35,523 nucleotides of DNA from Fidelibacterota bacterium (GTDB taxonomy: Bacteria > Fidelibacterota > Marinisomatia > SCGC-AAA003-L08 > D37C17). The notes under the pieces were generated by a model, which saw nothing but the letters and a program-made list of their open reading frames with translations, was not told the DNA's origin and searched no databases. This document shows, piece after piece, positions 1-35,523 of this stretch; the stretch's first letter is position 1; the number at the start of each line of letters is the position of its first letter. A program made the translations under genes and the position numbers. The DNA lies in NCBI GenBank assembly GCA_002718585.1, contig PBFG01000020.1:45959-81481 (forward strand), given 5' to 3'.

Positions 1-3000
1 CCATTAAATTCAGCATTTGGAGTATAGGTAGCTGTACCATCATTATTATTAACAATAAGGCCATTTATTGTAATATCAATAATATTATAGTTTAAATCAT
101 CATCATCAACATCTTCACCATTAAATGAAATAATAACTTGTGTATCTTCATCAGTAGATTCAGCGCTATCAATAGCTGTTGGAGCATCATTAACTGGATT
201 TACTGTAATCTCAACAGTTTGTGAATCTTGACCTCCAGAGCCATCAAAAACTGTTATTTCAACAGTTTCTAAACCATTTAAAGTGTTAAAATTTAAAGGA
301 GATGTTACTATAATATTTGCCTGACCTCCATCAACAGGTGTGGAATCTACAATTTCAACATCACATGATAAATTAAAACCAAGAGGATTACATGTAAAAC
401 TAAATTCATCTTCTAAATCAATATCACTTACATCAACTGAAAAAGTTCTTAAACTAACATCTACTTCATCTTCATCAAATGAAAAACTTGTGAGATTATC
501 TAAACTTAAAACTGGGGGGTCATTAACTGGATTAATAGTTATTAAAACTCTTGCCTCATTTGATTCAAGATTATTATTTGAATCAATATCATTATCTTCT
601 ACTTTAAAAAATAAACTATCAATACCATTAAAATCTTGATTCGGGTTATATGTTACGGTTCCATCATTATTATTGATAATACTTCCATTAGCCGGAGCAA
701 ATCCATTTTCAATTAAATAATATGTTAAGTCATAATTTTCAATATCAGTTGCTGATAAACTAAAAGTTGATGGGGTATCTTCACTTGTGGATGTTGAAAA
801 ATCATTTGAAACAGGTGCATCATTTATCGGATTAACAGTAACTGTTATATCTTGGGAATCTTGACCCCCATCACCATCGTTTGCAACGATCTGAAAATCT
901 GCACTGCCAAAAAAATGTTCTGTAATATTTGAAAAAATGATATCAGTACCATTCACTTCACATCCAACATTTACTCCATATGGATTACATTCATAAAAAA
1001 ATGAATTAATATCACTATCAGAATATAATGGATTAACTACATCATCAACTGCATTAACAACTAAAGTACTAGATATAGTATCCTCATCAAAAGATAAATT
1101 ATCAATAAAATCAAGTATTGGTGGATCATTAATATTATTTACACATACAATGAAATCTTGAGAGTAAGTGTCATTTGATGTTCCAGAATCATCAGTTAAT
1201 GTTAAATTAAAAACTTGTGTTCCCTTAAAATCTTCAATAGATATAAAAGTCATCTGATTTAAATCATTAGATTCATCATAAAAATTAGTTTCATTCTGAA
1301 ATAAAATTTGGTCATTTAATATATCTCCTGAGATTTCATTACCAACAGGAGTCAAAATGTAACTAATTGTTTGTTGAGGATTAACATTATAATATTCATG
1401 TGAATCTATATCAGATATGTATAAATCATATACAATAGAGCTATCTTCATTAAATTGTATTTCACAATCATCAATAAATTCAAAACTAGGTGTATCATTT
1501 ATTGGATTAACTGTAAGCAAAAATTCTTTACTAGAAGAGTTAGACTGATCCGAAACAGATACGATTACGTTTACATCACCATTCCAATCAGCCTCAGGTG
1601 TAATTGACAAAACCCACTCACCATTAATAAAGTTAGCTTCTAAAGAGGTTCCATATGAAATGTGCTGTGTATATTCATCATAAACATTAACATTTAAATC
1701 TGCAATGTTATCATCTACATCTGTAATATCTAATGATAATATAAAAACACCATCCTCATCTACATTTTGATTATCAATATTTGCAATTTCAGGAGGGTTA
1801 TTATTATTTGCATCTATAACTTCTACATTCCAGGTATATGTATCCTGTTGGGTTCCATTAACTCCGTTTTCACTATTAAAATCAATGAGTTTAATAGTAA
1901 TACTGAAGTTTCCAAGTGTATTTGGATACCATAAAAAATTAGCATACTGATTATTTGCAGTTGTTTCTATTGAACTATTTCCACCTCCAGGCTGTGAAGC
2001 TATAGAAAAATCAAACTGGATATCATCAACGTCAGCACTGGATGGATCTATTAAAAATGAGTATTCCCTATTAATTACAATAGTTGATGGAGGTGCAGGT
2101 ATATTATTCAAATTTGGTTGATCATTAATAGAAATTACAACAATTTGGAACTGTTCTTCATAACAATCTAAGCTACTATCACATGCTCTTAATATTGGAT
2201 TACCCAAACCATGCTTATTAGTATTAAAACTAATAGTCAAATCAGTACCGATAAATGAAGTGGATATAACAGTTTCAAGATCACCTAAATTTATCAATGA
2301 ATAGCTCAAATTTGGACCATCTTCAATATCATCAAAATGGTTTGATAAATCAATCGTAATAGCATTACTATCCTCATTTACAGAAATATCATTTATATTC
2401 TGAATAAGTTGTACAGAATCATTAACTGAATTAACTGTAACAGTAACATCCTGAGAATCTGATAAATTTGAATCACTTACAGTAATAGTTATAATTTCTG
2501 AACCATTATAATTCTCTGGAAAGAAAACTGTGAGCTGGCTACCATTAATAGAACACCCTATATTATTACCTTGAGGATTGCAAGCATAAGTCAAAAAATC
2601 ATCTTCAATATCCGTTGCACTTAGAATAATAATTTCAGAGTTTTCATCTTCTTGATAACTCAAATTCGGAATAAAATCTAAAACAGGAGCATCATTATCT
2701 GGAGTTACAGTAACATTAATGTTTTGAGTATCACTTCCACCATTTCCATCCTGAACAAAAATTTCAATTGATTCAGTTCCAAAATAATTAGCTGAAGAAG
2801 ACAAAGTAAGCTGACTCCCATTAACATTACAGTTAATATTACCTAATGAGTTGCATCCATAACTAAGATTATCTCCATCAATATCATTTGCTGAAATATT
2901 TATAATTACCGATTGATCTTCAATAAATGAGACATTATCAATATTTTCTAAAATTGGATTATCATTAACTGCAATAACACTAACTTGAACTATCTGACTA

Positions 3001-3599
3001 TCCGATCCACCCTGAATATCGGATACAGAAATATTAACAGATTCGGTCCCATTAAAATTTTGAGGAGACGTAAAAGTAATATTATTTTGATTCACAGAAC
3101 AATTAATATTTGCACTAATAGGATTACAATTATAAAATAAATCATTACTATCAACATCTGTTGCATTAACTGTAATCATTTGAGATTCGTCTTCGAGATA
3201 GCTAACGTTATTTATAAATTCCAATATAGGATCATCATTTACCTCAGTTACTTCTAAATTAAAAATTTCTGAATCAGTTTCAGTTCCATCTGAAACAATT
3301 ACCTCAACTTGAATAATCCCATTAAAATTAAGATTAGGCACAATTGTTAAAAGACCTTGTTGGTTTATTGATTCATTTCCATTACCATCAATATTTAAAA
3401 AATATTGTATTAAATCATTATCATCATCAGAAACAATAACATTATAAATGAAGGTTTGATCCTCTGTAACGGTCTGGTTACCAATTTGCTGAATCTCAGG
3501 AGGAGAATTCCTTAAGTTTTCTTCTGAATCACTAAATTCACTAGGTAAAATTATACTTGTAAATATTCCACTGAAAAATATAACAAGTAATTCCTTCAT
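1..3599 (-). CDS. Giant secreted tandem cadherin-like repeat protein, C-terminus beyond the left edge
   Basis: The frame is open from an ATG at 3599 to base 1, giving at least 1199 residues with no stop seen. Residues 1-20 look like a signal peptide (MKELLVIFF followed by hydrophobic residues). The rest is about twelve repeats of 85-125 residues. Each starts near a V-N-x-V/I-N-D-x-P motif followed about 15 residues later by E-D, at roughly residues 25, 120, 211, 301, 390, 491, 600, 700, 825, 925, 1025 and 1135. Many repeats end in D-G-x-G-G-x-D-S-Q. This is the cadherin-like/tandem-95 (VCBS-like) pattern of calcium-binding Ig-like domains in bacterial surface adhesins; adhesion is inferred from that family. 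At least five repeats carry a C-N-P/S-x-x...C pair. It begins 9 bases after the upstream orphan gene's stop, without a clear Shine-Dalgarno. The missing C-terminus would show the anchoring or secretion signal. Confidence 0.9.
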   Translation of the reverse strand, partial: MKELLVIFFSGIFTSIILPSEFSDSEENLRNSPPEIQQIGNQTVTEDQTFIYNVIVSDDDNDLIQYFLNIDGNGNESINQQGLLTIVPNLNFNGIIQVEVIVSDGTETDSEIFNLEVTEVNDDPILEFINNVSYLEDESQMITVNATDVDSNDLFYNCNPISANINCSVNQNNITFTSPQNFNGTESVNISVSDIQGGSDSQIVQVSVIAVNDNPILENIDNVSFIEDQSVIINISANDIDGDNLSYGCNSLGNINCNVNGSQLTLSSSANYFGTESIEIFVQDGNGGSDTQNINVTVTPDNDAPVLDFIPNLSYQEDENSEIIILSATDIEDDFLTYACNPQGNNIGCSINGSQLTVFFPENYNGSEIITITVSDSNLSDSQDVTVTVNSVNDSVQLIQNINDISVNEDSNAITIDLSNHFDDIEDGPNLSYSLINLGDLETVISTSFIGTDLTISFNTNKHGLGNPILRACDSSLDCYEEQFQIVVISINDQPNLNNIPAPPSTIVINREYSFLIDPSSADVDDIQFDFSIASQPGGGNSSIETTANNQYANFLWYPNTLGNFSITIKLIDFNSENGVNGTQQDTYTWNVEVIDANNNNPPEIANIDNQNVDEDGVFILSLDITDVDDNIADLNVNVYDEYTQHISYGTSLEANFINGEWVLSITPEADWNGDVNVIVSVSDQSNSSSKEFLLTVNPINDTPSFEFIDDCEIQFNEDSSIVYDLYISDIDSHEYYNVNPQQTISYILTPVGNEISGDILNDQILFQNETNFYDESNDLNQMTFISIEDFKGTQVFNLTLTDDSGTSNDTYSQDFIVCVNNINDPPILDFIDNLSFDEDTISSTLVVNAVDDVVNPLYSDSDINSFFYECNPYGVNVGCEVNGTDIIFSNITEHFFGSADFQIVANDGDGGQDSQDITVTVNPINDAPVSNDFSTSTSEDTPSTFSLSATDIENYDLTYYLIENGFAPANGSIINNNDGTVTYNPNQDFNGIDSLFFKVEDNDIDSNNNLESNEARVLITINPVNDPPVLSLDNLTSFSFDEDEVDVSLRTFSVDVSDIDLEDEFSFTCNPLGFNLSCDVEIVDSTPVDGGQANIIVTSPLNFNTLNGLETVEITVFDGSGGQDSQTVEITVNPVNDAPTAIDSAESTDEDTQVIISFNGEDVDDDDLNYNIIDITINGLIVNNNDGTATYTPNAEFN

Positions 3600-3608
3600 T
3601 TAATCTAT

Positions 3609-4043
3609 TTACTGATGTAGCCTAGCAGATAAGCCCTGTATTGTAAGTATGAATTTTTGAACTTCGATTTGCATTACGAATAATTCATCAATCGTATAAA
3701 ATATATCAGTAGGATATACCTCTTCATCGAAATACATCATAAAATTTGATTCAAGCTTTAATTGATACTCTCTAATTATTTCTTTTTTGCTTATTTTTTG
3801 CTTGAGGAGATTGAGTGGAAATTTTATTTGACCGTTTGATGTTAAATGAAACAAGGGTATAAGACCATAATCTATACTTTTACATTTGAAAGTCATGGTA
3901 CCATATCCTTCACCGCGACCCCATGAAACTGAATCAGCTTCATCTTCAGTAAATTTAACTAAATCTACGACTATATTAGAAATTCTAGTTTGACAAGATT
4001 CTTTTATAGTTTTAATGAATAAATCTTTATCCCACTTAGCCAA
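3609..4043 (-). CDS. Conserved-looking hypothetical protein (144 aa)
   Basis: The start is a TTG at 4043 preceded by a good Shine-Dalgarno (GAGAGGA on the minus strand, about 6 bases away), which makes this a real gene. The protein is soluble, without signal peptide or membrane segment. A central stretch (about residues 38-75) has W-G-R-G-E-G-Y-G followed by beta-rich sequence with a 'LTSNGQIKFPLN' segment. That layout resembles small domains sometimes attached to nuclease-like DUF proteins, but I cannot name a family. It lies between DUF2905 and the giant repeat protein on the same strand, 9 bases before the latter. Function unknown. Confidence 0.75.
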   Translation of the reverse strand: MAKWDKDLFIKTIKESCQTRISNIVVDLVKFTEDEADSVSWGRGEGYGTMTFKCKSIDYGLIPLFHLTSNGQIKFPLNLLKQKISKKEIIREYQLKLESNFMMYFDEEVYPTDIFYTIDELFVMQIEVQKFILTIQGLSARLHQ

Positions 4044-4124
4044 TGAAATCCTCTCTCTATTTGAATGTATAATATAAGAAATTTATTGCCTAAAATGTTA
4101 GCAAAATTTAGAAGAAGAAATGAC

Positions 4125-4346
4125 CTATCTGAAAAATTTTGAAATAATATTTATTATTATTGAAAAGATTATGCTAATTATCAGCATACTAGTAAATGGA
4201 AAAAAAATTTTTATATTCTCAGACTCATATTTTAAATCACCAAATAAATTACCTAAAAAACCCAATCTATCTCCAAAAATAAAAAAAATCAAACCCAATA
4301 CTGAAATTGTAAAACCTATATAGATTAAACACTTACCTATTTCCAT
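4125..4346 (-). CDS. DUF2905 family small membrane protein
   Basis: 73 residues with two hydrophobic segments (about 5-25 and 47-70). The pattern is characteristic of DUF2905: an N-terminal 'IGKCLIYIG' helix, a short loop with G-x-L-G-N-L-F-G-D (usually G-x-L-P-G-D), then 'IKIFFPFTSMLIIS'. It is an inner-membrane protein of unknown function. An open frame on the opposite strand covers the same bases, but this strand matches a known family. It follows the tRNA-fMet terminator, so it probably has its own promoter within 4347-4415, where I see no clear consensus. Confidence 0.85.
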   Translation of the reverse strand: MEIGKCLIYIGFTISVLGLIFFIFGDRLGFLGNLFGDLKYESENIKIFFPFTSMLIISIIFSIIINIISKFFR

Positions 4347-4415
4347 AAAGAATTACATTAATTAACAAAATAATACTTTTCATAGATTTAAAATACAAAA
4401 CAATACTAAAATAAA

Positions 4416-4440
4416 AAAGGGGATCATGATGATCCCCTTT
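4416..4440 (-). terminator. Intrinsic terminator after tRNA-fMet
   Basis: A perfect 11-base inverted repeat (arms 4416-4426 and 4430-4440, loop TGA). On the minus strand it reads AAAGGGGATCA - loop - TGATCCCCTTT and runs directly into further T residues (the A run at 4413-4418 on the plus strand). The GC-rich stem stands out against the AT-rich background. It terminates the minus-strand transcript carrying the initiator tRNA. Confidence 0.85.
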
Positions 4441-4476
4441 AAGTATCTCCTCATCAGACACTTTACCGCGCACACT
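4416..4476 (-). ncRNA. Possible small RNA or structured tRNA trailer between tRNA-fMet and its terminator
   Basis: On the minus strand, a TATAAT hexamer (4477-4482) is followed by a 61-base segment with two consecutive hairpins. The first has arms 4456-4463 and 4441-4448 (AAGTGTCT/AGATACTT, 8 pairs including one G-U, loop GATGAGG). The second is the perfect terminator stem at 4416-4440. This could be an independent small RNA. It could equally be only the 3' trailer of the tRNA precursor, because no -35 match lies at the right distance. No known RNA family is recognised. Confidence 0.2.
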
Positions 4477-4494
4477 ATTATACGGTATTTTTTG

Positions 4495-4568
<74 letters not shown>

Positions 4569-4634
4569 TCAATTCTTTTATAAATAGAGCAAATAATATA
4601 AAAATAATACCTAAGAAAAAACAAATACTAATTT

Positions 4635-4658
4635 AATAACTAAGCATGCTTAATTATT
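4635..4658 (-). other. Inverted repeat downstream of der, weak terminator or processing hairpin
   Basis: On the minus strand it reads AATAATTAAG-CATG-CTTAGTTATT, a 10-pair stem with one G-U pair, beginning 22 bases after the der stop codon. No U run follows directly, so termination efficiency is doubtful. It may separate der from the tRNA transcript, or it may be an AT-rich chance palindrome. Confidence 0.25.
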
Positions 4659-4680
4659 GTTCCATTATTTTTATTAATAA

Positions 4681-6000
4681 TTAACTTTTATTTTTACGAA
4701 AGGAAATTCTAATTGGCACTCCCTTAAAATCAAAAAATTCTCTAATCTGATTTTCAATATATCTTTTATATGAAATTCCAATTAAATTAGGATGATTAGA
4801 AAAAATTGCAAATAATGGAGGAGAGGTACTAACCTGGACAATATACTTCAATTTAATTTCTTTACCTTTAGTTGAAGGGGGTGGATAATGTGAAATAATC
4901 CTTTTTAATAAATTATTTAAATCTGGTGTAGAAATTTTCATTTTTCTTTTCTCTTCTATATCTAAAACAATACTCAAGACTTCTCCAACTCTAAAATTAT
5001 TTTTAATAGATATAAATTGAATAGGAAAATTCGATAAAGCAGGAAAATCATATCTTATATCTTCTGCTATATCTCTCATTGTATTAGTTTGCTTATCATC
5101 TATTAAATCCCATTTATTCAATACTACTAAAAGGCCCTTACCTTTATCGATGACATATCTAATAAGATTTTTGTCCTGGTTATCAAACCCTTTTTGTGCA
5201 TCAATTAAAATTGCGGTTACATCACTTTCATCTATAACTTTAAAAGTTCTGAGATTGCTATAAAACTCTATAGAATCACTAACCTTAGACCTTCTTCTTA
5301 ATCCAGCTGTATCAATTATTCGAATATTTTTTTTATAAAATTTTATGAAGGAATCAACAGAATCTCTTGTTGTACCTGCTATATCTGTAACAATAGATTT
5401 ATTTTCATTTAAAACGTAATTCATTAATGAAGATTTTCCAACATTAGGCATTCCAACGATTGAAAAATTTATAAAATTCTCAAATTTATTATTTGTATCA
5501 TAAAAAAGATTAGATTCTGATATTTTATCTAGTAATAATCCAACCTGTCTACCACTCTGTGCAGAAATATGAACTTGTTTTTCAATTCCTAATTCATAAA
5601 AATGATACGTTAAACTTTCATTTTTTAAATTATCAACCTTATTTATAACAAGTATACAAGGCTTATTACTTTTATTTATTATATCTGCAAGTGACCTATC
5701 AGTACTAGTTAAATCTTCTCTACCATCTACTACAAGAAGTATTAAATCTGCTTCATTTCTTGCAATTTCTGCTTGAAAAGTCACTTGTTTGGAGATTACA
5801 TCTTTAGTCTTAGGAATATAACCACCAGTATCAATTAAATTATATTTCTTATTAAGCCATTCAATTTTCTCATAAATTCTATCTCTTGTAACCCCTTCCT
5901 CTGGAGATACAATAGATTTCCTTTTACCAACCAACCTATTAAACAGAGTTGATTTTCCAACATTGGGTCTTCCTAAAATTGCAATTGTGGGTTCAGACAT
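4681..6000 (-). CDS. der: Ribosome assembly GTPase Der (EngA)
   Basis: 439 residues, the usual length for Der, which has two GTPase domains in tandem plus a C-terminal KH-like domain and acts in 50S subunit maturation. The first domain shows G1 GRPNVGKS (10-17), G3 DTGG (57-60) and G4 NKVD (120-123). The second shows GMPNVGKS (183-190), DTAG (230-233) and NKWD (295-298). The KH-like region is about 350-439. All GTP-binding motifs are intact. It starts with ATG at 6000 and is divergent from the TerB-like gene, so 6001-6085 should hold both promoters, but I could not assign clear hexamers in this AT-rich gap. Confidence 0.97.
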   Translation of the reverse strand: MSEPTIAILGRPNVGKSTLFNRLVGKRKSIVSPEEGVTRDRIYEKIEWLNKKYNLIDTGGYIPKTKDVISKQVTFQAEIARNEADLILLVVDGREDLTSTDRSLADIINKSNKPCILVINKVDNLKNESLTYHFYELGIEKQVHISAQSGRQVGLLLDKISESNLFYDTNNKFENFINFSIVGMPNVGKSSLMNYVLNENKSIVTDIAGTTRDSVDSFIKFYKKNIRIIDTAGLRRRSKVSDSIEFYSNLRTFKVIDESDVTAILIDAQKGFDNQDKNLIRYVIDKGKGLLVVLNKWDLIDDKQTNTMRDIAEDIRYDFPALSNFPIQFISIKNNFRVGEVLSIVLDIEEKRKMKISTPDLNNLLKRIISHYPPPSTKGKEIKLKYIVQVSTSPPLFAIFSNHPNLIGISYKRYIENQIREFFDFKGVPIRISFRKNKS

Positions 6001-6085
6001 TTATAAAAATATTATTTACATATATTAATTAATACTTAATTTATAAAATAATAAGTAATTTTTACTTAATTAAAGGAGCATATTA

Positions 6086-6490
6086 TTGAATATTAAAGAT
6101 GAAATAGTTTCAGCAACTGCAATGCTACTGTCCATTGCAAAAGCAGATAATATTGTTGAGGACTCAGAACTTAAGTCTATCAAAGATATAATAAGTGATT
6201 TTTTCCAAATTAATTCAAAAGATGACATTATAAATTATATCAATATTGCTAATACAGAACTTGAAAAATCTACAGATATTTTTGAATTTGGTCGAGTTTT
6301 AAATGATGCTTGGAACTACCAAGATAAAATTGATTTTGTATGCTGTATGTTTGAAGTGAGTTTGGTTGATGGAGATATGTATTATTTAGAAGAACATTTG
6401 ATAAAAAAGGTATCAAATATCTTGAATGTAAATCATAAAGATTTAATAAAATCAAAAGTTGAAATAAAAAGAATCTTTAATAAAGACTAA
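6086..6490 (+). CDS. TerB/DjlA-like acidic helical protein (134 aa)
   Basis: The start is a TTG at 6086, supported by the Shine-Dalgarno AAAGGAG at 6072-6078 (about 7 bases away). The protein contains the paired helical motif of the TerB/DjlA N-terminal domain twice: 'AKADNIVEDSE' (about residues 19-29) and 'SLVDGDMYYLEE' (about 92-103), each an A/S-x-x-D-x-x-x-x-x-x-E metal-binding-like loop. TerB domains are often linked to tellurite resistance and membrane stress, but single-domain copies in marine bacteria have no established role. It stands alone: its stop codon abuts that of frr on the other strand with zero bases between. Confidence 0.8.
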   Translation: MNIKDEIVSATAMLLSIAKADNIVEDSELKSIKDIISDFFQINSKDDIINYINIANTELEKSTDIFEFGRVLNDAWNYQDKIDFVCCMFEVSLVDGDMYYLEEHLIKKVSNILNVNHKDLIKSKVEIKRIFNKD

Positions 6491-7042
6491 CTAGTTTAAT
6501 ATATCAACTTCTTTAGCTGAAATTAACCCGTCAATTTTTTTTATGTACTTATCTGTAAGCTCTTGAGTGTTATCCAGTGCTCTTTTGAAATTATCTTCAG
6601 ATAAACCTGATTCTTTTTGTTTCTTTAATTGATCATTTGCATCTCTTCTAATATTTCTTATAGAAATCTTTCCATCTTCACCAAACTTGTATGCACTTTT
6701 AACTAGCTCTTTTCTTCTTTCTTCAGTTAAAGCCGGAACATTTATTCTAATTACGTTGCCATCATTATTTGGGATTAGACCTGTATCAGAAAGAGTAATA
6801 GCTTTCTCAATAATTTCTAAGCTTGAAGGGTCAAATGGCTGTACTAGAATAAGTTGAGCATCAGGAGTAGATACATGAGCAATATTTTTTAAAGGTGACA
6901 AACTACCGTAATAGTCAACTTTAATATTATCTAAAATATTAGTAGAGGCTCGTCCTGTTCTTATTTGAGAAAGTTCACCTGAACAATATTCAATTGCTTT
7001 AATCATTTTTAACTCAGTGCTTTCAAAAATTTCATCAACCAT
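6491..7042 (-). CDS. frr: Ribosome recycling factor
   Basis: 183 residues (family about 185). RRF, with EF-G, splits the post-termination ribosome. The recognisable three-helix-bundle core includes I-R-T-G-R-A-S (about 47-53) and 'VPALTEERRKELVK'. The C-terminal helix carries the usual R-N-I-R-R-D-A. The Shine-Dalgarno AGGAGGT sits about 6 bases before the ATG and overlaps the end of pyrH, so the two are probably translated in sequence. It is last in the rplM-rpsI-rpsB-tsf-pyrH-frr run, a common bacterial order. No terminator hairpin is visible before the convergent TerB-like gene. Confidence 0.98.
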   Translation of the reverse strand: MVDEIFESTELKMIKAIEYCSGELSQIRTGRASTNILDNIKVDYYGSLSPLKNIAHVSTPDAQLILVQPFDPSSLEIIEKAITLSDTGLIPNNDGNVIRINVPALTEERRKELVKSAYKFGEDGKISIRNIRRDANDQLKKQKESGLSEDNFKRALDNTQELTDKYIKKIDGLISAKEVDILN

Positions 7043-7052
7043 TTTTTACCTC

Positions 7053-7772
7053 CTATGATACTAGTGTACCAACATTATTAAATTTCATCAAATTATAAAG
7101 ACTGTTTTTATCATTAATATCTAAAACTACAATAGGGATATTATTCTCCTTACATAATGTAAAGGCAGTCATATCCATTATTTTTAGATTTTTATGTATG
7201 ACATCATCAAAAGTAAGCTCATCATATTTAACAGCATCACTATTTTTCATAGGATCACTTGAGTAAATACCATCAACCTTTGTACCTTTAATGATAACAT
7301 CTGCATTTATTTCAACACCCCTTAAAACTGCAGCGGTATCAGTTGTAAAATAAGGATTACCTGTACCACCAGCAAATATAACTATTCGTTTTTTTTCTAA
7401 GTGACGGGTTGCACGTCTTCTTATATATGGTTCAGCCAATTGAGTAACACTTAGAGCAGACATAACTCTAGTATCACATCCAACTTTTTCCAATTCAGAC
7501 TGAAGTGCAACTGAATTCATTATTGTGGCCATCATTCCTAAATAATCTGCCGCAACTCGATCCATACCTTGTTCCGATACTGCCATTCCTCTGAAAATAT
7601 TTCCTCCTCCAATAACAATACCAATTTCTTTATTTTGGGAATGAATTTTTTTTATTCTAGCTGCAATTGTTTGGGTTAAATTGGGGTCAATTCCAAAAGT
7701 TTTTTCACCAGCTAAAACCTCGCCACTTATTTTGAGCAAGATTCTATTAAAACTGGTGTTTTTCCTAGCCAT
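7053..7772 (-). CDS. pyrH: UMP kinase
   Basis: 239 residues, hexameric bacterial UMP kinase of the amino-acid-kinase fold; it converts UMP to UDP. The N-terminal 'LLKISGEVLAG' binds phosphate, 'GIVIGGGNIFRG' (about 53-64) follows, and A-G-G-T-G-N-P-Y-F-T-T-D-T (about 134-146) is the signature UMP-binding region. 'GTKVDGIY' is also conserved. It sits between tsf and frr as in most bacteria. In this genome the pyrR-pyrB-pyrC genes lie just upstream on the same strand, which links early and late steps of UTP synthesis in one locus. Confidence 0.98.
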   Translation of the reverse strand: MARKNTSFNRILLKISGEVLAGEKTFGIDPNLTQTIAARIKKIHSQNKEIGIVIGGGNIFRGMAVSEQGMDRVAADYLGMMATIMNSVALQSELEKVGCDTRVMSALSVTQLAEPYIRRRATRHLEKKRIVIFAGGTGNPYFTTDTAAVLRGVEINADVIIKGTKVDGIYSSDPMKNSDAVKYDELTFDDVIHKNLKIMDMTAFTLCKENNIPIVVLDINDKNSLYNLMKFNNVGTLVS

Positions 7773-7790
7773 TTAGTTGGATTACAATTC

Positions 7791-8387
7791 TTACTTTTCG
7801 CCTACCTGAAACCTTGAAAAATTATTAATTACAATATTTTCTCCTAAAACAGAAACTTTTTCTGTAATCAAATCAGTAATGGTTTTTGAGGGATCTTTAA
7901 CAAAGTTTTGTTCAAGTAAAACATTTTCTTGGTAAAATTTCTTCATACGACCTTCAACCATTTTCTCAATAATATTTTCAGGCTTACCACTTTTTAGAGC
8001 CTGATCAGTATAAATTTCTTTTTCCTTTTCGACAATATCAGATGATATATCTTCAACTTTTACTGATAACGGTGATGTGGCCGCAATATGCATACAAATG
8101 TCATTTCCTAAATCTTTAAAATCATCAGTGTTTGCAACAAAATCAGTTTCACAATTCAATTCTAATAAAACACCAAGTTTTGAACCAGGATGAATGTAAG
8201 ATATAACACTACCTTCTTTTGCATCCCTACTTGCTTTTTTTTGAGCTTTAGCAGCACCTTTTTTTCTAAGAATCTCAAAAGCTTTATCTTGATCTCCGCT
8301 AGCCTCAACTAAAGCTTGTTTACATTCCATCATTCCGCAACCTGATTTATCTCTTAAATCTTTAACTTCTTGAGCACTTATTGACAT
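7791..8387 (-). CDS. tsf: Elongation factor Ts (short form)
   Basis: 198 residues, nucleotide exchange factor for EF-Tu. The N-terminal UBA-like domain has 'LRDKSGCGMMECKQAL' (about 11-26). The core has the EF-Tu-contacting T-D-F-V-A motif (about 81-85). The C-terminal coiled-coil region is truncated relative to E. coli (283 residues), so this is the short, single-core form known from Thermus and others. It lies 18 bases upstream of pyrH and 16 bases after rpsB. Confidence 0.97.
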   Translation of the reverse strand: MSISAQEVKDLRDKSGCGMMECKQALVEASGDQDKAFEILRKKGAAKAQKKASRDAKEGSVISYIHPGSKLGVLLELNCETDFVANTDDFKDLGNDICMHIAATSPLSVKVEDISSDIVEKEKEIYTDQALKSGKPENIIEKMVEGRMKKFYQENVLLEQNFVKDPSKTITDLITEKVSVLGENIVINNFSRFQVGEK

Positions 8388-8403
8388 TAGTTATCCTTAA
8401 AAT

Positions 8404-9174
8404 TTAATTTTCAACTACTTCTTGTTCTTCTGAATTTGTATCTGAGCCTTTATCTTCAATAACTTCCGGAGCCTCACCAGAATTATCTTTGTGCGTACCT
8501 CCAACTGATTCTAAAATAGATTCAGATATATGTGACATTATCAATTTTATGGTTTTGATTGAATCATCGTTTGCTGGAATGGGGAAGTCAAGTGAATTTG
8601 GATTTGTATTAGTGTCTACTAAACCAAATGTAGGTATACCCAAGCATTTTGCTTCAGCTACAGCTATTTTTTCATGATTTGCGTCAACAACAAATAATGC
8701 ACTAGGTAAATGTTTCATATCTTTTATACCCCTATGTAAATCTGAAAGCTTTAATTTCTCTCTCTTCAACATATGGCGTTCTTTTTTAGTTTTGTTTTTG
8801 TATATAGGAGAAGAATCTTTTTCTAACATAACCAATCTTCTTATACTTTTCTTAATTGTAGAAAAATTGGTTAATGTACCTCCTAACCATCTCTCAACAA
8901 TATAAAACATTCCGCAATTATCAGCAGAAGTTTGTACTAAATCTTTTGCTTGGGCTTTAGTTCCAACAAATAAAATATTTCCACCTTTTTCAGTAATTTT
9001 TTTCATTTCATTTACAGCTTTATTTAAATAATCTAAAGTTAGTTTAAGATTAATTATATAAATTCCATTCTTTTTAGTTGCAATGAAGGGTTTAAACTTA
9101 GGATTCCATTTACTTACTGGGTGGCCATAATGTGCACCAGATTCTAATAATTCTTCTATTTTCATATTATTCAC
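8404..9174 (-). CDS. rpsB: 30S ribosomal protein S2
   Basis: 256 residues. S2 hallmarks are present: 'GAHYGHPVSKWNPKFKPFI' near residues 13-31, 'WLGGTLTNF' (about 94-102), the R-E-K-L-K-L-S-D-L-H-R-G-I-K-D-M stretch, and D-T-N-T-N-P (about 187-192). The C-terminal tail after about residue 225 is acidic and low complexity (E/D/S rich), an extension common in marine lineages. It is 9 bases downstream of rpsI and pairs with tsf as usual. Confidence 0.98.
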   Translation of the reverse strand: MNNMKIEELLESGAHYGHPVSKWNPKFKPFIATKKNGIYIINLKLTLDYLNKAVNEMKKITEKGGNILFVGTKAQAKDLVQTSADNCGMFYIVERWLGGTLTNFSTIKKSIRRLVMLEKDSSPIYKNKTKKERHMLKREKLKLSDLHRGIKDMKHLPSALFVVDANHEKIAVAEAKCLGIPTFGLVDTNTNPNSLDFPIPANDDSIKTIKLIMSHISESILESVGGTHKDNSGEAPEVIEDKGSDTNSEEQEVVEN

Positions 9175-9183
9175 TTTATTTAA

Positions 9184-9576
9184 TTAACGTTTTGAAAACT
9201 GGAATTTTTTTCTAGCACCAGGTTGGCCATACTTTTTTCTCTCAACAACTCTGGAATCTCTTGTCAACATACCAGCTTTTTTTAATTTGCTTCTGTAATC
9301 TGAATTTATTTCTTGTAATTTCCTAGCAATTGCTAATCTAACAGCACCAGCTTGGCCTGATAAGCCACCGCCTTTAACATTTACTAGTATATCATTTTTA
9401 TTATCAAATTCAACAATAGATAATGGTTCTTTAAGCTCCATAACCAATGAAGATCTTTTAAAATAATCTTTAACATCTCTATCATTAATTATTATTTTTC
9501 CTTTACCTTTAATAAATCTTGCTCTAGCAATTGATTTTTTTCTTCTACCTAATGAAATATTTGATGTTTCTGACAT
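9184..9576 (-). CDS. rpsI: 30S ribosomal protein S9
   Basis: 130 residues. The C-terminal extension that reaches the P-site tRNA is intact, ending in G-A-R-K-K-F-Q-F-S-K-R. The internal 'GGGLSGQAGAVRLAIARKL' (about 68-86) is the S9 signature. Its start codon overlaps the rplM stop by one base (TAATG), indicating translational coupling with L13, the near-universal partner. Confidence 0.98.
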   Translation of the reverse strand: MSETSNISLGRRKKSIARARFIKGKGKIIINDRDVKDYFKRSSLVMELKEPLSIVEFDNKNDILVNVKGGGLSGQAGAVRLAIARKLQEINSDYRSKLKKAGMLTRDSRVVERKKYGQPGARKKFQFSKR

Positions 9577-10004
9577 TATAGCTCCAATTGTACTGGTTTT
9601 TGAGAAGTATGTGGATGTACATCACCTGCATAAACTTTTAAATGAGTCAATATTTTTTTTCCCAATCTGTTATGAGGTAACATACCTTTAATGGAATTCA
9701 TTAAAATAAACTCTGGTTTTTTTTCCTTTAAAATTTTAATTGAAATATTTTTAGCTCCACCAGGATAATTAGTGTGCTTAAAATAATCCTTGGTAGTTTC
9801 TTTTTTACCAGTGAGTTTAACTTTATCAGCATTAATAATTATTACAAAATCACCCATATCCATATGAGGCGAGTAAAAAGGTTTATTTTTACCTTTTAAA
9901 ATTTGTGCAACTTTTGAGGATAATCTTCCTAAGGTTTTGTCTGTAGCATCTACTATGAACCATTTTTTGTCTATCTCACTAGCTTTTATATATGTTGTTT
10001 TCAT
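9576..10004 (-). CDS. rplM: 50S ribosomal protein L13
   Basis: 142 residues, the family norm. Conserved parts: W-F-I-V-D-A-T-D-K-T-L-G-R (about 15-27), 'YSPHMDMGDFVIIINADK' (about 44-61), G-M-L-P-H-N-R-L-G (about 107-115) and the terminal Y-A-G-D-V-H-P-H. It is the first gene of the ribosomal run. The 126-base gap after pyrC contains a candidate promoter, so this set can probably be transcribed separately from the pyr genes. Confidence 0.98.
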   Translation of the reverse strand: MKTTYIKASEIDKKWFIVDATDKTLGRLSSKVAQILKGKNKPFYSPHMDMGDFVIIINADKVKLTGKKETTKDYFKHTNYPGGAKNISIKILKEKKPEFILMNSIKGMLPHNRLGKKILTHLKVYAGDVHPHTSQKPVQLEL

Positions 10005-10048
10005 TAATAAATTTGTAAATTAAATTTTTGTTTGATACAGCCCGTTAA

Positions 10049-10076
10049 GTTATGAGCGTACAATATATCAAGTCAA
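10049..10076 (-). promoter_or_regulatory. Candidate promoter for rplM operon
   Basis: On the minus strand TTGACT (10071-10076) is followed after 16 bases by CATAAC (10049-10054), a 5/6 and 4/6 match to sigma70-type hexamers, about 45 bases before the rplM ATG. It lies in the only sizeable gap (10005-10130) between pyrC and the ribosomal genes. An alternative -10 (TATATT, 10063-10068) overlaps it. The promoter consensus of this lineage is unknown. Confidence 0.3.
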
Positions 10077-10130
10077 GTAATTAATCCATATTTTTAAATA
10101 ATTTAGTTAATGGCCGATTTAAAGATATAG

Positions 10131-11426
10131 TTAAAAGTTATTGATACAAAAGCCTTTGTTGATTGTCATCATTACTTTACCGATTAATTTCTCTCCTACA
10201 AAAGGAGAATTTGATGATTTAGATTTAATTGAAGATGGTTTAAATTCCCACTTAATATTTGGATCAATAATATTCAGCTCTGCTAATTTTTTTTCCATTA
10301 TAAGATTTGGCTCTATATTAATTATCTTACATGGATTAATAGTAAATAAATCAATAATTGACTCAACTGTTTTTTTATCTTTAAGAACTTTATTTGTAAC
10401 GCCAAAAGCTGATTCCAGTCCTATCATCCCACATGAAGCATTGTTAAAATCTCTTTCTTTGTCAACAATTGAATGTGGAGCATGATCTGTTGCAATACAA
10501 TTAATTAATCCTGAACACACTGCATTCTGAATAGATTCTCTATCAATATCAGATCTTATTGGAGGTGCAACTTTTGCGTTTGTATCATAGCTTTGTAAAG
10601 CTTTATCTGTAAGAGCTAAATGATGTGGTGTTACTTCAACAGAAACATTTACACCTTTTTCTTTGAAAAATTTTATAACATCTAATGATTTTGAAGAAGA
10701 AACATGTGGAATATGTAAACTCCCACCAACATAATCAGCTATTGCTAAATCTCTATAAATCATTGTTGACTCCGAAATATCTGGGTTTCCTACTAAACCT
10801 AAATTTAATGAAACATCTCCCTCATGCATTGTGCCTTGATTTACTAAACAACAATCTTCTGCATGATTAATGACTGGAATTCCAAATTTTTTAGAATACT
10901 CTAACGCATAACGCATTAATTGAGAATTAGTTAAAGGAAGACCATCATCAGAAATAGCAACTGCACCTGCTTGAATCATTTGTCCAATCTCTGCTAATTC
11001 CAATCCTTTTTGACCTTTTGTAATTGCACCTATAGGATGAATATATATAGGTAAATCGATAGATGAATCAATAATAAATTTTACAAGCTCTGGTGTATCT
11101 ATTACAGGATTAGTATTGGGCATTGTACAAACTCTTGTGTATCCTCCATGGATTGCTGCAGTAGATCCAGTTTCTAATGTTTCTTTAAATTCAAAGCCTG
11201 GTTCACGAAAATGAGCATGAATATCTACAAAACCATTAGTTATTATTTTGCCTTCACAATCAATTACATCAAAATCTTTTTTTATTTTTATATCCTTTTT
11301 TATTTCTTCGATAAAACCATCCGAAATGAGCAAATCACTTTTTTCATTTATTAATAAAAAAGGATCATAAATTCGTCCATTTTTTAAAAGTATATTTCCC
11401 TTAGAATTTAATGTTCTTTTACTCAA
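10131..11426 (-). CDS. pyrC: Dihydroorotase (class I)
   Basis: 431 residues, zinc amidohydrolase that cyclises carbamoyl aspartate to dihydroorotate. The zinc-binding D-I-H-A-H-F-R-E-P-G (about 68-77) carries the two histidines of HxH. 'AISDDG' supplies the Asp that replaces the carbamylated Lys in class I enzymes, and C-I-A-T-D-H-A-P-H-S (about 310-319) holds the catalytic Asp. The start overlaps the pyrB stop by 8 bases, so translation is likely coupled. In class I systems PyrC and PyrB often form a complex; that is a family inference. Confidence 0.96.
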   Translation of the reverse strand: MSKRTLNSKGNILLKNGRIYDPFLLINEKSDLLISDGFIEEIKKDIKIKKDFDVIDCEGKIITNGFVDIHAHFREPGFEFKETLETGSTAAIHGGYTRVCTMPNTNPVIDTPELVKFIIDSSIDLPIYIHPIGAITKGQKGLELAEIGQMIQAGAVAISDDGLPLTNSQLMRYALEYSKKFGIPVINHAEDCCLVNQGTMHEGDVSLNLGLVGNPDISESTMIYRDLAIADYVGGSLHIPHVSSSKSLDVIKFFKEKGVNVSVEVTPHHLALTDKALQSYDTNAKVAPPIRSDIDRESIQNAVCSGLINCIATDHAPHSIVDKERDFNNASCGMIGLESAFGVTNKVLKDKKTVESIIDLFTINPCKIINIEPNLIMEKKLAELNIIDPNIKWEFKPSSIKSKSSNSPFVGEKLIGKVMMTINKGFCINNF

Positions 11427-12351
11427 AATCTTTGCTCCCTAATAATAAATATAAAACACTCATTCTCACTGCAACACCATTTAAAACTTGATCTAATATG
11501 ATTGCCTGATCACTATCAGCAACTTCACTATCAATTTCCACACCTCTGTTAATAGGACCAGGGTGCATAATCACTAATTCTTTTTTATGCCTAGCCAATC
11601 TTTCATTAGTTATACCAAAAAAAGTTCTGTATTCCCTAGTAGAAGGAATCAAACCAATACCCATTCTTTCTCTCTGAATTCGTAATACATTAATAGCATC
11701 TGCCCAATCAATTAAATCGTCAACATCGTAACAAACACTAACACCTAATTTCTCAATGCCTCTTTGGAGTAAATGAGGAGGAGCACACACTTTAACATTT
11801 GCACCCATTTTAATTAGTCCATAAATATTTGATAAAGCTACCCTACTATGTAAAATATCACCTACAATACCAATATTGAGACCCTCGATTTTACCAAATC
11901 TTTCTTTTATACTCATCATATCAAGTAAGGCTTGCGTTGGATGTTCATGTGTTCCATCTCCAGCATTAACTATTGGTACATCAACATAATTTGTTAATTG
12001 CAAACATGATCCAGGAACAGGATGACGCATGACTACACAATCCATTTTCATAACATGAATATTTTGTATTGTATCTTTGAGTGTTTCTCCTTTTTGAACA
12101 CTAGATGAACTAGCAGAAAAATTAGTTACATCTGCAGATAATCTTTTTTCTGCTAGTTCAAAAGAAATTTTTGTTCTAGTTGAATTTTCAAAAAATAGAT
12201 TTACAATATTTTTTCCATTTAAAACCGGAACTTTTTTTATTGGCCTTTCTAAAACTTCTCTGAATGTAAATCCTACATCAATAATAGTTTCAATATCTTT
12301 TTTTGATATTTTTTCTAAACCAAGTAAATGTTTTGATTCAATTTTTTTCAT
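11419..12351 (-). CDS. pyrB: Aspartate carbamoyltransferase catalytic subunit
   Basis: 310 residues, condenses carbamoyl phosphate and aspartate. The carbamoyl-phosphate site S-T-R-T is at 57-60 in 'FFENSTRTKISFE'. A catalytic-loop Lys follows in 'SSSVQKGE', then H-P-T-Q (137-140), and the aspartate loop is 'HPGPINRGVEI'. No regulatory subunit gene (pyrI) is in the window, which fits a PyrR-regulated system. It begins directly after the pyrR stop codon with no spacer. Confidence 0.97.
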   Translation of the reverse strand: MKKIESKHLLGLEKISKKDIETIIDVGFTFREVLERPIKKVPVLNGKNIVNLFFENSTRTKISFELAEKRLSADVTNFSASSSSVQKGETLKDTIQNIHVMKMDCVVMRHPVPGSCLQLTNYVDVPIVNAGDGTHEHPTQALLDMMSIKERFGKIEGLNIGIVGDILHSRVALSNIYGLIKMGANVKVCAPPHLLQRGIEKLGVSVCYDVDDLIDWADAINVLRIQRERMGIGLIPSTREYRTFFGITNERLARHKKELVIMHPGPINRGVEIDSEVADSDQAIILDQVLNGVAVRMSVLYLLLGSKDFE

Positions 12352-12903
12352 TTAATATTTAACTAAATTAACTTTGTCTTCTCCATCAATTTCACTAACT
12401 AATACATGTACATGCTCATTATCAGATGTTGGAAAATTTTTACCAATGAAATCAGCTCTGATAGGTAATTCCCTATGGCCTCTATCAACTAAAACACCTA
12501 GTTTAATTGAATCAGGCCTACCAAATGCAAATAATTCATCCATTGCGGCCCTAACTGTTCTCCCTGTGTAAAGAACATCATCTATTAAAATAATATTTTT
12601 ATTATTTACATTAAATGGGATATCTGAAGGACCAACTTTTGGTGAACCAAGATTTTCACTAAAATCATCTCTATAAAAAGTTACATCTAGTATACCTAAA
12701 TCTATTTTCTTTTTATAATTTTCATAAATGTTTTGAATAATTCTCTTAGCGATAATTTCGCCTCTAGTTCGAATACCTACTACAGCAATAGAATCTATAT
12801 TTTTTTGTGATTCAATAATCTCATGAGATAATCTTAATATCAAATTAGATATCTGTTCTTTATTAAGCAAAATTGATTTGTTTTTATGCAAATTAATCTC
12901 CAT
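12352..12903 (-). CDS. pyrR: PyrR bifunctional protein (pyr regulator / uracil phosphoribosyltransferase)
   Basis: 183 residues, matching the PyrR family. The PRPP-binding motif 'IILIDDVLYTGRTVRAAMDEL' is intact at about 104-124, preceded by 'GIRTRGEIIA' and followed by 'GVLVDRGHRELPIRADFIGKN'. In Gram-positives PyrR binds pyr mRNA and promotes attenuation; elsewhere it may act only as an enzyme or by translational control. It leads pyrR-pyrB-pyrC. Two palindromes precede it (12916-12952, 12953-12975), and no clear Shine-Dalgarno is present before the ATG. Confidence 0.95.
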   Translation of the reverse strand: MEINLHKNKSILLNKEQISNLILRLSHEIIESQKNIDSIAVVGIRTRGEIIAKRIIQNIYENYKKKIDLGILDVTFYRDDFSENLGSPKVGPSDIPFNVNNKNIILIDDVLYTGRTVRAAMDELFAFGRPDSIKLGVLVDRGHRELPIRADFIGKNFPTSDNEHVHVLVSEIDGEDKVNLVKY

Positions 12904-12915
12904 GTAGTTAGAATA

Positions 12916-12952
12916 GAGATATAGAAATATAATTAGTACTTTTCTATATCTC
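12916..12952 (-). promoter_or_regulatory. 12-base inverted repeat in the pyrR leader
   Basis: Perfect arms GAGATATAGAAA (12916-12927) and TTTCTATATCTC (12941-12952) with a 13-base loop, ending 12 bases before the pyrR start codon. In the pyrR mRNA it would form a long AU-rich hairpin just upstream of the start. It does not resemble the known PyrR anti-antiterminator loop. It could be an operator, a translational control hairpin, or chance in an AT-rich gap, though 12 perfect pairs make chance less likely. Confidence 0.5.
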
Positions 12953-12975
12953 GTATAGATTTAAAGTATCTATAC
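12953..12975. promoter_or_regulatory. Second palindrome adjoining the first, between pyrR and the lptG-like gene
   Basis: GTATAGAT (12953-12960) and ATCTATAC (12968-12975) form a perfect 8-base inverted repeat around TTAAAGT. It abuts the first palindrome with no gap, and both share the word TATAGA/TCTATA. The spacing fits a dyad operator for a dimeric DNA-binding protein serving one or both of the divergent transcripts; this is inference. Confidence 0.35.
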
Positions 12976-13044
12976 TATAAATTAAAAAAACATAAATATT
13001 TATTCATAGTTTTTTTATATTTAAATTTTAAAAGTCAAATATTT

Positions 13045-14124
13045 ATGAAAAAATTAATCGATCAATATATTTTAAAAAGATTTTTCAAAACTTTAGTAAC
13101 TGTTTTATTAGGGTTCATAACTATTTTTATAATTGTCAATATTATTGATTTTTTAGATAAATTTATTCAAAGAAATTTATCTAGTAAAGAAATATTACTT
13201 TACTATATATATACCATTCCATTATTCATTAATATTGCCCTACCAATGTCTATTTTGATTTCAACAATTTATACTATTTCATCTCTACAGAAAACAAATG
13301 AAATTACTGCTATCAAAGCGTCTGGTGTAAGCATATTAAGAATCGGACTTCCAATCATAATTTCAGGAATAATATTCTGCTTCATTTCTTTTTTATTTGA
13401 AAATATAATAGTTGTTGAATCGATGCAAAAGAGATTAGTCATTGATAAAAAATTAAAACCCCACAGTTCAAAATATGTTAAAAACAGAAAAACGGATATT
13501 TATTACCACTTAAATGACTCATTTCTTGAAATAAAAAAATTTAATTACAATAATGATACTGGCTATCAAGTATCATTAAAAAAATATACTGGTTCAGATT
13601 TAGTTTATGTAGTTAACGCAAAAAAAATGGCTTGGAAAGCTGAAAATAATAGCTGGGAGATGCAAAATGGTTCAATAAGAAAATGGGAAAATGGTTTTAA
13701 TTATTCTACTTTCGATAAAAAAGAAATATTTATCCAAGATATTAATCCTTCAATAATTAAAAAAGATTTTGTTAAACCAGAAGAAATGAATTTTTGGGAA
13801 TTATCAACTTTAATTAAAAAATTTAAAAAAAATGGAATTGATTCTAATAGATGGGAAGTAAATAAGAGCTATAAAACTGCATTCTCTTGCGTACCGTTAA
13901 TTATGGTAATTTTTGGTATTGCATTATCGATTCATAAACCTAGAGGAAGTAATGCCATGGGTATAGGTCTAAGTATCATAGTGATATTTTTATACTATGC
14001 TCTTATTACTTTTGGAAAAACTTTAGGATATAATAATATTCTATCACCTTTTATGTCGGTTTGGTTAGTTAATATTGGCTTTTTAATTTTCGGGATATTG
14101 AGCTTGTATAAAACTGAAACTTAA
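13045..14124 (+). CDS. LptF/LptG family LPS-export permease
   Basis: 359 residues with the YjgP/YjgQ layout: N-terminal membrane segments (about 13-35, 50-75 and 95-125), a large periplasmic beta-jellyroll domain (about 130-265), then three C-terminal helices (about 275-355). 'IDQYILKRFFKTL' at the N-terminus and 'NEITAIKASGVS' (about 89-100, the coupling helix contacting LptB) are typical. The family carries lipopolysaccharide from the inner membrane to the periplasmic bridge. LptF and LptG cannot be separated with certainty here, though LptG is favoured. It is the first gene of a two-gene plus-strand unit divergent from pyrR. No strong Shine-Dalgarno is visible. Confidence 0.88.
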   Translation: MKKLIDQYILKRFFKTLVTVLLGFITIFIIVNIIDFLDKFIQRNLSSKEILLYYIYTIPLFINIALPMSILISTIYTISSLQKTNEITAIKASGVSILRIGLPIIISGIIFCFISFLFENIIVVESMQKRLVIDKKLKPHSSKYVKNRKTDIYYHLNDSFLEIKKFNYNNDTGYQVSLKKYTGSDLVYVVNAKKMAWKAENNSWEMQNGSIRKWENGFNYSTFDKKEIFIQDINPSIIKKDFVKPEEMNFWELSTLIKKFKKNGIDSNRWEVNKSYKTAFSCVPLIMVIFGIALSIHKPRGSNAMGIGLSIIVIFLYYALITFGKTLGYNNILSPFMSVWLVNIGFLIFGILSLYKTET

Positions 14125-14139
14125 AATAGTAATTAAACT

Positions 14140-14454
14140 ATGCATTACATTTATTTATTAATGGCAATTTTCTGTGAAGTATTAGGGACAATGCTTTTAC
14201 CTGTTTCAAAGAATTTTACTAGACCATTACCAACCTCTATATTAATAATTTCTTACTGCTTAGCTTTTTATTTTTTATCTCATGCTACTAAAAAAATATC
14301 TTTAGGTATTGTTTATGCATCCTGGTCTGGAATTGGTATTTTTTTAATAACAATTTTAAGTTACTTCATTTATAAACAAAGTTTAGAATGGCAATCACTT
14401 ATTGGTTTGATTCTTATAATAGTAGGAGTAACAATCGTAAATATTTATAAATAA
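14140..14454 (+). CDS. SMR family multidrug/cation transporter (EmrE-like)
   Basis: 104 residues, four membrane helices. The essential membrane glutamate is present at residue 13 ('AIFCEVLGT'), corresponding to Glu14 of EmrE. Further matches include 'NFTRPLPTSI', 'GIVYASWSGIGIFLI' (the W-S-G-x-G core of helix 3) and 'VGVTIVNI'. SMR proteins are dual-topology proton-coupled exporters of quaternary cations or small polyamines; the substrate here is unknown. It starts 15 bases after the permease gene and is probably cotranscribed. It ends 11 bases from the convergent barrel gene, with no convincing terminator between. Confidence 0.92.
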   Translation: MHYIYLLMAIFCEVLGTMLLPVSKNFTRPLPTSILIISYCLAFYFLSHATKKISLGIVYASWSGIGIFLITILSYFIYKQSLEWQSLIGLILIIVGVTIVNIYK

Positions 14455-14465
14455 ATTTAAAACAG

Positions 14466-15869
14466 CTATTTTTTATAGTAAATATTAAAACCAAGTTCTA
14501 GACCACCAGATTTTGAGAATTTATAACTATCCATATATGATATTCCAAAATCTAAATTGATTTTTTCATTTAAACTTTTAACACCATATCCTAAACCTAT
14601 TGATTTATAATCATAACCACCATAAGATAATCCAAATCTAAATGGATTCTTATTTAAATTTAAAATATATCCCAAAGACAAACGCCAATTTTGACTATTT
14701 CCCCATGTTAAATCCATTCCAGTAATCATATCGAATAGAATCATTCTATTGGATTCTAAAATTTTTGAAAATCCAAAATTTATACTTGTTGGATAATTAG
14801 TAGTCACTTTACTTTTATCTCTCAAATCGAGACTATCAAGATTATATTCATCTGATTCAATATAATAAGATGAGCAGTTCATATCAGAGCAAAAAAAAGT
14901 TGAATCCTCATGATTAATATTTATACTTTCAGGAAGAGTCTGAACTTCATAAACATTAAAAGAATTAATTATGAAGATCTCATTTGTAGGTAGATTATTT
15001 AAATTTTGAGCATTAATATCTTTAACAGTTAAGTTAATTAAATATGACTGATTTATTTCTTCATCTGATAAATTGAGCATTTTAGGACTAAATTTATTCC
15101 ATTTTAATACTCCTCTAAGATTTATCATAGAAAAACCAAATTTCCAGCCAGAATCTAACCTTTTAGTAGACAACCCTAAATCTAAAGCTATTCCTTCTCC
15201 TCCAAAATTTTTATTCATAATATATGTGTTTTTTGAACTGATCCCTTCGAAAGTAGTTTGAAAAAATGGTTCTTTTGTAGGCTCAACCTGATAATGCAAT
15301 AATCCTCTCAAATATTTGATGGTAAAGCCAAAACCTAAAGGATCTAAACTAAATGCTTTTGAAAAAGATGTTTCCCAGATAATGGTTAAATTATTTTTCA
15401 TAGATAAACTATATATGAAATCATCACCTACCTGACTATTTCCATTTAAAAAAATATCCAAAAAATCTTTCGATAATTCAAAGCTTGAAAAAGTTTTAAC
15501 TTTTGAAGTTACAGCAATATTTTTTTTTGAAAAATTAATACCTAATGGAGACTCATTTAAAGTTTTTATAATCATTGGACCATCATTCAAATATCCAATA
15601 ATTTGTTCTTTTTTTGTTGAATCTAAATAAATTCCACTAATATCATCAAGTCTATATTGATTAAATAAATTATTAGATATTGATGTATTGGTCCCTAAAA
15701 TACTTATGAATGTTTTTTTTTCAAATGCTAAATTAGCTGGATTTACTCCTATAGCATTATATCCTGTTGCCAGTGTATTATATGACCCAGCCAAACTCAT
15801 CATAACTGGATCCTGTTTGAAATAACAAAATCCTAAACTAAAAAAAAAGATATATCGTAAAATAAGCAC
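14466..15869 (-). CDS. Outer-membrane beta-barrel protein, DUF5723/PorV-like
   Basis: 467 residues. A short N-terminal hydrophobic stretch acts as signal peptide. It is followed by 'SLAGSYNTLATGYNAIGVNPANLAF' (about 26-50, quoted in two pieces: 'SLAGSYNTLATGYNAIG' then 'VNPANLAF'), the start typical of FCB-group barrels in the DUF5723/PorV class, where the early N-P-A-x-L motif is diagnostic. Alternating amphipathic strands fill the rest, ending in aromatic-rich 'GLELGFNIYYKK'. The start codon is GTG and overlaps the stop of the upstream 881-residue gene (TAGTG), so the two are translationally coupled. I infer that the barrel handles or anchors that secreted partner. A short cysteine pair lies near residue 331 (F-C-S-D-M-N-C). 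Confidence 0.75.
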   Translation of the reverse strand: MLILRYIFFFSLGFCYFKQDPVMMSLAGSYNTLATGYNAIGVNPANLAFEKKTFISILGTNTSISNNLFNQYRLDDISGIYLDSTKKEQIIGYLNDGPMIIKTLNESPLGINFSKKNIAVTSKVKTFSSFELSKDFLDIFLNGNSQVGDDFIYSLSMKNNLTIIWETSFSKAFSLDPLGFGFTIKYLRGLLHYQVEPTKEPFFQTTFEGISSKNTYIMNKNFGGEGIALDLGLSTKRLDSGWKFGFSMINLRGVLKWNKFSPKMLNLSDEEINQSYLINLTVKDINAQNLNNLPTNEIFIINSFNVYEVQTLPESININHEDSTFFCSDMNCSSYYIESDEYNLDSLDLRDKSKVTTNYPTSINFGFSKILESNRMILFDMITGMDLTWGNSQNWRLSLGYILNLNKNPFRFGLSYGGYDYKSIGLGYGVKSLNEKINLDFGISYMDSYKFSKSGGLELGFNIYYKK

Positions 15870-18514
15870 TAATATTCACCCACGTTAATTTTAAAACTAG
15901 CATAAGATTGTATATCGATAAAATGAATTCCAAGCATGTTAATAATGCCATCCGAATTTTGATTAGGGTATGGGCAATCTGGATAAAATGAATTTGTTAA
16001 TGCAATCATTGTATTTAAATAACGAGGTTTATCTATATCTAAAAAATTTATTAAATCTATTTGTTCTTTTTCTAGAGATGTAGGATAATTCAAATATTGA
16101 CCCTCTCCACCCTCTATTACATTACCATCTTCGCCAATTATGGGACAAGGCAATTCAATCATAGCTAATCTTGATATCAATAAATAATCATCATCATTTG
16201 GACCATAAATTAATTTTAAACTTTTTACTCTAAAATCACTATCTGTCAATGGAGTAAATTTTACAGTATCAATTTGATTTATATAATGTATACTATCAAT
16301 TATACTATTAATTAAAACTTGATTCAGATTTATATTTGAATCATCATTAGTAAAAATACATTCCTGATAACAATCATTATTAAACTCTTCATCACTTATT
16401 ATAACAATAGAATCTAAAAATGATGGAAAAAATGAATCATCAGTAGATACAATCATTGAAATTTCGCCTACAAGTGGAGAAAAATTTGTTATATTACTAA
16501 TTAAAGCAGCTTCTTCAAGTGAATTATTAATACTTTCATAGGTCTCATCATCAACAGGAGTAAGTTGAGTAGATACTTCTGGTATAATATATAAATCGGA
16601 AAAAGTTGAATCATTAATTTCATTTCCTAAAATAAAAGAAAAAGGAAGCTCTAAACCTATACCACCTGAAATGCTAAAAGAATCATTTGATTCAAAACTA
16701 CCAGAACCGTTCAATGTTGCTTTACCTGAAAATCCAATTGAATCTGGTGAGCTTTGCAAAAACTCTGCAATAGGATAGCTCTCTCCATTTAAATCGTAAG
16801 TAGAACAATTTGAACTAAATAGACTATTGGTACATTCTGAACCTTGAATTGAAATAATATTTTCACCATATCCAAGATCTGCCTCTATTGTAAAAACTGA
16901 TGAATCACCCTGTGTATATGATTTCAAATCAAGCTTCAATAGATTATCAATATCTGCAACTTTGTTACCGATAAAAATATCTAATTTTGGATTAACAATT
17001 TTTAAACCTTGAATATTACTTCCTTCAGGAGGTGATGGAATTGTAAATGAAGCTACATCAATCTCAAAATCATGGATAATAGTATTTATTTCAGATAATC
17101 TAATAGGATTAATTTGAATCATACTTACTGAGAAGTCTGATATATTACTTAAATCCACATTCCCATTGACAGATGGTATAGAAAATTCAATATCAACGTA
17201 TATTGAATCGATACCATTTATTATTTCATTACAATTATTAACTGAATCTAAATCACAATTTATATTAGTTAGACAATCTTCGTCACTTAACGAATTACAA
17301 CCTGCATAATACTGAAATTTTGTATCAGATAAATAACCATCTTCTTCAACAATATATGGATTTCCATCATTTAAAACAGATGTATTGATTTCAAAAAAGT
17401 CTGAATATTCTCCTAAAGCTTTATCAAATCTTCTAAAATTTGGTAATTTTAATGAAAAATCAATTATCTCTGGAAAACTTGAATTATTGATAATTTGAAA
17501 ATTTATAGTATTAACATCCTGGTTATCAGATGATACAATTCCTCCAAGTATCCCAAAAGGCATTGAGGGATCATTTACTGAAATACTTGTAGACTGATCA
17601 ATTATTTGTTCTTTAGTAGTTCCAAAAATAGACTCTACTTCATTTATAGAAAAACTACTATTAACACCTCCTAAATTAATTGATGTTTTTAATGAATCAT
17701 AAGACCATCCAGTATAAACAACTTCTCCAGTTATAGGGTTTAACTGTTCACAATATATAAATTCTTCAGAATTATTAGTAAAATCATAACTTAAATTAAA
17801 TTCAAAAACAAGATTATCATAAATTCTTGTTTGGCCTTGTGAATTAAAGTTTGAATTATCAAAGATTAAATCATTTTCATATCCCAAAACTTGATAAGAA
17901 AAAATTGTCGGAAAAAATAAATTTATATTTTCAGATAAATTAAAATCAGCATCTCCAATATTTATATATGACCAATTTTCAAAAAACTCATTTAAAATCA
18001 GATTAATACTTGAAAAATCAATCGGAGTATTAAATGATTCTATTTCAAAATTTGAAAGTGCATTTATAATTTCTTGCTCTGGTATACAATCACCATTAAC
18101 TACTCCATCAAATGCTAGACTAATAGTATTTTGTGGGAATTCTGCTGATGGAATTTCAGGGATTGAACTTGGAGTAGAGCTAAAACCATCAAAATCAAAT
18201 CCTGGTATTTCAAAAAAATCTTCTAATTCAAAAACATTATCATCAGGAAAAAGAGATGGATCGCTATATTCTACTGAAATAAAACCGTTGTCATCTAAAA
18301 TGATTCCATCACTTTCAACCATTTCACTAAATTGAAACTGTGATGAAACAAGAGGTAAACTTATTTGTGTTTGCCAAGAAGGTGATTCTGGAGCATCACA
18401 ATTCTTTAAAAAAACGGATATAAAGAAAAGAAAAGTGAATCTATAAAAATTTAGATTTATAATCTTAATATCTATATTGATCAGTTTTGAAAGGACCTTT
18501 TTCATCAACACCAA
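15869..18514 (-). CDS. Large secreted protein or lipoprotein, function unknown
   Basis: Up to 881 residues. A hydrophobic segment (about 25-36) ends in L-K-N-C at Cys39, followed by '[16 protein letters not shown]'. A lipoprotein is plausible, since many FCB lipoproteins begin C-D-x-P-x-x-P-x-W, but the lipobox is not canonical. The rest is Ser/Asn/Asp/Ile-rich beta sequence with scattered cysteine clusters (for example about 475-500), resembling a tandem Ig-like surface protein. The start is uncertain: the ATG codons at 18514 and 18505 lie inside the end of ahcY (50- and 41-base overlaps), and no ATG, GTG or TTG follows before the hydrophobic segment. It overlaps the next gene by one base. 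Confidence 0.7.
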
Positions 18515-19772
18515 TATAATCTGCTTGTTTTTTTGAAATCATTGTTAATTTAGCACCTAAATGATCTAAATGTAATCTAGCCACTTCTTCATCTAAATCT
18601 TTAGGTAAAACATGTACTCCCTCATCAATCTTACCTTCCCATAATGCTATTTGTGCTAAAACTTGATTTGTGAAAGAAGTAGACATAACAAAAGATGAAT
18701 GTCCAGTTGCATTTCCTAAATTAACTAGCCTACCTCTAGATAATAAAATTATAGATTTACCTCCAGGGAAAGTAAATTTATCTACCTGAGGCTTGATATT
18801 TTGCTCAGTCACATCAGGGTTATTTTCTAAAGAGGCAACATCAATCTCATCATCAAAATGACCAATATTACATAAAATTGCATTGTTCTTCATTTTTTCC
18901 ATATGATTAAATGTAACTATATCACAATTGCCTGTTGAGGTTACAAAAATATCTCCATATGAAGCAGCTTCATCCATAGTAACAACACTAAAACCTTCCA
19001 TAGCTGCTTGCAAGGCACATATTGGATCAATTTCTGTTACATATACTCTTGCACCATATCCAGCCATAGATTGTGCACAACCTTTTCCAACATCTCCATA
19101 TCCACAAACAACAACTTTTTTTCCTGCCAACATAATATCTGTTGCTCTCTTTAAACCATCAGCTAAAGATTCTCTACATCCATACTTATTATCAAATTTT
19201 GCTTTAGTAACTGAATCATTAACATTGACAGCTGGGAAAGGTAATTCACCATTTTTAAATAATTGATATAATCTATGAACACCAGTAGTCGTTTCTTCTG
19301 AAACGCCTCTAATTCCTGAATAATACTTAGGATTTTTTTTAAGAACTACACCTGTCAAATCTCCACCATCATCTAATAATAAATTAGGAGCTTTACCATC
19401 TGGAAATTCTAAAGTTTTATCAATACACCACCAATATTCTTCTTCTGATTCACCTTTCCATGCAAAAACGCTTGTTCCATTTTGAGCAATAGCTGCAGCT
19501 GCATGATCCTGTGTGGAATATATATTGCAAGATGACCATCTGACTTCTGCACCCAAATCTTGTAAAGTTTCAACTAAAACAGCTGTCTGAATAGTCATAT
19601 GTATACATCCTGCAATACGAGCTCCTTTTAACGGCTTTTCTTTATTATATTTTTTTCTTAATGACATTAACCCAGGCATTTCATGTTCTGCTAACTCAAT
19701 TTCTCTTCTACCAAAATCTGCTAAGCTAATATCTGCTACTTTATAATCATTATTTGATTTCTTAATATCCAT
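18465..19772 (-). CDS. ahcY: Adenosylhomocysteinase
   Basis: 435 residues, NAD-dependent hydrolase that clears S-adenosylhomocysteine, the product of methyltransferases. Substrate-domain motifs are present: '[21 protein letters not shown]' (about 50-70, given here in part as '[13 protein letters not shown]') and '[15 protein letters not shown]' (about 81-95). The NAD-binding glycine loop is G-Y-G-D-V-G-K-G (224-231). The conserved tail 'FKTDQYRY' completes the enzyme and confirms the stop position, so the downstream gene truly overlaps its 3' end. It lies 8 bases after metK, joining synthesis and recycling of SAM in one unit. Confidence 0.98.
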
Positions 19773-19780
19773 AAATCCCT

Positions 19781-20977
19781 CTATTTTAAATAATTAGATA
19801 ACTCTTCTTTTTTATCAGTAATTTCCCACCTATAATTATCGCCTCTGCCAAAATGACCATAAGCAGCTAGTTGTCTGTAAATTGGTTTTTTAAGATCAAG
19901 ATGTTCGATAATCTTATCAGGTTTTAAATCAAAAACTTTATTTATCAATTCAACTAAATCATTATCAGGCATAACTCCTGTCTTAAAAGTATTTACATTA
20001 ACTGACATGGGTTCAGCTACACCAATACAGTACGCAACCTGAACCTCACATTTATCAGCAAGTTTAGCAGCAACTATATTTTTTGCTATATACCTTGTCA
20101 TGTAAGCCGCTGACCTATCAACTTTTGATGGATCTTTTCCAGAAAAAGCACCACCACCATGCTTGGCATATCCACCATATGTATCCACAATTATTTTTCT
20201 TCCAGTTAGTCCTACATCTGCTATTGGTCCACCTTCAACAAATCTACCTGTACCATTGACTAAAAAATTTGAATCATATGGAATTCCATAATTATCTAAA
20301 ACTGGTAAAATAACATGTTTTATAATATTACTTTTTATGAATTCATGTTCTTTTTCCTCTGTTTTAAACTCATTTAGCATATCTATATGTTGAGTTGCAA
20401 TAACAACTTTCTTAACTCTAACTGGCTTTTCATTACTATCGTACTCAATAGTAACCTGACTTTTCCCATCCGGCTTTAACCAACTTAATGTACCATCTTT
20501 TCTAACTTTTGCAAGCTGCTCTGATAATCTATGTGATAAAGTAATTGGTAATGGCATAAGCTCTGGAGTTTCATTACATGCAAAACCAAACATGAGGCCT
20601 TGATCTCCGGCTCCTTGTTCATTTTTATCATTTAAATCAACTCCTTGAGCAATATGAGGACTTTGATTTTTAATCAAAGTAGAAACCCATAATTTATCTT
20701 CACTATCTTCCTGCATTTTAATAGTACCTAAATCCAATTCCAGATAACCAATTTCATCCAAGGTTTTTCTAATTATTGCATCATAATCAATTTTAGCTTG
20801 GGTTGTAATCTCAGCTGAAACAATAACCCATCCTGTAGTTATCATTGTTTCACAAGCAACTCTAGAGTCTTCGTCTTGTTCTAATAAGGCATCAAGTATT
20901 GCATCTGATATTTGATCACATACTTTATCTGGATGACCCTCTGTAACAGATTCTGAGCTAAATAAATAATTTTTCAT
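19781..20977 (-). CDS. metK: S-adenosylmethionine synthetase
   Basis: 398 residues, typical length. It makes SAM from methionine and ATP. Motifs: G-H-P-D-K (14-18) with '[12 protein letters not shown]', G-A-G-D-Q-G (122-127) at the active-site loop, and the P-loop-like G-G-G-A-F-S-G-K-D (274-282). The start ATG overlaps the pckA stop (ATGA). No SAM riboswitch is visible, since there is no untranslated leader. Control must therefore lie further upstream or at translation. Confidence 0.98.
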
Positions 20978-22581
20978 TTTATAATAGGTCCTGATTTAGT
21001 TAAATATTCAACATCCTTACCATAATTCTTAAAATTTTCTCTAAATAATCTAGCTAAATTAGTAGCCTCAATTATATAATTTTCTTTATTTTTCCATGAA
21101 TTAATAGGATTAAGTATTTTTTGATTAATTTCCCCAAGTGTTCTAGGAATTTTTAATCCAAAAAAATCTTCTTTTGCGTAGTTAACACTATTTATTGAAT
21201 CATTTAAAATTGAAGTAATTATATATCTGGTATCAGAGATACTAATCCTATCTGCTCCTGAAGATGGAGTACCTCCTATCCAACCTGTATTTACCAAAAA
21301 TACATCAACAGAATATTTTTTAATTTTCTCTTCAAGTAATTCTGCATATTTCAAAGGATGAAGTGTTAAAAATGGTCCACCAAAACAAGGTGAAAACGTA
21401 GCTTGAGGTTCATTTATACCCCTTTCAGTACCTGCTACCTTAGCCGTATAACCACTAATAAAATGATACATTGCTTGATGTGTATCTAATTTAGAAACAG
21501 GAGGTAAAATACCATAAGCATCACACGTTAAAAAAATAATTTTATCAGGATGTCCAGCAATACTATCCCATCCTTTAGCAACCAGTGAATTTTTTATATA
21601 ACTAATTGGATAAGATACTCTAGTATTCTCTGTTTTACTTGAATTATCAAAGTCAATTATTCTTGATTTTGAATCATAAACTACATTTTCTAGAAGTGCA
21701 CCAAATTTTATAGCATTATAAATATCTGGTTCAGATTTTTTATCTAATCTTATAGTTTTCGCATAACAGCCACCTTCAAAATTGAAAACTCCATTGTCAG
21801 ACCAACCATGTTCATCATCTCCAATTAAAGGTCTGTCAGGATCAGTGGATAAAGTTGTTTTACCTGTACCACTTAATCCAAAAAATAATGCTGTATGTTT
21901 AAAATTCTTATCAACATTTGCTGAACAATGCATAGATAATACTCCTTTGAGAGGTAAATAATAATGGAGAATCGAAAAAATACCTTTTTTCATTTCTCCA
22001 CCATACTCAGTTCCACCAATAATTGCCATTTTCTTTTCAAGATTAAAAATAATAAAAACTTCAGAGTTCATACCATGTTTCTTAAATTTTTCATTAGTAA
22101 AATTGGATGCATTAATTATAGTAAAATCTGCAGTAAAACCTGAATCATTTTTCTTTTGATTTATAAACATATTTCTACAAAAATTATATTGCCAAGCTTT
22201 CTTTGCAATTATTCTAACACCTAATTTATAATTTTCATCAGCACCTGCATATCCTTCAAAAATATAAGTAGGCTTATCATTATTTTCATTGTAATGATCT
22301 AAAACATTATGATACAACTCATCAAAAATTTCAGGTTCTATTTTTTGATTTACATCTCCCCACCATAAATTATTTTTAGACGTTTTTTCTACAACAAAAT
22401 ATTTATCTTTTGGAGATCTTCCAGTAAAAATTCCAGTATCAACCATTAAGGTACCATTTGGACCAATATGACCCTCTCCATTTAAAACAATTTGTTCGGA
22501 GATGAATTCAATAGATGGATTAAGGAAACAGTTATTTGCTTTAATAATATTTTCTAAATTGCTTGTTTTAATTTTCTCCAT
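20974..22581 (-). CDS. pckA: Phosphoenolpyruvate carboxykinase (ATP)
   Basis: 535 residues, ATP-dependent type. It interconverts oxaloacetate and PEP for gluconeogenesis or anaplerosis. The kinase-1 P-loop G-L-S-G-T-G-K-T (235-242) and kinase-2 G-D-D-E-H-G-W (254-260) are intact. 'TGRSPKDK' (53-60) binds oxaloacetate, and the metal-ligating Lys and His lie in 'EYGGEMKKG' and 'MHCSANV'. It overlaps the recombinase gene upstream by 14 bases and metK downstream by 4, so it belongs to a tightly coupled run. Confidence 0.97.
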
Positions 22582-23449
22582 GAGGATGTGTTTTTTTATA
22601 AATTCTTTTTAATTTTTCTTTACTAACATGCGTATAAATTTGAGTTGAGGATAAGTCTTCATGGCCTAACAATTCTCTGACAGACATTAAATCAGCACCT
22701 TTATTTAACAAATGAGTTGCAAAAGAGTGCCTCAAAGAATGTGGACTCATTTTTTCATTATTTGTTACTTTTTTTAAATAATATTTGACCATTTTATAAA
22801 CGTAACTTTCACTCAAATGAGAATTAACTTTATGAGATGAAGGATACAAATATATATTATGACTATTTTTACTAACTCTCAAATAGTTTTTTATCGAGCC
22901 AACTGCCTCTTTTCCCAAAATAACGATTCTCTCTTTATTGCCTTTACCTAAAATTTTTATCGTATTATTTTGATAATCAATATTTACAATTTTTATTTTA
23001 ACAAGTTCGGATATTCTAAGACCTGTTGAATAAAACACCTCTAAAATAGATCTGTGCATAGCTCCTTTAAAGGTACTTAAATCTGGCAAAGACATTAGCT
23101 TATCTACTTCCTTTTCTGATAAATAGTTAGGTATTTTCTTCATTGCTTTAGGTGAAACAATTAATGAAGCAATATTTTTTGATAAAAAACCCTTGTATGA
23201 TAAAAATTTATATAAAGATTTTATTGAAGCTATCCTCCTCAAAATTGTCTTAGTTGAAAAATTTTTTTTGGATAGAAACTGTATATATGCTTGTAAATCA
23301 TTTTTACTAATATCAAAAAAATTATTTACTTTTAAAAATTGATTGAAATTACACAAATCAATCTTGTATCCTCTTAATGTATGAGGTGAAAATTTTCTTT
23401 CATTTTTTAGATATGATAAGAAATCTTTTATAACTTTTTCATTTTTCAT
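22568..23449 (-). CDS. Tyrosine recombinase XerC/XerD
   Basis: 293 residues from the ATG at 23449. A TTG one codon earlier is possible, but ATG is preferred. The N-terminal SAM-like core-binding domain is about 1-85; the catalytic domain is about 105-290. Catalytic residues are all present: Arg in 'STGLRISEL' (about 145), Lys in 'LGKGNKER', H-S-L-R-H (about 237-241), His in 'LLGHEDLSSTQIYTH', and the nucleophile Tyr in Q-I-Y-T-H (about 272). Length and context fit the chromosomal dimer-resolution XerC/XerD pair acting at dif. No second copy or dif site is seen here, so C and D cannot be told apart. It overlaps rluD by 11 bases. Confidence 0.92.
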   Translation of the reverse strand: MKNEKVIKDFLSYLKNERKFSPHTLRGYKIDLCNFNQFLKVNNFFDISKNDLQAYIQFLSKKNFSTKTILRRIASIKSLYKFLSYKGFLSKNIASLIVSPKAMKKIPNYLSEKEVDKLMSLPDLSTFKGAMHRSILEVFYSTGLRISELVKIKIVNIDYQNNTIKILGKGNKERIVILGKEAVGSIKNYLRVSKNSHNIYLYPSSHKVNSHLSESYVYKMVKYYLKKVTNNEKMSPHSLRHSFATHLLNKGADLMSVRELLGHEDLSSTQIYTHVSKEKLKRIYKKTHPHGEN

Positions 23450-24416
23450 CAAATAAATTTATTATTTTTTTAAAATCATTAGGGATAGGTGCTTTTAACT
23501 CTATCATTAATTTTGAAATTGGATGCATGAATTTTATTTTATAAGCATGCAAAGCATAACGATCTAAATTCTTAAATACCTCATCAATAATAAGCTTATT
23601 TTTTTGATGAAAACTTTTTGATATATTAATCGAACCACCATAAGTATCATCCATTAGGATAGGATGACCTATTTCGCTCAAATGAACTCTCAATTGGTGA
23701 GTTCTACCTGTTAATGGCCTAAGTTTCAAATACGTAAAAGGTTCTAAGAATTTTATTATTTTATATTCAGTAAAAGAATATTTACCATAATTATCATTTA
23801 ATACAAACTTTTTTCTATTTTTTTTACTCCTAGTTAAATATCCTTTAATATCACCGAATGAGTTTGTTCGTCCCCATACAATAGCTCTATATTCTTTTTT
23901 AATTGATCGCGAGGCAAACTGCTCACCAAGGCTATGGTGTACTTTATCAGTTTTTGCAACTAGCATCACACCTGAAGTAAATTTGTCTAATCTATGAACT
24001 AAACCTGGTCTTTCTGATTTAGGATAAGAAAGATATTTGAATCTGTAAAGCAAACCATTAAGAATAGTTCCATCTTTATTTCCAGCACCTGGATGAACAA
24101 TAATTCCAGGTTTTTTATTCAAAGCTATTAAATGCTCATCCTCGTAAATTATATCTAAAGGTATGTCTTGTTTTAATATCGTTTCATTATCTTTATATTG
24201 ATTATTAAAATCAACCAAAATAATTTCTTTACCTTTTAACTTATATGAAGGCTTAACTATGAAATCATCTACTCTAACTAATCCATTTAAAATTAACTTT
24301 TGAATTTGAGATCTTGAGAGGTCGTCTAATTTTTGATTTAAAAAATGATCTAACCGAATATTTTTTATTGTACTATGAAATTCTTTCTGATTTTTCATTT
24401 TTTTTATCATTTGCAT
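23439..24416 (-). CDS. rluD: RluD-family 23S rRNA pseudouridine synthase
   Basis: Up to 325 residues. An N-terminal S4 RNA-binding domain (about 19-75) is followed by the RluA-type catalytic domain, with the catalytic Asp144 in H-R-L-D-K-F-T-S-G (141-149), 'KPGIIVHPG' (102-110) and 'LRPLTGRTHQLRVHL'. The family modifies helix 69 of 23S rRNA; RluD is preferred over RluA/C from the S4 domain and context. The start is uncertain: the first ATG overlaps lspA by 44 bases, and a later ATG (residue 7) by 26. It sits in the lspA-rluD neighbourhood seen in many Gram-negatives. Confidence 0.93.
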   Translation of the reverse strand: MQMIKKMKNQKEFHSTIKNIRLDHFLNQKLDDLSRSQIQKLILNGLVRVDDFIVKPSYKLKGKEIILVDFNNQYKDNETILKQDIPLDIIYEDEHLIALNKKPGIIVHPGAGNKDGTILNGLLYRFKYLSYPKSERPGLVHRLDKFTSGVMLVAKTDKVHHSLGEQFASRSIKKEYRAIVWGRTNSFGDIKGYLTRSKKNRKKFVLNDNYGKYSFTEYKIIKFLEPFTYLKLRPLTGRTHQLRVHLSEIGHPILMDDTYGGSINISKSFHQKNKLIIDEVFKNLDRYALHAYKIKFMHPISKLMIELKAPIPNDFKKIINLFDEK

Positions 24417-24894
24417 ATTGAAGAATAAAATAAAGTATTAATCCAATAGTTATGGAACAGTCAGCAATATTAAAAATAAACCATCGTGGATTATCCATAA
24501 TTCCAATAAAATAAAGTAAGTTTGGCATATCAATAAAATCAATTACACCCGAATAACCACTTCCAGGTATTAGAACGAATACTCTATCAATAGCATTACC
24601 TATTGCTCCACCTAGAACTAAACTTAAAGGAATTTTCTCATAACTGTTCTCTCTTTTGATGTTTTTCAAATAATAGAAAAGTAGAACAATTGTTATAATT
24701 GTAAGACATGTTATAAATAGATGATATTTACTTGTATCAATACCAAAGGCAATACCGCTATTTTCAATAAATGTAAATCTTAGAAAACTATTTAGAACAT
24801 CAATACTTTGATAAAGATATAAATTAGATTTAACTTGAAATTTGGAAAATTGATCAAAGACAACAACTAAAATTATTAAAAAATAATTAATCAA
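24373..24894 (-). CDS. lspA: Lipoprotein signal peptidase II
   Basis: 173 residues, four membrane helices, inner membrane. The aspartyl protease cleaves prolipoproteins after lipidation. Conserved boxes: N45 in 'ENSGIAFGI', 'GGAIGNAIDR' (95-104), catalytic Asp119 in G-V-I-D-F, and Asp145 in F-N-I-A-D. The start is a TTG that overlaps the stop of the dksA-like gene (TTGA). The C-terminus is charged and extends into the rluD frame. Its substrates could include the large secreted protein encoded at 15869-18514. Confidence 0.96.
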   Translation of the reverse strand: MINYFLIILVVVFDQFSKFQVKSNLYLYQSIDVLNSFLRFTFIENSGIAFGIDTSKYHLFITCLTIITIVLLFYYLKNIKRENSYEKIPLSLVLGGAIGNAIDRVFVLIPGSGYSGVIDFIDMPNLLYFIGIMDNPRWFIFNIADCSITIGLILYFILQYANDKKNEKSERIS

Positions 24895-25268
24895 ATTCTT
24901 TCTTTACATCCTACGCATTTTGTTGTATGAGGAACTTCTTCTAATCTAGCTTGTGGTATCATTTTATTACACATAACACAAACTCCAAAAGTACCATCTT
25001 CAATCATTTGGAGAGCCTTAGATAAATATTTTATAAATTTTTCTAATCTGGCTATCATGTAATAGGATTGTTCTAACTCAACGTGATCTCCACTTGCATC
25101 TGCCATATGAGATGAGTATATCGCATTATTTTGGCTAGCATCACGCATTTGCTCTGCTCTTTTTTTAGTAGATTCTAATTCTTCTTTGGTGCTATCAATT
25201 TTATCGCGTACAAGTTTTTCAAAATATAATAACTTTTCACTCGACCACTTTTCATTATTTTTTGACAT
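24891..25268 (-). CDS. DksA/TraR family zinc-finger protein
   Basis: 125 residues. An N-terminal coiled coil (about 10-50 and 60-90) precedes a C4 zinc finger: C97-x2-C100 ... C118-x2-C121. The finger and the 'DGTFGVC' lead-in are typical of DksA/TraR. The tip region has 'SSHMADASGDHVELEQ' rather than the D-x-x-D-x-A of E. coli DksA, so full ppGpp-dependent action on RNA polymerase is not certain. In Bacteroidota-type genomes this protein commonly lies between ileS and lspA as here. It is 29 bases after ileS and overlaps lspA by 4. Confidence 0.9.
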   Translation of the reverse strand: MSKNNEKWSSEKLLYFEKLVRDKIDSTKEELESTKKRAEQMRDASQNNAIYSSHMADASGDHVELEQSYYMIARLEKFIKYLSKALQMIEDGTFGVCVMCNKMIPQARLEEVPHTTKCVGCKERI

Positions 25269-25297
25269 AATAAGATATCCTTTTTAACAATACAAAT

Positions 25298-28200
25298 TTA
25301 TGTTAATGAAATACTAATTTCAACTTTTAAATCATTTATTGAAAATTTGGAACTATACTCACCAACCCCCTCATTAAAAAATACTTCTAATGCCAAAACC
25401 TCATTTTTTATATAATTTTGATTATCAAAAGCTGCTTCAATTATATTTTTTTCAGATTTAATGTATAAATTAATTCTATCACTTACTTTAAAATTAGAAT
25501 CTTTCCTTAAATTTTGAATTTTTCTGATTAAATCTCTAGAAATACCTTCTTTGATTAAATTTTCACTTAAATCTGTATTAATGCTTGCTATTAATTTTTT
25601 ATTTGAGGAACAACAATAGTTTTCTAATGGAATCTCCTCAATAATGAAATAATCATTTGTGAGTTTTTCACCTTCAATAGTAACGAAATTTTTAGTATTA
25701 AGCTCTTTAAGAATGAAATCATTTTCAAGTAAATTTATCTTAGAAATTATATCAGACTTTTTAACTTGATAATCACGGTTAATATTCAAAAAATTTGGCT
25801 TTATATTGTAAGAAACAATTTCATTAATTTTACTTACATAAAAAATTTCTTTAATATTTAGTTCTTCAAGAATCTGATTATCATAGTTTGATATACTTGG
25901 AGATACTTTATCTAAAAATATTTTAATATCCTTAAGAGGTTGTCTTATTTTCAAATTAGCTTTATTTCTTATTGACCTACCTAGATTCACTATATCTTTA
26001 ACTGTATCAATATCTTTCATAATCTTGTGATTCTCTAATTTTTCATCATAAATTGGAAAATCTAATAAATGAATACTTGAAGGTTCCTTTTTACTACTAA
26101 CACTTATTACGAGATTATTATATATCTTATCTGTTACAAAAGGTATAACAGGACTCATAATTTTAATATAGGTTAGCAAGACATTGTAAAGTGTATGATA
26201 AGCAGCTAATTTATCAGAATCATTCTCTGATTTCCAAAATCTTCGCCTATTTCTCCTTACATACCAATTTGATATATCATCCAGGATTTCTGAAGCGTTT
26301 TTAACCAACTTATACAGTTCAAAGCTTTCATAATATTGCTTTGAATCTTTTATGAAAATATTGATTTTTGCAAGAATCCATTTATCAATATCCATCAAAT
26401 CTTTTTTATCATATTTTGATTTTGAAGGATTAAAATTGTCTAACTTAGCATATGTAATAAAAAATGAATAAGTATTCCATAAAGTGATTAAATTTTTTCT
26501 AATTTCATCAGCTATTTTATAACCAAATAACAAATTGTGTTCAGTATTTTGATTAGCATATAACCATCTCATGGTATCAACACCCATTTTTTCAGCAGCA
26601 TCATCAAACCAGATAGCATTACCCCAGGATTTATGCATATCTCTTCCTGTTTCATCTTTAACTAATGCATGACCAAGTAATGTTTTAAATGGAGGTTTGT
26701 CTTCCATTATAGTTGATGTAGCTAAAAGTGAGTAAAACCAATTTCTAAACTGGCCGGGAAAACATTCAACTACAAAGTCTGCAGGAAACCATTTATCCCA
26801 ATATTCTTTATCATCATTATAATTTAAAGTTGAATAAGGAACTATTCCTGCATCCAACCATGGATTTCCAACATCTGGTATTCTTTCACCTACTAAGCCT
26901 GATTCTGGATGCTTGATTTTAACTTTATCAATCCAAGGTTTATGAGGACTCTTACCTTCAAATTGCTCCCAACCTTCAACGGCTAAATCTTTTAATTCTT
27001 GTTTTGAACCAACAACATAAAATGAACCATCTTCAAATGTCCATATAGGTAAAGCTAAACCCCAAAATCTTTTTTTTGAAATCATCCAATCACCCATATT
27101 TGTTAGCCATTCGAGCTCTCTATCTAACCCCCAATCAGGAATCCAATTAATTTTGTGGACATGTTTTTTAATATTCTCTCTCCAGTCCATATTAATATAC
27201 CATTCATCAACAGTTCTATAGACAAGCTCATCTCCAGATCTCCAACAATGAGGATAGACATGAGGATATTTCTCTGAATAAAATAATAAGTCTTTTTCTT
27301 TAAGATTTTCCAAAATTAATTCTGTAGTTTTTGAATCTGTGGCTAATTTACCAGTTAACCATCCAAAACTCTCAATATACTTAGATTCGTCATCTAATGG
27401 TGCGATTTCTACCAGATTATTTTTTTTACCAATTTTATTATCAATTGAACCACATCCAGTTGCAATATGTACAATTCCAGTACCTTCACCAGCTACTACC
27501 ACATCATTACCTATATTATCTTTCCCTCCATCAATAACTTTATGACAAGATATAGCATTTATACCATTTTCTTTTAATTTTTCATTAACAAAAGGATAGC
27601 CTCCTAATTCTGATTGAGCATCCAACTCATCAAATGGACCAAAATACTCCCAACCAACCATATCTTTTCCCAAAACAGTACCCAGGATTTCATAACCTCC
27701 TCTTTCTTTAAAAATTTGTTCTAAAGTTTTTAACTTAGGGACTCCATCTAACCACTGTTTTTTCTCTTTAAATTGTTTATCAAGTCTCTGAAACTTGAAA
27801 TTATCTTTTGCAAAATAATAGATTGAATCATCATTTAATTTTACCCTTAAGTACTCTAAATTAATATTAACAGCTGCAGCAATATTTGATGTAAGTGTCC
27901 AAGGTGTAGTGGTCCAAATTAAAAGATTCTCATTTTTCTTGTTTTTTAAAGGAAATTTTATAAATGTTGCTTTGTGAGCAACCAATTTTCGCCCCTCAAT
28001 TATTTCCATTTGCGAGTAAGAAGTACCGGATCTGCCAGACCAAGGAACGACATCTGTCCCCTTATAAATTTTACCTTTATCAAATAATTTCTTTAGAAAT
28101 GACCAAATTGTGTAATTATTTTCGTCAGACATCGTATAATATGAATTATCCCAATCCATCCAATATCCTAATCTTTTAGATTGCTCAGTTTGAATTTTTG

Positions 28201-28594
28201 AATATTTATCTACTCTGTCTTTACATAGTTGAACAAATTTTTCAACTCCATAATCAATTATATCTCTTTTAGATTTGAATCCTAACTCTTTTTCAACTTC
28301 TACTTCAACCCATAATCCTTGACAATCAAAGCCATTTTGATATCTCAAATCATAGCCATTCATTGCAAAATATCTTTGAAAAACGTCTTTAAGTGTACGG
28401 CCCCAAGCATGGTGCACACCCATTGGATTATTTGCAGTTATCGGTCCATCCAAAAATGACCATATTTTTTTTCCTTGATTCTTGCATCGAAGTTGATTAA
28501 AAATTTCTTCTTTTTCCCAAAAATCAAGCATTTCATGCTCAATTTGTATAAAGTCAACCTTATTATCAACATCTTCAAAATTTTTAGCAGACAT
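25298..28594 (-). CDS. ileS: Isoleucyl-tRNA synthetase, IleRS2-like with altered signature motifs
   Basis: 1098 residues, longer than the E. coli type (938) and in the size range of the eukaryote-like IleRS2 group. The Rossmann N-terminus carries G-V-H-H at 59-62 in 'PMGVHHAWGRTLKD', where class I synthetases have H-x-G-H. The KMSKS loop reads D-M-H-K-S (652-656), keeping the second Lys. The CP1 editing domain is about 200-400, with W-T-T-T-P-W-T (227-233) and a degenerate G-T-G-I-V-H-I-A-T-G-C-G (371-382), whose Asp385 is kept. The tRNA-binding helical domain (W-Y-V-R-R-N-R-R motif) and a long C-terminal extension follow. The enzyme charges tRNA-Ile. Family knowledge links the H-x-G-H to G-x-H-H swap with extreme mupirocin resistance. 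A hairpin precedes the ATG. Confidence 0.96.
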   Translation of the reverse strand: MSAKNFEDVDNKVDFIQIEHEMLDFWEKEEIFNQLRCKNQGKKIWSFLDGPITANNPMGVHHAWGRTLKDVFQRYFAMNGYDLRYQNGFDCQGLWVEVEVEKELGFKSKRDIIDYGVEKFVQLCKDRVDKYSKIQTEQSKRLGYWMDWDNSYYTMSDENNYTIWSFLKKLFDKGKIYKGTDVVPWSGRSGTSYSQMEIIEGRKLVAHKATFIKFPLKNKKNENLLIWTTTPWTLTSNIAAAVNINLEYLRVKLNDDSIYYFAKDNFKFQRLDKQFKEKKQWLDGVPKLKTLEQIFKERGGYEILGTVLGKDMVGWEYFGPFDELDAQSELGGYPFVNEKLKENGINAISCHKVIDGGKDNIGNDVVVAGEGTGIVHIATGCGSIDNKIGKKNNLVEIAPLDDESKYIESFGWLTGKLATDSKTTELILENLKEKDLLFYSEKYPHVYPHCWRSGDELVYRTVDEWYINMDWRENIKKHVHKINWIPDWGLDRELEWLTNMGDWMISKKRFWGLALPIWTFEDGSFYVVGSKQELKDLAVEGWEQFEGKSPHKPWIDKVKIKHPESGLVGERIPDVGNPWLDAGIVPYSTLNYNDDKEYWDKWFPADFVVECFPGQFRNWFYSLLATSTIMEDKPPFKTLLGHALVKDETGRDMHKSWGNAIWFDDAAEKMGVDTMRWLYANQNTEHNLLFGYKIADEIRKNLITLWNTYSFFITYAKLDNFNPSKSKYDKKDLMDIDKWILAKINIFIKDSKQYYESFELYKLVKNASEILDDISNWYVRRNRRRFWKSENDSDKLAAYHTLYNVLLTYIKIMSPVIPFVTDKIYNNLVISVSSKKEPSSIHLLDFPIYDEKLENHKIMKDIDTVKDIVNLGRSIRNKANLKIRQPLKDIKIFLDKVSPSISNYDNQILEELNIKEIFYVSKINEIVSYNIKPNFLNINRDYQVKKSDIISKINLLENDFILKELNTKNFVTIEGEKLTNDYFIIEEIPLENYCCSSNKKLIASINTDLSENLIKEGISRDLIRKIQNLRKDSNFKVSDRINLYIKSEKNIIEAAFDNQNYIKNEVLALEVFFNEGVGEYSSKFSINDLKVEISISLT

Positions 28595-28598
28595 AAAA

Positions 28599-28618
28599 TA
28601 CCCTCATATTAGAGGGTA
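28599..28618 (-). promoter_or_regulatory. Hairpin masking the ileS ribosome binding site
   Basis: On the minus strand TACCCTC - TAATAT - GAGGGTA forms a perfect 7-pair stem (arms 28612-28618 and 28599-28605), followed by TTTT and the ileS ATG. The only Shine-Dalgarno-like sequence, GAGGG, is the 3' arm of the stem, 7-8 bases from the start codon. It may therefore control ileS translation. The U-run could instead make it a weak attenuator. Confidence 0.55.
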
Positions 28619-28666
28619 AATTACTATTTATCTTAACTATTTACAACAACCTAATTTATGATATTT

Positions 28667-28951
28667 TTATAATTTATGATTTGATGCATATAATAATTGT
28701 AGAGCTGATAAATAATAATAATTTCCTAAAAAATGTTTTATTTTTGTGATTGCACTATTACCTTCATCAACTATTTTATACTCAAAGATTAGATTATTTT
28801 TTTTATCATAACTAATTTTATGAAACTTGTATTTACCAATTCCACATGGAGTACTAATAATCAAAAAGGGTCTACAGTTTTTAAAATTTAAAGGTGATAA
28901 ATTTGATGAATCTAAATTATTGTTGAATAATTGCGATCTACTAATCTTCAT
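28667..28951 (-). CDS. Hypothetical protein (94 aa)
   Basis: The ATG at 28951 has a good Shine-Dalgarno (AGGAG, 6 bases away), so the gene is probably real. There is no signal peptide, membrane segment or recognised motif; two cysteines lie at residues 26 and 36. It is mildly basic, with a Tyr-rich end. It stands between the DUF1295-like gene and ileS on the same strand, separated by 67 and 72 bases. I cannot assign a family; it may be restricted to this lineage. Confidence 0.65.
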   Translation of the reverse strand: MKISRSQLFNNNLDSSNLSPLNFKNCRPFLIISTPCGIGKYKFHKISYDKKNNLIFEYKIVDEGNSAITKIKHFLGNYYYLSALQLLYASNHKL

Positions 28952-29018
28952 TTTAATCTCCTAAATAATTAAAGTTAATATATGAGGATACTAATTTAAA
29001 TTTTGTGATTTAGAACAA

Positions 29019-29666
29019 TTAATAAATAAAGGGGAAAAAATTTTTAGTTTTTGATTTATAGTTTTGGAACTCTGAATATTTTGATAATGATTTATCTTTT
29101 TTAATCATATTAGGAATCCATAAAAATATAACAAAGGCTAAAAGAATAATTAGCGGTACAAAGTCAAAAGCTAATAAGCTAAAACCTAAGTAAATAAAAA
29201 GTTCTCCCAAATAATTAGTATTTCTGATTTTAGAAAACATAAAGTTATCTATGAGCTTTCCAGGTTTAATCTTTAATTGAATATATTTTTGCATATCCGA
29301 AACAAAATGAAGGAAGATTCCAAAAATATAAATGGATACACAAAACGAATGAAAAATATAGTTAGACATATCATTTGTCAATGGCATTAATTTATTGCCA
29401 GAAGTAATTAAGAAAGGTGCAATCCAATACAAAGACAAGGAAGCCCATATTAGAAATCCATATGCCAAAGAACATTTTTTTTCCCATTGCCTATCAGGAT
29501 AAATATAGCTTTTTGCTACCCACAAAATACCATATGAACCATGAAGTGCAAGGTATATCATCGCATTAATACTGTCAAAGCAATCGTAAAAATATATAAG
29601 GAATAAAATAAATACCGGAGTAATACCTTTATGACTATCAATGAAATATTTTTGTTTTAAATTCAT
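29019..29666 (-). CDS. DUF1295/isoprenylcysteine-methyltransferase-like membrane protein
   Basis: 215 residues with about six membrane helices. The C-terminal part has R-N-T-N-Y-L-G-E (about 149-156), which matches the R-N-P-N-Y-x-G-E core of DUF1295 and steroid-5-alpha-reductase-like or ICMT-like proteins, then a Tyr/Phe-rich tail 'NYKSKTKNFFPFIY'. These families use NADPH or SAM to act on lipids or prenylated substrates in the membrane; which applies here cannot be told. Its ATG overlaps the OsmC stop (ATGA), so it is translated together with OsmC and the Bax-inhibitor-like gene. Confidence 0.75.
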   Translation of the reverse strand: MNLKQKYFIDSHKGITPVFILFLIYFYDCFDSINAMIYLALHGSYGILWVAKSYIYPDRQWEKKCSLAYGFLIWASLSLYWIAPFLITSGNKLMPLTNDMSNYIFHSFCVSIYIFGIFLHFVSDMQKYIQLKIKPGKLIDNFMFSKIRNTNYLGELFIYLGFSLLAFDFVPLIILLAFVIFLWIPNMIKKDKSLSKYSEFQNYKSKTKNFFPFIY

Positions 29667-30070
29667 TTAAAATCAATGTTTAAATGAACACTAACCTTAC
29701 TGTTTAGGCTTTGATGCACAGGACATTTTTCAATTACTCTTTTTAAGATAATTTTTGACTTATCTTCATAAACTCCATGTATCTTTAAATTTATATAAAC
29801 ATCTGAAATCATTCGGGGATAAGTTTCAGACATTTTTTTTTCAACTTCAGCATTCATTTCATCAATCTTTATCTTATTTGTTTTCGCAGCAATACCTGCA
29901 ATAGTCATCATACAACTGGCTAATGAAGATGATACGAGATCTGTAGGAGAAAAGGTCCTTCCAAGTCCATTATTATCTTTAGGTGCATCAGTTAAAATTA
30001 TAGAATTAGAATCTATATGTGTTATTTCTGTACTTAAATCACCACAATAATTTATTACAAATTTTGACAT
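29663..30070 (-). CDS. OsmC family thiol peroxidase-like protein
   Basis: 135 residues, typical OsmC/Ohr fold and length. The two redox cysteines are present: Cys53 in 'SSLASCMMTIAGI' and Cys116 in 'EKCPVHQSL'. The family reduces organic hydroperoxides, using lipoyl or thioredoxin-type donors, in the cytoplasm. The second Cys is in C-P-V-H, as in the YhfA/OsmC-like branch rather than Ohr. It starts at the stop of the upstream Bax-inhibitor gene (one shared base) and overlaps the DUF1295-like gene downstream. Confidence 0.9.
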   Translation of the reverse strand: MSKFVINYCGDLSTEITHIDSNSIILTDAPKDNNGLGRTFSPTDLVSSSLASCMMTIAGIAAKTNKIKIDEMNAEVEKKMSETYPRMISDVYINLKIHGVYEDKSKIILKRVIEKCPVHQSLNSKVSVHLNIDFK

Positions 30071-30816
30071 TAATTTCTTCTAGACTGAAGCTTAGCTAAT
30101 AATCTCAATATCTCTAAATATAACCAAATAAGTGTAACGAGAAGACCAAATGCACCATACCATTCCATATATTTCGGTGCACCTTGTTCTGAACCTTGTT
30201 CAATAAAATCAAAATCTAAAACTAGATTTAATGCAGCTATAACTACAACCACTATACTAAAACCAATACTCATCAAAGATGCATTTTGAATACTCATAAT
30301 TGATAAACCACTACCAAAAAAACTCATGATCATATTAACTAAATAAATTAAGAATATTCCACCCGTTGCAGCAAAAAGACCGAGCTTGAAATTTTCAGAA
30401 GGCTGAATAACTTTTGTTTTGTATGCAAAAAGCAATGCAGAAAAAATACCAATTGTAAGAAGAATTGCTTGTTGCACAATACCATCATAAAGACTGCTAT
30501 ACATTACAGAAATTCCGCCTAGAGCCAGTCCTTCAAAAACTGAATACAATGGAACAGTATATGGTGACCATTCTTTTTTAAATATTGTAATAAGTGCTAA
30601 TATAAATCCTACTATAAAGCCTAAGAAAACAAACCCTGTAAGATTATTAGAATAAGTATAATATGCAGAACACACTAATAATAGTAAGCTAATAATTGTT
30701 TTATTAACTGTACCATCAAGCGTCATTACTCCAGAATCATTTACTCTTTTAGCTTCGCTAAAAGTTTTTGATGACAAAGCTGGATTGCCGGACCTAAATG
30801 AAAGATGTCTATTCAT
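30070..30816 (-). CDS. Bax inhibitor-1/YccA family membrane protein
   Basis: 248 residues, seven predicted membrane helices. The N-terminus 'FRSGNPALSSKTF' and the C-terminal 'YLEILRLLAKLQSRRN' are characteristic of the bacterial YccA-like branch (COG4760-type) of the BI-1 family. The core includes 'EGLALGGISVMY' (helix 4 region). Related proteins act as pH-sensitive calcium leak channels or modulate FtsH; which role applies here is unknown. It lies 20 bases after the thioredoxin fusion gene and overlaps OsmC. Confidence 0.9.
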   Translation of the reverse strand: MNRHLSFRSGNPALSSKTFSEAKRVNDSGVMTLDGTVNKTIISLLLLVCSAYYTYSNNLTGFVFLGFIVGFILALITIFKKEWSPYTVPLYSVFEGLALGGISVMYSSLYDGIVQQAILLTIGIFSALLFAYKTKVIQPSENFKLGLFAATGGIFLIYLVNMIMSFFGSGLSIMSIQNASLMSIGFSIVVVVIAALNLVLDFDFIEQGSEQGAPKYMEWYGAFGLLVTLIWLYLEILRLLAKLQSRRN

Positions 30817-30836
30817 TAATACTCCTTTTTGATTTA

Positions 30837-33194
30837 TTAATTTTCACTCATAATTATATTAACTAAAGTTACTATATCTAAAATATCTATTGTTCCATCT
30901 AAATTTAAATCAGATGCACATATCTCAGATTCTGTTAAACTATTTCCTGAAATAATAGCATTAACAATTGAAACAATGTCTAAAATATTAATAATAAAGT
31001 CATTATTGATATCTCCTAAACTACAAGATACATTACTTTGATAATAACCATTTCTCAAATAGTTTAGTCTAAATAAATTCCAATAATTATTAGAATCTGA
31101 TTGCTCTTTTATATCTATAGCTTGCATATCTCCAGTACTACCTGAAAAAATCTCTAAGTCACCATCGTTATCAATATCAGCTATATTTACGGATGATGAA
31201 AAAGCACTTGTATTTGAAATAGGCATATTATTGTAAAAGCTTAAATCATCAAAATTTCCATTATTTGATTTAAGAATATTTAATTTACCCATATCATCTC
31301 CGAAAATAATTTCAGGCAAACCATCAGAGTCTAAATCTTCAAAAACAATAGATTCAGATACAATACCAAAAAAGCTACTTTCACTAATTACGGATAAAGG
31401 AAAACCTTCCAGTAAATCACCATTTATTCCAAGTGCAAATATTTCATTATCATCATTACCAAAAAATATTTTAATATTTCCATTAAATTCTAATATTGAA
31501 GGTGAAGTATATATTGGACTACCAGAATCAAATTCAAAACTCAAATCACCATTTTCCTTAACAGCATATAATTTCCCATCTTTACTTCCTACAATTATAA
31601 TTTTCTGATTATTATAGTTTAGGATTATTGGAGCAGATCTTATTTTATCTCCAGTTTGAAAACTAAAACCAATAGAACCATCATCATAAATTAAATGGAT
31701 ATTGTCATCATCTGTTCCAATAACTATATCATCTTTTCCATTATTATTAAAATCTGCTAATGCTGCACCTTTTTGCATTTTCTCATCAAGTAGCAAAGGG
31801 AAACCATTAACATCTGAACCATCGTGATTAACTACAAATATTTTTGAATCATTTGAGAAAGATGTAAAGACAATTTCTAAATCATTATCATCATCAATAT
31901 TGCCGATTGTTGGTGTTCCAATTAGATATTGGTCTGCATCGTATTCAAATTTTATACCATTTTTATCAAAAACGTACAAATACTTACTTTTTGAAGCTAT
32001 AACAAAATCTATATTTCCATCATTATCAATATCAGCTGCTGCAGGAGACCCCCAGATTTGATTACCTGTATCAAAAGGGAAAAAATCCTCTAAAATAGGA
32101 TTACCATTTTGATCTAGTACATGAACCAAACCACTATAATCTCCAAAAATAATTTCATTATTTCCATCGTTTGTTAAATCAATTACTACAGGACTCGATT
32201 TAATTTGACTGTCAGTGTCAAATGGAAAACCTTGTTGATTTAACGAAACGTCAATATTGAATGGATAAACTTTGGTTATTTGATTGTAACTACCATCTAA
32301 ATCAATAAATTCTGCATTTACTATAAGTTCAAATTCATGTTTACCAATGAATACATCATCTCCAACAGAACCAGATAATATAACTACGCTTGATTCATCA
32401 ACTAAAATATCTCCAAAATCAAGTTCTTGATTAATGAACATAATATCATCATAATTATTAGTAAAATCGCTACTATTTTGAATAGTTGCTGAAACATTTA
32501 TAGCATCTAAATAAAAAGAATTATTTGAAATAAAAAATTCAATATCAAAAGGTTCATTAGGATTCAGTGAGTTATCTCCATCATCCTGATAACCACTGAT
32601 ACCCCCACCTCCAATGATTAAGTTTGAGTGATTAGATAAAATAAGGGAATTTTCCATATTTGATAACATTTCATCTATTATAATTGACGCATCATTAACA
32701 AACGTATTATAATATCCTGCTTCCTTGTAATGAACTCTCATTTCATGATCAATCATTACCAAACTAGGAAATGATCCTCCCGTATTAAACATGTTAAACA
32801 AAGGATAACCAGTATCATCAATAATATTAGGTATACCTGAGCTTCCGAGATTTCCCCATTGAGTACATGAATAAGGCTGATTCAAATCTGATAAAGCAAC
32901 AAATAATTTAACATAATCATTGTTTGTATAATTTTGCTCTAATTCATCAAAAAGCGGGATAAGTGATTGACAAGGGCCGCACCAAGTTGCTGACATATCG
33001 ATAACTAAAACATGGTAATTACCTCCATTTGAATTGCCATCAAAGTCTGATAGACTAAATGAGTTGTTTGATAGATTTGAACTAGGATAGCATAAATCAA
33101 ATTGTTGATTTAAATGATTATCATTAATTTTATCTCCAACATTGTAAGCACTAAAACAAAAAGAAATTATAAGTACAATTAAAATATTTTTCAT
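30837..33194 (-). CDS. Secreted thioredoxin - FG-GAP propeller - dockerin-like fusion
   Basis: 785 residues. A signal peptide (1-16, ending C-F-S-A) is followed by a thioredoxin/TlpA-like domain (about 17-185) with the active site W-C-G-P-C at 71-75. After a linker and an Ig-like segment (about 195-315), a beta-propeller is built of FG-GAP/VCBS-type repeats (about 325-710), each with a D-x-x/N-D/N-G-x-x-D/E-I-x-F/I-x-G/S calcium loop. The C-terminal dockerin-like pair of calcium loops spans 724-785 (D-I-N-N-D-F and D-L-N-L-D-G, each followed by I-L-D-I-V). Known parts are disulfide exchange, calcium-stabilised propellers and dockerin interaction modules; the combined role is unknown. Shine-Dalgarno AGGA is present. 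The gene sits 9 bases after DUF423. Confidence 0.9.
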   Translation of the reverse strand: MKNILIVLIISFCFSAYNVGDKINDNHLNQQFDLCYPSSNLSNNSFSLSDFDGNSNGGNYHVLVIDMSATWCGPCQSLIPLFDELEQNYTNNDYVKLFVALSDLNQPYSCTQWGNLGSSGIPNIIDDTGYPLFNMFNTGGSFPSLVMIDHEMRVHYKEAGYYNTFVNDASIIIDEMLSNMENSLILSNHSNLIIGGGGISGYQDDGDNSLNPNEPFDIEFFISNNSFYLDAINVSATIQNSSDFTNNYDDIMFINQELDFGDILVDESSVVILSGSVGDDVFIGKHEFELIVNAEFIDLDGSYNQITKVYPFNIDVSLNQQGFPFDTDSQIKSSPVVIDLTNDGNNEIIFGDYSGLVHVLDQNGNPILEDFFPFDTGNQIWGSPAAADIDNDGNIDFVIASKSKYLYVFDKNGIKFEYDADQYLIGTPTIGNIDDDNDLEIVFTSFSNDSKIFVVNHDGSDVNGFPLLLDEKMQKGAALADFNNNGKDDIVIGTDDDNIHLIYDDGSIGFSFQTGDKIRSAPIILNYNNQKIIIVGSKDGKLYAVKENGDLSFEFDSGSPIYTSPSILEFNGNIKIFFGNDDNEIFALGINGDLLEGFPLSVISESSFFGIVSESIVFEDLDSDGLPEIIFGDDMGKLNILKSNNGNFDDLSFYNNMPISNTSAFSSSVNIADIDNDGDLEIFSGSTGDMQAIDIKEQSDSNNYWNLFRLNYLRNGYYQSNVSCSLGDINNDFIINILDIVSIVNAIISGNSLTESEICASDLNLDGTIDILDIVTLVNIIMSEN

Positions 33195-33203
33195 CAGTAT
33201 TTC

Positions 33204-33581
33204 CTAAATTAATTTTGAATTAAAAATTTTTAAAAATAATACTATCCAACCTAAAATAAACAATAAACCACCAATAGGTGTGATTGCACCGAGCCATTTA
33301 ATATCTGTAATTGATAAAATAAATAAACTACCTGAAAATAATACTATTCCTAATAAAAATAGCAATCCGCAAGTATTAAATTCATTAGTAGCAAAAAATT
33401 TACCAATTGAAGCTACGAAAATTATAGCAAATGCATGAAAAAACTGATACAAAACTGCTTTTTCATAAACTGACATTGAATATTCAGATAATTTTTGTTT
33501 TAATGAGTGGGCACCAAATGCTCCCATAATAACTGAAAGTGCACAAAAAGAAATACCAAATAACAAAAGTGTTTTTGTCAT
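33204..33581 (-). CDS. DUF423 family membrane protein
   Basis: 125 residues, four hydrophobic helices. The N-terminal 'MGAFGAHSLKQKL' and 'YEKAVLYQFFHAFAI' match DUF423 well, as does the C-terminal 'GAITPIGGLLFILGWIVL'. It is a small inner-membrane protein of unknown function, widely conserved. It lies 5 bases after the HMA-domain gene and 9 bases before the thioredoxin fusion, so it is in one transcript with both. Confidence 0.9.
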   Translation of the reverse strand: MTKTLLLFGISFCALSVIMGAFGAHSLKQKLSEYSMSVYEKAVLYQFFHAFAIIFVASIGKFFATNEFNTCGLLFLLGIVLFSGSLFILSITDIKWLGAITPIGGLLFILGWIVLFLKIFNSKLI

Positions 33582-33586
33582 TAAAA

Positions 33587-34093
33587 TTAGTTTTTAAGAA
33601 TTTCTTCTGTCTTTGAATTAATTTCTACAACTTTATACCTTTGAGGAATTTGACTTAGTATTTTTTTTTCATCTATTGTTTTTTTATCAAACTCGATCAA
33701 TAAAGTTTGTTCCCTTACATCAATATCATAGTGTTCCAAACCATCTAATCCATCAATAGATTTTTCAATAGTATTCACACAACCCATACATGTCATTCCA
33801 TCAATCATATATTGCTTAACAGCAAAATTCTGAATTAAAGATGCTTTATACGGATTTGGTAAAGATTTTATTATAGTATCTGATTCAAAATTTTCATCTT
33901 CCAACAAAACTTCCATTGTTTTTGTTTCAAAATATACAGAAACTGATTTGATGCCTTCCAATGAACTTAATGAGTTTTTTATAGTTGATACGCAGCCATA
34001 GCCACACATCATTCCATTCACGCTATAGACTTGTTTTGATGTTGTTGCAAATATAAAAGTAACTGCAAATAACAAAGCTGTAATATTTTTCAT
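33587..34093 (-). CDS. Secreted tandem heavy-metal-associated (HMA) protein
   Basis: 168 residues. The signal peptide is about 1-20, so the product is periplasmic or extracellular. Two MerP-like HMA domains follow: residues 22-85 with C30-x3-C34 (G-M-M-C-G-Y-G-C) and 92-160 with the classical C102-x2-C105 (G-M-T-C-M-G-C). The family binds Cu(I), Hg(II) or Zn(II) and shuttles it to ATPases or reductases. No ATPase or reductase is in the window. The C-x3-C form resembles small HMA proteins of Bacteroidota. It is the first gene of the envelope cluster, preceded by a 122-base divergent gap. Confidence 0.88.
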   Translation of the reverse strand: MKNITALLFAVTFIFATTSKQVYSVNGMMCGYGCVSTIKNSLSSLEGIKSVSVYFETKTMEVLLEDENFESDTIIKSLPNPYKASLIQNFAVKQYMIDGMTCMGCVNTIEKSIDGLDGLEHYDIDVREQTLLIEFDKKTIDEKKILSQIPQRYKVVEINSKTEEILKN

Positions 34094-34215
34094 ATTTTTT
34101 TCCTTTTAAATATTAATATTTTACAATAATTAAATTTACCTTACTCGATAATAAATTACTATATTTAAATCGTAAAATAATGTAAATTATAGTAAATAAT
34201 TTTTAAAAAATTACA

Positions 34216-34749
34216 ATGTCACAAAAAAAACAATTTTTACTTATAAACCTCATTTTAGGTACGATCCTTTTATTTTCATATTATAATGGAGTAAATCAAA
34301 ACCCAGAGATTGCTTCTCAACTTTGGGGTGGAGTGCCTGCGATTCTTATTCCCTACATAATATCTTCAATGTTTTTAGGTGCATTTGGATATTTCTTTTT
34401 TACATATTATTTAGCTTTCAAAGTTGAACATAAATCCCTCAAAGTTTTTAAAAAATTTAAATTTTCGATTTTTAATATCATTTACATACTAATTTTACTT
34501 CCATCAAGTTTATGGATGGATTTATCAATAAATTATATTTCAACTCAAAATATCTTATTTTGGATACTTGCCGTAGCTGGACTATACACTGTTGGTTTAT
34601 CTTCAGTTTTCCTACTTTTGTGCTTAATTAATATAAAACCAAAAAAGAAATCTCTACTATATCGAGTATCTATAATTGGCTGCTGTTTTTTCACGTTTCA
34701 CACAATGTTTTTAGATGGTCTACTATGGACTATTTTCTTTCACAAATAA
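34216..34749 (+). CDS. Hypothetical membrane protein (177 aa)
   Basis: Five hydrophobic helices (about 6-24, 40-70, 80-100, 112-138, 150-175), with a basic loop K-K-F-K near residues 78-83 and K-P-K-K-K near 140-145. No soluble domain or known motif is recognised, and the family is unknown. It is the first gene of a two-gene plus-strand unit with the cyclophilin (9 bases downstream), divergent from the HMA-protein gene. Confidence 0.75.
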   Translation: MSQKKQFLLINLILGTILLFSYYNGVNQNPEIASQLWGGVPAILIPYIISSMFLGAFGYFFFTYYLAFKVEHKSLKVFKKFKFSIFNIIYILILLPSSLWMDLSINYISTQNILFWILAVAGLYTVGLSSVFLLLCLINIKPKKKSLLYRVSIIGCCFFTFHTMFLDGLLWTIFFHK

Positions 34750-34758
34750 GGAGAATAA

Positions 34759-35253
34759 ATGAAAGCTACAATTTATACAAACAAAGGTAATATAAAGTTA
34801 AATTTATACCCTGAAAAAGCTCCACTAACCGTTGCAAATTTTACCAATTTAGCAAAAAGGGGCTACTATGATAATCTATCATTTCATAGAGTGATTGATA
34901 ATTTTATGATTCAAGGAGGGTGTCCTCTAGGAACTGGAACAGGCGGTCCAGGGTATCAATTTAAAGATGAATTTGATGATGACCTTAAACATGACCAATC
35001 AGGAATTTTATCAATGGCTAATGCTGGACCTGGGACTAATGGAAGTCAATTTTTCATTACTCATCTTCCTACTCCATGGCTTGATAATAATCATACTGTT
35101 TTTGGATGTGTTGAAAGTGATGAAAGTCAAAATATAGTCAATATTATCGAACAAAATGATACAATAGTAAAAATTGAGATTGATGGAGAAATTTCTGTAG
35201 ATAAAGAAGTTGCGGAAAATCTCAAGATGTGGAATGAGGTATTAGATAATTAG
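34759..35253 (+). CDS. Cyclophilin-type peptidyl-prolyl isomerase
   Basis: 164 residues with no signal peptide, hence cytoplasmic (PpiB-like). Active-site residues are present: Arg44 in F-H-R-V (42-45), Phe49, Met50 and Gln52 in 'NFMIQGG', then '[20 protein letters not shown]' (82-101) with Gln97 and Phe98. It accelerates proline cis-trans isomerisation in protein folding. The Shine-Dalgarno GGAG is about 7 bases before the ATG. It ends one base from the convergent partial gene. Confidence 0.96.
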
Positions 35254-35254
35254 A

Positions 35255-35523
35255 TTATTCATCACTAAAGTCTAATGATGTCTTAACTAAAATTTTATCT
35301 TTTACTAATTCCATATAAGATTGTCTTACTCCAATTTTAATTTGCCTTCTAGATCCATCTGGTAGACTAAATTCAATATTTTCAGATATAGGTTGTGGAC
35401 CATCTAGCTTAAATGGTTTATCAAAATAATCTGCTATATCTAATTTTGTGATTACTATATTTTTTCCAAAAAGATCCATATCAATAATTACTTTTGCTTC
35501 TTCAATTTTAAGTATAACTTTGT
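35255..35523 (-). CDS. C-terminal part of an unidentified protein (runs off the right edge)
   Basis: The frame is open from the stop codon (TAA at 35255-35257) to the end of the window, at least 88 residues, so the start lies outside. An internal ATG at 35479 could be taken for a start, but the frame continues upstream with plausible coding sequence (K-V-I-L-K-I-E-E-A-K). The fragment is beta-rich: alternating I/V-x-I strands, 'NIEFSLPDGSRRQIKIGVRQSYME', then a charged end. This could be the tail of a lipoprotein-type or periplasmic beta protein, but no motif identifies it. Confidence 0.6.
   Translation of the reverse strand, partial: KVILKIEEAKVIIDMDLFGKNIVITKLDIADYFDKPFKLDGPQPISENIEFSLPDGSRRQIKIGVRQSYMELVKDKILVKTSLDFSDE

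Follow-up and report, generated by a model that had tools for sequence, protein, structure and literature searches.

A putatively exported Cys-type thioredoxin with a propeller and a dockerin in Candidatus Neomarinimicrobiota, a probable member of a mostly selenocysteine family with exchangeable C-terminal tails

Bacteria of the SAR406 group abound in the dark ocean but have not been cultivated. The window analysed here, a stretch of 35,523 nucleotides from a metagenome-assembled genome (MAG, 93% complete) of Candidatus Neomarinimicrobiota (SAR406), encodes a protein in which a thioredoxin is joined to a calcium-loop propeller and a dockerin-like end, raising the question of whether this is a genuine architecture and what a redox domain would do on such a body. 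The gene is read from the minus strand; coding on the plus strand of 30837-33194 was ruled out, with many stops found there. Its features (window coordinates) are:

30837..33194, minus strand: whole gene of the predicted exported Cys-type thioredoxin-propeller-dockerin protein (single ORF, ATG start, 785 aa)
33147..33194, minus strand: signal peptide, aa 1-16, MKNILIVLIISFCFSA (sequence; first model helix 2-13)
32652..33146, minus strand: thioredoxin domain, TlpA/ResA-like, aa 17-181 (PF00085; profile match to 4k9z; beta-alpha order in the model)
32970..32984, minus strand: WCGPC redox motif, aa 71-75, whose first Cys is replaced by predicted selenocysteine (TGA) in most relatives
32865..32879, minus strand: QPYSC, aa 106-110 (thioredoxin-family alignment)
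32763..32774, minus strand: SFPS with the cis-proline, aa 141-144 (sequence; family alignment)
32247..32639, minus strand: Ig-like beta-sandwich, aa 186-316 (strand pattern in the model)
31095..32207, minus strand: FG-GAP beta-propeller, aa about 330-700, five calcium-type loops (PF13517; Foldseek)
30855..31019, minus strand: C-terminal type I dockerin pair, aa 726-780, loops DINNDFIINILD and DLNLDGTIDILD (PF00404; model helices 737-782)

The thioredoxin domain matches PF00085 with 30 bits (cut-off 23.5; all Pfam matches of the window protein were judged against the curated cut-offs), and the W-C-G-P-C motif that the preliminary description of this DNA placed at residues 71-75 is found exactly there (window 32984-32970). 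That description had made its reading depend on a thioredoxin fold with a cis-proline; besides the Pfam match, the cis-proline is P143 of the SFPS motif (P143 and S144 are invariant in the family alignment), and the profile of the thioredoxin family matches the thiol-disulfide oxidoreductase 4k9z in the PDB (E 8.8e-9, profile positions 48-180). Residues C35 and C110 constitute a second cysteine pair, near-invariant in the aligned family. In an AlphaFold2 model (mean pLDDT 71) built from the window protein together with named relatives in Neomarinimicrobiota, the strands and helices of residues 61-181 follow a thioredoxin-type order at a pLDDT of only ~30-75; since the model is poor around the active site, the fold assignment leans more on the 4k9z match. 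The window gene product is therefore predicted, from sequence, to be a thiol-disulfide oxidoreductase of the TlpA/ResA-like type whose CGPC centre would be redox-active, and the signal peptide at residues 1-16 agrees with the exported chain proposed earlier.

The model also shows the remainder of the chain. An Ig-like sandwich (~186-316), a module absent from the preliminary description, precedes the propeller (~336-695) and the dockerin helices (737-782). The propeller is mostly confident (as far as residue 600, pLDDT by block is 82-92), has a Foldseek match to a propeller (E 1.7e-20, TMt 0.87) and is recognised by FG-GAP_3 PF13517 in four stretches (70.7 bits, cut-off 26.9) and by FG-GAP PF01839, also above its curated cut-off. 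Of six DxDxDG-type calcium loops, the propeller has five and the dockerin has one. The dockerin-like end proved to be a true dockerin (Dockerin_1 PF00404, residues 726-780, 28.6 bits, cut-off 22.9), which retains the loop ligands D1, N3, D5 and D12 and carries Phe in place of Gly6 in loop 1. The Ig-propeller-dockerin body also bears subtilase (S8), C10 cysteine peptidase and M6-type protease modules in relatives, indicating that it is a generic chassis; in genome G016 (L048 829-3237), an Omp28-type selenoprotein domain (ESWUQYC) is mounted on a body like that of the window protein. A search for the same domain order in other genomes, suggested by the preliminary description, found the full architecture in nine genomes of three genera (49-100% identity). 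Moreover, contig PANV01000037.1 of an independent MAG keeps the thioredoxin gene between the same flanking genes in the same order, with a neighbouring membrane protein 99% identical to that of the window. The architecture is consequently neither a product of chance nor, as had been feared, a chimera of two assemblies.

The relatives differ from the window protein at the active site. A single in-frame TGA interrupts each orthologue of genus g3 and most paralogues, and it falls on the first Cys of the CxxC motif (WUPSC, WUGPC, WUGSC and similar). Among the 67 distinct thioredoxin domains collected from the loci retrieved for the analysis, 53 have TGA and 14 a Cys codon at this position. A general reassignment of TGA to Trp or Gly was ruled out: each gene has one, invariably at the CxxC position, and elsewhere the codon acts as a stop, being the ordinary stop of 4 of the 31 window genes. 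Selenocysteine (Sec) genes of this kind are easily overlooked, because gene callers stop at UGA and split the protein in the middle of the active site.

Bacterial Sec insertion requires a hairpin right after the UGA. The mean folding energy of 24-base windows at +18 after the codon was -5.30 kcal/mol in the Sec genes versus -0.85 kcal/mol in the Cys genes, and -4.96 (42 Sec genes) versus -0.69 (11 Cys genes; p 1.4e-6) once near-identical sequences were removed. Replacement by synonymous codons brought the 42 Sec genes to -1.87 (s.d. 0.25, z -12.4) and had no effect on the 11 Cys genes (z 0.2), indicating that the hairpin is maintained at the RNA level, and only together with UGA. The window genome encodes tRNA-Sec (70.3 bits, UCA anticodon), located on the window's own contig, and adjacent SelA and SelB genes (operon). 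SelD, itself with one TGA, is present in 17 of the 23 family genomes, both sister species among them, and was not found in the window MAG (93% complete). The window gene itself was also considered as a selenoprotein and is the Cys form, since the codon of residue 72 is TGC and there is no SECIS-like hairpin. By contrast, the relatives and a Sec paralogue in the window genome (C4:2804-4321; 505 residues, WUGPC, T9SS tail) combine a UGA aligned to Cys, a downstream hairpin and the insertion machinery, with SelD only in the sisters.

The same contig C4 encodes a probable lipoprotein selenothioredoxin (DWUANC, lipobox-type; L081 162-995), and the Sec thioredoxin genes of relatives form clusters of three or four. 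A cupredoxin-like protein (assigned by eye) with a C-terminal dockerin lies after the DWUANC gene and upstream of the 505-residue Sec thioredoxin (L081 1004-2479). Seven changes between the Sec and Cys states, of either direction, were counted on the thioredoxin tree, which is unrooted and supports the window clade only moderately. Taken together, these comparisons suggest that the window protein is the Cys form within a family of exported thioredoxins that spans the phylum and has mostly Sec at the attacking position of CxxC.

Dockerins match 35 times in the window genome. In 27 of the 30 proteins inspected the dockerin ends within ~10 residues of the stop; in the other three it is internal twice, the protein running on to a T9SS tail, and once the frame is cut by a stop. 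T9SS tails exceed the cut-off 14 times in this genome, and SprA, a T9SS translocon protein, was detected in 21 of the 23 family genomes, the window genome included. The window protein has no T9SS sorting domain at its C-terminus, where it ends in the dockerin; a T9SS tail takes the place of the dockerin in paralogues and in one full-length thioredoxin-Ig-propeller homologue (G020), for which strict orthology is not claimed because the thioredoxin tree puts it outside the window clade. At least seven changes between dockerin and T9SS tail occurred on this unrooted tree. Throughout the genome the dockerin recurs as a C-terminal tag that can be swapped for a T9SS tail on a given module, and the suggestion that it serves as a surface or sorting tag gains from its nearly always C-terminal position among 35 copies, from this exchange and from a conserved cohesin with a T9SS tail, described below.

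Between the dockerin and the T9SS tail of Sec thioredoxins there is a conserved module of ~130 residues, with nine strands in its model (L081 ~3710-4080; L133 aa 300-410). Its reading as a second cohesin gained no support: profile comparison gave a probability of 3%, PDB sequences yielded nothing significant, and Foldseek with its low-confidence model gave mixed beta-sandwich matches, the cohesins 2xdh and 2jh2 among them.

Of 100 genomes sampled from the phylum, 49 encode cohesins that exceed the Pfam cut-off. A direct cohesin search of the window genome gave one match, below the cut-off, and a candidate (C8:68137-68847) was reached by comparing small T9SS-tailed proteins. It represents a protein of ~240 residues in which a cohesin stands between a signal peptide and a T9SS tail, and which has one full-length copy in 22 of the 23 family genomes. 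Twelve of the 16 orthologues tested match the Pfam cohesin, and against the PDB their profile finds only cohesin-bearing chains, chiefly the non-cellulosomal NagJ (E 0.002). The profile comparison of A7 with A3 was left out as evidence, because it is partly circular (A3 holds three members of the family of A7). The search for cohesin-like partners, proposed earlier, gave a candidate at the level of the family; the window genome's own copy is diverged, falls below the Pfam cut-off when taken alone and is recognised only through its orthologues. The small T9SS-tailed cohesin is the likely docking partner that the window dockerin would bind. A T9SS protein of 2824 residues contains weak tandem cohesin-like modules. 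Other Neomarinimicrobiota families encode many small single-cohesin proteins with a lipobox-like start (L215, L217-L225, L231), which are possible outer-membrane dockerin receptors.

The preliminary description further supposed that the propeller brings the thioredoxin to the cysteine-paired repeat protein at 1-3599. This was not upheld: the two genes are 27 kb apart, nothing connects them and the body also carries peptidases, so targeting is unsupported for a generic body and for a repeat protein that has a T9SS tail of its own. The repeat protein comprises cadherin-like repeats (Big_9/Cadherin_5) with paired cysteines, the T9SS tail and no dockerin; from window 3-3599 it extends beyond the window (G000:C22:40454-45958, L083), in a frame of ~3,034 residues. 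Beside it are dockerin-tagged proteins resembling, by eye, a zinc carboxypeptidase (L083 2153-4438) and a peptidyl-arginine deiminase (L083 4444-5712). Other observations on this contig were: a dockerin-tagged exported aryl-sulfotransferase-like protein (by eye) adjoining tRNA-Sec on the window's contig (L082 11391-12869 and 13498-13588, respectively); two genes upstream of the one for the thioredoxin (window 33587-34093), an exported protein in which two repeats of the heavy-metal-associated type were recognised by eye; and a minus-strand tRNA gene (window 4495-4568, Rfam 62 bits).

The explanation that we favour, and consider probable with some reserve, is that the window protein is an exported CGPC thioredoxin on an Ig-propeller chassis, held at the envelope through dockerin, cohesin and T9SS, and the Cys member of a mostly-Sec family. 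It would be exported by the Sec pathway; calcium would fill the propeller and dockerin loops as it folds; its dockerin would bind the cohesin anchored by T9SS; and the protein would come to sit at the cell envelope, most likely at the outer surface and presumably facing outward. There, the CGPC centre may exchange disulfides with exported substrates or reduce oxidants. Selenols are faster than thiols and active at lower pH, and the Sec paralogues would perform the same chemistry with these advantages. What counts against this explanation, besides the Cys codon and missing hairpin of the window gene, the below-cut-off cohesin of its genome and the absence of SelD from this MAG, is the crossing of the outer membrane without a T9SS tail: the dockerin-ended proteins might be periplasmic. 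The window protein would then be a periplasmic disulfide reductase, its dockerin bound to a periplasm-facing cohesin lipoprotein, with no display outside. Such an arrangement would suit dockerin-ended proteins that have a signal peptide only, the lipobox single-cohesin proteins in other families of the phylum, and the relationship to TlpA/ResA proteins, which are periplasmic; we regard it as unlikely, however, since the conserved cohesin of the window's own family has a T9SS tail, implying the outer surface, and the same body bears S8 and C10 peptidases, which are typically extracellular.

Alternatively, the dockerin-like end could itself direct export or sorting, as the T9SS C-terminal domain does, and not be a docking module. 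Three observations would agree with this: 27 of 30 proteins have it at their very end, T9SS tails can replace it on a given module, and proteins with an internal dockerin end in a T9SS tail instead. Yet the retained calcium-loop residues would be needless for a mere transport signal, the family conserves a cohesin with a T9SS tail, and dockerins do occur internally, ahead of a T9SS tail, which makes a pure export signal quite unlikely. That the architecture is a domain-shuffling accident without any special role, and the connection proposed earlier with the Cys-rich repeat protein (1-3599) a coincidence, appears very improbable: several unrelated catalytic modules are indeed found on the Ig-propeller-dockerin body, but the full-length thioredoxin form persists, with its active site intact, in nine genomes from three genera. 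Returning to docking through the T9SS-anchored cohesin, a broader proposal can be made tentatively, as one that is plausible and on which we would not count: Neomarinimicrobiota may use two interchangeable routes to the surface, directly by T9SS or by a dockerin clipped on to the T9SS-anchored single cohesin, and so display a large set of extracellular Sec thioredoxins. If true, selenium enzymes would be exported by SAR406 bacteria in tandem arrays and kept outside the cell through docking that depends on calcium, with a bearing on marine selenium demand and on how surface enzymes are organised without cellulose in Gram-negative-type bacteria. The exchange of dockerin and T9SS tail, together with the single T9SS-tailed cohesin, makes the partners of orphan dockerins directly testable.

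No description of a large exported Sec-thioredoxin family was found in the open-access papers searched, a scope that falls short of proving novelty; none of them links dockerins to Marinimicrobia, and the only one to bring together selenoproteins and type IX secretion concerns, judging by title and abstract, the diet of rabbits. Marine metagenomes hold Trx-like or redoxin-like UxxC selenoproteins (PMC2398784, PMC9312934), which, in the passages of these papers that were covered, share with the window family the UxxC motif and a SECIS-like hairpin just past the UGA; the same passages do not mention Marinimicrobia, dockerins or T9SS tails, and the window family differs in being putatively exported, tailed and arranged in tandem clusters. 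The NCBIfam model NF045500 represents a dockerin-tailed Omp28-related selenoprotein. Its positions 271-377 match the thrombospondin-3-like linker and dockerin of several Sec paralogues (51-58 bits), and an Omp28-type Sec domain lies on the same propeller-dockerin body in L048; however, relatives score 46-58 bits, far under the cut-off of 200, the TlpA-type thioredoxin domain is unmatched, and a search of this model with the window protein gave no match.

With the TlpA/ResA/AhpC-TSA-like extracytoplasmic thioredoxins, the window protein shares the fold, the CxPC centre, the cis-proline and the signal peptide, and the closest solved relative of its domain, 4k9z, covers most of it; it differs from them by the added Ig, FG-GAP propeller and dockerin modules, by the C35/C110 pair of its family and by the predicted Sec at the attacking position in most relatives. 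Dockerin cargo and a T9SS-anchored scaffoldin have been proposed in Cloacimonadota (PMC8542988), where, as here, signal-peptide enzymes end in a dockerin and a cohesin protein has a T9SS C-terminal domain; there the scaffoldin is a multi-cohesin protein of 3,755 residues, whereas here a protein of ~240 residues carries a single cohesin, and redox proteins are among the cargo. The clostridial cellulosome has type I dockerin and cohesin folds in common with the present system, which is set in a Gram-negative type envelope with T9SS and for which neither cellulase cargo nor a multi-cohesin scaffoldin is established. Seen against these systems, the window protein, a Cys-type, putatively exported thioredoxin from a mostly-Sec family with exchangeable surface tails, is a variation on known kinds.
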